Source: Telluria aromaticivorans
Lineage (GTDB): Bacteria; Pseudomonadota; Gammaproteobacteria; Burkholderiales; Burkholderiaceae_D
NCBI RefSeq assembly: GCF_013003915.1
Contig: NZ_JABAIV010000002.1
Span: forward strand, 434,001-498,000
DNA length: 64,000 bases
Direction: 5' to 3'
The translations under genes were made by a program, and so were the position numbers. The notes beneath the pieces were generated by a model. The model was not told the origin of the DNA and ran no database searches. It worked only from the letters and a program-made list of their open reading frames with translations. This document shows, in pieces, positions 1-64,000 of the stretch. Positions within the stretch are counted from its first letter, which is position 1, and the number at the start of each line of letters is the position of its first letter.

Positions 1-1183
1 GGCCGAACTCCGGATGGCACCAGCGCACCAGCGCTTCCAGACCGATCAGCTTGCCGGCTTCGACATCGATCTGGGGCTGGTAATGCACCTCGAGCCGGCC
101 GTGGCGGCGGTCGCCGCGCAGGGCGTGGCGCAATTCGTAGCGCAAGCGCGCACGCGCGGCCAGCGCGCTGTCGTACTCGGCCACGACGCTGCGGTCGAGG
201 TTGCGGCGAATCGAGGATGCCGCGCCGTCGGCGGCATCGAGTGCGTCCACTGCGCTGCCGCGCTGCGATGCGCCCTGGCGCCAGATGCCGATGCGGCCGT
301 GCAAGGGCTGCACATAGCCGTTCCCGACCTCGAAGGGCAGGTCGATCAGGTCGCGTAGCTGGGCAAGGCAGGTATCGAGTTGGTCTGGCGGGAGGTCGAG
401 TGCGAAGGCAAAACGGTCGCCGCCGAGATGGCCCAGCAGCGCGCCGTCGCCGCCCCATGACGCCAGCCGGTCGCCGAGCTGGCCCAGGATGCGGTCGCCG
501 GACAGCCTGCCGAACAATTCGTTGACCTGGCGAAAACCAGTAAGGTCGATGAAGCCGACCGTCACCCTGGCCTCCTCGCGCGCCAGCATGTAGTCGAGGT
601 GATGCAGGAAAACGGTGCGGTTGAACATCCCGGTCGACAGTTCGAAATAGCGGTGCTCGAGCAGGTCGACCACGATACGTGCCATCAGCCGGAGCTGGGT
701 GACCTGTTCGTCGTCGAGATGATGCGGGTCCCTCCTCATCACCCACAATGTGCCCAGCAGGCGGGCCGCGCTGCCATCCAGCGGGATACCCGCATAGTGG
801 AGGTAGTGCGGCGGCTCGGTAACGAGCGGATTGTCGGCAAACCGTGCGTCGAGACGGGCGTCGGCGACCTCGAACAGCGGCGCATTCTCGCGCACTGCAC
901 AGTGGCAGAAGGAGCCGGCGAGCGGCAGCAGGCGGGCGTCGGCGCCGACCCGCGAGGGCAGCCAGATCTGCGAACGGAATACCAGGCTGATGCCGCCGAT
1001 GTCGGAGCCTGTCAGGCTGACGGCCAAGCGGGCGATGTAGTCGAGCTTCGGATCGGAGGGCTCGAGCAGCACCCGGTCGCCGCGTCCATGCCCGGGCGCA
1101 TGGGCGATACTTCCCGCGTCCAGGATTCCGTCCATCGACGGAATCCTGCTGTATGTCCATCCCTCTGGCCAGTTCGCGCGCAT
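1..1183 (-). CDS. GAF-GGDEF-EAL c-di-GMP signalling protein, 3' end cut by window edge
   Basis: The minus-strand frame is open from an ATG at 1183 (an in-frame TAA lies just upstream) to the left edge, so the C-terminus is missing. In order it reads: a short N-terminal extension, a GAF-like sensory region (roughly residues 45-190), a GGDEF domain whose signature is degenerate (GGDRF), and the start of an EAL domain with the phosphodiesterase-type stretch HYQPQIDVEAG followed by EALVRW. By family knowledge, EAL domains hydrolyse c-di-GMP and degenerate GGDEF domains are often regulatory, so this is probably a soluble phosphodiesterase responding to a GAF ligand. No membrane segment is seen. 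An internal ATG at 1135 is an alternative start; neither has a strong Shine-Dalgarno. It lies downstream of, and co-directional with, the amylase operon, 118 bp away. Sure of the family, unsure of activity. Confidence 0.85.
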   Translation of the reverse strand, partial: MRANWPEGWTYSRIPSMDGILDAGSIAHAPGHGRGDRVLLEPSDPKLDYIARLAVSLTGSDIGGISLVFRSQIWLPSRVGADARLLPLAGSFCHCAVRENAPLFEVADARLDARFADNPLVTEPPHYLHYAGIPLDGSAARLLGTLWVMRRDPHHLDDEQVTQLRLMARIVVDLLEHRYFELSTGMFNRTVFLHHLDYMLAREEARVTVGFIDLTGFRQVNELFGRLSGDRILGQLGDRLASWGGDGALLGHLGGDRFAFALDLPPDQLDTCLAQLRDLIDLPFEVGNGYVQPLHGRIGIWRQGASQRGSAVDALDAADGAASSIRRNLDRSVVAEYDSALAARARLRYELRHALRGDRRHGRLEVHYQPQIDVEAGKLIGLEALVRWCHPEFG

Positions 1184-1212
1184 TGCTTAGCCATCCATGC
1201 AGGTTGACGCGC

Positions 1213-1237
1213 CCGAATCGCATTTTCGCCGATTCGG
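1213..1237. repeat. Inverted repeat between amylase and GAF-GGDEF-EAL gene
   Basis: Arms CCGAATCG and CGATTCGG are separated by 9 bases. The hairpin lies downstream of the amylase stop and 30 bp upstream of the GAF-GGDEF-EAL start. There is no T-run after it on the minus strand, so it may be a weak terminator or an operator of the downstream gene. Confidence 0.4.
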
Positions 1238-1301
1238 ATGCAAGTATTTACGCGCCCCAGAATACCAGCAATGGAGGCCGGCGTGTGTGCCGCGGGAGGG
1301 C

Positions 1302-2981
1302 TCAGTCCAGCGCGATCAGGGCGACCGGCGCTGCCGTACCGAACTGCACCTTGCCGCCGCTGACCACGGCCGACTTGCCCGAATACCAATCGCGCACGGT
1401 CTGGCCGTCGTTGAAGACGCCGGCCACCGAAATCGGCAGCGCCTTGTCGGCCGGCAGGTCGAGCGCCACGACCACGCGGTCGCTCGCGCCGTCCTGCTGC
1501 CAGGTACGCTTGAAGGTGTAGGGGCTGGACGCGATCATCTGGTGCCTGCCTGCGCCGACGGCAGGGTGGGCAGACCGGAAGCGGCCCAGGCGGGCCCAGT
1601 GCTCGCGCACTTCGGCCACGCGGTTGCTGCCGCGCTGCGCGTTGGCCGCCAGCTCGTCCCAGTTCATGAACGAGCGCAAGCTAGCATCGCCTTCGGCGCC
1701 CTCGACCTTCAAGAGGCGCGCGGTCTCGTCACCGTAATAAATCTGGGCCGAGCCCGGCGCCAGCATCAGCTTGTTGGCGGATTCGAAGGGGCGCTGGCGC
1801 AGCGGGTCGAAGGGGCTCCCATCGTCGTGCGAGCTGATGTAGTTCAGGACCGAATAACCCTTCATCGGACCGTGCAGCGCGTTCGAATAATCCGAGAACA
1901 GCTTTTCATAGCCCTGCGCGGCGTCGGTCTTCATGCTGAAGTTGATCATGCTGTCGAAGCCATTGGCCAGGTAGTCGACCTTCACGCCGCCGCCCATGTC
2001 GAAGCTGCGGCCATGGTTGATGGCATAGCCGTAGACTTCCGAGGTCATGAAGAACGGCAGGTCGCCGAGCTTCCTGGCCGGGTTGGCGCGCTTCCAGTCT
2101 TCATAGGCCAGGCTGGCTTCCTGTTTGAGTTCCTTCCACACGCCGGGTTCGGTGTGCTTGACGGTGTCGGCGCGGAAGCCGTCGACGCCGTACTTGCGCA
2201 CCCAGTCGGCATGCCATTTCACCAGGTAGAAGCGCGGCGCGCGCGGATAGCCGGTGCGCTTGAAGAAGGCGTCCAGCTCCTTCACTTCGCGCTCGTAGCG
2301 CCCTTCCTTCTTCCATTTCGCGACAAGTGCGGGCGGCAAGGCGACGTCCGCGTTGCTGTTGGTGAGGAAGTCCGGCAGGTTGTCCACCAGGGTGCAGTCG
2401 ATGGTGGTCGGCGCGTCCTTGTAGGTGCATTTCGGCTTGGTGCGTACCCAGTCCGCAGGCCATACCGGGTCGGCTTGCGTGACCGGGCCGGTATGGTTCA
2501 TCACCACGTCGAGGATCACGCGGATGCCGTTGACGTGCGCGGTGTCCACGAAGGTGCGGAAGTCTTTTTCACTGCCCAGGTTGGCGTCTACCGCCGTGAA
2601 GTCCTTCGCCCAGTAGCCGTGGAAGCCATAGGTCTTGCCGGTGCCTTCGTCGGTCGGCGCGTGGATCTGCTCGACCGGTGGGGTGAGCCAGATCGCATTC
2701 ACTCCCAGGTCCTTGAAATAGCCTTCGCGGATCTTGGCCGTGATGCCGGCCAGGTCGCCGCCCATGAAGCCGCGCAGCTTGGCGCCGTCATCCTTGCGGC
2801 CGTATGCGTGGTCGTTCGACTTGTCGCCGTTGTTGAAACGGTCCGTCAGCAGGAAGTAGACGGTCGCGTTCTCCCAGACGAAAGGCTTGCCCGCGGGCTG
2901 GGCGCGGGCGGTCTGGGCAGCAACGCTGGAGGCGGCGCCGAAGGCGAGCAGCATGGCGCAAGCAAGGACGGGAAGTTTCAT
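1302..2981 (-). CDS. Secreted GH13 alpha-amylase
   Basis: 559 aa with a clear signal peptide (residues 1-22, ending SSVAAQ), so it acts outside the cytoplasm on alpha-1,4-glucan. The GH13 catalytic barrel shows all conserved regions: DVVMNH (158-163), GFRAD with the nucleophile Asp272, the acid/base Glu315 in MTSEVYG, and SSHDD (Asp386). The start is supported by AGGAA upstream. It is the last gene of a three-gene operon (MFS transporter - phosphoglucomutase - amylase), 25 bp after the phosphoglucomutase stop. Inferred role: cutting starch or maltodextrin into oligosaccharides that the TonB receptor and transporter take up. The exact GH13 subfamily was not determined; periplasmic or extracellular location cannot be told apart from sequence. 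Confidence 0.93.
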   Translation of the reverse strand: MKLPVLACAMLLAFGAASSVAAQTARAQPAGKPFVWENATVYFLLTDRFNNGDKSNDHAYGRKDDGAKLRGFMGGDLAGITAKIREGYFKDLGVNAIWLTPPVEQIHAPTDEGTGKTYGFHGYWAKDFTAVDANLGSEKDFRTFVDTAHVNGIRVILDVVMNHTGPVTQADPVWPADWVRTKPKCTYKDAPTTIDCTLVDNLPDFLTNSNADVALPPALVAKWKKEGRYEREVKELDAFFKRTGYPRAPRFYLVKWHADWVRKYGVDGFRADTVKHTEPGVWKELKQEASLAYEDWKRANPARKLGDLPFFMTSEVYGYAINHGRSFDMGGGVKVDYLANGFDSMINFSMKTDAAQGYEKLFSDYSNALHGPMKGYSVLNYISSHDDGSPFDPLRQRPFESANKLMLAPGSAQIYYGDETARLLKVEGAEGDASLRSFMNWDELAANAQRGSNRVAEVREHWARLGRFRSAHPAVGAGRHQMIASSPYTFKRTWQQDGASDRVVVALDLPADKALPISVAGVFNDGQTVRDWYSGKSAVVSGGKVQFGTAAPVALIALD

Positions 2982-3006
2982 GCGGGTTCCTGTGGTGGTG
3001 GAGGGG

Positions 3007-4662
<1,656 letters not shown>

Positions 4663-4750
4663 TTATAACGTGATGCAACATCGCGGCAGGACGCACGGGA
4701 TGTTGGCAAAACGTTACGATACGACAGGCGCGAAATCACTGGCGCGAGCC

Positions 4751-6088
4751 TTAGATGGCTGCCTTGACCGGCGCGGCCCGGTCCGTGACGAACAGCGTCA
4801 GCACGGCTGCGATCAGCATGCAGGCGCCGCCCAGCACCAGGGTCTGCACCGTGTGGCCGCCGAAGAAATGCTTGGTCACGCCGCCCAGCAGCAGGCCGCT
4901 GCAGATCTGCGGGATGACGACGAAGAAGTTAAACAGGCCCATGAAATAACCCATGCGCTTGGCCGGCAGCGAGCCTGCCAGGATCGCGTAGGGCATGGTC
5001 AGGATCGATGCCCAGGCCAGGCCGACGCCGATCATCGGCAGCATCAGCATCTGCTTGTCGGTGATGAAATAGATGCTGGCCAGGCTCAGGCCACCAATGG
5101 CGAGGCAGGTGGCGTGCACGGTCTTGCGGCTGGTGGCGCGCGCGAAAATCGGCAGGATGAAGGCGGCCAGCGCCGAGACGCCGCTGTAGACCGCGAACAT
5201 GATGCCGACCCAGCTGCCGGCCGACTGGAACTCCGAAGATTGGGCATCGACCGTGCCGAAGACGTTGTCGGCGATCGCCGAACCGGTATAGATCCACATC
5301 GCGAACAGCGCGATCCAGGTGAAGAACTGCACGAAGGCCAGTTGCACCATGGTCTTCGGCATCTTGGCGAAACCACCGACGATTTCCTTCAAGGCCACGC
5401 CAAAGCTGCGGGCGTGCTTGCGCTCGGCGTTGAAGGCCTCGAGGTCGGCCGGCGGCTGTTCGCTGGCGGTGAGCACGGTCCACAGCACGGCCAGGAAGAA
5501 GATGGCGCCGCCGGCATAGAAGGAATAGCGCACGGTGTCGGGAATCAGGCCGCCCACCGCCTCGTTCGACACGCCCATCGATTCGAAGAAGGTCGGCAGC
5601 AGCGAGGCGATCACCGCGCCGCAGCCGATGAAGAAGGTCTGCATCGCATAGCCGGCGGTCTGCTGCGAAACGTCCAGCTTGTCGCCCACGAAGGCGCGGA
5701 ACGGCTCCATCGACACGTTGATGGCGGCGTCCATCAGCCACAGCACGGCCACGGCCATCCACAATACCGAGGAATTCGGCATCAGGAACAATGCAATGGC
5801 GGCCAGCACGGCGCCGATGAAGAAGAACGGGCGGCGGCGGCCCCACTTCGGGTGCCAGGTGTTGTCGCTCAGGTAGCCGATGATCGGCTGCACCAGCAGG
5901 CCGGTGACCGGTGCGGCCAGCCAGTACAGGGCCAGGTTGTCGGGGTCGGCGCCGAGCGTCGAGAAGATGCGGCTGGTGTTGGCGTTCTGCAGTGCGAAGC
6001 CGAACTGGATGCCGAAGAAGCCGAAGCTCATGTTCCAGAGCTGCCAGAACGACAGGCGCGGCTTGATCACGCCGGTGTGCATATCCAT
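4751..6088 (-). CDS. MFS sugar transporter (GPH/SLC45-like, maltose-type)
   Basis: About 445 aa from the ATG at 6088, which has GGGGA upstream; an upstream extension to 6250 is open but lacks coding character. Twelve hydrophobic segments are apparent. The loop after TM2 carries the MFS-type motif GYLSDNTW...WGRRRP, as in the glycoside-pentoside-hexuronide/SLC45-like sugar transporters. Such permeases import intact maltose or maltodextrins across the inner membrane in bacteria that pair them with a TonB receptor, for example MalY with MalA in Caulobacter (recalled). It is the first gene of the transporter-pgm-amylase operon. A candidate 17-bp operator lies 93 bp upstream (6181-6197) and a second further upstream. 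Substrate is inferred from context. Confidence 0.88.
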   Translation of the reverse strand: MDMHTGVIKPRLSFWQLWNMSFGFFGIQFGFALQNANTSRIFSTLGADPDNLALYWLAAPVTGLLVQPIIGYLSDNTWHPKWGRRRPFFFIGAVLAAIALFLMPNSSVLWMAVAVLWLMDAAINVSMEPFRAFVGDKLDVSQQTAGYAMQTFFIGCGAVIASLLPTFFESMGVSNEAVGGLIPDTVRYSFYAGGAIFFLAVLWTVLTASEQPPADLEAFNAERKHARSFGVALKEIVGGFAKMPKTMVQLAFVQFFTWIALFAMWIYTGSAIADNVFGTVDAQSSEFQSAGSWVGIMFAVYSGVSALAAFILPIFARATSRKTVHATCLAIGGLSLASIYFITDKQMLMLPMIGVGLAWASILTMPYAILAGSLPAKRMGYFMGLFNFFVVIPQICSGLLLGGVTKHFFGGHTVQTLVLGGACMLIAAVLTLFVTDRAAPVKAAI

Positions 6089-6180
6089 GTGTGTCCCCAA
6101 TCTGGCCCGAAAGGATGCCGGGCTCTCGTGTGATGTCGGCAGGCTGAAGTGGTACAGCCTGCGCGCTAGCTTAGCTAAAG

Positions 6181-6197
6181 CTGTAGCAAAATAACAT
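6181..6197. promoter_or_regulatory. Candidate operator half-conserved copy (CTGTAG-N-AACAT)
   Basis: 17-mer CTGTAGCAAAATAACAT, sharing 13 of 17 positions with the site at 6272-6288. It is a degenerate relative of the TTGTAGTC-N-GACTACAA palindromes near the TonB receptor. It sits 93 bp upstream of the MFS transporter start. Confidence 0.35.
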
Positions 6198-6271
6198 GGG
6201 GATTTATGGGTGTCAATCGAAGAGCTCTCATAGTAGAATCGCCACAACACCGAGGCTGAAATAGCCCGTTT

Positions 6272-6288
6272 CTGTAGTCAAACAACAG
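6272..6288. promoter_or_regulatory. Candidate operator between transporter and esterase genes
   Basis: 17-mer CTGTAGTCAAACAACAG, an imperfect palindrome with the same half-site (CTGTAGTC) and length as the sites at 14298-14314 and 14552-14568. It lies 24 bp upstream of the esterase ATG and 183 bp upstream of the divergent transporter gene. Confidence 0.45.
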
Positions 6289-6312
6289 AAGATTTTTCCA
6301 AGGAGACCCCGC

Positions 6313-7194
6313 ATGCCATCGCTTCGCCACCCTGCCCTTCCCCTCCTGTTCGCCGCCGCCCTGTGCCTGCCGGCCGCTGCCGCCGACAAGGTCGAGACGC
6401 CGAAAGCCTCGACCGCCCTGCCCGGCGTGAGCCTGCTGGGGGAACCGCTGGAGATGGCGGGCCTGAACCGCAAGCGCCAGGTGCGGCTGTACCTGCCGCC
6501 CGGCTATGCGACATCTGGCAAGCGCTACCCGGTGCTCTACATGCACGACGGCCAGAACCTGTTCGACACCGCCACCGCCTATGCCGGCGAATGGAAAGTG
6601 GACGAGACCCTGGACGCGCTGGCGAAGGAAGGCAAGCTGGAACTGATCGTGGTCGGCATCGACAACGGCGGCGAGAAGCGCATGACGGAGCTGAACGCCT
6701 GGAGCAGCGAACGCTTTGGCGCCGCCGAGGGGCGCGAGTACACCGACTTCATCGTCAAGACCCTCAAGCCCTTGGTCGACACGCGTTACCGCACCTTGAG
6801 CGGACGCGAGCACACCGCCATCATGGGCAGCTCGATGGGCGGCCTGGCCTCGCATTATGCGCTGGCGCAGTATCCGCAGGTGTTCAGCAAGGCGGGCGTA
6901 TTCTCGCCGGCCTACTGGACGGCCCAGCCCTCGTTCGGCTTCGTGCAGGCCAAGCCGGTGCCGAAGGACGCGCGGGTCTACATGCTGATGGGCGAAAAAG
7001 AAGGCCCTGGGATGGTGGAGGACGTGAAGCGCATGGCGGAAGTGGTGCAGAAGACCGGGCATCCGGCGGCCAACACGGTACTGAAAATCGTGCCGGGGGC
7101 GGAGCACAACGAGGCGTTCTGGTCGGGGGAGTTGCGCGAGGCGCTGCTGTGGATGTTTGCGCCTGAAACGACGAAGGTCGCGAGCAGCCGTTAA
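6313..7194 (+). CDS. Secreted alpha/beta-hydrolase (putative esterase, Fes/EstD-like)
   Basis: 293 aa with an N-terminal signal peptide (cleavage near the AAAADK boundary, residues 20-25). The fold is the alpha/beta-hydrolase 'putative esterase' family: LYMHDGQNLFD near residue 80, the nucleophile elbow GSSMGG around residue 175, and a C-terminal GAEHNEAFW giving the catalytic His. AAGGAG precedes the ATG. It is divergent from the sugar transporter operon and has a candidate operator just upstream, so it is probably co-regulated with glucan use. It may remove acyl groups from glycans, but the substrate is unknown. It converges on the DEAD-box helicase gene with a repeat element between. Confidence 0.85.
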   Translation: MPSLRHPALPLLFAAALCLPAAAADKVETPKASTALPGVSLLGEPLEMAGLNRKRQVRLYLPPGYATSGKRYPVLYMHDGQNLFDTATAYAGEWKVDETLDALAKEGKLELIVVGIDNGGEKRMTELNAWSSERFGAAEGREYTDFIVKTLKPLVDTRYRTLSGREHTAIMGSSMGGLASHYALAQYPQVFSKAGVFSPAYWTAQPSFGFVQAKPVPKDARVYMLMGEKEGPGMVEDVKRMAEVVQKTGHPAANTVLKIVPGAEHNEAFWSGELREALLWMFAPETTKVASSR

Positions 7195-7197
7195 ATA

Positions 7198-7360
7198 TAG
7201 GGTGGGCGGGGTAATTTCGGGCAATGCCCGGAATTACGAACGCCCACGCGGTGATCGTTATCGGCTCCGTCGTCGTGCGGGCTGATCTCGCTGCAAACTA
7301 TCACCGCGTGGGCAAGGTAACTCAGGCCAATGGCCTGAGTTACGAATTGCCCACCCTACG
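7198..7360. repeat. GTAGGGTGGGC repeat, copy R1
   Basis: Outer arms TAGGGTGGGC (left) and GCCCACCCTACG (right) are inverted. Inside are two 27-bp palindromes, at 7211-7237 (core GGGCAATGCCC) and 7317-7343 (core GGCCAATGGCC), whose arms differ from each other but remain self-complementary. It fills the convergent junction between esterase and helicase. Confidence 0.85.
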
Positions 7361-7367
7361 GTGTAAC

Positions 7368-9152
7368 TTAGCCTTTACGATGCGGCTTCTTCGTGCCCGC
7401 CTTGGTGAACGACTTCTTCTTTTCCGACGGTGCCGACGGCGTTTCACCATCGCGCGTGATGTTCAGCTGCTGCCCCGCCACCCACACGGTCTTCAGGTGG
7501 CTGACCAAATCCGGCGGCATGTCGTCCGGCAGGTCGAGCGTACTGAAGTCGTCATAGATCTCGATGCGGCCGATGTACTTGGACGGGATGTTGGCTTCGT
7601 TGGCAATCGCGCCGACGATGTTGCCCGGCTTGACGCCATGCTGGTGGCCGACTTCGATGCGGAAGGTGGCCATGCCCGGTTCCGACTCGCGTGCAACGCG
7701 TTCCTTCTTGAACGCGCCAGGACCATTCGATTCGCGCGGCTCGCGTGCTTCACGCGGCGCACGCGCAGGACGGTCTTCCCAGGTGCTGGATGCTTCGCGC
7801 GATGCGAATTCGGCACGCGGTTCGCGGTCAGGACGCTCGATCAGCAGCGGCACGTCGCCGCGGCCCAGCTTTGCCAGTGCGGCGGCGATGTCGACCGCCG
7901 GCACGTTCTGCTCGCGCTCGTATTCCTCGATCAGCGAACGGAACTGCTCCAAGCCGCCTGCAGCCAGCACCTCGGTGATCTGGTCCTTGAACTTGGCGAT
8001 GCGCACGTCGTTCACCGCCTTCACGGTCGGCAGCGTCAGCTGCGCCACCGGCTGGCGCGTGGCGCGTTCGATGGCTTTGAGCAGGCTGCGCTCGCGCGGG
8101 GTGATGAACAGGATCGCGTCGCCGCTGCGGCCCGCGCGGCCGGTGCGGCCGATGCGGTGGGTGTAGCTTTCAGGGTCCGACGGCACGTCGTAGTTGATCA
8201 CGTGGCTGATGCGCTCGACGTCGAGGCCGCGCGCGGCGACGTCGGTCGCCACCAGGATGTCGATCTTGCCGTTCTTGAGCTGCTCGATGGTGCGTTCGCG
8301 CGCCTGCTGGGCCATGTCGCCGTTGATGGCAACCGCGGCGAAACCGCGCGCCTGCAGCTTGGTCGCCAGTTCTTCGGTGCCGAGCTTGGTGCGGGCGAAG
8401 ATGATCATGCCGTCGAACGGTTCTGCTTCGAGGATGCGGGTCAGCGCTTCCAACTTCTGCATGCCCGACACCAGCCAGTAGCGCTGGGTGATGTTCTCGG
8501 CGGTGCCGGTCTTGGCGGCCACGGTGACTTCCTGCGGGTCGCGCAGGTAGGTCTTGGCGATGCGCTTGATCGCCGGCGGCATGGTGGCCGAGAACAGCGT
8601 GGTCTGGCGCTCGGCCGGGGTCTTTTTCAGGATCTGCTCGACGTCGTCGATGAAGCCCATGCGCAGCATTTCGTCGGCTTCGTCCAGCACCAGCGTCTTG
8701 AGCTTCGAGAGGTCGAGCGAGCCTTTCTCGAGGTGGTCGATCACGCGGCCCGGGGTGCCGACGATGACGTGCACGCCGCGGCGCAGCGCCTGCAGCTGCG
8801 GGCCGTAGCTCTGGCCGCCGTAGATCGGCAGCACGTGGAAGCCCTTGATGTGGTTGGCGTAGCTCTGGAAGGCTTCGGCCACCTGGATCGCCAGCTCGCG
8901 CGTCGGCGCCAGCACCAGCGCCTGCGGCGTCATTTGCTTGATGTCGATGTTCGACAGGATCGGCAGCGCGAAGGCCGCGGTCTTGCCGGTGCCGGTCTGG
9001 GCCTGCCCGAGCACGTCACGGTTGGCCAGCAGCAGCGGGATGGTTGCAGCCTGGATCGGCGACGGCGTTTCGTAGCCGACGTCCTTCAGCGCCTTGAGGA
9101 CGGGCGCGGAGAGTTCGAGGTCGGAAAACGACGGGAGGGGAGTGTCTGACAT
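7368..9152 (-). CDS. deaD: DEAD-box ATP-dependent RNA helicase with DbpA-type RNA-binding domain
   Basis: 594 aa. The helicase core is complete: Walker A AQTGTGKT (51-58), PTREL, DEAD (157-160), SAT, and the C-terminal motif HRIGRTGRAGR. Residues about 390-460 form a charged linker. A DbpA/RRM-like RNA-binding domain follows (FRIEVGHQHGVKPGNIVGAI near 475-495), then a basic tail ending KKPHRKG. This is the DeaD/CsdA arrangement, acting in ribosome assembly and mRNA decay, particularly at low temperature in relatives. The ATG at 9152 has only a weak GAAAG upstream. It appears unrelated to the surrounding glucan genes. DeaD versus other DEAD-box paralogues is not settled by sequence alone. Confidence 0.93.
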   Translation of the reverse strand: MSDTPLPSFSDLELSAPVLKALKDVGYETPSPIQAATIPLLLANRDVLGQAQTGTGKTAAFALPILSNIDIKQMTPQALVLAPTRELAIQVAEAFQSYANHIKGFHVLPIYGGQSYGPQLQALRRGVHVIVGTPGRVIDHLEKGSLDLSKLKTLVLDEADEMLRMGFIDDVEQILKKTPAERQTTLFSATMPPAIKRIAKTYLRDPQEVTVAAKTGTAENITQRYWLVSGMQKLEALTRILEAEPFDGMIIFARTKLGTEELATKLQARGFAAVAINGDMAQQARERTIEQLKNGKIDILVATDVAARGLDVERISHVINYDVPSDPESYTHRIGRTGRAGRSGDAILFITPRERSLLKAIERATRQPVAQLTLPTVKAVNDVRIAKFKDQITEVLAAGGLEQFRSLIEEYEREQNVPAVDIAAALAKLGRGDVPLLIERPDREPRAEFASREASSTWEDRPARAPREAREPRESNGPGAFKKERVARESEPGMATFRIEVGHQHGVKPGNIVGAIANEANIPSKYIGRIEIYDDFSTLDLPDDMPPDLVSHLKTVWVAGQQLNITRDGETPSAPSEKKKSFTKAGTKKPHRKG

Positions 9153-9237
9153 AGAAAACTTTCAAAAACGGAACTAAACCGCCAGTTTACTCTCTTGGAG
9201 CACGGGGGCGGGCACAATTTGGAACAGATCGGGGTTG

Positions 9238-9349
9238 GTAGGGTGGGCGGGTCTCCCGCCCGCGCGTTCAACCAGCGTTTGCACGGACGTGCTGCGATAT
9301 TCTTGGGCTAACTATCACCGCGTGGGCGGGAGGACCCGCCCACCCTACG
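9238..9349. repeat. GTAGGGTGGGC repeat, copy R2
   Basis: GTAGGGTGGGCGGG at the left and CCCGCCCACCCTACG at the right form the inverted ends, with a less conserved middle. It lies directly against the T-tract of the halogenase terminator, between the helicase start and the halogenase stop. Confidence 0.85.
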
Positions 9350-9385
9350 AAAAACGGCCCCATCGGCTATTCGCACATGGGGCCG
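9350..9385 (-). terminator. Rho-independent terminator of halogenase gene
   Basis: On the minus strand, CGGCCCCAT pairs with ATGGGGCCG across a 13-nt loop (9355-9385), followed by five T residues (9354-9350). It begins 20 bp after the halogenase stop codon. Confidence 0.8.
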
Positions 9386-9404
9386 CGAATGATACAGGTA
9401 AACA

Positions 9405-10916
9405 CTACATCTTTTTGGCCGGACACATCTTCGCAATGTACTCGTCATGCGTCGGCATCACCTTGACGCACTGGGCGATCACGCTGCGCACGCTCTCCAG
9501 GTAGTCGGCGATGTCCGCTTCCGATTGCGTATCGGCCAGCGGATGGTAGCCGTCGATCGGCATGTTCTGCCCTTCCAGCACCTGGATCCAGCCGACCTCC
9601 GAGAACAACTCGTTGTCGACCCGGACCACGCGCCCGTGCGAGCGGTACATGTCCATCTTGCGCTGCAGGGTCTCCGGAATCGCCATGTTGGCGCACTCGG
9701 TCCAGTAGCTTGAGTCGCTGCGCTGGTTCAGCTTGTAGTGCAGGACGATGAAGTCGCGGATGCGCTCGTACTCGAAGCGCGACTGGCGGTTGAATTCGTC
9801 GCGGTCCACCTCGCTGAAACGGCGGTCCGGGAAGAAATCGACCAGGCGCTGGATGGTCGACTGGATCAGGTGGATGCTGGTCGATTCGATCGGCTCCAGG
9901 AAGCCGCCGGCCAGGCCGACGGCAACCACGTTGCGGTTCCAGGCCTGCTTGCGCATGCCGGTCTGGAACTTGATGAGGCGCGGCTCGGCCAGCGCCTTGC
10001 CGTCCAGGTTCGCCAGCAGGGTCGATGCGGCTTCGTCGTCGCTGATGAAACGGCTGCAGTAGACGTGGCCGTTGCCGGTGCGGTGCTGCAGCGGGATGCG
10101 CCACTGCCAGCCCGATTGGTGCGCGGTGGCGCGCGTATAGGGCGTCATGGCGGCGACTGATTCGCAGGGCACGGCCAGCGCGCGGTCGGCGGGCAGCCAG
10201 CCGCTCCAGTCTTCGTAGCCGGTGTGCAGGGTCTGTTCGATCAAGAGGCCGCGGAAACCCGAGCAGTCGATGAACAATTCGCCCTCGACCCGCTGGCCGC
10301 TTTCGAGCACCACGGCGTCGATGTGGCCATCGCCTTCACGCTGGGTCGCGCGGGTGATCTTGCCCTCGATGCGGATCACGCCGCGCGCTTCGGCCAGCTT
10401 GCGCAGGTAGCGCGCATACAGGCTGGCGTCGAAGTGGTAGGCGTAGGCGATGTCGCGCAGCGGCGAATTCGGCACGTCGTGCCGGGCCGGCATGAATTTG
10501 TTGGCCTTGGCGGCCATGCGCGAGATCGAGTATTCCTCGAGCGGCGCGGCCTTGCCGATACGGCGCATCTTCTGCCAGTACTGGTCGAAGGGCACGGTGG
10601 CCAGGTCCTGGCCAAGGCGGCCGAAGCCGTGCATGTAGCGCTCGCCCAGCTTGCCCCAGTTGACGAATTCCACCCCGAGCTTGAAGCTGCCCTGGGTCTC
10701 GCGCATGAATTCGTGCTCGTCGATGCCCAGCACGCGGTTGAAGCGCTGGATCATCGGGATGGTCGCTTCGCCGACGCCGACGATACCGATCTCGTCGGAT
10801 TCGACGAGGCGGATGTTATAGCGGCCGTTGAGCATGGTCGACAGCGCCGCCGCGGTCATCCAGCCGGCGGTGCCGCCGCCGACGATGACGATGTCTTTGA
10901 GTGGTTCAGTGTTCAT
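9405..10916 (-). CDS. Flavin-dependent tryptophan halogenase family protein
   Basis: 503 aa from the ATG at 10916 (GGGAA upstream); the longer open frame to 11093 runs into a repeat. Motifs of FAD-dependent halogenases are present: the FAD-binding GGGTAGW (13-19), a Lys at residue 79 in the family context SFKLGVEF, the GWxWxIP signature as GWQWRIP (269-275), and EPIEST. In the family, Lys79 and the WxWxIP motif are needed for hypohalous acid-based halogenation with FADH2 from a partner reductase, but no reductase is encoded nearby. It follows the TonB receptor gene in the same direction. Such halogenase homologues are recurrent neighbours of TonB receptors in carbohydrate loci of Proteobacteria (recalled), where the substrate is unknown. 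It may not act on tryptophan. Confidence 0.88.
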   Translation of the reverse strand: MNTEPLKDIVIVGGGTAGWMTAAALSTMLNGRYNIRLVESDEIGIVGVGEATIPMIQRFNRVLGIDEHEFMRETQGSFKLGVEFVNWGKLGERYMHGFGRLGQDLATVPFDQYWQKMRRIGKAAPLEEYSISRMAAKANKFMPARHDVPNSPLRDIAYAYHFDASLYARYLRKLAEARGVIRIEGKITRATQREGDGHIDAVVLESGQRVEGELFIDCSGFRGLLIEQTLHTGYEDWSGWLPADRALAVPCESVAAMTPYTRATAHQSGWQWRIPLQHRTGNGHVYCSRFISDDEAASTLLANLDGKALAEPRLIKFQTGMRKQAWNRNVVAVGLAGGFLEPIESTSIHLIQSTIQRLVDFFPDRRFSEVDRDEFNRQSRFEYERIRDFIVLHYKLNQRSDSSYWTECANMAIPETLQRKMDMYRSHGRVVRVDNELFSEVGWIQVLEGQNMPIDGYHPLADTQSEADIADYLESVRSVIAQCVKVMPTHDEYIAKMCPAKKM

Positions 10917-10935
10917 GTGCGTGTTCCCGGATTTT

Positions 10936-11099
10936 GTAGGGTGGGCGGGTCTCCCGCCCACGCGGTGATCGTTATCGGCTCCGCTTTCGCGCCGCATGAT
11001 CTTGCTGCTAACTATCAGATTGTTATCGGCTCCGCTTTCGCGCCGCATGATCTTGCTGCCAACAATCACCGCGTGGGCGGCACAGCCGCCCACCCTACG
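10936..11099. repeat. GTAGGGTGGGC repeat, copy R3 with internal 38-bp duplication
   Basis: GTAGGGTGGGCGGG and CCGCCCACCCTACG form the ends. Inside, a 38-bp segment at 10971-11008 is repeated at 11022-11059 (period 51) without visible change. It abuts the T-tract of the TonB-receptor terminator. Confidence 0.85.
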
Positions 11100-11137
11100 A
11101 AAAACAACCCCTGGCAGGCGGTGCCTGGCAGGGGTTG
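11100..11137 (-). terminator. Rho-independent terminator of TonB receptor gene
   Basis: A 15-bp stem with one mismatch (CAACCCCTGCCAGGC / GCCTGCCAGGGGTTG on the minus strand, 11105-11137) with a 3-nt loop is followed by five T residues (11104-11100). It lies 25 bp after the receptor stop codon. Confidence 0.88.
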
Positions 11138-11162
11138 ATACTGTACCGCAGTTCAGCTCAGC

Positions 11163-14069
11163 TTAGAACTTGTAGCTGGCGCCGAAGTGGTAGGTGCGGC
11201 CGTAGGCGCGGCGGTTCGACGGATTTTCTTCGTCGGTGGTGTACTCCAGGAACGGTGCGTTGTTCCAGTTCTGCGCCTGGGCATACAGACTCACACCCTT
11301 GAGCCAGCCGCGCTGGATCTCGTACGATGCCTGCAGGTCGACGATGGTCTCGCCCTTGATGAAGGTGAGCTGCGCGTTGTCCTGGAAGTCCGACACCTGG
11401 CCCAGGAAGCTCGAGCGCTTGCGCGCCGCGGCGGCGACCTGGAAGCCGTTCTTCTCGTAGTACAGGCGCAGGTTGGTCACCTTGCGCGACAGTCCAGGCA
11501 GCGGGATGCTGAGCGGATCGCCGTTCACGTTGGCGAAACCGCTTTCCGGCAGGTTCACGTTGCTCTTGGTATCCGAGTGGTTGACCATCACGCCGAAGCC
11601 ATCGAGGTACTCGGTCAGCATCGAGAACGGCACGTTCACGGCCACTTCGAAGCCCTTCAGGTTGCCGCCGTCGCCGTTGACCGGCTGGTTCAGCAGGCCG
11701 ATGGTCGAACCGGCATACGGGCCGGACAGCGGCAGCGGGGTGGTCGGCGTCACGAAGGGCGCGAAGTCGAACACGCGCGGCACGCGCAGGATATAGGTGT
11801 CCAGCTTCTTGTAGAAATAGGCGGCGCTGATGTAGCCCTTGTTGCCGAAGTACTTTTCGTACGACAGGTCGAAGGCCTTGGCGCGGAACGGCTTGAGCTG
11901 CGGATTGCCCGAGCCGCCGGTCAGGATTGGCACGCCCTGGCTGGCGATGCCGAAGCCGCTACCGGCGCGCAGATCGTCCAGGTTGGCGCGCGACACCACC
12001 TTGGCCAGGCCCAGACGCAGCTTCTGCTCGTTCTTCAGGTCGAAGCTCATGTTCAGGCTCGGCAGCACATCCCAATAGCTGTCTCCGTCGCTCACGCGCT
12101 GCGCCGGGCAGGTCTGGGCGGTATTGCCAGTGCAGCGCGAACGGTCGACGACGAAGCCGCCACCGCGCTGGTTGGTATGGATCGCCTGCACGCCGGCATT
12201 ACCCGTGTAGTTCAGGCCGAACAGCTCGCCTTCCAGGTCGCCCATCACGTAGGCGGTGTTGATGCGCTCGCTCACGTCCCAATACTTGTTGAGGATGTCG
12301 GCGTCGACCTTCGGCGCCAGCTCGTAGACCGAGCCGAGCGAGCCGCGCGGATCCCACGACACGACGTTGAAGCCCGAATTGCCTGCCTGGGCGATCTCGC
12401 TGCCCGGCACCGTTACCGCGGCGTAGGGACCGGCGCCACCCTTGATTATCAGGCGGCCTTCGGGGCCGGTGCGCGACTTGTCGCGCGAGGTATGGTTGTA
12501 GCCGAAGCTGGTGGCGACCAGCGGGCCGAATTCGACGGCGCGCTTGGCGGTCAGGCGAATGGCCTTGACGGTGTCTTCGACATACGGCTGCGCCAGGTAA
12601 CCGGCCTGCGGCGAGGATTCGCCGCCGGACCAGCCCATCACGTCGGTCAGGCGCGCAACCGAGCGGTCGGCGTAGTTGCTGCCCGGGGTGTACTGCACCT
12701 GGGTCACGTTCGAACCGTTGAAGTTGGCGTAGCGCAGGGTGTCCTGGGCGCGACCGGCGAGACCGGCGGTGGTCTCGTAGCGCGAGGACAGCTTGGTGGC
12801 CTTCGACCAGGTCAGGTCGGCCGCGGTGGTCCAGTCGGCGATCTTCAGTTCGGAATTCCAGCCGACGGTCTTCAGATCGTCCTCGGCGCCTTCGTAGTGG
12901 TTACGCACCACGCCCTTCCAGTTGCTGATGGTGCCGCTGGTGGCGACGCCGTTCGACACGGTGGCGCTGCTCAGCACGTGCGGCAGCTCGTAGGCGCCTC
13001 CGGCGTTGAAGGCCACGCCGCCTTCGAAACCGGTCTTCTTCTGGCCGGTTTCGCCGGCCGAGTAGAACAAGTCGACGGTCGACTTGAAGTTCTTGTTAGG
13101 ACGGAACTGCAGCGAAGCGAAAGCGCCGTCGCGTTCGTTCGAATCGACCACGGTGTCGTAGCCGAAGCCGCCCGGGGTGGTCACGTTGGCGCCGTTGAAC
13201 GGCATGGTGGTGGTGCCCCAGGAATTGAAGGTGGTCTGGCCGCCGCCGGTTTCTTCGTAGCGGGTGAAGCCCACTGCCACGCCGATGGTGCGGTTCGCGA
13301 ACTGGTCGACGTAGGACAGGGTCGCGCGCTTGCCGTCACCTTCCGGCAGGCCGTCGGGGTGCTTCACGCCCAGGCGCGTCTTCTTGTAGCTGACGGCGAC
13401 GGTGCGCTTGCCGAAGTCCAGCGGCTGCACGGTGCGCAGGTCGATGGTCGAGGCCAGGCCCTGGCCGATGACGCTCGCGTCCGGGGTCTTGTAGATGACA
13501 ATGGAACCCATCAGTTCGGCCGGGAACAGGTCGAACTCGGGCGAGCGGGCATTGCCGGTCGAGGCCATTTCGCGGCCGTTGAGCAGGGTGCCGTTGAAGC
13601 TTGGCGACAGGCCGCGCACCGAGATGTCCGCGGCGCGTCCCGAACCACGGCTACGCTGGGCCGATACGCCCGGCAGGCGCGAGATAGACTCGGCGACGCT
13701 CTGGTCAGGCAGCTTGCCGATGTCTTCGGCCGAGATGGCTTCGACGATCGAACTGGAATTCTTCTTGATCGAGATGGCCGCTTCGATACCGCGGCGGATA
13801 CCGGTGACCTGGACCGTGGCGACGCCCGGCTGGGCAGTCGAGCCCGGCGGCGTCGGCTCGGCGGCGGCGGCTGCCTGCTCGGCCGAAGCCGGTGCGGTCG
13901 CGACGCTCGAGGTGGCGTTGGTCGTGGTGGTGGTGTTGTCCTGCGTGGTCGCTTGCGCGTAGGCACTGCCTGCGAACACCGACAGGAAGACGGCGCAGCC
14001 TGCGGCGACCGGGCTCAGTTGGAATGCAAGGCGGGCCGGAGCGACGCGCTTGGTTGCGAAGATGTTCAT
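11163..14069 (-). CDS. TonB-dependent receptor, probable maltodextrin uptake
   Basis: 968 aa from the ATG at 14069, preceded by GAGGGGA. The signal peptide ends near AYAQA (about residue 42). A Thr/Ala-rich linker follows, then a plug domain (GIRRGIEAAISIKKNSSSIV, KLPDQSVAESISRLPGV, SVRGLSP) and a long beta-barrel ending in the aromatic C-terminus HFGASYKF typical of outer-membrane proteins. This belongs to the large Caulobacter/Xanthomonas-type TonB receptor group tied to carbohydrate uptake. It acts in the outer membrane with TonB-ExbBD, which are not encoded here. It diverges from the neopullulanase gene over a 545-bp regulatory region and is followed by the halogenase gene beyond a terminator. 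Maltodextrin specificity is inferred from the amylases around it. Confidence 0.92.
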   Translation of the reverse strand: MNIFATKRVAPARLAFQLSPVAAGCAVFLSVFAGSAYAQATTQDNTTTTTNATSSVATAPASAEQAAAAAEPTPPGSTAQPGVATVQVTGIRRGIEAAISIKKNSSSIVEAISAEDIGKLPDQSVAESISRLPGVSAQRSRGSGRAADISVRGLSPSFNGTLLNGREMASTGNARSPEFDLFPAELMGSIVIYKTPDASVIGQGLASTIDLRTVQPLDFGKRTVAVSYKKTRLGVKHPDGLPEGDGKRATLSYVDQFANRTIGVAVGFTRYEETGGGQTTFNSWGTTTMPFNGANVTTPGGFGYDTVVDSNERDGAFASLQFRPNKNFKSTVDLFYSAGETGQKKTGFEGGVAFNAGGAYELPHVLSSATVSNGVATSGTISNWKGVVRNHYEGAEDDLKTVGWNSELKIADWTTAADLTWSKATKLSSRYETTAGLAGRAQDTLRYANFNGSNVTQVQYTPGSNYADRSVARLTDVMGWSGGESSPQAGYLAQPYVEDTVKAIRLTAKRAVEFGPLVATSFGYNHTSRDKSRTGPEGRLIIKGGAGPYAAVTVPGSEIAQAGNSGFNVVSWDPRGSLGSVYELAPKVDADILNKYWDVSERINTAYVMGDLEGELFGLNYTGNAGVQAIHTNQRGGGFVVDRSRCTGNTAQTCPAQRVSDGDSYWDVLPSLNMSFDLKNEQKLRLGLAKVVSRANLDDLRAGSGFGIASQGVPILTGGSGNPQLKPFRAKAFDLSYEKYFGNKGYISAAYFYKKLDTYILRVPRVFDFAPFVTPTTPLPLSGPYAGSTIGLLNQPVNGDGGNLKGFEVAVNVPFSMLTEYLDGFGVMVNHSDTKSNVNLPESGFANVNGDPLSIPLPGLSRKVTNLRLYYEKNGFQVAAAARKRSSFLGQVSDFQDNAQLTFIKGETIVDLQASYEIQRGWLKGVSLYAQAQNWNNAPFLEYTTDEENPSNRRAYGRTYHFGASYKF

Positions 14070-14167
14070 GTGTCCCCTCAAAAAGACAGATTTTATTTTC
14101 TCGAAACTACGGCGCAACAGGCAGCACAGCAGCCCCAAGCAAACGGTTTAGACGTTCTGCTGAGAAT

Positions 14168-14195
14168 TCTGTACTAAAACTAGATGCACTGTCAA
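14168..14195 (-). promoter_or_regulatory. Candidate sigma70 promoter of TonB receptor
   Basis: On the minus strand a consensus -35 TTGACA (14195-14190) is followed after 16 bp by TACAGA (14173-14168). It lies about 100 bp upstream of the receptor start and downstream of two palindromic operator candidates. The -10 is weak. Confidence 0.45.
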
Positions 14196-14264
14196 CGAGA
14201 GTTGCTTGTAACTACGATAATGGCATGTTTTTCTAAAAGCAGGCTGGAACGCACGTGTTTTGCG

Positions 14265-14281
14265 TTGTATTTGGGCTACAA
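14265..14281. promoter_or_regulatory. Candidate operator, degenerate copy (TTGTA-N7-TACAA)
   Basis: 17-bp palindrome with outer half-sites TTGTA and TACAA and a non-symmetric centre. It starts 33 bp from the perfect copy at 14298, about three helical turns, so the two could be bound on the same DNA face. Confidence 0.45.
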
Positions 14282-14297
14282 CGAAGGTGGGGAGGCG

Positions 14298-14314
14298 TTG
14301 TAGTCAGACTACAA
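14298..14314. promoter_or_regulatory. Perfect 17-bp palindromic operator candidate
   Basis: TTGTAGTCAGACTACAA: two 8-bp arms around one central base, perfectly symmetric. It lies in the divergent region between TonB receptor and neopullulanase and is the best copy of the motif found at 14552, 6272 and 6181. This is the size and form of a dimeric repressor site. The binding protein is not encoded in the window. Confidence 0.65.
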
Positions 14315-14551
14315 ATGTCATTTCTTGATGCATATTCCCAATATGGTGCACCAGCATGGTGCGAACCAGCGGCGCGGAGTTAGAAGTCGAGCTAATAATT
14401 CGCAATGGAAATGAAGATTTCCTTATAGTAAGCTGTACTTTGACTAGATTGGCAGCGGCGTAGGATGTGTTCACCATCCTTCTTCTGTAGTACTCTTCGT
14501 GCAACATAACTAAGCACGGCAGTCCTCACGGCATCAGGCCTGGCACATAAG

Positions 14552-14568
14552 CTGTAGTCTGACTACGC
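14552..14568. promoter_or_regulatory. Palindromic operator candidate upstream of neopullulanase
   Basis: CTGTAGTCTGACTACGC with a perfect 13-bp inner palindrome (GTAGTC-T-GACTAC). It lies 46 bp upstream of the neopullulanase ATG, a position suited to repression. The rest of 14070-14614 shows low GC for this genome and no coding capacity. Confidence 0.6.
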
Positions 14569-14614
14569 AGTACGGTCATTGTGTCATCCTGACAGTGGGG
14601 ACGCCCAAGATCCC

Positions 14615-16468
14615 ATGAGACAGCTCCTCGCCAGCCTCCTGATCGGCGCCGCATTCGCTCCCGCCGCATTCGCCCAATCCCCCGCCATCGCCCACATGGA
14701 GCCGCCCTTCTGGTGGGCCGGCATGCAGCACAAGGGCCTGCAGCTGATGGTGCACGGCGAGCGCATCGCCGAGCTGGAGCCCTCGCTCACCTACCCCGGC
14801 GTGCGGATTGCCAGCGTCACCCGGGTGCCCAGCAAGAACTACCTGTTCATCGACCTGGCGATCGGCGCCGAGGCCAAACCGGGCAAGTTCGACATCCTGT
14901 TCAAGGGCGCCCAGCGCCAGGCCAGCTATACCTACGAGCTGCTGGCGCGCGAGCAGGGTTCGGCACAGCGCATCGGTTTCAACAGCAGCGACGCGATCTA
15001 CCAGGTGATGCCGGACCGCTTCGCCAACGGCGATATGAAGAACGACAGCACCCCGGATACCCTGGAAAAGGCCAACCGCGCCAACGGCTCCGGGCGCCAT
15101 GGCGGCGACATCCAGGGCATCATCGACCGCCTCGATTATGTGAAGGACATGGGCTTCACCCAGCTGTGGCCGACGCCGCTGGTCGAGAACAACATGCCGG
15201 CCTATTCCTACCACGGCTATGCCGCCACCGACCATTACCGCATCGACCCGCGCTACGGCAGCAATGCCGATTTCCGGCGCCTGTCGCAGGAGGCGAAAGG
15301 GCGCGGCATTGGGCTGATCCAGGACGTGGTGCTGTCGCACATCGGCAAATCGCACTGGTGGATGAAAGACCTGCCGACGCCGGACTGGGTCAACTACGGC
15401 AAGTTCGTGCCGACCCAGCACCACCGCACCGCCGTGCAGGACCCCTACGCATCGAAGGAAGACGCCGACAACTTCACGCGCGGCTGGTTCGTCGAGAGCA
15501 TGCCCGACCTGAACCAGTCCAACCCGCTGGTGGCGAATTACCTCATCCAGAACAATATCTGGTGGATCGAGTACGCAGGCCTCTCGGGCCTGCGCATCGA
15601 CACCTTCGGCTATTCGGACGGCGCTTTCCTGTCCGAGTACACGCAGCGCATCATGGCGGAATACCCGAAGCTGAACATGGTGGGCGAGGAATGGAGCAAG
15701 CTGGTGCCGGTGGTGGCGCGCTGGCAGCGCGGCAAGGACAATTTCGACGGCTACCGCGCATCGACCCCGAGCCTGATGGACTTCCCGGTAGCCGAAGCGA
15801 TGCGCACGGCGCTGGCTGACAAACAGGGAAATAACATCTTCGGCGAGATCTACGAGACGCTGTCGCTGGATTACCTCTATCCCGAGCCGGGCAACCTGGT
15901 GCTGTTCGCGGACAACCACGACATGTCGCGCATCTGGAGCGTCGTGGGCGAGGACATGGACCGCTACCGCATGGCCATGGTGCTCCTGATGACGCTGCCG
16001 CGCATCCCGCAGTTCTACGTTGGCGACGAGATCCTGATGACCAGCGCCACCAGGGAACGCAACGACGTCAGCTACCGCAGCGACTTCCCGGGCGGCTGGG
16101 CCGGCGACAAGACTGATGCCTTCGCCGGCAAAGGCCTCGGCGCCCAGCAAAGGGCAGCGCAGGACTTCGTGCGCAAGCTGGCCAACTGGCGCAAGGGCCA
16201 GCCGGTCATCCACCACGGCAAGCTGATGCACTTCGGCCCGCAAGCCAACACCTATGTCTATTTCCGCTACGACGGCAAGAAGAAGGTGCTGGTCGCTTTC
16301 AACGCCAATGCGAAAGAAATGGTGCTGGATGTTGCGCGCTTCCGCGAAATGCTGGCGGGGGTGGCGGGCGGGGTGGATGTATTGAGCGGCAAGCGCTTCG
16401 ATTTGCGCAGCGAACTGCGGTTGCCGGCAAAGGCGAGCGTGATCCTGGAGCTGGATCCGGCCAATTAA
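14615..16468 (+). CDS. GH13 neopullulanase / cyclomaltodextrinase-like enzyme (SusA-type)
   Basis: 617 aa from the ATG at 14615, with a signal peptide ending near AAFAQ (residue 20). An N-terminal cyclomaltodextrinase-type beta domain (about 25-115, MEPPFWWAGM start) precedes the GH13 barrel. Catalytic regions: DVVLSHIG, GLRIDTFGYSD (nucleophile Asp), GEEWSK (acid/base Glu) and ADNHDMSR. A C-terminal beta-sandwich ends in VILELDPAN. This architecture is that of SusA-like periplasmic neopullulanases, which cleave maltodextrins, pullulan or cyclodextrins. It is divergent from the TonB receptor and shares the palindromic operator region, so it likely trims imported maltodextrins before the MFS transporter takes them in. 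The Shine-Dalgarno (TGGGGA) is about 14 nt from the start, longer than usual. Confidence 0.92.
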   Translation: MRQLLASLLIGAAFAPAAFAQSPAIAHMEPPFWWAGMQHKGLQLMVHGERIAELEPSLTYPGVRIASVTRVPSKNYLFIDLAIGAEAKPGKFDILFKGAQRQASYTYELLAREQGSAQRIGFNSSDAIYQVMPDRFANGDMKNDSTPDTLEKANRANGSGRHGGDIQGIIDRLDYVKDMGFTQLWPTPLVENNMPAYSYHGYAATDHYRIDPRYGSNADFRRLSQEAKGRGIGLIQDVVLSHIGKSHWWMKDLPTPDWVNYGKFVPTQHHRTAVQDPYASKEDADNFTRGWFVESMPDLNQSNPLVANYLIQNNIWWIEYAGLSGLRIDTFGYSDGAFLSEYTQRIMAEYPKLNMVGEEWSKLVPVVARWQRGKDNFDGYRASTPSLMDFPVAEAMRTALADKQGNNIFGEIYETLSLDYLYPEPGNLVLFADNHDMSRIWSVVGEDMDRYRMAMVLLMTLPRIPQFYVGDEILMTSATRERNDVSYRSDFPGGWAGDKTDAFAGKGLGAQQRAAQDFVRKLANWRKGQPVIHHGKLMHFGPQANTYVYFRYDGKKKVLVAFNANAKEMVLDVARFREMLAGVAGGVDVLSGKRFDLRSELRLPAKASVILELDPAN

Positions 16469-16502
16469 ACCAGGTCACTCCCCTGAGCGCAATCGCATGA
16501 GC

Positions 16503-16635
16503 GTCGGGTGGGCGGGGTGATTTCGGCCTGGCCGGAATTACGAACGCCCACACGGTGATAGTTAGGGGTTAAACAGCCGCACGGGCTTCAGCACCGTGAT
16601 TTGAACGCGTGGGCAAGGAACTTGCCCACCCTACG
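16503..16635. repeat. GTAGGGTGGGC repeat, copy R4 (tandem array unit 1)
   Basis: First of three units in the 671-bp gap 16469-17139. Its left end is diverged (GTCGGGTGGGC) and its inner palindrome shortened (CGGCCTGGCCGG). The right end is GCCCACCCTACG. Confidence 0.85.
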
Positions 16636-16717
16636 ATTGACCAGCGACTCTGATCAGCCGACCGGGTTCGCGCCAAGTCAGGCCGTCTCGAACCCAGTCC
16701 GAGCGTCATCGCATGAC
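16636..16717. repeat. Tandem spacer derived from the 3' end of the lipid-kinase gene
   Basis: This segment between units R4 and R5, and again 16880-16962 between R5 and R6, repeats the sequence 17098-17155 that ends the lipid-kinase gene, including the codons for its last residues. The whole gap is therefore a tandem duplication of repeat element plus gene 3' end, with periods of 215 and 245 bp. Confidence 0.8.
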
Positions 16718-16879
16718 CGTAGCGTGGGCGGGGTGATTTCGGCCAATGGCCGGAATTACGAACGCCCACGCGGTGATAGTCAGGGCTTGAACAGCCGCAC
16801 GGGCTACAGCACCGTGATGTGAACGCGCGGGCAAGGTAATTCAGGGCAATGCCCTGAATTACGAATTGCCCACCCTACG
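16718..16879. repeat. GTAGGGTGGGC repeat, copy R5 (tandem array unit 2)
   Basis: Contains two 27-bp palindromes with different arms: one with core GGCCAATGGCC (left) and one with core GGGCAATGCCC (right, about 16832-16862). It is 27 bp longer than R6 because R6 lacks the right palindrome. Confidence 0.85.
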
Positions 16880-16962
16880 ATTGACCAGCGACTCGGATCA
16901 GCCGACCGGGTTCGCGCCAAGTCAGGCCGACTCGAACCCAGTCGGAGCGTCATCGCATGACC

Positions 16963-17097
16963 GTAGGGTGGGCGGGGTGATTTCGGCCAATGGCCGGAAT
17001 TACGAACGCCCACGCGGTGATAGTCAGGGCTTGAACAGCCGCACGGGCTACAGCACCGTGATGTGAACGCGCGGGCAAGGAACTTGCCCACCCTATG
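16963..17097. repeat. GTAGGGTGGGC repeat, copy R6 (tandem array unit 3)
   Basis: Left end GTAGGGTGGGCGGGG, left palindrome with core GGCCAATGGCC, right end GCCCACCCTATG (one base off). It ends 42 bp from the lipid-kinase stop codon. The gap holds nothing else that I can see. Confidence 0.85.
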
Positions 17098-17139
17098 ATT
17101 GACCAGCGACTCGGATCAGCCGACCGGGTTCGCGCCAAG

Positions 17140-18171
17140 TCAGGCCGTCTCGAACCCGGTACCGGGCGCCGGCCGCGCTTCCTTGCGCGACGGGCCATGC
17201 ACCATCAGGTAGAGCCGTCCCTCGAGCACGCGAAATTCAAGCGGCATCGCCATCGGCTCCACTTCGCCATCGGCCGCCACCTTCATTCGCTTGCGGCCAT
17301 ACACGGCCGGCGTGCGCACGGTCAGGCGCTTGAAGGCGAAGGCTTCGACGTCGGCCTCGCCGAGGCGGCCGAGCGCCCCGCGCACCAGCAAACCAAGCAA
17401 ACCAAGCCGCCCCATCGGCCGCGGCGCGATGGCCACCAGCTGCCCTTCTTCGACCGCCTCGGTCAGTCCATCCATGCCGACCTGCTCGAGCTGCAGCCGG
17501 TTGTTCCCGATGAACAGCGTGGTGGTGCGCAGGCGGCGCTCCTTGCCGTCGAGCTCGAGCGTGATGCGCAGGTGGCGCGCAGGCCGCAAGACGATCTTGA
17601 GTGCGGAGAAAAACGCGACTACCCGGCTGCGCCCGTACTGCGCCTTGTCGATCTCGCGTTCTTCCAGCAGCTTCGGGTAAAGCCCGACGCTGGCGTTGAC
17701 GAGGAAGACCTTGTTGTTGACCACGCCGACCTGCACCGGCCGCACATGGGCGCGCAGCAGCGCATACACGGCTTCTTCCAGGTCTTCCGGGATGCCGTGG
17801 GTGCGGCCGAAATAATTGAAGGTGCCTTGCGGGAGCACGCCGAAGGTGCAGCCGGCCAGCACCGCTTCGTGGGCCACCGTGTTGATGGTGCCGTCGCCGC
17901 CCGCCGCCACCAGGATGCCGCCACCGGCAATGGCGCGGGCCGCCATGCTGCGCGCCATCGCCTGCAATTCCGCGGGGTCGTCGACCAGCTCGAGATGGCA
18001 GGGTCGGCCGGCGGCGGCCAGCACGGCTTCAATGGTCGAGCGGCGCAACTCGGTCTCGGAGTGGCCCGATCCTGCATTCAGGACAATGAAAAACGGCGCG
18101 TCTGGACTCGGCTCTGTGGTTGGCATCGATGGTTTTGGGTGAATAGCGTGTGGACGATTCGACAAGACCAT
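17140..18171 (-). CDS. Diacylglycerol/lipid kinase family protein (YegS/BmrU-like)
   Basis: 343 aa. The ATG at 18171 has AGGTGA six bases upstream, better than the internal ATG at 18126. The catalytic domain carries the nucleotide-binding signature AAGGDGTINTVAHE (about residues 100-115), preceded by VLNAGSGH and followed by LPQGTFNYFGR. The C-terminal half is the beta-sandwich typical of the family. It phosphorylates a lipid such as diacylglycerol at the membrane, substrate not determinable here. It ends a run of co-directional genes after two GNAT acetyltransferases (50 bp upstream). The 3' end of this gene has been copied into the neighbouring repeat array. Confidence 0.9.
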   Translation of the reverse strand: MVLSNRPHAIHPKPSMPTTEPSPDAPFFIVLNAGSGHSETELRRSTIEAVLAAAGRPCHLELVDDPAELQAMARSMAARAIAGGGILVAAGGDGTINTVAHEAVLAGCTFGVLPQGTFNYFGRTHGIPEDLEEAVYALLRAHVRPVQVGVVNNKVFLVNASVGLYPKLLEEREIDKAQYGRSRVVAFFSALKIVLRPARHLRITLELDGKERRLRTTTLFIGNNRLQLEQVGMDGLTEAVEEGQLVAIAPRPMGRLGLLGLLVRGALGRLGEADVEAFAFKRLTVRTPAVYGRKRMKVAADGEVEPMAMPLEFRVLEGRLYLMVHGPSRKEARPAPGTGFETA

Positions 18172-18221
18172 CGTATCACCTGCCCGTGCTAGAGCGTGTT
18201 CCGCTTCCTTTTTCCAACTAC

Positions 18222-18770
18222 CTATTCCTGCGCCGCCAGCTCCATCAGGTAAACATTGACCCCGGGCTGGCCCGGGTTCAGCACCGCGAAGCGCTCGAAG
18301 CGCAGGCCCAGCTTGAGCAGCAGCCCGATCGAGGCAGCATTTTCTGGGTCGGTGATGGCCGCCAGGCGGGCAATGCCCAGGGTGCGCGCATGCCCTGCGA
18401 CGGCCTGCGCCGCCTCGAAGGCATAGCCTTGCCCGCGGTGGCGCGCCAGGAAGGCGTAGCCGATGTCCACGTCCTCGAGCGCCTCGCGCTTGACCAGGCC
18501 CGACAAGCCGATCGGCGTACCGCCATCGAGCAGTTCCACCACGTAGAGCGAATGGCCGCGCGAACGCTGCATCGCCACCGGCCCTTCTTCGATCGCGCGC
18601 TCCGCCGCGTCGAGCGTGCGCAGGCCGCGGTCGCCGATGTGGGCGATGAAGGCGGGGTCGTTGACGAGTTCGAGGTAGAAGGCGGCGTCGCCAGGCGCGG
18701 CGAGGCGCAGGCGCAGGCGTGCGGTACGCAGGACCTCGGCGCGACCGGGCATCGAGGGTTCCGCCATCAT
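18222..18770 (-). CDS. GNAT N-acetyltransferase, RimJ/RimL type
   Basis: 182 aa. It begins RTARLRLRLAAPGDAAFYLE, the usual opening of RimJ/RimL-like acetyltransferases, with the acetyl-CoA-binding region ARHRGQGYAFEAAQAV around residue 105 and the ENAASIGLLLKLGL element near the C-terminus. It transfers acetyl from acetyl-CoA to an amine of unknown substrate. It lies 10 bp after another GNAT gene and 50 bp before the lipid-kinase gene, so co-transcription is likely. Confidence 0.85.
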   Translation of the reverse strand: MMAEPSMPGRAEVLRTARLRLRLAAPGDAAFYLELVNDPAFIAHIGDRGLRTLDAAERAIEEGPVAMQRSRGHSLYVVELLDGGTPIGLSGLVKREALEDVDIGYAFLARHRGQGYAFEAAQAVAGHARTLGIARLAAITDPENAASIGLLLKLGLRFERFAVLNPGQPGVNVYLMELAAQE

Positions 18771-18780
18771 GCAGCAGCGA

Positions 18781-19308
18781 TCATGAATCCACCGTCGGCC
18801 AGTGGTCGGGGTCCTGCAGCAGCTGGTACATCACATAGGCATCCACATAACCTAGCGCCTTGTGGCGGTAGGCCTTGGGCAGGGTGCCGACGATCGAGAA
18901 GCCGAGTTTTTTCCAGAGCCGCACCGCGGCGGTATTGGTGCTGACCACATAATTGAACTGCATGGCGAGATAGCCCTGGCGGCGCGCCTCGCCCAGGCTA
19001 TGCTCGCCCAGCATGCGGCCGATGCCGGCGCCTTGCGCCGACGGGCTGACCATGTAGGAAGCGTTGGCCACATGATGGCCGCGTCCGACCTGGTTGCGGG
19101 TCAGGCGGTACATGCCGAGTACCCGCGCGCTGCCGGAGGTCGCGATGAAGCTCGCCACGTCGGGGCCGAGCCAATAGGCATGGCCCGCCTCGCGTGAGGT
19201 CGCAGTGGTGAACGGGTAGGTCTCGCCGGCGGCAACGTGGGCACTGAAAATGCTCCATATCGCCTCGAAATCATGGTCGCCGGCGGGGCGGATCTGGATG
19301 TCTTTCAC
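18781..19308 (-). CDS. GNAT N-acetyltransferase
   Basis: 175 aa. The acetyl-CoA-binding motif appears as SPSAQGAGIGRML (about residues 90-102), and the NTAAVRLWKKLGFS element follows, as in Pat/PhnO-type GNAT enzymes. Substrate unknown. It is followed within 10 bp by a second, dissimilar GNAT gene and preceded by the amidohydrolase gene 73 bp upstream, all on the minus strand. Confidence 0.86.
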   Translation of the reverse strand: MKDIQIRPAGDHDFEAIWSIFSAHVAAGETYPFTTATSREAGHAYWLGPDVASFIATSGSARVLGMYRLTRNQVGRGHHVANASYMVSPSAQGAGIGRMLGEHSLGEARRQGYLAMQFNYVVSTNTAAVRLWKKLGFSIVGTLPKAYRHKALGYVDAYVMYQLLQDPDHWPTVDS

Positions 19309-19381
19309 GGAGTTTGGGGGTGCTGCACTTGAATGCGCGAAACCTGAAAGCGGTCTATTCTAGCCCGGATTGCCGGTATTT

Positions 19382-20674
19382 TCACGTATTGTGCGCAAAC
19401 TGCGGGACGTGGCGGAAGCCGGTGCCGGCGGGCCGCTCGGGCAGGTGCAGCGTGGCCTGGGCCGATGGAGCCTCGGCGATGACCGTCCCGCGCCGGATCA
19501 CCAGCCTGCGCGCTGCGCGCAGGCGGATCGCCTCCACCGTCGACCCGGCATCGAGCAGCACCAGGTCGGCCTTGCAGCCCGGCGCCAGGCCATAGCCCTC
19601 GAGGCCGAGGATGCGCGCCGGGGTCTCGGTCACCGCCAGGAAGCACTGGTGCATCGCCTCCACGCCGGTCATCTGCGCCACGTGTAGTCCCATGTGCGCC
19701 ACTTCCAGCATGTCGCCCGAGCCCATCCCGTACCACGGATCCAGCACGCAGTCGTGGCCGAAGGCGACATCCACGCCTGCCCCCAGCAGTTCCGGCACCC
19801 GCGTCATGCCGCGCCGCTTCGGGTAGCTGTCGTGGCGGCCCTGGAGCGTGATGTTGATGAGCGGGTTGGCAATCGCCGCCACCCCGCTCTCGGCGATCAG
19901 GGGCAGCAGTTTGCTCACATAGTAGTTGTCCATCGAATGCATCGAGGTCAGGTGCGATCCGGCCACCCGCCCCTGCAGGCCGAGGCGCTGGGTTTCATAG
20001 GCCAGGGTTTCGATGTGGCGCGACATCGGGTCGTCGGTCTCGTCGCAATGCATGTCGACCCGCAGTCCCTGCTCCGCCGCGAATTCGCACAGCAGGCGCA
20101 CCGACTCGGCGCCTTGCGCCATCGTGCGTTCGAAATGCGGGATGCCGCCCACCACGTCCACGCCCATCGCGATGGCGCGTTTCAGGTTGGCGAAGGCGCC
20201 CGGGCTGCGCAGGATGCCGTCCTGTGGGAAGGCGACCAGCTGCAGGTCGAGGTAAGGCGCGACGCGCCGTTTCACTTCCAGCAGCGCCTCGACGGCCAGC
20301 AGGCGGTCGTCGCAGATGTCGACGTGGCTGCGGATCGCCAGCAGCCCGCGCGCCACCGCCCAGTCGCAATACTGCAAGGCGCGCCCGATCAGCGCCTCCT
20401 GCGCCAGCAGCGGCTTGAGTTCGCCCCACAAGCGGATTCCTTCCAGCAGGGTGCCGCTCTGATTCACGCGCGGCAGGCCATGGCTGAGCACGGAATCCAT
20501 GTGGAAATGCGCGTCGACGAAAGGCGGGGTGACCAGGTCGCCGCCGGCGTCGATCTCGCGTGCGCCCTGGGCCGCTAGCCGCGCTTCCACGGCGGCTACC
20601 AGGCCGTCCTTGATGCCGATGTCGATGCCGCGGCTGCCGTCCGGCAGGGTGGCGTTGCGAATCACGAGATCCAT
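19382..20674 (-). CDS. Cytosine deaminase-like amidohydrolase
   Basis: 430 aa from the ATG at 20674, which has AAAGGAGAG upstream; the longer open frame is not needed. It is an amidohydrolase-superfamily metal enzyme: metal ligands in DAHFHMD (near residue 62), the HVDICDD and HCDETDDP motifs, SHLTSMHSM, and the catalytic Asp in FGHDCVLDPW. The pattern closely follows cytosine deaminase CodA and related aminohydrolases, which deaminate cytosine or triazine-like rings in the cytoplasm. No cytosine permease is adjacent, so substrate assignment is tentative. Two GNAT genes follow in the same direction. Confidence 0.85.
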   Translation of the reverse strand: MDLVIRNATLPDGSRGIDIGIKDGLVAAVEARLAAQGAREIDAGGDLVTPPFVDAHFHMDSVLSHGLPRVNQSGTLLEGIRLWGELKPLLAQEALIGRALQYCDWAVARGLLAIRSHVDICDDRLLAVEALLEVKRRVAPYLDLQLVAFPQDGILRSPGAFANLKRAIAMGVDVVGGIPHFERTMAQGAESVRLLCEFAAEQGLRVDMHCDETDDPMSRHIETLAYETQRLGLQGRVAGSHLTSMHSMDNYYVSKLLPLIAESGVAAIANPLINITLQGRHDSYPKRRGMTRVPELLGAGVDVAFGHDCVLDPWYGMGSGDMLEVAHMGLHVAQMTGVEAMHQCFLAVTETPARILGLEGYGLAPGCKADLVLLDAGSTVEAIRLRAARRLVIRRGTVIAEAPSAQATLHLPERPAGTGFRHVPQFAHNT

Positions 20675-20814
20675 GCGCGCTCTCCTTTGGTTTTTCCTGA
20701 TTGTAGCGATGAATTGGCGCTTCGAGCTTGCCACGGTGCACCGGTAACTCATGCAGGCTGCATCGGTAATGCTGCATCGCAATATTTCTGCTCAAGAATA
20801 CGGCAATAATTGCT

Positions 20815-20843
20815 TTGCAAGCTGTGCCAATCATGGCTACACT
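20815..20843 (+). promoter_or_regulatory. Candidate sigma70 promoter of phasin gene
   Basis: TTGCAA (20815-20820), 17-bp spacer, TACACT (20838-20843). It ends 42 bp before the phasin ATG, within the divergent gap to the deaminase gene. Confidence 0.6.
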
Positions 20844-20885
20844 AGCCGATATTGCAGCGCGCCATAAATGACTAAAGGAAATCCT

Positions 20886-21635
20886 ATGACTTCACTTGCA
20901 GAACAATTTTTCGCAGCAGCAGGCAAGACTCCATTTTCAGCGCCATTTTCGGCACCGTTCGCAGGCCAACTGGCGCCGCAGCTTCCCGTGCAGATTCCAG
21001 CCCAGCTCCGGACCCAGTTCGAAACCCAGGTCGATTTCTTCCAGTCGTTCACCAAGCAGGCTTTCGACAGCGCCAGCCGCGTCGTCGCCCTGAACCTGGC
21101 CACTTCGCGTGCTTCCGTCGAGCGTTCGACCCGCGCGGCACAGGCCCTGATCGCTTCGCGCGATCCACGCGACGTCCTGAGCCTGGGCGGCGCCGCCGAG
21201 GAACAGATGCACAGCCTGTTCGACTACAGCCGTGAACTGATGAGCATTGCGAGCAGCGTGCAGCCGTATGCCTTGGGCGTCAAGGCACCGGCAGCGGCAA
21301 CCCAGCTGGCAGCGCCAATCGAAAATGCCGTCGAGGCGGTTGAAGCCGCTACTGCACCAGTTGCACCGGTTGCACCAGTCCACACTGCATCGGCCGAGCC
21401 GGTCGTCGTCGCGGAACCGGAGCAGGAGCCTGTTGCCGAACAGCTCGCCGTCGAGGAGGAACCGGCGCCGGTTGCCGACCAGACCGAGATCGTCATGGCC
21501 GCCGGCCAGGGCGAGCCGCAGGCCGGCGTCGCCCCGCATCCTGCGTCGGCCCCGATGCCTGCCGAAGAAGCCAGCATCCAGATCCAGGTGCAGAAGGTCG
21601 CCCCGGCATCGACTTCGTCCAAGCGCAGGAAGTAA
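20886..21635 (+). CDS. Phasin family protein with Ala/Pro/Glu-rich tail
   Basis: 249 aa from the ATG at 20886 (AAAGGAA upstream). Residues about 40-135 match the phasin_2 type: amphipathic helices with FFQSFTKQAFDSASRVVALNL, ASVERSTRAAQAL, and ending FDYSRELMSIAS. Phasins coat polyhydroxyalkanoate granules. The C-terminal ~110 residues are a low-complexity Ala/Pro/Val/Glu-rich extension ending in basic SKRRK, longer than in minimal phasins. It has its own promoter and terminator, so it is monocistronic. No PHA synthase is nearby. Confidence 0.88.
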   Translation: MTSLAEQFFAAAGKTPFSAPFSAPFAGQLAPQLPVQIPAQLRTQFETQVDFFQSFTKQAFDSASRVVALNLATSRASVERSTRAAQALIASRDPRDVLSLGGAAEEQMHSLFDYSRELMSIASSVQPYALGVKAPAAATQLAAPIENAVEAVEAATAPVAPVAPVHTASAEPVVVAEPEQEPVAEQLAVEEEPAPVADQTEIVMAAGQGEPQAGVAPHPASAPMPAEEASIQIQVQKVAPASTSSKRRK

Positions 21636-21692
21636 ACAGCACCACGCAAGCTGGCCTCGGGCGCTGCGCCCGATTGGCAAAGCGTCTACACT

Positions 21693-21721
21693 AGCGGGCT
21701 TCGGCCCGCTTTGTCGTTTTT
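21693..21721 (+). terminator. Rho-independent terminator of phasin gene
   Basis: AGCGGGC-TTCG-GCCCGCT stem with a UUCG tetraloop (21693-21710), then TTGTCGTTTTT. It lies 57 bp after the phasin stop and immediately before the ABC exporter operon. Confidence 0.88.
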
Positions 21722-21747
21722 CGGGCACACAATCTCCAAGGAAGAAC

Positions 21748-23499
21748 ATGAGTCTCGCAAGGCTGATCGGCGGCTTTGTCCGCCGGCATTGGCATGCCTA
21801 TGTCTCGTCGGCCTTCATGCTGGCAGGCGTCGCCATCTGCACGGTCTTGATCCCGCGCAAGGTCGGCGCCCTCATCGACGGCCTCGCCGCGCACCGGCTC
21901 GACCAGGACGCGCTGCTGCTGGGACTGGCCCAGCTGCTCGGGCTCGGCCTGGCCATCTATGTGCTGCGCGTGGGCTGGCGCATCCGCCTGTATTCGGCCG
22001 CCTACAACCTGGGCGTCGAGCTGCGCACCCGCCTGTACGCGCGCCTGGCCGCCCAGGGCCCCGCCTTCTACGGGCGCCAGCGCACCGGCGACCTGATGGC
22101 GCTGGCCACCAACGACATCGACGCCATCGAGATGGCGGCCGGCGAGGCAATGCTGGCAGGCTTCGACGGCACCCTGACCCTGCTCATGGTGCTCGGCATC
22201 ATGACGCTCGGCGTCGACTGGCGCCTGGCCAGCATCGCCCTGCTGCCCTTCCCGCTGATGGCGCTGGCCTTCTGGCGCATCTCGTCGCACATCCACAAGG
22301 CGGAAGGCGATGCCCTCAAACGCTTCTCGGCACTGAACGACCACGTGCAGGAATCGCTCACCGGCGTGCGCACCCTGCGCGCGCTGGGCCTGGAAGACCG
22401 CAGCGCGGCCCAGTTCAGCGAACTGGCAGGCAACGCGGCCGACGCGAGCCTGTCGGCGCAGCGCTGGGAGGCCGCCTACGAGCCGGCGGTCGGCCTGACC
22501 TTGAGCGCCGCCACCGGGCTGACCCTGGGACTGGGCGGCTACCTGGTCTGGAACAACGAGCTGACCGTCGGCGCGCTGACCAGCTTCTCGATGTACCTGG
22601 GCCAGCTGATCTGGCCGATGTTCGCGGCCGGCTGGGTGCTGTCGCTGATCGAGCGTGGGCGCGCGGGCCTGGCCCGGCTGCAGCCGCTGCTCGACACGCC
22701 GCTGACGGTGGACGACAAGGGCACCCTCGAACAGGTCGGACGCGGTCCCTTGGTCGTCAAGGACGTCACGTTCGCCTATGGTGAAGCGGACCGCCCGGCC
22801 CTGAGCGAGGTATCGGTCGCGATGCAGCCGGGCCAGACACTCGGTCTGGTCGGCCCCACCGGCGCCGGCAAGTCGACCCTGCTGCGCGTGCTGCTGCGCC
22901 AGGCCACGCCGCAGCAGGGCGCGGTCAGCTGGGCCGGGCATCGCCTGGAAGACTACCGCTTGAGCGCCCTGCGCGCCGCCCTGAGCTGGGTGCCGCAGGA
23001 GTCTTTCCTGTTCTCCGCCACCATCGCGGAAAACATCGCGCTGGCGCGCCCGGGCGCCTCGCGCCTGGACGTCGAAGAAGCCGCGCGCATGGCCTCGATC
23101 CACGACGACATCCTGCGCTTCCCACAGGGCTACGACACGCCGGTGGGCGAAAAAGGTATCACCCTGTCGGGCGGCCAGCGCCAGCGCGTGGCGATCGCGC
23201 GCGCCCTGCTGGCCGACAGCTCGCTGCTGCTGCTCGACGACGCGCTGTCGGCGGTGGACACCGGCACCGAGACGCGCATCCTCGAACACCTGGCCGAACT
23301 GCGCGCAGCGCGGCCCGAGCGCGCGGCGATCATCGCCAGCCACCGCTTGTCGAGTGTCGCCGGTGCCGACCGCATCGTGGTGCTGCGCGATGGCCGCATC
23401 ACCGAATCCGGCACCCACGATGAACTGCTGGCGCTGGATGGCTGGTATGCCAGCCAATGGCGCTATCAACAACTGGAGGCCAGTATCGATGCAGAGTGA
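21748..23499 (+). CDS. ABC exporter half-transporter, subunit A (degenerate ATPase site)
   Basis: 583 aa from the ATG at 21748 (AAGGAAG upstream). An N-terminal six-helix exporter domain (about 1-310) precedes an ATPase domain with Walker A GPTGAGKST, signature LSGGQ, and Walker B LLLLDDALS. The residue after the Walker B Asp is Asp rather than the catalytic Glu, which in heterodimeric exporters marks the degenerate site. The next gene overlaps by 11 bp and encodes the partner, so this is an MdlAB/YheIH-like heterodimeric multidrug or lipid exporter in the inner membrane. Substrate unknown. Confidence 0.92.
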   Translation: MSLARLIGGFVRRHWHAYVSSAFMLAGVAICTVLIPRKVGALIDGLAAHRLDQDALLLGLAQLLGLGLAIYVLRVGWRIRLYSAAYNLGVELRTRLYARLAAQGPAFYGRQRTGDLMALATNDIDAIEMAAGEAMLAGFDGTLTLLMVLGIMTLGVDWRLASIALLPFPLMALAFWRISSHIHKAEGDALKRFSALNDHVQESLTGVRTLRALGLEDRSAAQFSELAGNAADASLSAQRWEAAYEPAVGLTLSAATGLTLGLGGYLVWNNELTVGALTSFSMYLGQLIWPMFAAGWVLSLIERGRAGLARLQPLLDTPLTVDDKGTLEQVGRGPLVVKDVTFAYGEADRPALSEVSVAMQPGQTLGLVGPTGAGKSTLLRVLLRQATPQQGAVSWAGHRLEDYRLSALRAALSWVPQESFLFSATIAENIALARPGASRLDVEEAARMASIHDDILRFPQGYDTPVGEKGITLSGGQRQRVAIARALLADSSLLLLDDALSAVDTGTETRILEHLAELRAARPERAAIIASHRLSSVAGADRIVVLRDGRITESGTHDELLALDGWYASQWRYQQLEASIDAE

Positions 23500-25297
23500 T
23501 GCCATTGCACGGACCAAGCCCGACACCTCCGCCAGCGCCATGAAGGTGCAGGCAAAGCACGCTGCGCGCCTGCTGCGCCGCGCCGCCCATCCGGACCGCC
23601 GCCACCTGTACTGGGCCACGCTGTGGCTGGGGGTGGCCGCCGCCCTGGAAGTGGTGGGGCCGCTGCTTGGGAAGATGCTGATCGACGACCACCTCTTGAC
23701 GCGCAACCTGGATTGGACCCGGATCTGGCTGCTGCTCGGCGGCCTGGTGCTCACCGGCTGGGCTTCATCGTGGATCCGCTACCTGCAGCTGATCCGCCTG
23801 TCGGGCCTCGCCATGCGGTCGGTGCGCCGCCTGCGCGAATGGGTGTATGGCCACGTACTGCGCCTGCCGATGGCTTTTTTTGACCGCGCCATCACCGGCC
23901 AGCTGGTCAGCCGCGTCACCAACGATACCGAGGCGGTCAAGACCCTGTACATCCAGGTGCTGTTCGTGATGCTCGATTCGACCATCGTGCTGGTCGGGAC
24001 CCTGGTGGCGATGGCCTGGCTCGACTGGCGCCTGATGCTGGTGGTGCTGGCGCTGGTGCCGGCGGTGGTCGGCATCGTCTGGCTTTACCAGCGCCTGTCG
24101 GCGCCGGCGGTGACGCGCGCCCGCGCCCTGCGCAGCGACATCAATGGCCAGATGGCGGAATCGATCGGCGGCATGAGCGTGCTCCAGGCCAGCAATGCCG
24201 AAGGACGTTTCGGCGAGCGCTTCCTGGCGACCAACCGCGCCCACCGCACCGCGCGCCTGGCCGAACTCAAGGCCAACGCCTTCCTGCTGCGCCCCGCGCT
24301 GGACCTGCTGAACGTGGTGCTGCTCACCATCGTGATCTACGGCTTCGGCCGGCGCGAAATGAATGCGATCGAGGTCGGCGTGCTGTACGCCTTCATCAGC
24401 TATATCGCACGGGTGGTCGAGCCGCTCATCCAGATCACCATGCAGTTCAGCGGCCTGCAGCAGGCGGTGGTCGCGACCGCGCGCGTGGAAGCGCTGCTGG
24501 ATGAAACCGGCGCGGCAGAACATACGCTGGGGCGCATCGGGAACGAAGCGGCCTTCGACCCGCAAGCGCCGGCGGTGCGGGTGCGCGGCCTGAACTTCGG
24601 CTATATCGAAGGCCAGCGCGTGCTGCACGAGCTGTCGCTCGACGTGCCCCAGGGCGCTTTCTTCGGCATCGTCGGCCACACCGGCAGCGGCAAGTCGACC
24701 CTGCTCTCGCTGCTGCTGCGCTACTACACGGCGGATGACGGCAGCATCGACATCGGCGGCCTGCCGCTAGCCTCGATCGGCAACGAGCGCTTCCGCAACG
24801 AAGTGGGCCTGGTGCCGCAAGACCCCTTCATCCTGGCCGCGACGGCGCGCGAGAACATCGACATGGGGCGCGGCCTGCCCTTAGAGCGCATCGAGGCGGC
24901 GGCGCGGGCGGCGCATGCGCACAGCTTCATCTCCAGGCTGGAACAGGGTTACGAGACCCAGCTCGGCGAAGGTGGCTCGCGCCTGTCCTCGGGCCAGAAG
25001 CAGCTGGTGGCGATCGCCCGCGCACTTGCCGGCGAGCCGCGCATCCTGCTGCTGGACGAAGCAACCTCGCGTATCGACAGCGCCACCGAACAGATCGTGC
25101 AGGAAGCGCTGGAAGAACTGCGCGGCAAGGTGACCATTATCGCGATCGCGCACCGGCTGTCGACGATCCGCGCGGCCGACCGCATCATCGTGCTGAACCA
25201 CGGCCGCATCACGGAAGCCGGCGCGCATGAGGACCTGATGCGGATCGAGGGTGGTTTGTACCAGCGGCTGTATTTGCTGCAGCAGATTGCGGTGTAG
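23489..25297 (+). CDS. ABC exporter half-transporter, subunit B
   Basis: 602 aa from the ATG at 23489, with GGAGG upstream inside the preceding gene. Transmembrane domain about 30-330, then an ATPase with Walker A GHTGSGKST, Walker B ILLLDEATS (catalytic Glu present) and a non-canonical signature LSSGQ. The canonical Glu here with the Asp in subunit A, and the altered LSSGQ with the normal LSGGQ in A, gives one complete and one degenerate composite site, as expected for a heterodimer. The overlap with subunit A implies translational coupling. Confidence 0.92.
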   Translation: MQSDAIARTKPDTSASAMKVQAKHAARLLRRAAHPDRRHLYWATLWLGVAAALEVVGPLLGKMLIDDHLLTRNLDWTRIWLLLGGLVLTGWASSWIRYLQLIRLSGLAMRSVRRLREWVYGHVLRLPMAFFDRAITGQLVSRVTNDTEAVKTLYIQVLFVMLDSTIVLVGTLVAMAWLDWRLMLVVLALVPAVVGIVWLYQRLSAPAVTRARALRSDINGQMAESIGGMSVLQASNAEGRFGERFLATNRAHRTARLAELKANAFLLRPALDLLNVVLLTIVIYGFGRREMNAIEVGVLYAFISYIARVVEPLIQITMQFSGLQQAVVATARVEALLDETGAAEHTLGRIGNEAAFDPQAPAVRVRGLNFGYIEGQRVLHELSLDVPQGAFFGIVGHTGSGKSTLLSLLLRYYTADDGSIDIGGLPLASIGNERFRNEVGLVPQDPFILAATARENIDMGRGLPLERIEAAARAAHAHSFISRLEQGYETQLGEGGSRLSSGQKQLVAIARALAGEPRILLLDEATSRIDSATEQIVQEALEELRGKVTIIAIAHRLSTIRAADRIIVLNHGRITEAGAHEDLMRIEGGLYQRLYLLQQIAV

Positions 25298-25351
25298 TGA
25301 GCCGGCCTAAGGTCTGTCTGACTGACGCGATGTGTGGAAAAGTGGATGTTC

Positions 25352-25453
25352 GTAGGGTGGTCGGGTCCTCCCGACCGCGCGTTCAACTCTGGCATGCACT
25401 GCGGCGACGCACGATCTGGCTGAACGCGCGCTCGGCGGAGCCGACCACCCGAC
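25352..25453. repeat. GTAGGGTGGGC-type repeat, variant copy R7
   Basis: Variant with GTAGGGTGGTCGGG on the left and CCGACCACCCGACG on the right: both arms changed (GGC to GTC, GCC to GAC), so complementarity is kept. It fills the convergent junction between ABC exporter and DUF2243 gene. Confidence 0.75.
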
Positions 25454-25496
25454 GGTGTCGTGGTGGGCATGATGTAACGGTTCCTCCAGACTAGGT

Positions 25497-26249
25497 CTAG
25501 CCCCGGCTCCAGTTGAAGCACCCGGCCGGCACCCCCGCCCCGCTCACCAGCAGGGCCCCGTGCCGGTAGAAATCCCAGCGCCGTTCTGCGGGCACGGCAA
25601 CCACCACCACACCCATCGCCCGGTCGCTCCACACCAGGCGCGCATCCACCGCATCGAGCGCGGCGAAGACCTCGCGCGGGCCGGCGCCGGGCGCGAATAC
25701 CACCGTGGCAAAGCCGGTTTGCGCCGGCGGCAGCAGCGCCCAGGCGCCGGCGCCGGAGGTGACGGCCGCCAGCACCAGCATGGCCGCGGTGCTGGTCAAT
25801 CCAGTACCGCCGCCCTTGCCCCGCAAACGCAGTCCCAGCGCGAGCGGCAGGAGGCCGAACAGGGCCAGCCACAGCAATTCCCACAGTAGCGGCGCATCGC
25901 TGTCGATGCGGATGCGGTGGATCTGCAGCAGCCAGTGCGACAGCACCGAATCGACGATGTGCCACACCCCGAAGCCTACCAGTACCGCTCCGACAAGAGG
26001 CCAGCCCCAGGCGCCGGCGCCGCGCCGGTGCAGGCGCCACAGTCCGGCCAGCGCAGCCAGGGCAATCACATACATCAGCGCGTGGAAATACCCGTCCCAC
26101 AGCACCTGCAGCCGCAGGTCGTCCATGCCCGGAACCAGGCTGAGCAGGTGGTGCCACTGGAGGATCTGGTGCAGCAGGATGCCGTCGAAAAAGCCGCCAA
26201 GCGCGAAACCCAGCGCAGCGGCCCAGCGGGCCCACGGTGTTTTCCACAT
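25497..26249 (-). CDS. DUF2243 family membrane protein with C-terminal extension
   Basis: About 250 aa from the ATG at 26249, which has GAGGTG six bases upstream (GTG starts at 26252 and 26258 are possible). The first ~150 residues show four hydrophobic segments and the DUF2243 features GFFDGILLHQILQWHH and DGYFHA, with several conserved His. Function of the family is unknown. The last ~100 residues follow a fifth hydrophobic segment and form an extra soluble domain not typical of DUF2243. It lies 83 bp after the ABC permease gene, in the same direction. Confidence 0.75.
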   Translation of the reverse strand: MWKTPWARWAAALGFALGGFFDGILLHQILQWHHLLSLVPGMDDLRLQVLWDGYFHALMYVIALAALAGLWRLHRRGAGAWGWPLVGAVLVGFGVWHIVDSVLSHWLLQIHRIRIDSDAPLLWELLWLALFGLLPLALGLRLRGKGGGTGLTSTAAMLVLAAVTSGAGAWALLPPAQTGFATVVFAPGAGPREVFAALDAVDARLVWSDRAMGVVVVAVPAERRWDFYRHGALLVSGAGVPAGCFNWSRG

Positions 26250-26332
26250 CACAATCACCTCGCGTCGAAGCAGGACCGGCCCAGTATAGCCGGGCCGGTT
26301 TCAACGCAAAGGCACCGTTCGCAAAGGAACGA

Positions 26333-27898
26333 TCAGGTCCGCCGGCTCCAGGCAATACCGGCCGCAAGCGCAGCGAGACCGGCGACCATGAAGGTCGTGG
26401 CCGAGCGCAGGTTGGCAGCGCCGTGGAAGCCCACGACGTCCAGCATCGGCATTCCCGTGGCATTGATGACGACATAGAGCCCGAACAGGAACAGGCCGAG
26501 GAACAGGCGCGGCGTACGGCTCAGCTGGCCGAGCAGGGCGGCGAAGCCGGACAGTGCCAACACGCCGGCGGCGACGGCACATGCACGCACCGGTTCGTCG
26601 CTGCTCCAGCGCAGGGCGACGGTCCCGGTGAACAGGGCGCCGAGCAGTGCGGAGGCGGCCCATTGGCGCACGAAGCGCCGCCCTGCGCCACCCGGCACGG
26701 CGGCGGTGAGGCCGTCGCAATTGGCACTGAAGTCGCGCGTGGTGCTTTCGCTGCACAGGATGCCCCACCAGGCGACCGCACCGGCCAGTAATCCCGGCAG
26801 CACCGCGGCAGGCAGCACCAAAGCGCCGACGATGCTGGCAGCGATGGCGAGGATGGCGCTGGGGGCAGTCGTCAAGACCAGGCCGGCGTCGGCCAGCACC
26901 TGTCCCGGGGTGCCAGGGACGCGCGCGGCCAGGCGCATCAGGGGTTGCACGATGCGGGTCAGCGGCCGCAGCCAGCCATTGAGTACGCCCAGCGGCGAGC
27001 GGCGCTGGCGTGCCTTGCCGGCCTTGACGCGGTCCGGCGAGAAGCGGTGGAACAGCAGGACCGCCGGCAGCAGCGGCGCCAGCGCCAGCAGGCAGGAGAA
27101 CAGGCGCCCGGCGACCTGCGAACCGCTCCACAGCCATTGCGGCAAGGTATGCGTCGGCAGCGCCGCATTGAAGGTCATGGCGCCGATGCCGACGCTGTCG
27201 GTGCTCAGGTAAAGCCGCATGGCTTCCATGGCCTGGGCCATGCCGGTGAAGTCGAGGATGGCCAGCGCGGGTGACGCCCCGGCCTCCTCGATCATCCCGC
27301 CGAGCGACAGCATCGCGGTCCAGACGAAGAAATACAGGATGTCGCCACGCTTTCCCATCAGCGGCGCCCAGCTGTCGCACAGCACCGCACAACTGGCGGC
27401 GAACAGCACCATCGGCAGCAGCAGCACACAATAGGTTTGCAGGTAGACGAGGGGCTGGACCGGTCCTTCGCCGCGCAGCAGGTGCAGCGCGAGGATGGTC
27501 AGCATGAAGGCGCCGAGCAGGGTCAAGAGGCCGCCGACGGCCCCGAGCCAGCGGCTGCCCACCAGTACCAGGTTGCCGGCGGGCGTGGCGCCCACCACCC
27601 CGCCGATGCCGCTGCGCAGGTCTTCGCCGGTGCGCCCGCGCGCGAGATAGAAACCGGCCAGCGAGAACAGCAGGCCGGCCAGCGTGGCGCTGCCCAGCGC
27701 CAGCGCGGAACTGGTGTACAGCACCCGTGCGTCCTCCACGATCAGGAGGGTCCTGCCGCTGGACGGGTCTTCGATCATGGCCCAGCTGATGGCGGCGATC
27801 GCCAGCACCGCGGCCAGGGTCGACATGCGGCGCATGCGCAGCCGCACTTCGCTCGCGGCCAGCACGGCCAGGATGCGCCAGGGGATGTGCCGCGTCAT
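26333..27898 (-). CDS. ABC-2 type transporter permease
   Basis: 521 aa from the ATG at 27898; its ATGA overlaps the stop of the upstream ATPase gene. It has about ten to twelve hydrophobic segments, the first at residues 20-40, and no signal peptide. The pairing with a stand-alone ATPase that has a C-terminal extension is characteristic of ABC-2 exporters. The internal stretch ILYFFVWTAMLSLGGM is one of the long hydrophobic cores. Substrate unknown. The DUF2243 gene follows and may belong to the same transcript. Confidence 0.8.
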   Translation of the reverse strand: MTRHIPWRILAVLAASEVRLRMRRMSTLAAVLAIAAISWAMIEDPSSGRTLLIVEDARVLYTSSALALGSATLAGLLFSLAGFYLARGRTGEDLRSGIGGVVGATPAGNLVLVGSRWLGAVGGLLTLLGAFMLTILALHLLRGEGPVQPLVYLQTYCVLLLPMVLFAASCAVLCDSWAPLMGKRGDILYFFVWTAMLSLGGMIEEAGASPALAILDFTGMAQAMEAMRLYLSTDSVGIGAMTFNAALPTHTLPQWLWSGSQVAGRLFSCLLALAPLLPAVLLFHRFSPDRVKAGKARQRRSPLGVLNGWLRPLTRIVQPLMRLAARVPGTPGQVLADAGLVLTTAPSAILAIAASIVGALVLPAAVLPGLLAGAVAWWGILCSESTTRDFSANCDGLTAAVPGGAGRRFVRQWAASALLGALFTGTVALRWSSDEPVRACAVAAGVLALSGFAALLGQLSRTPRLFLGLFLFGLYVVINATGMPMLDVVGFHGAANLRSATTFMVAGLAALAAGIAWSRRT

Positions 27899-28764
27899 GC
27901 CGCCTCCGCCTGCAGCGCGTAGCGCTGCGCCATCAGCGCTTCTTCCAGGCTCGGTTCGGCCTCGCGCGCGCCGAGGCAAGGCAGCTCGGGGTGCGCGATG
28001 CGCAGCGCCATGCGCTCGCCCTGGCGCTGGGCCTGCAGCACGTGCACGCGTTCGCGCAGTGCTGCGTAGTCATGCTCGGCCACGTTGGCGGTCCAGACCT
28101 GGCCGCGCGCGCGCTGCAGGATCGCTTCGGGCGTTTCGTGCGCCACCAGCCGGCCCGAGCGCATGATCGCCAGTTCGGTCGCGATGCTCTCGACGTCGGA
28201 CACGATATGGGTGGACAGCAGCACCAGCTTGCCGTAGCCCAGCTCCGCCAGCAGGTTGCGAAAGCGCAGCCGCTCTTCCGGGTCGAGGCCGGCGGTGGGT
28301 TCATCCACCACCAGGATGTCGGGGTCGTTCAGCAGCGCCTGCGCAATCCCGAGGCGGCGCTTCATGCCGCCCGAGAACGAGGCTGCCGGCCGGTGGGCCT
28401 GGTCGTGCAGGTTGACCAGCTCGAGCAGGCGCCGGATGCGCGCAGGGTCGCGCACACCCTTGAGTGCGGCGAAGTACTGCATGAACTCGAGCGCGCTCAG
28501 GTTCGGGTAGACGCCGAAATCCTGCGGCAGGTAGCCCAGGCGGTGGCGGATCGCATCCGGTTTGGCGGCAATGTCGACGCCGTCGAACAGGATCTGGCCT
28601 CGCGTCGGCCGGGTCAGGGTGGCGATCATCTGCATCAGCGTCGACTTGCCGGCGCCGTTGTGGCCGATCAGCCCCACCACGCCATGCCCGAGGGACAGCG
28701 ACACCTCCTCTACCGCCCTGACTTCCTTGCCAAAGTGCTTGGTGACGCCGCGCAGTTCGAGCAT
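27895..28764 (-). CDS. ABC transporter ATP-binding protein (ABC-2 exporter type)
   Basis: 289 aa with AGGAGA before the ATG. It shows Walker A GHNGAGKST (about residues 36-44), signature FSGGMKRRLGIAQALL, Walker B LVVDEPTAGLDPE, and a ~70-residue C-terminal tail. This is the CcmA/NatA-like ATPase class that powers ABC-2 permeases. It overlaps the permease gene by 4 bp and is the first gene of the cluster. The upstream gap 28765-29023 is a divergent promoter region shared with the TPR-GGDEF gene. Confidence 0.93.
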   Translation of the reverse strand: MLELRGVTKHFGKEVRAVEEVSLSLGHGVVGLIGHNGAGKSTLMQMIATLTRPTRGQILFDGVDIAAKPDAIRHRLGYLPQDFGVYPNLSALEFMQYFAALKGVRDPARIRRLLELVNLHDQAHRPAASFSGGMKRRLGIAQALLNDPDILVVDEPTAGLDPEERLRFRNLLAELGYGKLVLLSTHIVSDVESIATELAIMRSGRLVAHETPEAILQRARGQVWTANVAEHDYAALRERVHVLQAQRQGERMALRIAHPELPCLGAREAEPSLEEALMAQRYALQAEAA

Positions 28765-28944
28765 GCCGTTCTCCTATTAGGTTGTTGCTGTAACTATAAG
28801 AAGACGACCTCCGGGTGACGAGCGGTTTGAGACAGAAGGTCGTAAATGCGGGATGAGTGCGCCGTGGAGAAGCGTTTGGGGGGCAGCCGAGGCAGTAACT
28901 ATCGGTGAGCACCATGTGTCTTTTTGGTGACAACAAGATAGAAA

Positions 28945-28975
28945 TTGAATTTCCATGTTGCAACAGGAATATAAT
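28945..28975 (+). promoter_or_regulatory. Candidate promoter with internal palindrome upstream of TPR-GGDEF gene
   Basis: TTGAAT (28945-28950) and a consensus TATAAT (28970-28975) with 19-bp spacing. Between them lies the perfect palindrome TGTTGCAACA (28956-28965), a possible operator. The gene starts 48 bp downstream. Confidence 0.4.
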
Positions 28976-29023
28976 GTTTCAATCATCACCTATTACTTTT
29001 TGTCGGTAAACCCGAGACCTTTC

Positions 29024-31060
29024 ATGCTCCCTAGCCTGTCACGCGCCTTGGTGCGCTCCCGACGCATCGCGAATGTCGCAGCGCTGTGCATTGCGTCGGC
29101 GGCAGCTGGTGCGGGCGACACGGCCCCGTTGGCGCAGCGGCTGGCGGAAATCCGCGAGATTAACAAGTATGCCGGGCAGCGCGCCTTGCCGATCCTGCTG
29201 GCCATGGAGGCCGAGGGCCGCGCCGCGCCACTGGCCGAGCGCATCGAATTCCTGAACCAGCTGTCGAATGCCTATGACGAAGTCGGCAAGCTTGACGAAG
29301 CCAACGCCGTCGCAGACGAGCTGGTGGCGCTGGGCCGCAAGAACAACAACAACATCGCACTCGCCAAGGGTTTGCTGCGCAAGGCCTATATGGCCTTCCG
29401 CCGCTCCGAGCTGGCCGAATCGCACCGCCTGGTGTGGGAAGCGGAAACGCTGGCTTACACCACCAACGACGCCGAACTGAAAGTGCGCGCGACCATCTCC
29501 TCGGGCGATTCCTGGGCCGAGGAAGGCAACTTCCCCAAGGCGCTCGAACGCCTGCAGGCAGCCGCCGCGATGGCGCGCCAGAACAACGACCCGACCCAGG
29601 TGGTCATGTCGCTCAATGCGCTGATCGACCTGTACGGGCAGATGCGCGAATACGACAAGGGCTTCGAAGCCCTGGCCGAAGCCGTCGAGGCAGCGGAGAA
29701 AACGAATTCGCCCGGCCGCATGGCGACGCTCAAGCATGCGGAATACGGTTTGTCGGTGTCCACCGGCCAGTACCAGCGCGGCCTCAAGGCCTTGCTCGAC
29801 AGCCTGGCGATCGAACGCCGCATCGGCGCCGAATCGCTGGCTGCCTACACGCTGGTGAACCTGTCCGATTGCTACCTGAAGCTGCGCGACTACCGGAATG
29901 CCGCCACCTATGCCGAGCAGGCCGTTACCGCCGCCCGCACGCTCAACGATGCCGGGCTCGAGGCGACGGCCCGCCTGAACCTGGGACAGGCCTATCTCGC
30001 CCTCGGGCGACCGGCCGAGGGCAAGCGCCATATCGAAGCCGGCATGACGGCCTACGAAAACCTGGGCGACCAGCCGGAACTGCAGCAGGTCCTGGTCGAA
30101 TACGGCCAGGCGCTCGAACGCGTCGGCGACCTGCCGGGCGCCTTGCGCGCCTATCACCGCGAGCGCAAGATCTCGAACGAGCTGTTCGAAAAACGCCGCC
30201 AGCGCGCCGTCCTCGACCTGCAGGAAAAATACGAAACCGAGAAGAAGCAGCGCCAGATCGAGCTGCTGCGCAGCGAGAACGAAGTCAACCGCCTGCAGCA
30301 CCGCGTCATGTGGCTGCTGGCGGCCGTGTTCGCGCTGGCCGCGGTCGTCGTCGGCCTGCTGTACCGCAAGGTGCGCCATGCCAACGCCCAGCTCTACGAA
30401 AAAAACAAGGAGCTCAAGCAGCAAAGCGTGCGCGATCCGCTGACCGGGCTGTACAACCGCCGCCACTTCCTGGACTACATGCGCACCACGCCGCAGCCGG
30501 AAGTACGCGAAGGCAGCGACCAGTGCGGCGGTCTGTTCCTGCTCGACGTCGACCACTTCAAGCACATCAACGACACCTATGGCCACGCTGCCGGCGATGC
30601 CGTGCTGACGGCTATCTCGGCCAGCCTGCGCGACATCCTGCGCGAAACCGACATGATCGTGCGTTGGGGCGGCGAAGAATTCCTGGCCTTCCTGCCGACC
30701 GTCCCGCGCGGCAGCCTGGACGAAGTGGCCGAGCGCATCCTGACTGGTATTTCAGCGGTGACGATTGCGCACGCCGGCCATGCCCTGACCGTGAACGTCT
30801 CGATTGGCTTCGCGCCCTTCCCGCTCGCATGCGGCGGCGAAGTGCTGCCGTGGGAGCGTGCGGTGAACGTGGTCGACATGGCGCTGTATCTCGCCAAGGC
30901 ACATGGCCGCAACCGCGCCTATTGCGTGCGCGGCTTCGGCGACCCGTCCCAGGTCTGCCTCGAAGACATCGAGCAGAATCTGGAACGCGCCTGGCGCAAC
31001 GGGCAGGTGAATTTGTCGGTCGTGCATGGCGCCGTGCAGGGCCAGCGGGTCAGCGCCTGA
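29024..31060 (+). CDS. TPR-GGDEF diguanylate cyclase, membrane-anchored
   Basis: 678 aa from the ATG at 29024, chosen because it opens a signal sequence (basic residues, then ANVAALCIASAAAGA); an open extension to 28955 has no ribosome site. Residues about 40-410 are helical TPR-like repeats predicted to be periplasmic. A transmembrane helix (VMWLLAAVFALAAVVVGLL) at about 427-447 and a coiled segment lead to a GGDEF domain with an intact active-site GGEEF (549-553). An I-site RETD lies five residues before it. It should make c-di-GMP, be product-inhibited, and be controlled by what the periplasmic TPRs bind. It converges on the small lipoprotein gene across repeat R8. Confidence 0.9.
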   Translation: MLPSLSRALVRSRRIANVAALCIASAAAGAGDTAPLAQRLAEIREINKYAGQRALPILLAMEAEGRAAPLAERIEFLNQLSNAYDEVGKLDEANAVADELVALGRKNNNNIALAKGLLRKAYMAFRRSELAESHRLVWEAETLAYTTNDAELKVRATISSGDSWAEEGNFPKALERLQAAAAMARQNNDPTQVVMSLNALIDLYGQMREYDKGFEALAEAVEAAEKTNSPGRMATLKHAEYGLSVSTGQYQRGLKALLDSLAIERRIGAESLAAYTLVNLSDCYLKLRDYRNAATYAEQAVTAARTLNDAGLEATARLNLGQAYLALGRPAEGKRHIEAGMTAYENLGDQPELQQVLVEYGQALERVGDLPGALRAYHRERKISNELFEKRRQRAVLDLQEKYETEKKQRQIELLRSENEVNRLQHRVMWLLAAVFALAAVVVGLLYRKVRHANAQLYEKNKELKQQSVRDPLTGLYNRRHFLDYMRTTPQPEVREGSDQCGGLFLLDVDHFKHINDTYGHAAGDAVLTAISASLRDILRETDMIVRWGGEEFLAFLPTVPRGSLDEVAERILTGISAVTIAHAGHALTVNVSIGFAPFPLACGGEVLPWERAVNVVDMALYLAKAHGRNRAYCVRGFGDPSQVCLEDIEQNLERAWRNGQVNLSVVHGAVQGQRVSA

Positions 31061-31070
31061 CCAGGTTCTC

Positions 31071-31182
31071 GTTGGGTGGGCGGGTTTCCCGCCCGCGCGT
31101 TCAAACCGTCGTTGTTCCGTCGATATTTAATTCTACGCGTGCACTGGTTGAACGCGCGGGCGGCGGAGCCGCCCACCCTACG
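31071..31182. repeat. GTAGGGTGGGC repeat, copy R8
   Basis: GTTGGGTGGGCGGG at the left, CCGCCCACCCTACG at the right. It fills the convergent junction between TPR-GGDEF and lipoprotein genes. Lacks the CCAAT-core palindromes. Confidence 0.85.
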
Positions 31183-31191
31183 GGTTCCCGG

Positions 31192-31488
31192 CTAATCCGC
31201 CGCGTCCTGGATCTTCTCGCCGGCGTCCTCCACCTTCTTGCCGACTTCCTCGGTGGCGCGTTCCAGACCGCCCTTGGCGTCCTTGGTCGCATCCTTGATC
31301 TTGTCGCGGGCTTCGGCGGCGGCGCGGTCGGCCTTGGCCAGTTCATCCTCGACCTGGCGCGAAACCCGCACGCCGGCATCATCGAGCGCCTTGCCGGCCT
31401 TCTGGGCCGGCCCGAGCGCGTCTTCATCACGGCTGCAGCCTGCCAGCACGGCAAGGGCCAGCAGCGTTCCCAGCATGGTGGTTTTCAT
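31192..31488 (-). CDS. Small helical lipoprotein
   Basis: 98 aa with AGGAG before the ATG. A lipobox LAGC (Cys18) follows a short signal sequence, so the mature protein is lipid-anchored. The rest is one long charged amphipathic helix with KIKDATKDAKGG and heptad-like repeats rich in Ala, Lys, Glu and Asp, resembling small apolipoprotein- or LEA-like stress proteins. Function unknown. It lies 92 bp downstream of the tubulin-operon genes in the same direction and could be read through from them, but its strong ribosome site fits independent expression. Confidence 0.75.
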   Translation of the reverse strand: MKTTMLGTLLALAVLAGCSRDEDALGPAQKAGKALDDAGVRVSRQVEDELAKADRAAAEARDKIKDATKDAKGGLERATEEVGKKVEDAGEKIQDAAD

Positions 31489-31580
31489 GGTTGACTCCTG
31501 CTATCTAGTTGCCAAATAGCATACACCTGTCAGGAAAAAGCTGGCTGACCGTTGGACGGGGTGAGTAGTCACTCCTGCGC

Positions 31581-32435
31581 TTACTCCCCACGGGTCGGGT
31601 CGGCCAGCGGATGCTCGCGCTCATCAATGATCTCCTGCCTCAGCGCGCGGGTGGCGTCGTCCTCGCCCCAGCGCCTGGTGAACACGGCCAGCCGGGCCAG
31701 CGCCTTGTCGTAGGTGCGCGCCCGCCGCAGCTTCTGCACCGCGCCGTTGGTGTCGGTCCAGGCCCGGGCGCGCTGCTCGGCGCGGGTGCAGTCGGCCGCC
31801 GCCTTGTTCAGCGACGACTGCACCTGGCGCAGCTGCTCCGGCGTGGCGCTGCTGCCGCGCAGGGCGATCAGTTCATCCTGCGCCTCGCGCGCCTTGCACT
31901 CGACGGCCAGCGCCACCGCGCGGTCCATGCGGCGCTCGACCCGGCTGCCGTCGGGTTTCACGACCATCCAGATCACCCACAGCATGACCAGCGCAGCGAT
32001 CCACCAGCGCAGGCGCACCGGCGCCCGCTGCGGCGGGCGTGCCGGCATCGGCGCCCCACGGATGCCGGGCGGCGGAGGGATGCCCCGTCCTGGTCCTGTT
32101 CCTGCATCGCCGGCGGGCGGCGGCGTGGCGGAGGCGGCGGCTCGTGCGGAGGGAGGCGGTACCGGCGCCGGCGACGGCGGCGGCACCGCAGCGGCAGCTG
32201 CTGCGGCAGCGGCGGCCGGCTGGACCACCGGCGGCGCAGGAGGAGGCGCAGGCACCGGGCGCGGCGGCGTCACCGGCGCCTTGGCCAGCACCGGCGGCGG
32301 GCTCACGCCCGGCTGCACCACCTGCTGGGCCGTGCCGCACCAGGGGCAGAAATTCACCCGCCTCGGCGTCAAGCGCCCGCACGAGAGGCCAATGCAGCGG
32401 TAGACCGCGTCGTCTTGCACCATACCGTCTTTCAT
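31581..32435 (-). CDS. Zinc-ribbon, proline/alanine-rich membrane protein of tubulin-like operon
   Basis: 284 aa. Its ATGA overlaps the stop of the tubulin-like gene, so it is translationally coupled. Order: an N-terminal zinc ribbon (C-x4-C then CPWCG, residues 14-34), a ~100-residue Pro/Ala-rich linker, one transmembrane helix (WWIAALVMLWVIWMVV, about 145-160), and a helical C-terminal domain with conserved-looking Cys in AVECKAREAQ. No similarity recognised beyond the ribbon. The layout suggests a cytoplasmic ribbon tethered by a flexible linker to the inner membrane. The shared ribbon with the first gene of the operon hints at a common partner. An internal ATG at 32423 is possible. Confidence 0.75.
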   Translation of the reverse strand: MKDGMVQDDAVYRCIGLSCGRLTPRRVNFCPWCGTAQQVVQPGVSPPPVLAKAPVTPPRPVPAPPPAPPVVQPAAAAAAAAAAVPPPSPAPVPPPSARAAASATPPPAGDAGTGPGRGIPPPPGIRGAPMPARPPQRAPVRLRWWIAALVMLWVIWMVVKPDGSRVERRMDRAVALAVECKAREAQDELIALRGSSATPEQLRQVQSSLNKAAADCTRAEQRARAWTDTNGAVQKLRRARTYDKALARLAVFTRRWGEDDATRALRQEIIDEREHPLADPTRGE

Positions 32436-35400
32436 TCGGGATCCGGGATGGCGTCATCCACGTCGTCCGGATCGGGAATCACCTTGTCCAGCACCGCCGC
32501 CAGTTCCGGTAACGCGCCGACCGTGCTCCACTTGTCCGCCTTCGGGTTCCAGGCCATGTTCCAGGCGCGCGTGCTTGCGTCGACCTCGCCGCGCGCAGCC
32601 TGCTGGGCGATCTCTTCGACCGTGAACGGGCCGCGCTGGGCGCCCTGCACGAACAGCTTGTAGCGCGGCTGGCTGGTTTGCCCGCTGCCCTGCTCCACAC
32701 CCTGCTGCGTGTCGTAAGCGGGCAGCGCCTTGGCCAGTTCGACCGCCGGGCGCCGCGCCAGCGCCTGGGCCGCGCGTTCGTCGTTCACTAAATATTCGGA
32801 CAGGATCACCCGCTTGTCCACCGGCCGCTCGACTTCCCAGCTGTAGGCGTCGCCGGCGGAATCGGGTACGGATTCGGTCCACTGCCCGATACCGGCCAGC
32901 GCGGTCTCGATCTGCGCCGGCGAGAGCGAAGGGTCGAGCGCGGCGGCGCGGCGGATCCACTGGTCGTACAGGCGCCGCGCCGTGATATTGGGCAGCGATG
33001 GCGACGGCAGCTGGGCGCCAGTCTCGTCGACCTCCAGGCGCGGCTCGTAGACGCGCAGCTGGTAGTGGCGCATCAGCGCCGCCAGCAGCGTGAGCTGGTG
33101 CGGCCCGACATTGGCCAGGCGGTGGCGCACGGCGCCGATCACCCCGTCACGGTAATACGGCGGCAGGCCGTTGGAGCGGATCGCAAACTCGTTGCCGATC
33201 TGGAGCCACTCGCCCGAACCCGGCTCCACCTCGAACAGGTATTGCCCGCGCGGCTGGAAGCTGGCCTCGCGGTCGCCGAGGTCGGGCTTGCGGCGGATGA
33301 CGCCGAGCGCGATCGCCTGCAGGAACCATTCGTAGTCGTCGGCGAGGCGATTGAGTTCGTCCATCGACGGCGACAACGGATGGCGGAAGCGCGTGGCGTC
33401 GAAATGCAGGTGGGTCGGGATCTTCGGGTTCTCGATCTGGTACGAGGCGCGCCAGGTCGGCAAGCCGCGCAGCACCGTCATCGGGTAGCCCGACAGCTCG
33501 ATATAGCAGACCGCCTTGCCGGAGATGCCGGTGTTGACCACCGAGAGCAGGTCGCCATGGAAGTACCCGGTCGGCACCGCAGCACGGAGCTCGGCTTCCA
33601 TCTTGCGCCAGCTTGCTGCATCGCCGACGCCGATGAAGCACTTGAACTGGTCGGCCGCGGGTGTGAACTCGGCCGAGAAGCGCGCGTTCACCCAGGGCAT
33701 GGCACTGCGGATCCATTCGGCGAACACGCGCTGGCGCTCCGGCGGGCTCATGCTTGATAAGCGTTCCAGCAGCGGGTCGACCGGCTCCGGCTGCTCGAGC
33801 TCCTGGCTGGAGAGCTGCAGCTGCGCCCGGCGGAATAGCTTGAGCAGCAGGTCGGCGCGCAGGCGCTCGTCGCCCAGTTGCGGGAACAGCCGCGCCGAGC
33901 CGCCGAATTCCAGCAGCACTTCTTCGCTCCAGGCGCTGACGTCGCCGGTGAGCCGCACCGGTGGCGGCAGCACGTCGGCGGCCAGCTTGATATAGGTGGC
34001 ATGCTCCTGGCGCGCATCGGCGCGCAGTTGGCTGATGCGCTGGTCGGCTGCATGCAACATGGCCTGCACCTGGCGGCGGCCATCCTGGAATTCGCCGGCA
34101 ATGCCGCTCCACTGGGCCTGGCCCTGCTCGTCGGTGCTTTGGGGGTCGCCCAGCCAGGCCGACATGTTGCGCATGACTTCGATCGACTGCCCGGCCGCCA
34201 CCGCCAGCAGGTGGAAGCGCAGGTAGTCGGCGATGTCGCGCTTGAGGTGGTTCATCACTTCGCGCGCCTGCGGCTCCTTGCCGAACATGCGGCTTGATGC
34301 CTGCGACAGGTTGTTGAGCGACTCCTCGACCTGGCGGGTGCGCAGCGCATCGCGGATGTCGCGGTAGCGGCGGCCATTGCGCTCGGCATTGGCCAGGTCG
34401 CGCTGCGACAGGCGCGCCTTGACCTGCTCCAGCAGCGACAGCACGAATTCCAGCCCGCCCTGCTTGCGGTCGTCCAGCAGCGCGTACAGGCGCTCGCGCA
34501 CGCGCGATTTCAGGCGCCCGCTCAATTCACCGGTGTGGCGTTTGATGCGGTCTTCGCTGGTCTCGGCAGTGGCGCCGGCTTCGCGGATCGCATCGCGCTC
34601 CAGGTGCGGCAGCAGTTCGGCCACTTTCTCGCGCCACTGCTTGATGTCGTAGGAGGCCATGATGCGGTCGACTTCGAGCTGCACCTTGCTTTCCACGCGT
34701 TCCAGCAGCGAGCGCCCGTCCTTGTCGAGCAGGAGCGTGCCGGTGAGCGCGTATTCCGGGAACGGCGTGATGTCCACCGTACCCTTGCGGAAGTCCGGGA
34801 AGGCGTCGAAGGGACGCTCGCCCATCTCCATCTGTTCGCGCATGAAGGTGTCGCGTTCGCCGTCGCCGGCACGGCGCGCCATGGAGCCGTCTGTTCCCAC
34901 CAGTCCAAAGAAAGCCTTCACCATCAGCCCGGCCAGCTCGTAGGCGCGGATGTCGTCGCGCAGGCTTTGCTGGGTGTCCAGCACGGCCTGGCCAAAGGCC
35001 GAGTACACCTTGGAATAGGACAGGCGCATGTCGCCGAAGCGCTGTTCCGGCACGCGCGGGTTGTAGGGTCCCAGCTTGTGCTGCTGCTGGTTGACCGCCA
35101 CCGAGCGCTTGCGGTTGGCGAAATCGGCCGACGCGAAATCTTCGAACAGGGTATCGGCGACCATCTGGTAGACGTCCTTGACGTCGAGCGTGGCCTTGTT
35201 GGCGAGGTTGGCGGTGTCGACGAAATACACGTCGTCGAAAGGCGCGCCCTTGCCCGAGATGCTGTCCGGGTCCATCCATGCTACCCGTGCATTCATGTCG
35301 CGCATCGCCGTTTCCAGTTCCATCAAGGTAGCGTAGGCATTGGCCTCGGTGCGCTCCTTGTTGGCCTTGGCGAAGCCGCCCGGCATGAACATCACCAGGT

Positions 35401-36106
35401 CGACCTGGCTGTCCGACACCTCTTGCCGGGCGATGGCTTTCGACAGCCAGCCCAGGTCGATGGCGCTGCCGGCGCCGGTCCCGCCCGCGCACGAGGCGAT
35501 GACGACGATGCGGAATTTCGAGGTATCCACCTGCAGGCCGAGGCGCTGGTAGTTCTCCTTGCGCTCGATGCCGGCATTGCTGCTCAGGAAATTCAGCGCG
35601 CCCTTGATGCGGCCGCGCAGCTTGGGATATTTGTCGAACAGGTAGAGCCGCGCCAGCGCACGGATCTGGCCCGCGCCCTTCGAGGGGTCGATGCCGAGCG
35701 AGCGCAGTTTCTTGGGGCGCAGCGGCATCCAGCTTTCGATCAGCGGAAAGCGCGCCAGGCTGTCGTCGGACTCGTGGTATTGCGGCAGGTCGAGCGGCTC
35801 GACCAGGCGTTCTTCGTCGGTGAGCTTCACCAGTTCGTACCAGGGGTCGGTGCGCTGCGACTTGCCTTCGTCGATGACGGCGTTGTTGTCGAGGTCGAAG
35901 TGCAGGAAACGCGCCACAGGGAAGTCGCCGATCGATTCGACGCGGGTCGGGCTGTGCCGGTTCCAGACGGCCGACAGGATGCGGCGGCGGATGCGCATCA
36001 TCACTTCCATGCCGGTGCCGCCCGCGCCGATGAACAGCGTTGGGCGCAGGTCGACCTTGAGCTCCGATTTGGCGTTCAGGCTTGCTGGGTTGGGAAAATC
36101 TGCCAT
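32432..36106 (-). CDS. Tubulin/FtsZ-superfamily protein (Tubulin_2-like) with C-terminal GYF-like domain
   Basis: 1224 aa, three times the length of FtsZ. The N-terminal ~430 residues look like a tubulin-type GTPase: a first glycine loop LFIGAGGTGMEV (24-35), and the tubulin signature as CAGGTGAGSAIDLGW (206-220), equivalent to FtsZ GGGTGTG. A MFMPGGF strand-loop follows near 238. The middle ~700 residues are mostly helical with coiled-coil character. The C-terminus (about 1149-1210) matches a GYF_2-type fold with YKLF, GPFT and WSTVGALPEL. The family is known as Tubulin_2 or FtsZ-like proteins, proposed from gene context to act in membrane remodelling (recalled); biochemistry is scarce. It is the fourth gene of a five-gene operon with vWA-like and membrane partners. 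GTP binding is inferred from motifs only. Confidence 0.82.
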   Translation of the reverse strand: MADFPNPASLNAKSELKVDLRPTLFIGAGGTGMEVMMRIRRRILSAVWNRHSPTRVESIGDFPVARFLHFDLDNNAVIDEGKSQRTDPWYELVKLTDEERLVEPLDLPQYHESDDSLARFPLIESWMPLRPKKLRSLGIDPSKGAGQIRALARLYLFDKYPKLRGRIKGALNFLSSNAGIERKENYQRLGLQVDTSKFRIVVIASCAGGTGAGSAIDLGWLSKAIARQEVSDSQVDLVMFMPGGFAKANKERTEANAYATLMELETAMRDMNARVAWMDPDSISGKGAPFDDVYFVDTANLANKATLDVKDVYQMVADTLFEDFASADFANRKRSVAVNQQQHKLGPYNPRVPEQRFGDMRLSYSKVYSAFGQAVLDTQQSLRDDIRAYELAGLMVKAFFGLVGTDGSMARRAGDGERDTFMREQMEMGERPFDAFPDFRKGTVDITPFPEYALTGTLLLDKDGRSLLERVESKVQLEVDRIMASYDIKQWREKVAELLPHLERDAIREAGATAETSEDRIKRHTGELSGRLKSRVRERLYALLDDRKQGGLEFVLSLLEQVKARLSQRDLANAERNGRRYRDIRDALRTRQVEESLNNLSQASSRMFGKEPQAREVMNHLKRDIADYLRFHLLAVAAGQSIEVMRNMSAWLGDPQSTDEQGQAQWSGIAGEFQDGRRQVQAMLHAADQRISQLRADARQEHATYIKLAADVLPPPVRLTGDVSAWSEEVLLEFGGSARLFPQLGDERLRADLLLKLFRRAQLQLSSQELEQPEPVDPLLERLSSMSPPERQRVFAEWIRSAMPWVNARFSAEFTPAADQFKCFIGVGDAASWRKMEAELRAAVPTGYFHGDLLSVVNTGISGKAVCYIELSGYPMTVLRGLPTWRASYQIENPKIPTHLHFDATRFRHPLSPSMDELNRLADDYEWFLQAIALGVIRRKPDLGDREASFQPRGQYLFEVEPGSGEWLQIGNEFAIRSNGLPPYYRDGVIGAVRHRLANVGPHQLTLLAALMRHYQLRVYEPRLEVDETGAQLPSPSLPNITARRLYDQWIRRAAALDPSLSPAQIETALAGIGQWTESVPDSAGDAYSWEVERPVDKRVILSEYLVNDERAAQALARRPAVELAKALPAYDTQQGVEQGSGQTSQPRYKLFVQGAQRGPFTVEEIAQQAARGEVDASTRAWNMAWNPKADKWSTVGALPELAAVLDKVIPDPDDVDDAIPDPE

Positions 36107-36136
36107 ATCGTGTTCTTTCGAGTGTTTACTTTACGC

Positions 36137-36595
36137 TTAGCGGCGGCCGACGAACAGCGCCGCGACCAGCGCGATCACGCCCACTGCCACCAGCGGGCCG
36201 GTGACGGCGAAGGTCAGGAATTTGCTGGCATTGATGATCGCCAGTACGGCGGCGGCCGATAAAAAGGCCAGGCCCACGAACAGCATCCAGCCGGCGCTGC
36301 CCGCCGACGAAGGCGCCACGCGCCGCACCACCAGGTGGTGCACGTAGGCGTTGCGCACGAAGAAATACACCACCAGCAGCACCACGAACACCACCGCACC
36401 GATGGCCAGGTCGCGCGTCGAGGTGTCGGTCGCGGGAATCGGCGCATTCGTCGTTCCGGGCACGACTTCGACCGGACGCCCGGCAGTGTCCGGAGAAGTC
36501 TGCGGCAGCGAATCCTGGGGCGAGCTTGATTCGTCGGGCAGCTTGAAGCCCGGATCGGCCTGGGACGGTGCGGAAGGTGACTGGGTTCCTTGCAT
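36137..36595 (-). CDS. Small multi-pass membrane protein of tubulin-like operon
   Basis: 152 aa from the ATG at 36595 (AAGGAA upstream at 10 nt). A ~60-residue Pro/Ser/Thr-rich, probably disordered N-terminus is followed by three hydrophobic helices: LAIGAVVFVVLLVVYFFV, the stretch from GWMLFVGLAFL, and LTFAVTGPLVAVGVIALV. No family recognised. It sits 25 bp after the vWA-like gene and 30 bp before the tubulin-like gene, so it may anchor the tubulin-like protein to the inner membrane. That role is inference. Confidence 0.72.
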   Translation of the reverse strand: MQGTQSPSAPSQADPGFKLPDESSSPQDSLPQTSPDTAGRPVEVVPGTTNAPIPATDTSTRDLAIGAVVFVVLLVVYFFVRNAYVHHLVVRRVAPSSAGSAGWMLFVGLAFLSAAAVLAIINASKFLTFAVTGPLVAVGVIALVAALFVGRR

Positions 36596-36620
36596 GGAGC
36601 GGTTTCCTTTTTTGTTTTTG

Positions 36621-38114
36621 TCAGCGGCCAAGCCGTACCTGCGCACCTTCGCGCAAATCAAACAGCTCGTGGCCGAACAGGGTGGTTTTCAGCTGCGCCA
36701 CCTGGGCGCCTGCCTTGTCGTAAATCGGTTGGACCGTGCCGGGACGGGCGCGCATGGTACGCAGCTCGTCCTCGACGGTGACCTGGGCCACGCGCGGCCG
36801 GCCATAGGCCCAGGCGCCGGCACCAAGCGCCGCCAGCAGGGCCGCGGCGATGCCGCCGAGCGCCGCCAGCGGTCCCATGCCGTAATGCACGCGCACCTCC
36901 AGCGGCAGCACGGCGTTCGAGGCCTGCACCGTGGCCGGCGGCGTGAAGATCTCGGGCAGCGGGTCGCCCGGGAACAGCGCGGCCATGCGCTGGCGGAAGG
37001 CCTGCGACAATTCCAGCTTCTGGTTCGCCAGGTGCAGCTCGATCCGGCCCGGCAGCACATAGGCCGAACCGGCGGACTTCATCGCTTCCATCGACCATTT
37101 GTCGGGCAGCTGGGCCACCGGCAGCTGCATGACCGAGCCGAGCGGCACCGGCTTGCCCGGCGCCAGGTTGTCCACGCGGCTGCTGGCCAGCTCGATCTTG
37201 CGGTCTTCGCCGGCCAGCATCGAGCGCGCGCTGAGCGTGGCCGAGGCGATGGTGTACGGGTACATCGTGTTCTCGAGGTGCCAAAGGATGCTGGCTTTTG
37301 GCGTGCGCGCATCAGGGTCGACGTCGGCGCGCAGCGCCCCGCCCTGCGCCTGCGAGAAGGCCACGCCGGGCGCGTCCTCCACTTGCGCGGGGCTGAGGCG
37401 CACCGTGTCACGGTCGAGCGGCTTCAGGCGCGCCGGCTGCTCGGTGATCACGCTGGCGATGCGGCCGGACGCCAGCAGCGCGTCGAGCGCGCGGCTGCCG
37501 GGCGCGCCGACGGCGAAGGCATACACCATCAGGCCATTGGCCTGGTAATGCTTGCCCTGGACTGGCATGCGCAGCGGGAAGGCCACGACCTTGTCGATCG
37601 CCGCGCCGCGGTGGATCAGCTCATAGAATTCGCGATTGCGTGCGGCGGTGGCCTGGTCGTTGTTCGGACTGTTGCGGTTGTTCGTCACCAGCCAGACGAT
37701 GCCGGGCTTGCCGCCGAGCGCCGTGCCGATGGCGGCCTGCACCGCTTCACCCAGGTCGGTGTCGGCCAGTGCGGCACTGCCCGGCTTGCGCGCCACCTCG
37801 AGGCCGGAGAGTGCAGCATTGACGCGGCTGCGCACGACCTTCGGGTCGGCCTTGAGCGAGAGCAGCGCCTTGGGCGAGGGCGCGCCCGGCAAGGATTGGT
37901 TGAAGGCAGCCAGCACCATGGCGTCGCCTGGCTGCACGACGGCGCCGGCCAGCGCACCAATCAGGGGCTTGAACTGGGATTGCGGGTCGGTGTAGAAAGG
38001 CTCCATCCAGCCGGAGTTCTGCACCAGGAAGACGTGTGGGGTCGCAGCCGCGGGGGAAGCGGCGGAGAGCAGCAACAGCAGCGCTGCAGCGCATTGGTGG
38101 AAAGTGACCCGCAT
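36621..38114 (-). CDS. vWA-like membrane-anchored protein of tubulin-like operon
   Basis: 497 aa from the ATG at 38114, whose first base is the last of the upstream stop (TGATG). Signal peptide (1-24, ending SPAAAT), then a vWA-like domain: first strand VFLVQNSGWME at the usual MIDAS position, later GIVWLVTNNRNS. The canonical DxSxS is replaced by QNSGW, so metal binding is doubtful. A beta-rich region follows, then a transmembrane helix (LGGIAAALLAALGAGAWAYG, about 410-430) and a short cytoplasmic domain ending FDLREGAQVRLGR. Topology is therefore mostly periplasmic with a small cytoplasmic tail that could contact the tubulin-like protein. Exact family not recognised. Confidence 0.72.
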   Translation of the reverse strand: MRVTFHQCAAALLLLLSAASPAAATPHVFLVQNSGWMEPFYTDPQSQFKPLIGALAGAVVQPGDAMVLAAFNQSLPGAPSPKALLSLKADPKVVRSRVNAALSGLEVARKPGSAALADTDLGEAVQAAIGTALGGKPGIVWLVTNNRNSPNNDQATAARNREFYELIHRGAAIDKVVAFPLRMPVQGKHYQANGLMVYAFAVGAPGSRALDALLASGRIASVITEQPARLKPLDRDTVRLSPAQVEDAPGVAFSQAQGGALRADVDPDARTPKASILWHLENTMYPYTIASATLSARSMLAGEDRKIELASSRVDNLAPGKPVPLGSVMQLPVAQLPDKWSMEAMKSAGSAYVLPGRIELHLANQKLELSQAFRQRMAALFPGDPLPEIFTPPATVQASNAVLPLEVRVHYGMGPLAALGGIAAALLAALGAGAWAYGRPRVAQVTVEDELRTMRARPGTVQPIYDKAGAQVAQLKTTLFGHELFDLREGAQVRLGR

Positions 38115-39607
38115 CACGCCGGATCTTCCAGGCGCCAGCCACGGATCTCGTTCCAGTCCGGATGGTGCAGCCACAGGCAGCCCGCGTACACGAAGGGCAC
38201 GCAGTCCAGCGGCCGCGACAGGCGCACCACTTCGTCGAGGATCACGTTGCGCCGGCCGATCCATTCGACCGTGGTGCGGGGAAGCACTCGCGCTTCCAGC
38301 GCTTCCTCGGCGCGGCCGGTGTATTTATGGAAGCGCAGCACCAGCCCGCTTGGCTGGCTGCGGTTGTTGTTGAAGGCGCGCAGCAGCGGCAGCACCAGGG
38401 TGTCGTCCTGGTTCAGGTCTTCGATGTGCTCGCCGGACCAGGGCTCGTCGACGACCGGGTGCCCGCGCCGGAACAGGAAGTTGGCAAAGCCCAGGCGCGC
38501 GCCGTCGATCGGCGCGCTCTCGGGACGGTCGGTACCCAGTTCGAGGAAGGAATACCCCTGGCCATCGTGGCCGATATGCCAGAGGCGGCCGTCGCGGCTC
38601 TGGGTCGGGCCGCCGAAATCGAGGCGCGGCAGCCAGCCCGGCGGCCAGGGGGTGAACAGCGGCGGCTGGCCCGGACGCCAGGCCAGCTGGCCCTGATCGT
38701 GCAGCCAGAACAGGCGGCCGTCGTAGCCGATCGGGCGCGACCAGCCGGCACGGGGAATATCCGGGCAGGCAAATTCTTCGACTTCGAGCAGGTCGCTGCG
38801 CGCGCTCCACAGGCGCACCGTGCCGCCGGCGTCGGCGTCCGGGCAGACCAGGCAGGCGATGTGGCGGCGCATGGCGCCGGGCGCGGCGACCAGCGGTGCT
38901 TCCAGTACGGGCTCGGTGCGATAGGTTTCGCTCACGGGATTGATCCACAGCCGATGCAGGCCGCTGCTGGTGGGGACAATCGCCACCTCGCCGCGGCGCG
39001 GCTCGAGCACCGGCAGCCAGGCATAGCACGAGGCGGTGAAGGCCAGGCCGGCGGCGCCGTCGTCCGGCGCCATCACATGCCACAGGCCGGCGACCGGGTC
39101 CCAGTACTGCAGCACGCCGCGCGTGTGGGCCAGCGCCAGCAGGCGCTGCTCGGGAAAACCGTAGTGGGATGCCGCGAACACGCACTGCGCATTCGGCGGC
39201 ACCGGCATCGCCAGGTCATGGCGGCCGACGTGGGGCGCGGCTGGACGCTCTTCCAGACTGTCGCCCAGCGGCAGCGAGGTGACCGGCAAACCGTGCGGAA
39301 CGTGGCGCGGCAGCGTGGCATCCACGCCGGGGCCCCACCAGCCAGCCTGGCGCGCAGGTGTCCCCGGCAGCCGCAGCAAGCTGCGGCCGCAGTTCGGGCA
39401 AAAGGCGAAACCTTCCGGATAGATGGGCGCGCAGGCGCAGGCGTCCGGCAGCGAGGCGCCGAGCAGGCGGGCGACATCGGGCAGGCGGCTGTGGGCGTGG
39501 GCCTGCCAGTCGATGCGGCCCAGGCCCTCGGTTGCCAGCAGTTCGAACTCCCCGCTACGCTCGTCTTCCTGCCAGACACTGGCAGGCGTTTCCCATCTGT
39601 ATCTCAT
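38114..39607 (-). CDS. Zinc-ribbon plus beta-propeller-like protein, first gene of tubulin-like operon
   Basis: 497 aa from the ATG at 39607, which has AAGGTGA six bases upstream; the frame is open to 39850 but the extra codons do not look coding. Residues about 55-80 form a zinc ribbon (C-x-C then CPNCG). The remaining ~400 residues are beta-rich with repeated Trp/Asp-Gly elements (YWDPVAGLWHV, GYDGRLFWLHDQGQLAW, SRDGRLWHIGHDGQGY), suggestive of a beta-propeller. No signal peptide or transmembrane helix, so cytoplasmic. Its stop overlaps the start of the vWA-like gene by one base. Function unknown; a scaffold or sensor role is inference. Confidence 0.7.
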   Translation of the reverse strand: MRYRWETPASVWQEDERSGEFELLATEGLGRIDWQAHAHSRLPDVARLLGASLPDACACAPIYPEGFAFCPNCGRSLLRLPGTPARQAGWWGPGVDATLPRHVPHGLPVTSLPLGDSLEERPAAPHVGRHDLAMPVPPNAQCVFAASHYGFPEQRLLALAHTRGVLQYWDPVAGLWHVMAPDDGAAGLAFTASCYAWLPVLEPRRGEVAIVPTSSGLHRLWINPVSETYRTEPVLEAPLVAAPGAMRRHIACLVCPDADAGGTVRLWSARSDLLEVEEFACPDIPRAGWSRPIGYDGRLFWLHDQGQLAWRPGQPPLFTPWPPGWLPRLDFGGPTQSRDGRLWHIGHDGQGYSFLELGTDRPESAPIDGARLGFANFLFRRGHPVVDEPWSGEHIEDLNQDDTLVLPLLRAFNNNRSQPSGLVLRFHKYTGRAEEALEARVLPRTTVEWIGRRNVILDEVVRLSRPLDCVPFVYAGCLWLHHPDWNEIRGWRLEDPA

Positions 39608-39844
39608 GCCGTCACCTTGGTGCCCCTTATTCGTATATAAAACCCAGCGTGTCGAGACTATTCGTTCCCTCTTGTTGTTGCTCAAATCATAGCGCTCAGG
39701 ACTGTCGCGCGGCGCGCCGTACACGGGGTAGCGTGCCATGACCCTTTTGGGATCAACAAATGGGCTGATTGGCAGGTGGTGCGGGGAACTTTTGGCTGAC
39801 GTACGTATAATGGCGGCCCGGCTTCCGCTCCCAATTTGCCAGAC

Positions 39845-40906
39845 ATGCATACCCCCGAATCACCTGACGACCAGCACCCTGGCGACCTGCCGCCACACGC
39901 CGTCGATGCCGCCGAGGCGCACTTGCGCGACGTGCTCGCGCATGCGCTCGAATACGGTCCAGCCCACGCCGCGCTGGTCGTCTACGACACCCGCACCGCC
40001 CTGGCGCGCGCGCTGCTCGAGGGCTACCGCCGCAACCTGCCCGGCGCGGTCTTCATCGATTTCGATTCCGCCACGCCCGAGGCGGTGCTGGCGGCCTTCC
40101 GCGCGATGGCGCCGCAAGACCTGGTGGTGCTGGTGCAGTCGACCAACTTCCGGCTGGATGGCTTCCGTATCCGCGTCGAGCTGTTCAAGCTGGGGCTGAA
40201 GGTGGTCGAGCACGTGCACCTGTCGCGCATGCCGGGAGCGCAGTCGGAGCATTACATCGAGGCGCTGGCCTATGACCCGGCCTATTTCCGCGGCGTTGGG
40301 CGCGCACTAAAAGCGCGGATCGACGCGGCGCCGCATGCGCGCGTGCTGGGCGGCGGCGAGACCTTGACCTTCGCCTCGGCGCTGGAGCCGGCCAAGCTGA
40401 ACGTGGGCGACTACAGCGAGATGAACAATGTCGGCGGCCAGTTCCCGATCGGCGAAGTGTTTACCGAAGCGCTCGACCTGGAAGCGGTGCACGGCCGGGT
40501 GCAGGTGCACGTCTTCGGCGATACGAATTACCGTTCGAACCGGCCCGAGGTCCCGGTGACCCTGGTCATCGAGCGTGGCCGCGTGGTGGGCACCGAGAAC
40601 GCCACGCCGGCATTCCAGCAGGTACTGGACAACATCACCGAGATCGAGGGCGAAGTCTGGGTGCGCGAGCTGGGATTCGGCATGAACCGCGCCTTCACGC
40701 GCGAGCGCCGCGTCGACGATATCGGCACCTACGAGCGCATGTGCGGCATCCACCTGTCGCTCGGCGCCAAGCATGGCGTGTACACGAAGCCCGGTTTCAA
40801 GCGCAAGGACGCGCGCTTCCACATCGACGTATTCGCGGTCACCGATGCGGTCTACCTGGGCGAGGAAAGGGTGTACGCCGACGGCCGCTGGATGTGTAAC
40901 ACCTGA
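39845..40906 (+). CDS. M29-like metallopeptidase homologue (aminopeptidase T / NicX-like)
   Basis: 353 aa from the ATG at 39845 (a TTG nine bases earlier is possible). The C-terminal two thirds carry the M29 landmarks in order: GGQFPIGEVFT (metal Glu), WVRELGFGMNRAF, GIHLSLGAKHG (His) and HIDVF (His/Asp ligands). Family members are metal-dependent aminopeptidases or ring-cleaving dioxygenases such as NicX. Which reaction applies here is not clear. A TATAAT hexamer lies at 39806-39811, but without a good -35. It is divergent from the tubulin-like operon and followed by the histidine kinase gene 26 bp later. Confidence 0.78.
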   Translation: MHTPESPDDQHPGDLPPHAVDAAEAHLRDVLAHALEYGPAHAALVVYDTRTALARALLEGYRRNLPGAVFIDFDSATPEAVLAAFRAMAPQDLVVLVQSTNFRLDGFRIRVELFKLGLKVVEHVHLSRMPGAQSEHYIEALAYDPAYFRGVGRALKARIDAAPHARVLGGGETLTFASALEPAKLNVGDYSEMNNVGGQFPIGEVFTEALDLEAVHGRVQVHVFGDTNYRSNRPEVPVTLVIERGRVVGTENATPAFQQVLDNITEIEGEVWVRELGFGMNRAFTRERRVDDIGTYERMCGIHLSLGAKHGVYTKPGFKRKDARFHIDVFAVTDAVYLGEERVYADGRWMCNT

Positions 40907-40932
40907 GCAGCGGTCACAATATCGGTGTTACC

Positions 40933-42141
40933 ATGACGGTCTACCATCCCTCCGTAGAGCGTTCCATGGCAGACGACGTCCCTTCTTACGTCAGCGAAAT
41001 CCAGGCCATCGGCGCTGTCCCCAAGATCCTCGAAACGGTCGCCGCCATGACCGGGCTGCGCTTCGTCTGCATCGCCCACGTGACCCAGGATTCCTGGACC
41101 GCCTGCGCCGTGCTCGACGGGCTCGAATTCGGCCTCAAGCCGGGCGGCGCACTCGACGTCACCACGACCCTGTGCGAACAGGTGCGCGACACTGAAGAAG
41201 CGGTGATCATCGACAGCGTGCGCGACAGCGCCCGCTACCACGACCACCACACGCCGCGCATCTACGGTTTCCAGAGCTATTTTTCGATTCCGGTGTTCCG
41301 CCCCGGCGGCCAGTATTTCGGCACCTTGTGCGGGCTCGATCCCGAACCGGCGCGCCTGACGGGCGAGACCACCGTCTCGACCCTGACCCTGTTCGCCGAA
41401 CTCATCTCCAAGCAGCTCGAAGCCGAACATGCACGTGGACAGGCCCAGAACGAGTTGCTGACCGAACGCGAAACGGCGGAACTGCGCGAGCAGTTCATCG
41501 CCGTCCTCGGGCACGACCTGCGCACGCCGCTCAGTGCGATCCAGTCGGGCGCCGAAATCCTGCTGCTCAAGCACCAGGATTCGGTAACGCGCGAGGTGGC
41601 GCAACGCATCCGGCGCTGCGCGTCTCGCATGGCGGCGCTGGTGGGCGACGTGGTCGACTTCACGCGCGGGCGAATGGGCAGCGGGATTGCCCTGGACCTG
41701 CGCGACACCCCGAACGCAGACCTGTTCCTGCGCCAGGTCGTCGACGAACTATGCGACGTCTATCCCGAGCGCCAGATCGACAGCAGCATCGAGGCGCCCA
41801 TGCAGTTCCGCTGCGATCCCGACCGCCTGTCGCAGCTGCTCTCCAATCTCCTGAAAAATGCCGTGGTTCACGGCGACGAGGCCCAACCCATTGTGGTCGA
41901 CGCCCATATCGACAAGGGCATGTTCGCGCTGCACGTCGTCAACGGCGGCCCCGGGCTCCCGGCGGACGTGGTGACGCAGCTGTTCAAGCCTTACTGGCGC
42001 GCAGCCTCGCGCCAGGGCAGCGAAGGACTCGGCCTGGGTCTGTACATCGTCGACCGGATCGCCCGCGGCCACCACGGGACGGTCGCGGTCAATTCCGCCG
42101 ATGGCGTGACGGAATTCATTTTCACGATGCCCGCGGCCTGA
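40933..42141 (+). CDS. GAF-domain sensor histidine kinase (orphan)
   Basis: 402 aa (or 391 from the ATG at 40966; neither has a good ribosome site). A GAF domain (about 25-170) is followed by a coiled linker, a HisKA domain with the H-box FIAVLGHDLRTPLSA (His near 199) and an HATPase domain: N-box LSNLLKNAVVHGD and G-box GLGLGLYIV. No transmembrane segment, so it is a soluble sensor. No response regulator gene is adjacent. It ends 9 bp from the convergent anti-sigma gene, the one convergent junction in the window with no repeat element. Confidence 0.92.
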   Translation: MTVYHPSVERSMADDVPSYVSEIQAIGAVPKILETVAAMTGLRFVCIAHVTQDSWTACAVLDGLEFGLKPGGALDVTTTLCEQVRDTEEAVIIDSVRDSARYHDHHTPRIYGFQSYFSIPVFRPGGQYFGTLCGLDPEPARLTGETTVSTLTLFAELISKQLEAEHARGQAQNELLTERETAELREQFIAVLGHDLRTPLSAIQSGAEILLLKHQDSVTREVAQRIRRCASRMAALVGDVVDFTRGRMGSGIALDLRDTPNADLFLRQVVDELCDVYPERQIDSSIEAPMQFRCDPDRLSQLLSNLLKNAVVHGDEAQPIVVDAHIDKGMFALHVVNGGPGLPADVVTQLFKPYWRAASRQGSEGLGLGLYIVDRIARGHHGTVAVNSADGVTEFIFTMPAA

Positions 42142-42150
42142 GCGCCGCCT

Positions 42151-42855
42151 TTACATCACCCTGATCCAGCCGCCCTTGTAGAGGATCGGTCCGCTCGGGC
42201 CGTTCGGGTCGGGCGAGCCGCCCTGCGGTTCCAGGCTGACCGCCAGCAGCGCCACGTCGGCGCCGATCGCCTGCGCCGTAAGCGGTAGCGCGAGCTGCCG
42301 GCTGCCATCGAGCACGCCGAGCGAACGCGGTGTGCCCTGCTGCGGCACAGCCCACAACTGCAGCACTTGCCCGGGGCTTAAGGGCTGGGTTGCCACCAAA
42401 CGTACCGTGAGCAGCCTGCGCTCGCGATCGGCCGTGACCAGCAGCGCGGTTTGCGCCTTCTCGTCGAGCAGGGTCGCGATATCGCTGACCGCCGGCTGCT
42501 GCGGTTCCCGCTGCATCACAGTCACCAGCAGCAACGCCGCCGCCATGCTCGAGGCAACACCCAGTCGGCGCCAGAAACCGAGCGAACCGTGACGCCAGAA
42601 TTGCCATGCCGGCGCAGGCAGCTCCAGGCCCAGCCGGGTTCTGATCGCGCGCCAGACCTGCGCGGGCGGCGCCACCGGCGGCACAAATTCGGCCATCGCC
42701 CCGATACGGTCGGCCCATGCTGCCACCGTGCGGCGCAGCGCCGCATCGCCATGCATCAGGCCTTCGAAGCGCCGCCGCGCCCGTCCCCGCAGGGTCCCCA
42801 GCACATACTCGGCCGCCAGCCGCTCTCGCAAGGGCTCGTTGTCGCGCAGCTTCAT
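42151..42855 (-). CDS. Anti-sigma factor (RskA-like), membrane-anchored
   Basis: 234 aa. The cytoplasmic N-terminus has the anti-sigma-type [18 protein letters not shown] (about 14-31). One transmembrane helix lies near residue 105 ([17 protein letters not shown]), and the periplasmic C-terminal domain has the RskA-type [18 protein letters not shown] ending [10 protein letters not shown]. It should hold the cognate ECF sigma factor inactive at the inner membrane until signalled, usually by proteolysis. Its ATGA overlaps the sigma gene stop, the standard arrangement for a sigma/anti-sigma pair. Confidence 0.92.
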
Positions 42856-43442
42856 CCCGTCCTCCTTCCGGTCAGGCAGTCATGCAGCCGTACCAGGCTG
42901 CGGCGTATCCAGGTCTTCACCGTCCCCAGCGGCAGCGCCAGCCGGCGCGCCACTTCGCTGTGCGACAAGTCATGGAAAAAGGCCAGTCCCACGGCATGCC
43001 GGTGCTGTTCGTCGAGGGCGGCCATGCAGGCAGCCAGCGCTTTGGCCTCACTGCTCAGCTGGTGCAGGTCGGCCGGGCTCGCCACCGGGTCGCGCAGGGT
43101 CGCCATCACCGCGTCGTCGAACTCCACGCCGTCGAGCTCCGCCTCGTGCCGGTGCCGGCGCAGTACGTCGAAGGACTTGTTGCGCACGATGGTCGACATC
43201 CAGGTCATCGGCGCCGCCAGCCCTTCCTGATAATCGCGCGCATGGTCCCAGATCGCTACGAAACTCTCCTGCAGCGCTTCCTCGGCCAGCTCGCGGCGGC
43301 GCAGGATGCGCAAGGCCAGTCCGTACAGACGGGGCGAACTGGCTTCGTACAACTTCCGGAAAGCAACAGCATCTTTCAGCGCTGCGCCACGAATCCAATT
43401 GTTGAGTTCTAATGAATTTGGCAAATTTGTTGACTGAACCAC
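42852..43442 (-). CDS. ECF sigma factor (SigK-like)
   Basis: 196 aa starting with GTG at 43442. Region 2 is seen as LYGLALRILRRRELAEEALQ followed by AMTWMSTIVRNKSFD-like sequence, and region 4 as HSEVARRLALPLGTVKTWIR, so it is a two-domain ECF (group IV) sigma factor. It pairs with the overlapping RskA-like anti-sigma gene. It is divergent from the DUF4331 gene across 194 bp, and both promoters there could be its targets. Signal unknown; related pairs respond to redox or envelope stress. Confidence 0.92.
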   Translation of the reverse strand: MVQSTNLPNSLELNNWIRGAALKDAVAFRKLYEASSPRLYGLALRILRRRELAEEALQESFVAIWDHARDYQEGLAAPMTWMSTIVRNKSFDVLRRHRHEAELDGVEFDDAVMATLRDPVASPADLHQLSSEAKALAACMAALDEQHRHAVGLAFFHDLSHSEVARRLALPLGTVKTWIRRSLVRLHDCLTGRRTG

Positions 43443-43539
43443 GAAAATCTTTCGAATCAGCGAAAAAAGCGCCGGATTTACCAGCTGTGCATGCTTGAAT
43501 TATCACATCTACAGAGCAACGATGTACTAAAAATAATTT

Positions 43540-43568
43540 GAATCCGATAAGGTGCGGGCCGCGTATAC
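43540..43568 (+). promoter_or_regulatory. Candidate ECF-type promoter of the DUF4331 operon
   Basis: GAATCC (43540-43545), 16-bp spacer, CGTATAC (43562-43568), 68 bp before the DUF4331 start. It has the GC-containing -35 and CGT -10 form used by many ECF sigma factors. Recognition by the divergent SigK-like factor is inference. Confidence 0.35.
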
Positions 43569-43636
43569 GCTAGTGGAGACGTATTCCGCACACTGTCGCC
43601 CCCTTCGTGGGGAACAACAATACAGAGGAGATTTAC

Positions 43637-45133
43637 ATGCAATTCGGCAACAAGAAACCACTCTGGGCTGCGGCCCTTGCTTCGGGCGCAGCCCTGGCCA
43701 TGCTCTCCATGCCCGCCGCGGCATCGAGCCACCGCGAAGCCCCATTCCTGACCAACGCCCCGAAAGTGGACGGCACCGACTTCTACATGTTCCGCAGCTA
43801 TGCGCCTGGCCGCGAAGGCTTCGTGACCATGATTGCGAACTTCATCCCCTTCCAGGATCCGCAGGGCGGCCCGAACTTCTACCAGTTCGATAACAACGCC
43901 CTGTACGAAATCCACGTCGACAACAACGGCGACGCGAAAGAAGACATCTCCTTCCAGTTCCGCTTCAAGAGCACCTCGAAACGCACCGCCCTGACCGTCG
44001 GCGGCAAGCAGGTCCTGATCCCGCTGATCAACTCCTCGACCATCAGCGGCGTCAACCCAGGCTCGCTCAATGTGCGCGAAACCTATACCATCGACATGGT
44101 CAAGGGCGACCGCCGCGCCGGCGCCCGCACCCGCCTGGCGGGCGCCAGCGGCGTCACCGAATTCGACAAACCGGTCGACAATATCGGCGACAAAACCTTC
44201 GGCAGCGCCACCGGCTACGAGACCTATGCCAACCAGCATATCTACGACGTGGCCATCCCCGGCTGCGGCACCGGCCGCGTGTTCGTCGGCCAGCGCAAGG
44301 AGTCGTTCTATATCGCCGTCGGCAAGATCTTCGACCTGGTCAACCTGAACCCGCTGGGCGCCGAGGTCAACGGCAACAAGAACGACCTCGAGAACAAGAA
44401 CGTCAGCGCCATCGCCATCGAAGTGCCGATCGCCTGCGTGGCTGCCGCCGGCGAACCGGTGATCGGCGCCTACGCCACTGCCAGCATGCGCCAGGGCCGC
44501 CTGCTCAACCCAACTCCTGCCAGCGGCATCAACAACGCGACCAAGGAAGGCGGCGCCTGGACCCAGGTCTCGCGCCTCGGCATGCCGCTCGTGAACGAAG
44601 TCATCATCGGCATGGACCTGAAGGACCGCTTCAACAGCTCCAAGCCGCAGAATGACGGCCAGTTCATCGACTTCGTCACCAATCCGACCCTGCCGGCGAT
44701 CATCGAGACCCTGTTCCCGTCTGCGAAAGCCCCAACCAACTTCCCGCGCAACGACCTGGTCACCGCCTTCCTCAAGGGCATCCCGGGCGTGAACCAGCCG
44801 AAGAACGTGGTGGCCTCGGAAATGCTGCGCCTGAACACCAGCATCGCGCCGACCGCGCTGGCCGCGCAGAACGCGATGGGCGTGGCAGGCGGCGACAATG
44901 CCGGCTTCCCGAACGGCCGCCGTCCGGCCGACGACGTCACCGACATCGCCCTGCGCGTGTCGATGGGCGCGCTGTGCGCGCTGACCGGCGCCAACGATGC
45001 CCTGGGCGTGGGCTGCAAGCCTTCCGACGCACCGGCCGGCGGCCTGGCCCTGACCGACGGCGTGCGCAAGACCGCGGCATCGTACAAGCCGGCATTCCCG
45101 TACCTGAACACGCCGCTGCCGGGCAACCAGTAA
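43637..45133 (+). CDS. DUF4331 family exported protein
   Basis: 498 aa from the ATG at 43637 with AGAGGAG upstream. The signal peptide ends at SMPAAASS (about residue 30), and the mature protein begins with the DUF4331 hallmark SSHREAPFLTNAPKVDGTDF. The family is secreted or periplasmic and of unknown function. Paired Cys in AIPGCGTGR-like and EVPIACVAA contexts could form disulphides. It heads a co-directional set (lipoprotein, TPR protein, HupE/UreJ protein) divergent from an ECF sigma/anti-sigma pair, which suggests it is a main output of that sigma factor. Confidence 0.9.
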   Translation: MQFGNKKPLWAAALASGAALAMLSMPAAASSHREAPFLTNAPKVDGTDFYMFRSYAPGREGFVTMIANFIPFQDPQGGPNFYQFDNNALYEIHVDNNGDAKEDISFQFRFKSTSKRTALTVGGKQVLIPLINSSTISGVNPGSLNVRETYTIDMVKGDRRAGARTRLAGASGVTEFDKPVDNIGDKTFGSATGYETYANQHIYDVAIPGCGTGRVFVGQRKESFYIAVGKIFDLVNLNPLGAEVNGNKNDLENKNVSAIAIEVPIACVAAAGEPVIGAYATASMRQGRLLNPTPASGINNATKEGGAWTQVSRLGMPLVNEVIIGMDLKDRFNSSKPQNDGQFIDFVTNPTLPAIIETLFPSAKAPTNFPRNDLVTAFLKGIPGVNQPKNVVASEMLRLNTSIAPTALAAQNAMGVAGGDNAGFPNGRRPADDVTDIALRVSMGALCALTGANDALGVGCKPSDAPAGGLALTDGVRKTAASYKPAFPYLNTPLPGNQ

Positions 45134-45149
45134 GCGCGAGGAGAAAGCC

Positions 45150-45425
45150 ATGACTTCCATGACTCCGCACATGCGCAACGCTGCGCTGCTGCTGTCGGCG
45201 GCCCTGCTGTTGACGGCCTGCGGCGGCAGCAACGACCGCGACCCCGTCGCGACCACGCCACCGCCGACCGGCACCACGCCGCCTCCGGTGTCCACCGACA
45301 CCTTCTTCCAGACGGTACTGGCGCGGGTGGCCTCGCTGCTCGACAACGACGAACCGGTGGCGATCGACGCAATCCCCGTCACCGTGCCTGAAACCACGGA
45401 GCCGGAGCCGGTACCATCGGCCTGA
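45150..45425 (+). CDS. Small proline/threonine-rich lipoprotein
   Basis: 91 aa with GAGGAG before the ATG. Lipobox LLTAC (Cys near residue 24) after a hydrophobic stretch, then a Pro/Thr-rich linker (TTPPPTGTTPPP) and a short acidic C-terminus. It starts 16 bp after the DUF4331 stop, so the two are co-transcribed and the proteins probably sit together at the envelope. No family recognised. Confidence 0.8.
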   Translation: MTSMTPHMRNAALLLSAALLLTACGGSNDRDPVATTPPPTGTTPPPVSTDTFFQTVLARVASLLDNDEPVAIDAIPVTVPETTEPEPVPSA

Positions 45426-45436
45426 CGCACCCTGAA

Positions 45437-45476
45437 GGCGGGAATGGGGACGAAAGTCCCCTTCCCGTCTTTTCTC
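45437..45476 (+). terminator. Rho-independent terminator after lipoprotein gene
   Basis: A near-perfect 14-bp stem with a GAAA loop (45437-45469) is followed by TTTTCTC. It lies between the lipoprotein stop and the TPR gene start 12 bp later, so it may partly uncouple the two halves of the operon. Confidence 0.85.
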
Positions 45477-45487
45477 ATGGAGAACCG

Positions 45488-46669
45488 ATGATCGCGTTTG
45501 TTTATCCGCTGGTGCTGCTGGCGGCCTTGCATTCCGGCGCGGCGCAGGCTGCGCCTTATATTCCGGCCAGCGGCCAGCAGGTGCTGGAGCGCCTGCCGGG
45601 ACGCCTCGAACCGGCGCAGCGCGAACTGGCGCGCCTGCGCGCCGAACTCACTGCCAATCCGAATGACCTTCCCCGCGCGACCTTTCTTGCGCGGCGCTAC
45701 ATCGAACAGGCACGCCGCGATGGCGATCCGCGTTACCTCGGCTATGCGCAAGCAGCGCTGGCGCCGTGGTGGAACACCGCGCGCGCCAAAGCGCCACCCG
45801 ATGTGCTGGTGCTGCGTGCGACCCTCAACCAGAGCACCCATTCCTTCGATGCCGCCCTCGCCGACCTGGACGAAGTGGTGCGGCGCGATGCCGGTAATGC
45901 GCAAGCCTGGCTGACGCGCGCGACCATCCAGCTCGTTACCGGCGACTACGCCGGCGCACGCACCAGCTGCGCGCGGCTCTTCAGCCGTACGGCCGACCTG
46001 GTGGTGCAGACCTGCCTGGCCTCGGTGGGCAGCGTCAGCGGCAGCGCCGGCGCCAGCTACGAGCGTTTGCGCCGGGTGCTGGCGGCGCGTCTTGATTCCC
46101 CGGCGCCCCTGCGTGCCTGGGCCGCGACCCTGCTCGGCGAAATGGCCGAGCGCCTGGGCAAGCACGCTGCCGCGGAAAGCCATTTCCGCGAGGCGCTGGC
46201 GGCCGATCCGCAGGACAGCTATTTACTGGCCGCCTACGCCGACTTCCTGCTTGAACGCGGCCGTGCGAAAGAAGTGCTGCGCCTGCTGGCCGACCGCACG
46301 CTGGCCGACGCCCTGCTGCTGCGTTATGCGATTGCCCTGAAGACGGTCGGGTCGCCCGACGCCGTGCGCCACACCGCCGCATTGCGCGCGCGCTTCGAAG
46401 CGGCCCAGCGGCGCGGCGATGTCGTGCACCGGCGCGAGGAAGCGCGCTTCGCCCTCGCCCTGGACGGCAATCCCGCGGGCGCCGTGCGCCTGGCTAAGCT
46501 CAACTGGGCGGTACAGAAAGAGCCGGCCGACCTGCGCATCCTGGCGCAGGCCGCGGCCGGCAGCGGCGACGCCGAAGCGGCGCGCCTGGTGCAAGACTGG
46601 GTGCGCCGCCACGCGCTGGAAGACCGCTCGCTCGATGCCAGCTTGCGCAGCCTGGGAGCGGCGACATGA
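45488..46669 (+). CDS. Exported TPR-repeat protein
   Basis: 393 aa with GGAG before the ATG and a signal peptide ending near AAQAAP (residue 18). The body is a series of TPR-like helical pairs (for example LAALHSGA-distal HSFDAALADLDEVVRRDAGN, AAESHFREALAADPQDSY), so it is a periplasmic scaffold-type protein. It overlaps the HupE/UreJ-like gene by 4 bp. The pair follows the DUF4331-lipoprotein genes past a terminator, suggesting a shared envelope function. No enzyme motif is seen. Confidence 0.82.
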   Translation: MIAFVYPLVLLAALHSGAAQAAPYIPASGQQVLERLPGRLEPAQRELARLRAELTANPNDLPRATFLARRYIEQARRDGDPRYLGYAQAALAPWWNTARAKAPPDVLVLRATLNQSTHSFDAALADLDEVVRRDAGNAQAWLTRATIQLVTGDYAGARTSCARLFSRTADLVVQTCLASVGSVSGSAGASYERLRRVLAARLDSPAPLRAWAATLLGEMAERLGKHAAAESHFREALAADPQDSYLLAAYADFLLERGRAKEVLRLLADRTLADALLLRYAIALKTVGSPDAVRHTAALRARFEAAQRRGDVVHRREEARFALALDGNPAGAVRLAKLNWAVQKEPADLRILAQAAAGSGDAEAARLVQDWVRRHALEDRSLDASLRSLGAAT

Positions 46670-47796
46670 AGGGCAGCTGGTGCGTCCTGCTCGCGCTACT
46701 GGCCCTGCTGTCCGGCCAGCCGGCTTACGCCCACAAGGCCAGCGACAGCTACCTGAACCTGGAAGTACGCGGCCAGCAGGTCGAAGGCCGCTGGGACATT
46801 GCGCTGCGCGACCTGGAGATGGCAGTTGGACTGGACGGGAATGGCGACGGTGAGCTCACCTGGGACGAAGTGCGCGGCCGCCATGCGGCGATCGCCGCCT
46901 ATGCGCTGGCGCGCCTGAAGCTGAACAGCGATGGCAGTGCCTGCCCGCTGCAGGTGACCCAACAGCTGGTCGACTCGCATACCGATGGCGCCTACACGGT
47001 CCTGATGCTGCGAGGGAGCTGCAGCGCTGCGGTGACGCGGCTGGATATCGACTACAGCCTGCTGGCCGATATTGACCCACAGCACAAGGGCTTGCTCGCG
47101 CTGCGCCATGGCAGCACGACTTCCACGGCGATCTTCAGTCCCGAACAGCCGCACCAGAAATTGCAGCTGGCCGATCCTTCGGCTGGCCGCCAGTTCCTCG
47201 ACTACCTGAAGCACGGCGTCTGGCATATCTGGATCGGCTTCGACCACATCCTGTTCCTGCTGTCGCTGCTGCTGCCGGCGGTACTGGTGTGGCGCGACAA
47301 GGCCTGGCATGGGCGCGACAGCCTGCGCGGCGGCGCCATCGAGGTGGTGCGCATCGTCACCGCATTCACGCTGGCCCACTCGATTACGCTGACCCTGGCC
47401 TCGCTCGGCATCGTCACCCTGCCTTCACGCCTGGTGGAGTCGGCGATTGCGGCTTCGGTGATCGTGGCCGCACTGAACAACGTCTGGCCGATCGTGCATC
47501 GGGGCCGCGCATGGTTCGCCTTCGGCTTCGGCCTGCTGCACGGTTTCGGCTTCGCCAGCGTGCTGGCCGGCCTCGGCCTGCCGCAGGATGCCCTGCTACT
47601 GTCGCTGGTGGGCTTTAACGTTGGCGTCGAACTGGGCCAGCTGGCCATCGTCGCGGCCTTCCTGCCGGTCGCCTACCTGCTACGCAACGGACTGTTCTAC
47701 CGGCGCGCCATCATGGTCGGCGGGTCAAGCGTGATCGCGCTGCTGGCCGGCGTCTGGCTGGCCGAACGGGTCTTCGACTTGAGCTTGTTGGCCTGA
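46666..47796 (+). CDS. HupE/UreJ-type membrane protein with exported N-terminal domain
   Basis: 376 aa, start overlapping the TPR gene stop (ATGA). Signal peptide (ending GQPAYAHKA), then an extracytoplasmic domain (about 25-180) containing a calcium-binding-like loop DGNGDGELTWDE. It is followed by the membrane domain with six or seven helices and the HupE/UreJ_2 signature HGVWHIWIGFDHILFLLSLL, HSITLTLASLG and GLLHGFGFA. His-rich helices of this family are linked to nickel or other metal handling, but this subfamily is uncharacterised. It ends the DUF4331 operon. Confidence 0.88.
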   Translation: MKGSWCVLLALLALLSGQPAYAHKASDSYLNLEVRGQQVEGRWDIALRDLEMAVGLDGNGDGELTWDEVRGRHAAIAAYALARLKLNSDGSACPLQVTQQLVDSHTDGAYTVLMLRGSCSAAVTRLDIDYSLLADIDPQHKGLLALRHGSTTSTAIFSPEQPHQKLQLADPSAGRQFLDYLKHGVWHIWIGFDHILFLLSLLLPAVLVWRDKAWHGRDSLRGGAIEVVRIVTAFTLAHSITLTLASLGIVTLPSRLVESAIAASVIVAALNNVWPIVHRGRAWFAFGFGLLHGFGFASVLAGLGLPQDALLLSLVGFNVGVELGQLAIVAAFLPVAYLLRNGLFYRRAIMVGGSSVIALLAGVWLAERVFDLSLLA

Positions 47797-47870
47797 AAAC
47801 GGCAGCTTGCGCTCCCTGTCCGGTATCCGGATACTCCCTGTAGAGCTACTAACAACTACAAGGAGACAGA

Positions 47871-49316
47871 ATGGTCGGACGCAAGAACACGGTGGCACTC
47901 GCGGCTTATGCAGTGGGCATGACAATGGCCGCGGCATCGGCACCAACAGCGGCACAGGCACAGGATGCGGACGCCATCGCCCGCATCGAACGCGGCCTGC
48001 GGCCGGCGGTGGCGATCCAGGGAGTCAAGATCGACGCGCGCACGCTGGCCGGCGAGATGCAGCGCCTGCATGTGCCGGGACTGAGCGTGGCCGTGATCAG
48101 GGGCGGCAAGATCGCCTGGGCCAAGGGCTATGGCGTCACGCAGGCGGGCGGCGCGCCGGTCACGCCGCAGACCCTGTTCCAGGCTGCGTCGATCAGTAAA
48201 CCCATCACCGCGATGGGCGCGCTGAAAATGGCCGAAGCGGGCCAGTTTGACCTCGACGCCGACATCAACAGCATCCTCACCAGCTGGAAACTGCCCGCAG
48301 GTGCCGCCAGGCGGCCAGTCAGCATGCGCCAGCTGCTCTCGCATACGGCTGGGACGACGGTGTCGGGTTTCCGCGGCTATGCGGCGGGCGCCCAGGTGCC
48401 GACCCTGCTCCAGGTACTGGAGGGCCAGGCGCCCGCCAACAACGGGCCGGTGCGGAACGAGACGGCGCCCGGCGACGCATGGAACTATTCCGGCGGCGGC
48501 TACAGCGTGGTGCAGCAGGCCATGGTCGACCGCTCGGGCCGGCCCTTCGATGCGCTGATGGACGAAACGGTGCTCAAGCCGCTCGGCATGGCGGACAGCA
48601 GCTTTGCCCAGCCCTTGCCAGGCGCCCTGCTGGCGCGCGCGGCCCTGCCGCACGACGGCGCCGGCACCGCGATTGCCGGCGGTCCCCATACCCACCCTGA
48701 AATGGCGGCCGCCGGCATGTGGACCACCCCGACCGACCTCGCGAAATTCGCGCTGGCGGTACAGCGTGGCGCTGCCGGCGCCGATGGCGCCCTGTCCGCC
48801 ACCATGACGCGCACGATGCTGCGCCCTGTGATGAACAACTACGCGCTCGGCCTCGAAATCGACGGCAAGGCGCCGCAGCACGCCTTTGGCCACGGCGGCC
48901 GCAACGTGGGCTACGAGAATTCGCTGTACGCCTACGTGCAGCGCGGCGACGGCGCAGTGGTCATGACCAATGGCGACCGCGGGGGCGAAGTGGCGCAAGG
49001 CCTGATCCGTGCGATCGCTGCCGAATACCGCTGGCCGACCTACCAGACCATGCAGCGCAAGGCGATCGCCTTGCCGGCGGCAACCCGCGCGATGCTGGCG
49101 GGCCGCTACGCGATCAAGGGCGAGACCGCGTTCGAGATCGCCGATCGCGCGGGCAAACTGATGATCGCGCTGCGTGAGAACCAGTGGGAGCCGCTCTATG
49201 CGGAATCGGCGCGCAGGCTGTTCGTGCTGTCGCGCGAGCTGGACCTGCACATGGCCGGCAAAGGCGGCCGCCTGGTGAGCGGGTCATTCCAAGTCGAGGT
49301 GACGCGCGTACCTTGA
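47871..49316 (+). CDS. Exported serine hydrolase, class C beta-lactamase fold
   Basis: 481 aa with AAGGAG before the ATG and a signal peptide ending AAQAQ (about residue 31). Catalytic elements of the AmpC/PBP-like family: SxxK as SISK (about 108-111), the YxN-equivalent YSGGGYS, and HGG near residue 342. A C-terminal ~100-residue extra domain is typical of esterase or peptidase members rather than true beta-lactamases. It acts in the periplasm; substrate unknown, could be a D-amino-acid peptidase or esterase. Monocistronic. Confidence 0.88.
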   Translation: MVGRKNTVALAAYAVGMTMAAASAPTAAQAQDADAIARIERGLRPAVAIQGVKIDARTLAGEMQRLHVPGLSVAVIRGGKIAWAKGYGVTQAGGAPVTPQTLFQAASISKPITAMGALKMAEAGQFDLDADINSILTSWKLPAGAARRPVSMRQLLSHTAGTTVSGFRGYAAGAQVPTLLQVLEGQAPANNGPVRNETAPGDAWNYSGGGYSVVQQAMVDRSGRPFDALMDETVLKPLGMADSSFAQPLPGALLARAALPHDGAGTAIAGGPHTHPEMAAAGMWTTPTDLAKFALAVQRGAAGADGALSATMTRTMLRPVMNNYALGLEIDGKAPQHAFGHGGRNVGYENSLYAYVQRGDGAVVMTNGDRGGEVAQGLIRAIAAEYRWPTYQTMQRKAIALPAATRAMLAGRYAIKGETAFEIADRAGKLMIALRENQWEPLYAESARRLFVLSRELDLHMAGKGGRLVSGSFQVEVTRVP

Positions 49317-49322
49317 GGACGC

Positions 49323-49369
49323 AGCGCCGGGAGCACCCTGCCAATGCACCCGGCGCTACAATATGTTTT
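49323..49369 (+). terminator. Possible terminator after serine hydrolase gene
   Basis: Perfect 9-bp stem AGCGCCGGG / CCCGGCGCT (49323-49331, 49349-49357) with a 17-nt loop, then ACAATATG and six to seven T. The U-tract is displaced by 8 nt, so efficiency is uncertain. Confidence 0.5.
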
Positions 49370-49388
49370 TTCCCTGGGCTGCCCAACC

Positions 49389-50240
49389 ATGCTTACGCCA
49401 GAACAGCGCGAACGCTACCAGCGCGACGGTTTCCTCGTCATCCCCGGTTTCAAGAATCCGGGCGAGATCGCTGTGCTGCGCCGCCGCGCGGAAGAGATCG
49501 TCGACGCCTTCGACCCGACCGAGTCGCGGGCCATCTTCACGACGAAAGACCAGGCCCGCGCCAGCGACGACTGGTTCCTCGGCTCGGACAACACGGTGCG
49601 CTGCTTCTTCGAAGAAGAAGCCTTCGGCGAGGACGGCCAACTGCGCCAGGCCAAGGCGCTGTCGATCAACAAGATCGGCCATGCCATGCACGACCTGGAT
49701 CCGGTGTTCGAGGCCTTTACCCGCGACCCCAAACTGGCCGCGGTGGCACGCGGCCTCGGGATGGAACAGCCGCAGGTGTGGCAGTCGATGTATATCTTCA
49801 AGCAGCCGGGCATCGGCGGCGAGGTGCGCTGGCACCAGGACGCCACCTTCTTCGACAGCGACCCGATCACCGTCACCACCTTCTGGTTCGCGCTGGAAGA
49901 TGCGACCGTCGACAACGGCTGCCTTTGGGCCGAGCCGGGCGGCCACCGCGGCCCGCTGCGCGAACGCTTCTTGCGCGACGGCGACCGCATCACGATGGAA
50001 AAGCTCGATGCCACGCCCTGGCCGGATGACAGCACCGCGGTGCCGCTCGAGGCGAAGGCCGGCACGCTGGTCTGCTTCCACGGCTTGCTGCCGCACTACA
50101 GCGCTCCCAACCGCTCGCCGGTGTCGCGCCATGCATTCACGCTGCACGCAACCGATGCGTCCTCGACCTACTCGCCGCGGAACTGGATCCAGCGCGATGC
50201 AGGATTCCCAGTACGCGGGTTCTGGAAGGATTCGGAATAG
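49389..50240 (+). CDS. Phytanoyl-CoA dioxygenase (PhyH) family protein
   Basis: 283 aa from the ATG at 49389 (MLTPEQRERYQRDGFLVIPG, a typical PhyH opening). The Fe(II) ligands appear as HQD in WHQDATFF (about residue 155) and the distal His in LLPHYSAPNRS, with Arg for 2-oxoglutarate nearby. By family it is an Fe(II)/2-oxoglutarate-dependent hydroxylase in the cytoplasm. Substrate unknown; members range from phytanoyl-CoA to amino acids and natural products. No co-transcribed partner. Confidence 0.9.
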   Translation: MLTPEQRERYQRDGFLVIPGFKNPGEIAVLRRRAEEIVDAFDPTESRAIFTTKDQARASDDWFLGSDNTVRCFFEEEAFGEDGQLRQAKALSINKIGHAMHDLDPVFEAFTRDPKLAAVARGLGMEQPQVWQSMYIFKQPGIGGEVRWHQDATFFDSDPITVTTFWFALEDATVDNGCLWAEPGGHRGPLRERFLRDGDRITMEKLDATPWPDDSTAVPLEAKAGTLVCFHGLLPHYSAPNRSPVSRHAFTLHATDASSTYSPRNWIQRDAGFPVRGFWKDSE

Positions 50241-50405
50241 CACTCGGCATTCGTAGGATTACTCCTACAAACCCTATTGGGGGTATCTTACATTAATGCT
50301 ATTAAAAAATACGTATCATCAGGCTGTCTCGCTTTTGACCCGCAATATTGAAAGCTTATTTCGCTGCCCTGGACGATCACTTTGGACTCACATCCCGCTC
50401 ACGCC

Positions 50406-50777
50406 ATGAACCTGATGCACGAAGTCGCGTCGGTTGCGACCTTGCAGGGCTCCGGCTCGATCAGTGTCCGTCTTGTCGACGTCAGCGTTGGCCGCATCAG
50501 CTTCGTCAGCTCGGAAAAGTTGGAAAGCGGCCCGTCGGACCAGCTCAGCATGCGATTCACCTTGCCGGGTGACCCCAGGCTGCATTTCGCCATGGTGCAG
50601 CTGTCAGGGGCAGTCACCCATGAGCCGACCGCTACCTCCTACGAAGCCGAATTCGTGCGGACCGACCCCAAGACCGTCGACCACATCATGGCCTTTCTCG
50701 ACTCCTCCGGGACAGGGAAAGACCGCAGCCAATACTCAGTTGCTTTCCAAACGCCGTCCGCGAACATCGGCTCGTAA
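50406..50777 (+). CDS. PilZ-like small domain protein
   Basis: 123 aa from the ATG at 50406. It has the beta-strand pattern of PilZ domains (VRLVDVSVGRISFVSSEKLE, then MRFTLPG and an Ala-Glu-Phe-Val strand) with D-x-S near the usual D/NxSxxG motif, but the N-terminal RxxxR c-di-GMP-binding box is not evident. It may be a non-binding PilZ variant. Two other c-di-GMP genes are in the window, though not close. The upstream gap 50241-50405 contains the hairpin GTAGGA-TTAC-TCCTAC (50251-50266) and an AT-rich stretch that may hold its promoter. Confidence 0.65.
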   Translation: MNLMHEVASVATLQGSGSISVRLVDVSVGRISFVSSEKLESGPSDQLSMRFTLPGDPRLHFAMVQLSGAVTHEPTATSYEAEFVRTDPKTVDHIMAFLDSSGTGKDRSQYSVAFQTPSANIGS

Positions 50778-50876
50778 TCCCCCCTCCTGCAGCCTTGCAT
50801 CCCCGCCAGTTCCTGGCTCGGTCTTCCTCGACTCTTCGTATCGTCCCCTGCCGGCCCGGCACCATCCGCATGCCGG

Positions 50877-50906
50877 GATACATATGCATCATGTATCAGG
50901 TTTTTT
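50877..50906 (+). terminator. Possible terminator after PilZ-like gene
   Basis: GATACAT / ATGTATC stem (50877-50883, 50891-50897), then CAGG... T6 (50901-50906). The stem is AT-rich and preceded by a CCCGGC/GCCGGG hairpin at about 50855-50877. Confidence 0.4.
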
Positions 50907-50957
50907 ACAAATCCTCTGAGCAATGCATAAGTGGTAAAGCTAGAATACTTTTTCTTA

Positions 50958-51059
50958 GAGCGCCTAACAATTCCCCCCATGGCCGCGTTGCACCGCCTTG
51001 CCGTACTAGCGTACTGTCTTCGGCGATGCGCCTTGCCCTGGGGGTTTTGCTAGACGCTC
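50958..51059. repeat. 102-bp long imperfect hairpin element
   Basis: Outer arms GAGCGCCTAACAATTCCCCC (left) and the inverse of GAGCGTCTAGCAAAACCCCC (right), with inner arms around GCGTTGCACCGCC and GGCGATGCGCC and a GTAC-TAGC-GTAC centre. It is non-coding, ends 28 bp before the first M1 peptidase gene, and fills most of the 310-bp gap with the preceding terminator. Confidence 0.75.
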
Positions 51060-51087
51060 TTATTCTAAATAAAATATCAGGGGAATC

Positions 51088-53463
51088 ATGATACGTTTGC
51101 CCATCGGGCTGGCCGCGCTATGCCTCAGCGCCTCCGTTTTCGCCGCCGCGCCTTTCGACGACAAATTCCGCCAGCTCGACGAGCTGCTACCCACGCCGGG
51201 TAGCGTGCGCACCGCCTCGGGCGCGCCGGGCCAGGCCTACTGGCAGCAGCGCGCCGACTACACGATGCGCGCCACGCTCGACGAAGCCAGGCGCGCGATC
51301 ACCGGGTCGGGCACGGTCACGTACCACAACAATTCCCCCGATACGCTGAAATACCTCTGGCTGCAGCTCGACCAGAACATCTACAACCGCAATTCCGACG
51401 CCCGCACCTCGGCCGCCCTGCCCTCGCGCGACGCCTGGGCCCAGGCCAAGACGCCTGAAACGGGCGTGAAGTTCGACGCCCTGCGCACCCTGCTCGAAGC
51501 CAGCACCTTCGACGGAGGCTTCAGGGTAAGCAATGTGCGCGACAGCAGCGGCCGCCCGCTCAAGCACGTCATCAACCGCACCATGATGCGGATCGACCTG
51601 CCGCAGCCCCTGAAACCCGGCGCGCGCGTATCGTTCAGCCTCGACTGGAACTACAACATCAACGAGCAGAAGGTGCTGGGCGGGCGTTCGGGCTACGAGA
51701 AGTTCGACGACAAGAACGACCTGTTCGAGATCGCCCAGTGGTTCCCGCGCATGGCGGCCTACTACGACGTCTACGGCTGGCAGCACAAGCAGTTCCTGGG
51801 CGCCGGAGAGTTCACGCTGGAATTCGGCGACTACGACGTGCAGATCACCGTCCCGGCCGACCACATCGTCGCCTCCACCGGCGAGCTGCAGAACCCGGGC
51901 GACGTGCTCACCAGCGCACAGCGCGACCGCCTGCGCCAGGCGCGCACCGCGAAGAAGCCGGTCATCATCGTGACCCAGGCGGAAGCCGAAGCCGCAGAAA
52001 AGCAGCGCGCCACCAAGTCCAAGACCTGGCATTTCAAGGCGAAGAACGTACGCGATTTCGCTTTCGCCTCGAGCCGCAAGTTCATCTGGGACGCGCAGGG
52101 CATCAAGTCGGGCGATACCGATGTGATGGCGATGTCCTACTACCCGAAGGAAGGCAATCCGCTGTGGGAGCGTTATTCGACCCAGGCGATCATCCACACC
52201 ATCGAGCAGTACAACAAGTATTCGTTCGACTACCCGTACCCGACCTCGATCTCGGTGAACGGCCCGGTGGGCGGCATGGAATACCCGATGATCACGTTCA
52301 ACGGTCCGCGTCCGGTCAAGGACAAGAAGACCGGTGAACTGACCTATTCGAAGCGCACCAAGTACGGCCTGATCGGCGTGATCATCCACGAAGTGGGCCA
52401 CAACTACTTCCCGATGATCGTCAACTCGGACGAGCGCCAGTGGACCTGGATGGACGAAGGCCTGAACTCCTTCGTGCAGTCGATGGCCCAGGAAGCATGG
52501 GAAGAGAACTGGGACGAGATGCGCGGCGACCCGCGCATGATCGTCAACTACATGCGCAGCCAGAACCAGGTGCCGATCATGACGAACTCGGAGTCGCTGC
52601 TCCAGTTCGGGAACAATGCCTATGCCAAGCCGGCCGCCGCACTGAACATCCTGCGCGAGACGGTGCTGGGCCGTGAGCTGTTCGATTTCGCCTTCCGCGA
52701 ATACTCGCAGCGCTGGAAATTCAAGCGCCCTACCCCGGCCGATTTCTTCCGAACAATGGAAGATGCTTCGGGCACGGACCTCGACTGGTTCTGGCGCGGC
52801 TGGTTCTACACGACCGATGCGGTCGACGTGAGCGTGGACGGCATCAGCGAATACACCGTCAGCAGCAAGGACCCGGAAATCGAAAAGGCCTGGCAGCGCG
52901 CCCGCAAACAGGCCGAGCCGATCTCGATCACCGACCAGCGCAATAAAGGCATGCCGCGCCGCGTCGATGCGCATCCCGAGCTGAAGGACTTCTATAACGC
53001 GAACGACGACTTCACCGTCACCAACAAGGACCGCAACAAGTTCGTTGAGGCGGTCGAAGGACTGGAAGATTGGGAAAAGGCGCTGCTCAAGGAAGGCAAG
53101 CACCTGTACCTGGTGGACTTCTCGAACAAGGGCGGGCTGGTGACGCCGCTGGTGGTCGAGATCGAAACCAAGAGCGGCAAGAAAACCATCGAACGCATCC
53201 CGGCCGAAGTGTGGCGCTACTCCCCGAAGCAGGTGACCAAGCTGTTCATCACCGACGAGCCGATCGTCAGCCTGGTGCAGGACCCGTACTGGGAGACCGC
53301 CGACATCGACGTTAACAACAACGCCTGGCCACGTAAGGCAACGCCGTCGCGCCTGGAGCTGTTCAAGACCGAGCGTGATCCGGCTACGGGTAACCTGATG
53401 CGTGACTTCAATACCAAGCTCAAGACGCCAGGCCAGAAGGAAGAAGCGCCGAAGTCCGAGTAA
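51088..53463 (+). CDS. M1 family metallopeptidase, exported (first paralogue)
   Basis: 791 aa, with AGGGG before the ATG and a signal peptide ending VFAAA (residue 20). The zinc site is HEVGH (434-438) with the third ligand Glu457 in WMDEG, giving HEXXH-X18-E, and the substrate motif GGMEYP lies about 100 residues earlier. It is an M1 aminopeptidase fold acting in the periplasm, without the long helical C-terminal domain of PepN. The last ~220 residues are almost identical to those of the next gene. It is the first of a run M1-M1-DUF6702-TonB receptor; a repeat element separates it from the second M1 gene. Confidence 0.92.
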   Translation: MIRLPIGLAALCLSASVFAAAPFDDKFRQLDELLPTPGSVRTASGAPGQAYWQQRADYTMRATLDEARRAITGSGTVTYHNNSPDTLKYLWLQLDQNIYNRNSDARTSAALPSRDAWAQAKTPETGVKFDALRTLLEASTFDGGFRVSNVRDSSGRPLKHVINRTMMRIDLPQPLKPGARVSFSLDWNYNINEQKVLGGRSGYEKFDDKNDLFEIAQWFPRMAAYYDVYGWQHKQFLGAGEFTLEFGDYDVQITVPADHIVASTGELQNPGDVLTSAQRDRLRQARTAKKPVIIVTQAEAEAAEKQRATKSKTWHFKAKNVRDFAFASSRKFIWDAQGIKSGDTDVMAMSYYPKEGNPLWERYSTQAIIHTIEQYNKYSFDYPYPTSISVNGPVGGMEYPMITFNGPRPVKDKKTGELTYSKRTKYGLIGVIIHEVGHNYFPMIVNSDERQWTWMDEGLNSFVQSMAQEAWEENWDEMRGDPRMIVNYMRSQNQVPIMTNSESLLQFGNNAYAKPAAALNILRETVLGRELFDFAFREYSQRWKFKRPTPADFFRTMEDASGTDLDWFWRGWFYTTDAVDVSVDGISEYTVSSKDPEIEKAWQRARKQAEPISITDQRNKGMPRRVDAHPELKDFYNANDDFTVTNKDRNKFVEAVEGLEDWEKALLKEGKHLYLVDFSNKGGLVTPLVVEIETKSGKKTIERIPAEVWRYSPKQVTKLFITDEPIVSLVQDPYWETADIDVNNNAWPRKATPSRLELFKTERDPATGNLMRDFNTKLKTPGQKEEAPKSE

Positions 53464-53496
53464 GCCCTGACTCAATGCGTGGGGGGATGCCATATC

Positions 53497-53606
53497 GTAG
53501 GGTGGGCAGATTCTGCCCACGCGTTCAAATCGTCTTCGCTCCGTTGGAAGGCGGCTATTTTCAGGCACTGATTGAACGAGTGGGCAAGAAACTTGCCCAC
53601 CCTACG
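53497..53606. repeat. GTAGGGTGGGC repeat, copy R9
   Basis: GTAGGGTGGGCAGATTCTGCCCAC at the left contains its own palindrome (GTGGGCAGA/TCTGCCCAC), and the right arm has GGGCAAGAAACTTGCCC before CACCCTACG. It lies between two co-directional M1 genes, one of the few copies not at a convergent junction. Confidence 0.85.
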
Positions 53607-53644
53607 GGTTTACCGATGACTCTCCCCTCCGTACCAAATTCCGC

Positions 53645-56035
53645 ATGAAAATCAAACACCTGCAGGCGAGCTTCGCCGCCCTCTTCCTCGCAAGCGCTGC
53701 AAACGCTGCGCCGGCCTTCGACGACAAGTTCCGCCAGTTAGAGGAGCTGCTGCCGACGCCGAACGAGACCCGCACCGCCTCCGGCGCGCCGGGACACCGC
53801 TACTGGCAGCAACGCGCCGACTACCGCCTGCGCGCCACGTTGGATGAGGCCAAGCGCAGCGTCACTGGTTCGGGCACGGTCACCTACACGAATAACTCGC
53901 CGGACACGCTTTCCTACTTGTGGGTGCAGCTCGACCAGAACATGTTCCGTGCCGATTCGGACAACCGCCGCATCTCCACCCTGCCCTCGCGCGAAGCCTG
54001 GCAAGTACGTGGCAACAACGGCGGCAACGACGGCGTCAAGTTCGACACCCTGAAAGCCACGCTCGAACAGCAGCGCTTCGACGGAGGCATCAACATCATC
54101 AGCGTCACCGGCGCCGATGGCCGCGCGCTGCGCCATACGGTCAACAAGACCATGATGCGGATCGACCTGCCACAGCCGCTCAAGCCCGGCGCGCGCGTGT
54201 CCTTCAATCTGGCGTGGACCATCAACATCCCCGAAGCGAACGTCGTCGGCCGCCGTACCGGCTACGAGAAGTTCGACGACGGCAACGACATCTACCTGGC
54301 TGCCCAGTGGTTCCCGCGCATGGCGGCCTACTACGACATCAAGGGTTGGCAGAACAAGCAATACATGGGCGACGGCGAGTTCACACTGGAGTTCGGCGAT
54401 TACGATGTGCAGCTGACCGTGCCGGCCGACCACGTGGTCGCCTCGACCGGCGAGCTGCAGAACCCGGATGCGGTGCTCACTGCCGCCCAGCGCGACCGCC
54501 TGCGCCAGGCACGCGACGCGAAGAAACCGGTCGTCATCGTCACCCAGCGTGAAGCCGAAGCCGCCGAGAAGGGGCGCTCGAAGGCGACCAAGACCTGGCA
54601 TTTCAAGGCCAGGGACGTGCGCGACTTCGCATTTGCCTCGAGTCGCAAGTTCATCTGGGACGCCCAGGCCATCAAGAGCGGCGACAAGGACGTGCTGGCG
54701 ATGTCCTACTACCCGAAGGAAGGCAACCCGTTGTGGGAGCGCTATTCGACAGCCGCCGTTATCCACACCATCGAGCAGTACAACAAGTATTCCTTCGACT
54801 ATCCCTACCCGACTGCGATTTCCGTGAACGGCTCGATCGGCGGCATGGAATACCCGATGATCTCGTTTAACGCGGGGCGTCCGGTCAAGGACAAGAAGAC
54901 CGGCGAACTCACCTATGCGAAGGGCATCAAGTACGGCCTGATCAGCGTGATCATCCATGAAGTGGGCCACAACTACTTCCCGATGATCGTCAACTCGGAC
55001 GAGCGCCAGTGGACCTGGATGGACGAGGGCATGAACAGCTTCCTGCAGTTCCTGGCCGAGGAAGCCTGGGAAGAGGATTACCCTTCGCGCCGCGGCGAAG
55101 CGCGCAACATCGTCGACTACATGCGCAGCACCAACCAGGTGCCGGTCATGACGAATGCCGAATCGACCCTCCAGCGCGGCAACAACGCCTATGCCAAGCC
55201 GGCCACCGCGCTGAACGTGCTGCGCGAAACCATCCTGGGACGCGAACTGTTCGACTTCGCGTTCAAGGAATACGCAGACCGCTGGAAGTTCAAGCGCCCG
55301 ACCCCGGCCGACTTCTTCCGCACCATGGAAGATGCTTCGGGCACGGATTTGGACTGGTTCTGGCGCGGCTGGTTCTACACGACCGATGCGGTCGACGTGA
55401 GCGTGGACGGCATCAGCGAATACACCGTCAGCAGCAAGGACCCGGAAATCGAAAAGGCGTGGCAGCGCGCCCGCAAACAGGCCGAGCCGATCTCGATCAC
55501 CGACCAGCGCAACAAGGGCATGCCGCGCCGCGTCGATGCGCATCCCGAGCTGAAGGACTTCTATAACGCGAACGACGACTTCACCGTCACCAACAAGGAC
55601 CGCAACAAGTTCGTTGAGGCGGTCGAGGGACTGGAAAATTGGGAAAAGGCGCTGCTCAAGGAAGGCAAGCACCTGTACCTGGTGGACTTCTCGAACAAGG
55701 GCGGGCTGGTGACGCCGCTGGTGGTCGAGATCGAAACCAAGAGCGGCAAGAAAACCATCGAGCGCATCCCGGCCGAAGTGTGGCGCTACTCGCCGAAGCA
55801 GGTGACCAAGCTGTTCATCACCGACGAGCCGATCGTCAGCCTGGTGCAGGACCCGTACTGGGAAACCGCCGACATCGACGTCAACAACAACGCCTGGCCG
55901 CGCAAGGCAACGCCATCGCGCCTGGAGCTGTTCAAGACCGAACGTGATCCGGCCACGGGCAATTTGATGCGCGACTTCCGCACGCCGCTGAAGAAGCCCG
56001 CTGAAAAATCAGCTGAAAAGAAGGCTGGAGAATGA
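53645..56035 (+). CDS. M1 family metallopeptidase, exported (second paralogue)
   Basis: 796 aa with a signal peptide ending AANAAP (about residue 22). Zinc site HEVGH (438-442) and Glu461, GGMEYP motif as in the first copy. The N-terminal ~550 residues are clearly diverged from the first paralogue, while from about residue 560 the proteins differ at a single position until the last ~15 residues. Its TGA overlaps the start region of the DUF6702 gene, so it heads a translationally coupled operon with a TonB receptor. That context suggests a role in handling exported peptides or processing a receptor ligand. No clear ribosome site is seen before the ATG. Confidence 0.92.
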   Translation: MKIKHLQASFAALFLASAANAAPAFDDKFRQLEELLPTPNETRTASGAPGHRYWQQRADYRLRATLDEAKRSVTGSGTVTYTNNSPDTLSYLWVQLDQNMFRADSDNRRISTLPSREAWQVRGNNGGNDGVKFDTLKATLEQQRFDGGINIISVTGADGRALRHTVNKTMMRIDLPQPLKPGARVSFNLAWTINIPEANVVGRRTGYEKFDDGNDIYLAAQWFPRMAAYYDIKGWQNKQYMGDGEFTLEFGDYDVQLTVPADHVVASTGELQNPDAVLTAAQRDRLRQARDAKKPVVIVTQREAEAAEKGRSKATKTWHFKARDVRDFAFASSRKFIWDAQAIKSGDKDVLAMSYYPKEGNPLWERYSTAAVIHTIEQYNKYSFDYPYPTAISVNGSIGGMEYPMISFNAGRPVKDKKTGELTYAKGIKYGLISVIIHEVGHNYFPMIVNSDERQWTWMDEGMNSFLQFLAEEAWEEDYPSRRGEARNIVDYMRSTNQVPVMTNAESTLQRGNNAYAKPATALNVLRETILGRELFDFAFKEYADRWKFKRPTPADFFRTMEDASGTDLDWFWRGWFYTTDAVDVSVDGISEYTVSSKDPEIEKAWQRARKQAEPISITDQRNKGMPRRVDAHPELKDFYNANDDFTVTNKDRNKFVEAVEGLENWEKALLKEGKHLYLVDFSNKGGLVTPLVVEIETKSGKKTIERIPAEVWRYSPKQVTKLFITDEPIVSLVQDPYWETADIDVNNNAWPRKATPSRLELFKTERDPATGNLMRDFRTPLKKPAEKSAEKKAGE

Positions 56036-56037
56036 TC

Positions 56038-56538
56038 ATGTGTCGTGTCAAAGCCGTGCTGGCCGTCCTGCTGCTGTGCCTGAGCGCGGCGGCGGGCGCG
56101 CACCGCTTCCATACCGGGATCACCGAGCTCGCGTTCAATCCGCGCACCGGCAGCACCGAGATCGTCCACACCTATATGGCGCACGACATCGAAGCACTGC
56201 TGATGAACACCTACGGGCGCCAGTTCGACCTCACCGATCCGGAAGACCAGGCCGTGCTGCGCAAGTATGTCGAGACCCAGTTCGTGCTCAAGGGCGCGGA
56301 CAAGGCGCGCCTGCCGGTGCGCTGGGTCGGCATGACGGCCGACTCGCAAAGCGTCGTCATTTACCAGGAACTCGAGAACGCGCCGCTGTCGAAGACCGTG
56401 ACGGTCCGCCAGGGCGTGCTGATCGATTTCCTGCCGGATCAATTGAACACCGTCAATTTCAACAATTTGGGTACAATCCGCTCATTGACATTTTCACAAT
56501 CTTCGCTGGAACAACCGGCTCATACGACCATCCAATGA
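56038..56538 (+). CDS. DUF6702 family exported protein
   Basis: 166 aa from the ATG at 56038, which has GGAG seven bases upstream (an ATG at 56032 overlaps the M1 stop). Signal peptide ending AAGAHRF, then a domain opening HRFHTGITELAFNPRTGSTE, which fits the DUF6702 family found beside M1 peptidases and TonB receptors. Function unknown. Its stop overlaps the start of the TonB receptor gene (ATGA), so the three proteins are made together. Confidence 0.8.
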   Translation: MCRVKAVLAVLLLCLSAAAGAHRFHTGITELAFNPRTGSTEIVHTYMAHDIEALLMNTYGRQFDLTDPEDQAVLRKYVETQFVLKGADKARLPVRWVGMTADSQSVVIYQELENAPLSKTVTVRQGVLIDFLPDQLNTVNFNNLGTIRSLTFSQSSLEQPAHTTIQ

Positions 56539-58577
56539 CCCTTCGCCCGCTGCCCTTCGCCATCGCCGCCCTCTGTTTCCAGACCCCGGCCATGGCCGAC
56601 GATTTCGTGCTGCAGCGCGTGCTGGTGGAAGGCGCGCGCGCCAACCAGATCGGGCTGAGCGACTCGGCCAGTTCCGGCAGCGTCGGCGCCAGGGAACTCG
56701 ACAAGCTGACCGTGTACCGGCCGGGCGAACTGCTGGAGGCCACGCCGGGCCTGATCGCGAGCCAGCACAGCGGCGAAGGCAAGGCCAACCAGTTCTACCT
56801 GCGCGGTTTCAACCTGGACCATGGCACCGACCTCGCCACCTGGGTCGACGGCATGCCGGTCAACCAGCGCAGCCATGCGCATGGCCAGGGCTGGACCGAT
56901 CTGAATTTCCTGATCCCGGAACTGGTCACCCGCCTCGACTACCGCAAGGGGCCGTATTCGGCGGCGGAAGGGGATTTTTCTTCGGCCGGCAAGGCATCGG
57001 TCGCCTACGCGAACCGGCTGGTGGCGCCGCTCGCCTCGGTGACGCTGGGCCAGGACAATTTTGCGCGCAGCGTCATCGCCGGCTCACCGGAAGCGGCGGG
57101 CGGCAACCTGCTGTACGCGCTGGAGCTGATGAAGAACGACGGCCCGTGGACCCGGCCGGACGGCTACCGCAAGATCAATGCGGTGCTGCGCTACAGCCGC
57201 GGCTACGAGAACAACGGTTGGCACGTCGCCGCCATGCATTACCGCGGCCACTGGAACGCCACCGACCAGGTGCCGCTGCGCGCGGTCGCAAGCGGCCGGC
57301 TGGGACGCTTCGACGCGCTCGACCTGAGCGACGGTGGCGAAGCACAGCGCAGCAGCTTGTCTGGCGCCTGGCGCCGCACGACCCAGGAGACGGCGACCAG
57401 CCTGAGTGCCTATGTCATCCGCAACCGGCTCGACCTGTATTCGAACTTCACCTATTTTCTGAACGACCCGGTCAACGGCGACCAGTTCAGCCAGCCGGAC
57501 CGCCGCGTGACCACGGGCCTGGACGCCAGCCATACCTGGCACCTGCTGAGCAAGGGCGCGCTCACCTCGGACATGACGGTGGGCCTGCAGGCGCAGCATG
57601 ACAATATCTTCAACGGCCTGTACGACACCCGTGCGCGCCAAAGGCTGGCGACCACACGCGAAGACCATATCGTGGAAACCAGCGCCGCCTTGTACGCGGA
57701 GAACGCCACCAAATGGAGCGAGGCCCTGCGCACCGTGGTCGGGGTACGCGCGAACGCCTACCGCTTCCGCGTGGATGGCGACCGTCCGGAGAATGCCGGA
57801 CGCGCCAGCGATTCGCTGCTCACGCCATCGCTGAGCGTCGCCTACGGGCCGTGGAAGTCGACCGAGTTGTACTTCAATTATGGCCACGGCTTCCACAGCA
57901 ACGATGCGCGCGGCACCGTGGCGAGCGTCGATCCAAAAACGCTCGATCCGGTCGAGCGTACGCCGGGACTGGTGCGCTCGCGCGGCATGGAACTGGGCCT
58001 GCGCACGGTGGCGATCCCGAAGATGGAAACGACGCTGTCGCTGTACCATCTCGAGTTCGACTCGGAGCTGACCTATATCGGCGACGCCGGCAATACCGAA
58101 GCGGGCGACCCGAGCCGCCGCGTCGGCATCGAACTGTCGAACAGCTACCGCATCAACAAATGGGTAACGGCGAACGTCGACGCTGCCTATGCGCATGCGC
58201 GCTCGCGCGGCGGCAACCCCGCCGGCGACCGTATTCCCGGCGCAGTCGAAGGCGTAGCCCAGCTGGGCCTGAGCGTGGACCGCGCGGGGCCGTGGTCGGG
58301 GGCGCTGCGCCTGCGCTATTTCGGCCCGCGTCCGCTGATCGAAGACGACAGCGTGCGCTCGCAGGCCAGCGTCACGCTCAATGGCCGGATTGGCTACCGG
58401 ATCGGCAAGGACCTGCGGCTGGAGCTGGAAGGCTTCAACCTGGGCAACCGGCGCGACTCGGCCATCGACTATTACTATGCCTCGCGCCTGGCGGGCGAAA
58501 CCGAGGCCACCGACGACATCCATTTCCACCCGATCGAGCCGCGTTCCTTCCGCATTACCCTGGTCAAGAATTGGTAA
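56535..58577 (+). CDS. TonB-dependent receptor linked to M1 peptidase/DUF6702
   Basis: 680 aa from the ATG at 56535, overlapping the DUF6702 stop. Signal peptide ending PAMAD (residue 21). The plug is evident in LEATPGLIASQHSGEGKANQ and YLRGFNLDHGTDLATWVDG, and the barrel ends in aromatic RSFRITLVKNW. The GEGKANQFYLRG pattern matches small-ligand (siderophore/metal-type) receptors rather than the larger carbohydrate type at 11163. Ligand unknown; the coupled peptidase suggests a peptide or peptide-bound metal. A dioxygenase gene follows after 40 bp. Confidence 0.92.
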   Translation: MTLRPLPFAIAALCFQTPAMADDFVLQRVLVEGARANQIGLSDSASSGSVGARELDKLTVYRPGELLEATPGLIASQHSGEGKANQFYLRGFNLDHGTDLATWVDGMPVNQRSHAHGQGWTDLNFLIPELVTRLDYRKGPYSAAEGDFSSAGKASVAYANRLVAPLASVTLGQDNFARSVIAGSPEAAGGNLLYALELMKNDGPWTRPDGYRKINAVLRYSRGYENNGWHVAAMHYRGHWNATDQVPLRAVASGRLGRFDALDLSDGGEAQRSSLSGAWRRTTQETATSLSAYVIRNRLDLYSNFTYFLNDPVNGDQFSQPDRRVTTGLDASHTWHLLSKGALTSDMTVGLQAQHDNIFNGLYDTRARQRLATTREDHIVETSAALYAENATKWSEALRTVVGVRANAYRFRVDGDRPENAGRASDSLLTPSLSVAYGPWKSTELYFNYGHGFHSNDARGTVASVDPKTLDPVERTPGLVRSRGMELGLRTVAIPKMETTLSLYHLEFDSELTYIGDAGNTEAGDPSRRVGIELSNSYRINKWVTANVDAAYAHARSRGGNPAGDRIPGAVEGVAQLGLSVDRAGPWSGALRLRYFGPRPLIEDDSVRSQASVTLNGRIGYRIGKDLRLELEGFNLGNRRDSAIDYYYASRLAGETEATDDIHFHPIEPRSFRITLVKNW

Positions 58578-58617
58578 GCCTCAGGTCCGCGGCGTGGAAA
58601 AATGCTACGCTAACCGG

Positions 58618-59355
58618 ATGACGATACGTGAACTCCCCTATACCGCCCCGGCCGACCTGGCCGATGCCGTGCGCAGCGAGGGCTATGCCCTGCTGCGTCC
58701 CCTCGATGTGGCCCGCCTTGCCGGCTGCACCCTGATTGAGCTCCAGGCGCTCGTACCGAGCTGGGACCGGCTCGAACTCGACAACTACCTGAAAGACGGC
58801 GGCCGCTACCGCCGGCGCCGCCATTCCTGCTTCATTGACAACGGCGAGACGCTGGCGCAGACGCCGCACCGCGCGCACTGGCAGCCGGTCGAGTACAACG
58901 CCCTGCACGGCGGCATGCACCGCCTGTTCGAACCGATCGAGCCTGGCACCGTCGCGCTGCCTTCCTGGGAGCGCCTGCTGCACGCGCTGGGCGAGGTCTG
59001 TTCGAACGTCGCCGGCCGCCACACCTGGCATGTCGAAGCGCACCAGTTCCGCATCGATACCGCCGACGGCATCGGCCGCCCGACCCCCGAGGGTGCTCAC
59101 CGCGACGGCGTCGACTTCGTCGCCGTCATCCTGATCGGGCGCACCGGCATCAAGGGCGGCGAAACGCGGGTATTCGAGGCCGAAGGTTCGATGGGCAAGC
59201 GCTTCACCATGGAGGAGCCCTGGACCCTGCTGCTGCTCGACGACGCAGCCGTGATCCACGAATCGACCCCGATCCAGCCGCTCGGCGAGCATGGGCACCG
59301 CGACACGCTGGTGCTGACCTGGCGCGCGGGGTCGTTCCAGGGCGAGGGCGCCTAG
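58618..59355 (+). CDS. 2OG-Fe(II) dioxygenase family protein (amino-acid hydroxylase type)
   Basis: 245 aa. The iron ligands are His and Asp in GAHRDGVDFVA (about 160-170) and a distal His in GHRDTLVLTW, with the Arg two to three residues on for 2-oxoglutarate. The overall sequence follows the 2OG-Fe_dioxy family of free L-amino-acid hydroxylases (isoleucine-4-hydroxylase-like). It starts 40 bp after the TonB receptor stop and is probably the last gene of that operon. No good ribosome site is seen before the ATG. Substrate unknown. Confidence 0.85.
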   Translation: MTIRELPYTAPADLADAVRSEGYALLRPLDVARLAGCTLIELQALVPSWDRLELDNYLKDGGRYRRRRHSCFIDNGETLAQTPHRAHWQPVEYNALHGGMHRLFEPIEPGTVALPSWERLLHALGEVCSNVAGRHTWHVEAHQFRIDTADGIGRPTPEGAHRDGVDFVAVILIGRTGIKGGETRVFEAEGSMGKRFTMEEPWTLLLLDDAAVIHESTPIQPLGEHGHRDTLVLTWRAGSFQGEGA

Positions 59356-59375
59356 ATCTGATAGTGGAAGGTTTG

Positions 59376-59508
59376 GTAGGGTGGGCGGGGTCATTTGGGC
59401 CAATGGCCCGAATGACGAACGCCCACGCGGTGATAGTCGTGACACGAATAAGCGCACGGGCTTCAGCACCGTGATCTGAACGCGTGGGCAGAATCTGCCC
59501 ACCCTACG
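59376..59508. repeat. GTAGGGTGGGC repeat, copy R10
   Basis: GTAGGGTGGGCGGGG and GCCCACCCTACG ends, with a 27-bp palindrome whose arms read GTCATTTGGG / CCCGAATGAC around GCCAATGGC. Both arms are changed together relative to R1 and R5. It lies in the convergent gap between the dioxygenase and the minus-strand sRNA/DUF1800 region. Confidence 0.85.
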
Positions 59509-59590
59509 GGTCAGCGGCGGCGCTCAAGTGATCGGCATTGCGCCATCGCCCAAATACCCGCCGCCTTACAAGCTCGCAACCCGATACGAT

Positions 59591-59625
59591 AAAAAAACGC
59601 CCGCGAACCTTGCGGCTGGCGGGCG
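59591..59625 (-). terminator. Rho-independent terminator ending the candidate sRNA
   Basis: A 7-bp GC stem with a 14-nt loop and T7 on the minus strand. It could also serve the DUF1800 gene, whose stop is 167 bp upstream. Confidence 0.88.
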
Positions 59626-59658
59626 AGAATCCAATTTTCGGAGAAAACTGGAGGAGAC
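59591..59658 (-). ncRNA. Candidate small RNA (~68 nt) with own promoter and terminator
   Basis: On the minus strand a near-consensus promoter (see 59665-59693) would start transcription near 59658. The transcript would begin GUCUCCUCCAGUUUUCUCC, a pyrimidine-rich, SD-complementary stretch, and end in a GC stem CGCCCGC / GCGGGCG (59604-59598 with 59625-59619) followed by seven U (59597-59591). No open reading frame of note lies within it. The gene downstream on this strand is absent (the next gene is convergent), so this is not a leader. An Hfq-type antisense regulator of translation is inferred from the form. No known RNA family is recognised. Confidence 0.6.
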
Positions 59659-59664
59659 GGTTTC

Positions 59665-59693
59665 AATATAACCCAGTTTTTTGTGCACTGCAA
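59665..59693 (-). promoter_or_regulatory. Sigma70 promoter of candidate sRNA
   Basis: On the minus strand: -35 TTGCAG (59693-59688), 17-bp spacer, -10 TATATT (59670-59665). The near-palindrome GGAACCGTTTCC at 59725-59736 lies about 31 bp upstream of the -35 and may be a regulator site. This gap is AT-rich compared with the rest of the window. Confidence 0.65.
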
Positions 59694-59791
59694 TACCGTA
59701 CAACTACTGTGCTTATTGCCATAAGGAACCGTTTCCAATTTCAGACAATATTGAGGCGTTTGCTGCACCGCGCAAACCGATTTCTGCCCTC

Positions 59792-60880
59792 TCAATAGCG
59801 CAGGAAGGCTTCTCCCAACAGCGCCTCTTTCAACCCATCGGCATCCGCCGGCCGGTTGCGCGCAGCCGCCATTGCCGCAGCCGCGGGCGTGGGCGCTTCC
59901 ATCAATACCGGCCCGGGCTGGGCGACCTCGCCCTGCGGCGCGGCGCCCTCCACTGTCGCCCGCAGCGGCGGCGCCATCGAGGCCTGTTCGTGCGCGCGCG
60001 GCGCCGGCGCTGCCAGCAGCACACGGCCCTCTGCCAGGCGCGTCACGAAATCCGTACGCTCCCTGCTATCCATCGGCACCATCCGTCCGTACACCGGCGA
60101 ACCGGCTTGCGCCAGCACCTCGGCCAGCGCGACCGTATCGGTTACTGCAATGCCGCTCGCCCGCACCGCCGACACCACGAAACGCAGGGCGTCCTTGCGC
60201 TTGCTGCCCGCCTCCGCCTGCGCCAGGAAGGCCGGGCTGGTGAACAGCGTACGCAAGACGGCGCGCTGGTCGGCGCCGGTCTGCCGCCATACCCCCGCCA
60301 GTGAGCGCACCAGCGCGGCCGGTGGGGCAGAGACGAAATGCGCCGCGAGTGCGCGCACGGCATCGTGTTCGCTGCGCCCGCCGAGGCGCCGGCCCTGCAT
60401 GCCCGGATGCCGGGCCACGGCGCTCCGCAGCGCGGCATAGCTGCCGAAGACATGGGGGCGCACCGCCTCGCGTGCAATCGCGCCGATGCCGGCCGCGCCG
60501 AGTCCCTTCCCTTCCATAATGCCGAAATGCGCCAGCCAGAATGCGCACAGGACTTCCTCGAGCTGGCGCGGGCTGGCGATGGCGCGCAGCAGGCGTTCCT
60601 CGCGCGCCCCGGCGTCGGTGGCGGCAGGCTGGCGCAGCTGCGCCTCGATATACGCAGGCAAAGCGGGCGGTGCGAGCTGGCTGTCGACATAGACACGCAG
60701 CCCCATGGCGCGCACGCGGGCCAGGTCGCCGGGTGCGGGGCCGTAGCCCAGGCGGTTGAGCAGGTGCAGCGCGGTGGCCTCGTCGATGGCCTCGTCGGCG
60801 CGTGCGCCTGGTGCGCACAGCAGCGCCACGGCCAGCAGGGCTGGCACGGCGAAACGAAGGAAGCTCGGACAGGATCGCAT
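59792..60880 (-). CDS. DUF1800 family protein lacking its central core
   Basis: 362 aa from the ATG at 60880 (a GTG at 60886 has the better-placed AGGA). Signal peptide ending PGARADE (about residue 28). The N-terminal half matches DUF1800: ATALHLLNRLGYGPAPGDLA, LEEVLCAFWLAHFGI, and YAALRSAVARHPGM. The C-terminal part also fits (GVWRQTGADQRAVLRTLFTSPAF). The segment between, which in DUF1800 proteins carries the conserved NENYARELMELH-like region, is absent: ARHPGM runs directly into GRSEHDAVRAL. The usual partner DUF1501 gene is also missing. It is monocistronic. Family function is unknown; this copy may be a decayed or specialised form. Confidence 0.78.
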   Translation of the reverse strand: MRSCPSFLRFAVPALLAVALLCAPGARADEAIDEATALHLLNRLGYGPAPGDLARVRAMGLRVYVDSQLAPPALPAYIEAQLRQPAATDAGAREERLLRAIASPRQLEEVLCAFWLAHFGIMEGKGLGAAGIGAIAREAVRPHVFGSYAALRSAVARHPGMQGRRLGGRSEHDAVRALAAHFVSAPPAALVRSLAGVWRQTGADQRAVLRTLFTSPAFLAQAEAGSKRKDALRFVVSAVRASGIAVTDTVALAEVLAQAGSPVYGRMVPMDSRERTDFVTRLAEGRVLLAAPAPRAHEQASMAPPLRATVEGAAPQGEVAQPGPVLMEAPTPAAAAMAAARNRPADADGLKEALLGEAFLRY

Positions 60881-61035
60881 GAACACTGTTATATCCTCGC
60901 GGAAGGCAAGCCACGAATCGGATTGGTAAATTTTTGTAAGCGCCCGGATTTACCGGGCGAACCCGGCCCATTGCGCGCTCAGGACATTGCATTTTTGCTA
61001 CACTTCACAGCTTAACCGAAAGCCCGCCAAACACT

Positions 61036-62196
61036 ATGCCTACCCTTCGCCACCTTCCCCCGGCCGCCCTGGCTTCCGTCGCCGGCGCCGCCCTGTGCTT
61101 TGCCGCCGCGCTGGCCGTACCGAACCGCGCTGCGGCCAAGGACGAGAAGCCCACCGCGCCGACGCCGGCCCTGACCGTCACCACCACCCAGCCCTCGAGC
61201 ACGTCCCTGCCCCTGGGCCTGAACGCCAACGGCAGCGTCGCGGCCTGGCAGGAAGCGGTGATCGGCAGCGAGTCGAACGGCCTGCGCCTGCTTGATGTGC
61301 GTGTCAATGTCGGTGACGTCGTGAAGAAGGGCGACACCCTTGCGGTGTTCGCGAGCGAGACCGTGCGCGCCGACGTCGAGCAGGCGCGCGCCGCGCTGCA
61401 GGAAGCACAGGCCAACGCCTCCGAGGCAAAGGCCAACGCAGACCGCGCCCGCGCCCTGCGCAGCTCCGGCGCGCTGAGCGAGCAGCAAATCACCCAGTAC
61501 TTCACCGCCGAGCGCACTGCAGCGGCACGCGTGAACGCAGCCAAGGCCACGCTGGAGCAGCAGAACCTGCGCCTGCGCTTTGCCACCGTCACCGCGCCCG
61601 ATAGCGGCATCATTTCGGCGCGCAGCGCCACGGTCGGCGCCGTGATCGGCGGCGGCACGGAACTGTTCCGCATGATCCGCCAGGGCCGCCTCGAGTGGCG
61701 CGCCGAAATTACCTCGGCTGACCTGGGCCGCATCAAGCCGGGCATGCGCGCCGCAGTGCGCGCCGCCAGCGGCTCCGAGATCAGCGGCAAGGTGCGCGCC
61801 GTGGCGCCGACCGTGGATCCGCAGACCCGCCTCGCGCTAGTGTATGTCGACCTGCCGCCGTCGCTGTCCGCCAACGCACCGCTCAAGGCCGGCATGTTTG
61901 CCAGCGGCCGCTTCGAGCTGGGCAAATCGAATGCCCTCACCGTGCCGCAGCAGGCGGTCGCCGTGCGCGACGGCTTCAGCTATGTATTCCGCCTCAACCG
62001 CGACAGCCGCGTGAGCCAGCTGAAGGTCAGCACCGGCCGCCGCCTCGGCGACCAGGTCGAGATCGTCGGCGGCCTGGCGGCTGGTACGCCGATCGTGGTC
62101 AGCGGCGCCGGCTTCCTGAACGACGGCGACCTGGTACGTAATGTGCCAACTCCGATCCCCGCGAAGCCGGCGCCGCGTCAAACCGCGGCACGCTGA
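61036..62196 (+). CDS. RND efflux periplasmic adaptor (membrane fusion protein)
   Basis: 386 aa. An N-terminal hydrophobic anchor or signal (AALASVAGAALCFAAALA) is followed by the HlyD/MFP arrangement: lipoyl half-motif with GLRLLDVRVNVGDVVKKGD, an alpha-helical hairpin rich in Ala/Glu (ARAALQEAQANASEAKANA), second lipoyl half (FATVTAPDSGIISARSATVG), and beta-barrel. It bridges the inner-membrane RND pump, encoded 13 bp downstream, to an outer-membrane channel that is not in the window. Substrate unknown. The gap to the divergent DUF1800 gene (60887-61035) should hold both promoters. Confidence 0.92.
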   Translation: MPTLRHLPPAALASVAGAALCFAAALAVPNRAAAKDEKPTAPTPALTVTTTQPSSTSLPLGLNANGSVAAWQEAVIGSESNGLRLLDVRVNVGDVVKKGDTLAVFASETVRADVEQARAALQEAQANASEAKANADRARALRSSGALSEQQITQYFTAERTAAARVNAAKATLEQQNLRLRFATVTAPDSGIISARSATVGAVIGGGTELFRMIRQGRLEWRAEITSADLGRIKPGMRAAVRAASGSEISGKVRAVAPTVDPQTRLALVYVDLPPSLSANAPLKAGMFASGRFELGKSNALTVPQQAVAVRDGFSYVFRLNRDSRVSQLKVSTGRRLGDQVEIVGGLAAGTPIVVSGAGFLNDGDLVRNVPTPIPAKPAPRQTAAR

Positions 62197-62209
62197 ACAA
62201 GGCGCCATC

Positions 62210-64000
62210 ATGAATTTTTCCGCACTGTCGATCCGGAACCCGATTCCGGCCATCATGCTGTTCACCCTGCTCACGCTGGCAGGGCTGCTGGCCTTCAAGG
62301 CCAACAAGATCCAGGACTTCCCGGACATCGAGCTGCCGATCGTCACCGTTGCCGCCACGCTGGAAGGCGCTGCGCCGGCCCAGCTGGAAACCGAAGTCGC
62401 GCGCAAGATCGAGGATTCGGTCGCCACCCTGCAAGGGGTGAAGAACATCTATACCAAGGTGCTCGACGGCGTGGCCACCGTCACCGTCGAATTCGTGCTC
62501 GAGAAAGACCTGGCCGAGGCGGTGAACGACGTGCGTGACGCGGTTGCGCGCGTGCGCGCCGACCTGCCACCCGAGATGCGCGACCCGAGCGTGACCAAGG
62601 CCGCCACCTCGGGCCGCGTGATCGCCACCTTCACGGCGACCCCGAGCCCGACTGCGGGCAGCGCCATGGACGACCAGGAACTGAGCTGGTTCGTCGACAA
62701 CGACGTCGCCAAGCGCCTGCTGAGCGTGCCGGGCCTGGGTGCGGTCAAGCGCGTCGGCGGCGTGACGCGCGAGGTTCGCGTGGAACTCGACGACGAGCGC
62801 ATGGCGGCGCTGCAGGTGTCGGCGCTGGACGTGTCGCGCCAGCTGCGCAACGTGCAGCGCGAAGCGCCGGGCGGACGCGGCGACGTGAACGGCGCCGAAC
62901 AATCGGTGCGCACCATCGCCACCGTGCAGTCGGCGCAGGCGCTGGGCGAGATGGAGATCCCGCTGCCGGGCGGGCGCCATGTGCGCCTCGACCAGGTGGC
63001 CACCGTGACGGATACCGTGGCCGAGCCGCGCTCGATTGCCGAGCAGGATGGCCGCAAAGTGGTGGGCTTCGAGATCTTCCGCACCCGCGGCGCGGGCGAG
63101 GTGGACGTGGCCGTAGGCGCGCGCGAGGCCATGGCCCAGCTGCAGAAAGAGCATCCGAACGTCGTGCTGCGCGAAGTGGTCGACAATGCAGAACCGGTCC
63201 AGGAAAACTTCGACGCCTCGATGGAGATGCTGTACGAAGGCGCCGTGCTGGCGGTGCTGGTGGTGTGGTGGTTCCTGCGCGACTGGCGCGCCACCCTGGT
63301 AGCGGCGGCGGCCCTGCCGCTGTCGGTGATTCCGGCCTTCCTCGGGCAGTACCTGTTCGGCTACACGCTGAACATGGTGACGCTGCTGTCGCTCGCGCTC
63401 GTCATCGGGGTGCTGGTCGACGATGCGATCGTCGAGATCGAGAACATCGCGCGCCACCTGCGAATGGGGAAATCACCCATGCAGGCGGCGCTGGAAGCGG
63501 CCGACGAGATCGGGATGGCGGTGATCGCCACGACCTTTTCGCTGGTGGCGGTATTCCTGCCGACCGCTTTCATGGGCGGCATCGCCGGCAAGTTCTTCAA
63601 GCAGTTCGGCTGGACCGCGGTGATTGCGATCCTGGCCTCGCTGGTGGTGGCGCGCCTGCTCACGCCAATGATGGCGGCCTACCTCCTCAAGCCGGCCAAG
63701 CACATCGGCGAGGAAAAGGACGGCCGCATCATGAGCCTGTACATGCGCACGATGCAGTGGTGCCTGCGCCACCGGCTGGTGACCGCGATCGCATCGGCGC
63801 TGTTCTTCATTGGTTCGATCCTGCTGGTGCCGCTGCTGCCGACCGGCTTCGTGCCGCCGGCCGACCGTTCGCAGACCCTGGTGACCCTGGAACTGCCGCC
63901 CGGCTCGACGCTCAAGGAAACCCACGCCGTGGCCGAACAGGCGCGCCTGGCGGCGATGCAGGTCCCCGGTGTGAAGGGCGTGTTCAGCTCGATCGGCGGC
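62210..64000 (+). CDS. RND multidrug efflux permease, 3' end cut by window edge
   Basis: 597 residues are present from the ATG at 62210 (AAGGCG upstream) with no stop before the edge; the family is about 1030 aa. The N-terminus reads MNFSALSIRNPIPAIMLFTLL with TM1, the first periplasmic loop (IQDFPDIELPIVTVAATLEG), and TM2-6. TM4 carries the proton-relay pair as GVLVDDAIVEIENIARHL, with two adjacent Asp. It is an AcrB/MexF-type inner-membrane drug/proton antiporter working with the upstream adaptor. Confidence 0.93.
   Translation, partial: MNFSALSIRNPIPAIMLFTLLTLAGLLAFKANKIQDFPDIELPIVTVAATLEGAAPAQLETEVARKIEDSVATLQGVKNIYTKVLDGVATVTVEFVLEKDLAEAVNDVRDAVARVRADLPPEMRDPSVTKAATSGRVIATFTATPSPTAGSAMDDQELSWFVDNDVAKRLLSVPGLGAVKRVGGVTREVRVELDDERMAALQVSALDVSRQLRNVQREAPGGRGDVNGAEQSVRTIATVQSAQALGEMEIPLPGGRHVRLDQVATVTDTVAEPRSIAEQDGRKVVGFEIFRTRGAGEVDVAVGAREAMAQLQKEHPNVVLREVVDNAEPVQENFDASMEMLYEGAVLAVLVVWWFLRDWRATLVAAAALPLSVIPAFLGQYLFGYTLNMVTLLSLALVIGVLVDDAIVEIENIARHLRMGKSPMQAALEAADEIGMAVIATTFSLVAVFLPTAFMGGIAGKFFKQFGWTAVIAILASLVVARLLTPMMAAYLLKPAKHIGEEKDGRIMSLYMRTMQWCLRHRLVTAIASALFFIGSILLVPLLPTGFVPPADRSQTLVTLELPPGSTLKETHAVAEQARLAAMQVPGVKGVFSSIGG

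Follow-up and report, generated by a model that had tools for sequence, protein, structure and literature searches.

A five-gene operon (A to E, minus strand, 31581–39607) is present in the window, the whole 64,000-nucleotide stretch of DNA that was analysed. Its fourth gene encodes a Tubulin_2 (FtsZl1) protein, D, which is predicted to be a complete two-domain tubulin with the C-terminal half (residues ~816–913) placed behind a helical insertion of ~415 residues. As the best explanation we propose that A to E form one inner-membrane machine in which D, a split tubulin, would assemble GTP-dependent filaments anchored by B, C and E, which are predicted membrane proteins; we put the chances of this reading at about even. 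The operon and its wide conservation, the matches to Tubulin_2 and GYF_2 and the invariance of individual residues in the alignments are computed results; the folds of D and B and the membrane helices are predictions.

Organization and conservation of the operon

The host genome is 5.23 Mb in size and its close relatives are Massilia. It contains one Tubulin_2 gene and one ordinary FtsZ gene, the latter on another contig. An earlier note on this DNA had described five minus-strand genes with gaps of 30 bp or less, and all five open reading frames were found in place. Genes A and B overlap at TGATG and genes D and E at ATGA; B is separated from C by 25 bp and C from D by 30 bp. Both overlaps named in the note were thus recovered, and its count of three overlapping junctions has to be corrected to two of four. 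For gene A (38114–39607, 497 aa) the start at 39607 was preferred to a longer reading frame beginning at 39850: conservation begins at 39607, and W5 is invariant in 15 aligned sequences. Gene starts in relatives were chosen by script, those of A near the point equivalent to 39607. Tubulin_2 and GYF_2, both in D, were the only Pfam families over cut-off among the five proteins, and NCBIfam and PADLOC searches with these proteins produced no match of weight. The divergent neighbour at 39836–40906 (plus strand) has no Pfam match and is located no more than 3 kb from A in 54 of 62 window-type loci.

Within the genus, 58 of 62 genomes carry D, the window's own among them. Tubulin_2 was present in 84 of 294 genomes of a family sample and in 7 of 300 genomes of an order sample, four of the latter being from the window's own genus, and B in 3 of 398 genomes of a phylum sample, including the window's own genome and one more of its genus. 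Among 38 nearer loci, the window counted, 35 have a detected B, 35 a detected C and 34 a detected A. A shorter class of Tubulin_2 protein, of ~1000 aa, is carried by the three loci lacking B.

A scan for B with one genome per species yielded 169 relatives, from which the best 80, chosen by two B peptide patterns, were kept. These best 80 of 169 span Alpha-, Beta- and Gammaproteobacteria and reach as far as a Bacteroidales MAG; they include, in a list that is not exhaustive, Massilia and its kin, Pseudomonas, Stenotrophomonas, Rhodanobacter, Acinetobacter, Endozoicomonas, Methylococcaceae, Thiodictyon, Acetobacteraceae, Aureimonas and a Desulfotignum MAG. D lies downstream of B in every one of the 80. 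Seventy-seven of them have the order A-B-C-D, two have B-C-A-D (one from Desulfotignum) and one has B-A-D. E was recognised downstream of D in 68 loci; in 5 of the 12 misses D is at a contig end. The neighbours are therefore conserved well beyond close relatives, up to the Bacteroidales MAG. Several of the 80 loci come from the same genomes as other loci that were fetched (e.g. L112/L111 and L161/L079), so the locus sets are not independent. Analyses of the B motif, of A, and of A, E and the D tail on the wide scale used at most 38 of the 80 loci, hand-picked for diversity. Over 50 loci, the pairwise distances among B proteins track those among D proteins (correlation 0.95), as is expected of any vertically inherited pair; the value was calculated with no unrelated-gene control, and the A-D correlation is to be read in the same way. 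In L103 (genome G334) D is interrupted and split over two frames. Because D is kept in so many genomes of the genus and the order A-B-C-D in 77 of 80 loci, the operon is not a chance arrangement.

The patchy distribution outside the genus, with Tubulin_2 in so few genomes of the order sample, would suit an anti-phage or conflict system, and integrase- and transposase-like genes (labelled by eye) lie near one Acinetobacter copy, L133. However, PADLOC returned 0 families for the five proteins at E up to 1, B had no match on 72,556 plasmids and D none in 50,697 phage records (E 1e-5), and both the retention of D in the genus and the stable position of the divergent flank gene near A speak against such a role. 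With no defence, plasmid or phage link found in these searches, we consider this reading highly improbable.

Predicted tubulin fold of protein D

Gene D (32432–36106) encodes a protein of 1224 aa. Tubulin_2 (PF13809) matched residues 24–374 (4.4e-48, 164.8 bits against a curated cut-off of 27). The two loops read from the sequence in the earlier note, GAGGTG at residues 27–32 and CAGGTGAGS at 206–214, were both located. Glycines G29, G30 and G32 of T1 and G208, G209, G211 and G213 of T4 are invariant in 50 of 50 aligned sequences, and the first glycine of T4 is alanine throughout (AGGTG vs GGGTG).

In the structure model, residues 20–400 (34907–36049) adopt a predicted GTP-binding half of the tubulin fold, running through the central helix H7 (327–344), S7 and H9. 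A predicted helical insertion follows at residues 401–815 (33662–34906), and residues 816–913 (33368–33661) are predicted to form the C-terminal (activation) half. The insertion is positioned between H9 and S8 of the model and is 414–439 residues long in 50 aligned sequences; long helices are predicted between the two halves at 552–605, 610–652 and 668–699. A tubulin domain followed by a coiled-coil region and a C-terminal region is the layout of Tubulin_2/FtsZl1 proteins, and D has it. The model aligned with CetZ1 over 312 of 330 residues, with TubZ over 293 of 303 and with FtsZ 2r6r over 302 of 323, so that nearly the entire fold of CetZ, TubZ, FtsZ and tubulin is common to the predicted D structure. 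D differs from these proteins in the large H9-S8 insertion, an extra region at 914–1120, the GYF end and a T7 motif that is not conserved. The Pfam match and the model both support the tubulin fold that had been proposed for residues 1–430.

When a D profile was compared with 31 FtsZ proteins, the T4 region alone was matched, and not significantly. The C-terminal half gave nothing against the FtsZ profile, whether the insertion was kept or omitted, and did no better than five control segments. Since this comparison lent no support, the split fold is taken from one structure model. Against four Tubulin_2 proteins of the shorter class, the N-terminal half of D was recovered with E 2.6e-17 (24–321) and the C-terminal region weakly (Prob 18%). 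No recognisable or conserved motif for the T7 catalytic loop was seen in the 50 aligned sequences; D359, the best candidate for the T7 aspartate, occurs in 36 of these 50, its register being uncertain. The stretch SADFANRKRS (326–335) was considered as a T7-like loop and dropped because in the model helix H7 begins there.

FtsZl1, the same family as Tubulin_2 (PMC9871819), was analysed in 2010 by authors who did not find T6-H7 and the C-terminal tubulin domain and who left three options: a diverged half, a new filament mechanism, or (iii) no filaments (PMC2875224). Unlike in that analysis, the D model contains both T6-H7 and a C-terminal tubulin domain, split by the insertion. Option iii corresponds to D keeping a tubulin fold and acting beneath the membrane as a large switch or clamp that depends on GTP, made a scaffold for its partners B, C and E by the insertion and the GYF domain. 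The T7 motif that is not conserved and the altered T4 loop fit such a protein, and so very large an insertion between H9 and S8 could block subunit contacts. Yet the predicted fold is complete, its C-terminal half included, and according to the 2010 authors all characterised members of the superfamily form filaments (PMC2875224); we regard a D that forms no filaments as rather unlikely. In the preferred reading of D as a filament-forming split tubulin, assembly would take place on the cytoplasmic face through the usual tubulin contacts, supplied by both halves of the fold, and the helical arm would project from the filament and might space or bundle filaments.

The GYF domain and the partner proteins

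The GYF-like end attributed to D proved to be a GYF_2 domain (PF14237; 2.4e-7, 30.9 bits vs cut-off 25.8) at residues 1153–1202 (32501–32650). Behind it is a short C-terminal tail (32435–32482) with the repeated motif IPDPDD / IPDPE. This tail switches by lineage, being acidic with IPDP-type repeats in the Massilia type and proline-rich in most others: 52 of 58 nearer proteins have an IPDP-type tail and 6 a proline-rich one, and among 38 wide proteins 32 are proline-rich, 5 acidic and 1 neither. A PPPPG[VI] motif in E occurs mainly in the nearest relatives of the window and is missing from most other E proteins, and for that reason docking of the GYF domain on PPPPG was dropped as a general rule. 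Docking sites for the domain may be proline-rich stretches in E, in C or in D itself. In the Pseudomonas loci L125 and L126, a second, shorter D-like reading frame (~16481–17521) follows protein F.

Gene A encodes a protein with no hydrophobic helix by hydropathy, as is the case for D, and with a zinc-ribbon-like cysteine pattern at ~57–74. The ribbon match is weak (E 0.01). Of the 38 A proteins compared on the wide scale, some of them partial, four show a four-cysteine pattern, one each from Desulfotignum and Massilia horti and two from Acetobacteraceae; judged from sequence, the putative zinc ribbon of A is patchily distributed. A propeller-like fold, as suggested earlier for A, was not confirmed: Reg_prop (0.045) and PQQ_2 (0.12) each matched 1 of 46 members below cut-off, no Pfam propeller family was over cut-off, and no internal repeat was found in A. 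Sequence searches of solved structures with A and B profiles yielded no meaningful match.

Gene B (36621–38114) encodes 497 aa with a signal-peptide-like start (hydrophobic segment 13–31), a predicted vWA fold at residues ~21–227 (37434–38054), a beta-sandwich, one membrane helix (412–436 by hydropathy) and a small C-terminal beta domain. Pfam VWA matched 2 of 50 B members and VWA_2 1 of 50, the best at ~0.04. As these matches are weak, the vWA assignment was taken from the structure model, which with the hydropathy profile bears out a vWA-like membrane protein and gives the operon the vWA-fold partner gene typical of Tubulin_2/FtsZl1. Foldseek with the B model returned mainly potassium channels (ranks 2–13) and no vWA-titled row among the 50 matches listed. 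An intact MIDAS DxSxS is not present in B. It is replaced by Q32-N-S-G-W36 (38007–38021), in which Q32, S34, G35 and W36 are invariant in 50 aligned sequences.

The two remaining genes were also as described in the earlier note. Gene C (36137–36595, 152 aa) has a proline-rich start of 57 residues followed by three hydrophobic helices predicted by hydropathy. Gene E (31581–32435, 284 aa) has a zinc ribbon pattern, a proline-rich linker, one hydrophobic helix at 140–160 and a charged C-terminal part. The E ribbon pattern was present in 29 of 30 wide E-profile hits, of which some pieces are partial and at least two (L119 and L160) lie upstream of A and not behind D. Of the 118 loci looked at, 39 also carry a gene F, whose product is in most cases lipoprotein-like and has a glycine-zipper stretch. 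Most of these 39 loci lie outside the window's Massilia type, which is without F, and 3 of them are of the shorter Tubulin_2 class. The recurrent partner set is thus A, B, C and E, together with the glycine-zipper protein F outside most Massilia loci. In the window a gene at 31192–31488 (minus strand), 92 bp past E, encodes a 98-aa lipoprotein-like protein with an LAGC box; it is present in relatives, its adjacency to E is not constant, and it might replace the missing F. The shorter Tubulin_2 proteins (~1000 aa) of the related genomes L071, L072, L107 and L080 have other partners, namely an F-like protein in the first three and OmpA-like and caspase-like proteins (labels by eye) in L080.

In the proposed machine, D would be held at the inner membrane by its three partners with predicted membrane helices (B, C and E), and B would sense or bind something periplasmic with its vWA face, without recourse to the usual metal site. 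In lineages with F the machine may reach the outer membrane.

The operon could alternatively be an accessory to type IV pili, secretion or gliding that positions or powers the surface structure concerned and has no part in membrane remodelling. Adventurous gliding motility protein X, whose solved GYF domain we take to be from Myxococcus, presumably combines a zinc ribbon, a proline-rich linker and a membrane helix, in outline like E. A solved domain with this title (PDB 7z3c) was matched in sequence by the GYF end of D (6.1e-6). In our operon, in contrast, the GYF domain and the ribbon are on separate proteins, D and E, and no gliding gene is among the five. In Synechocystis the Tubulin_2 protein Sll0445 associates with proteins of the pilus and the photosystem, and phototaxis is impaired in its mutant, the sole phenotype for the family in the open-licence literature searched (PMC9880817). 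There a Tubulin_2 protein like D, encoded in the sll0445-sll0447 cluster, is tied to envelope structures, but its partners, with FtsA and DivIC domains, are unlike A to E (PMC9880817), and none of our five proteins matched a pilus family in Pfam. We find this alternative distinctly improbable. For the filament-based machine itself, a role in an envelope or surface structure is our best guess.

Relation to FtsZl1/vWA operons and implications

Makarova and Koonin linked the Tubulin_2/FtsZl1 family to vWA proteins in 2010 (PMC2875224). Since Tubulin_2/vWA operons were described then, the present operon belongs to a known kind. It has in common with the FtsZl1 systems of that paper the Pfam family, the N-terminal tubulin domain, central coiled coil and C-terminal region, a vWA-fold operon protein, and presence beside an ordinary FtsZ. 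It differs from them, as they are set out in the main text, in the replaced vWA metal site (an intact MIDAS DxSxS was stated for most, not all, vWA partners), in the partner set A, B, C, E (F), and in the GYF end of D. The frequent FtsZl1 operon partners, a protein kinase, a P-loop GTPase and an OmpA protein (PMC2875224), were not found by Pfam among the five proteins. The earlier note had not recognised the partner set as described; this does not hold for the vWA link, published in 2010, and agrees with the main text of PMC2875224 in that the words zinc, propeller and GYF are absent there, further partner families being listed in its supplements. A Polaromonas family member is cited in the same paper, and its reviewer remarked on an adjoining TRAP-type periplasmic gene (PMC2875224). 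In L079 a periplasmic solute-binding-like protein with the motif TGGKTGTYY is encoded upstream of the operon (2855–3979); the motif occurs in 2 of 85 loci, both from one genome.

The open-licence literature searched for the operon, its domains or function yielded the 2010 paper, papers citing it and the Synechocystis study, the rest being unrelated; the available text of the citing papers PMC6952346, PMC10936438 and PMC9871819 reports no function for the family. We conclude that the operon is a distinct variant of FtsZl1/vWA operons by its partner set, altered vWA site and GYF end. New as predictions are the tubulin fold of D, complete although split, the altered-site vWA protein B and the defined partner set.

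A bolder extension, which we hold to be unlikely, is that the 415-residue arm, inserted in the C-terminal domain of the tubulin, acts like a motor or spacer in each subunit of the filament and that the cytoplasmic filaments drive a trans-envelope machine, in which a metal-free periplasmic vWA protein couples them with a lipoprotein of the outer membrane. FtsZl1 would then never have lacked its 'missing' half, and the whole family would polymerise as true tubulins.

The D model favours the first of the 2010 options, a diverged half, and locates the missing half, so constructs with the whole fold, or with the arm removed, can be designed. A split but complete fold would answer the question left open in 2010, which is now testable, and the operon offers a recurrent and widespread partner set in culturable genera such as Massilia and Pseudomonas.
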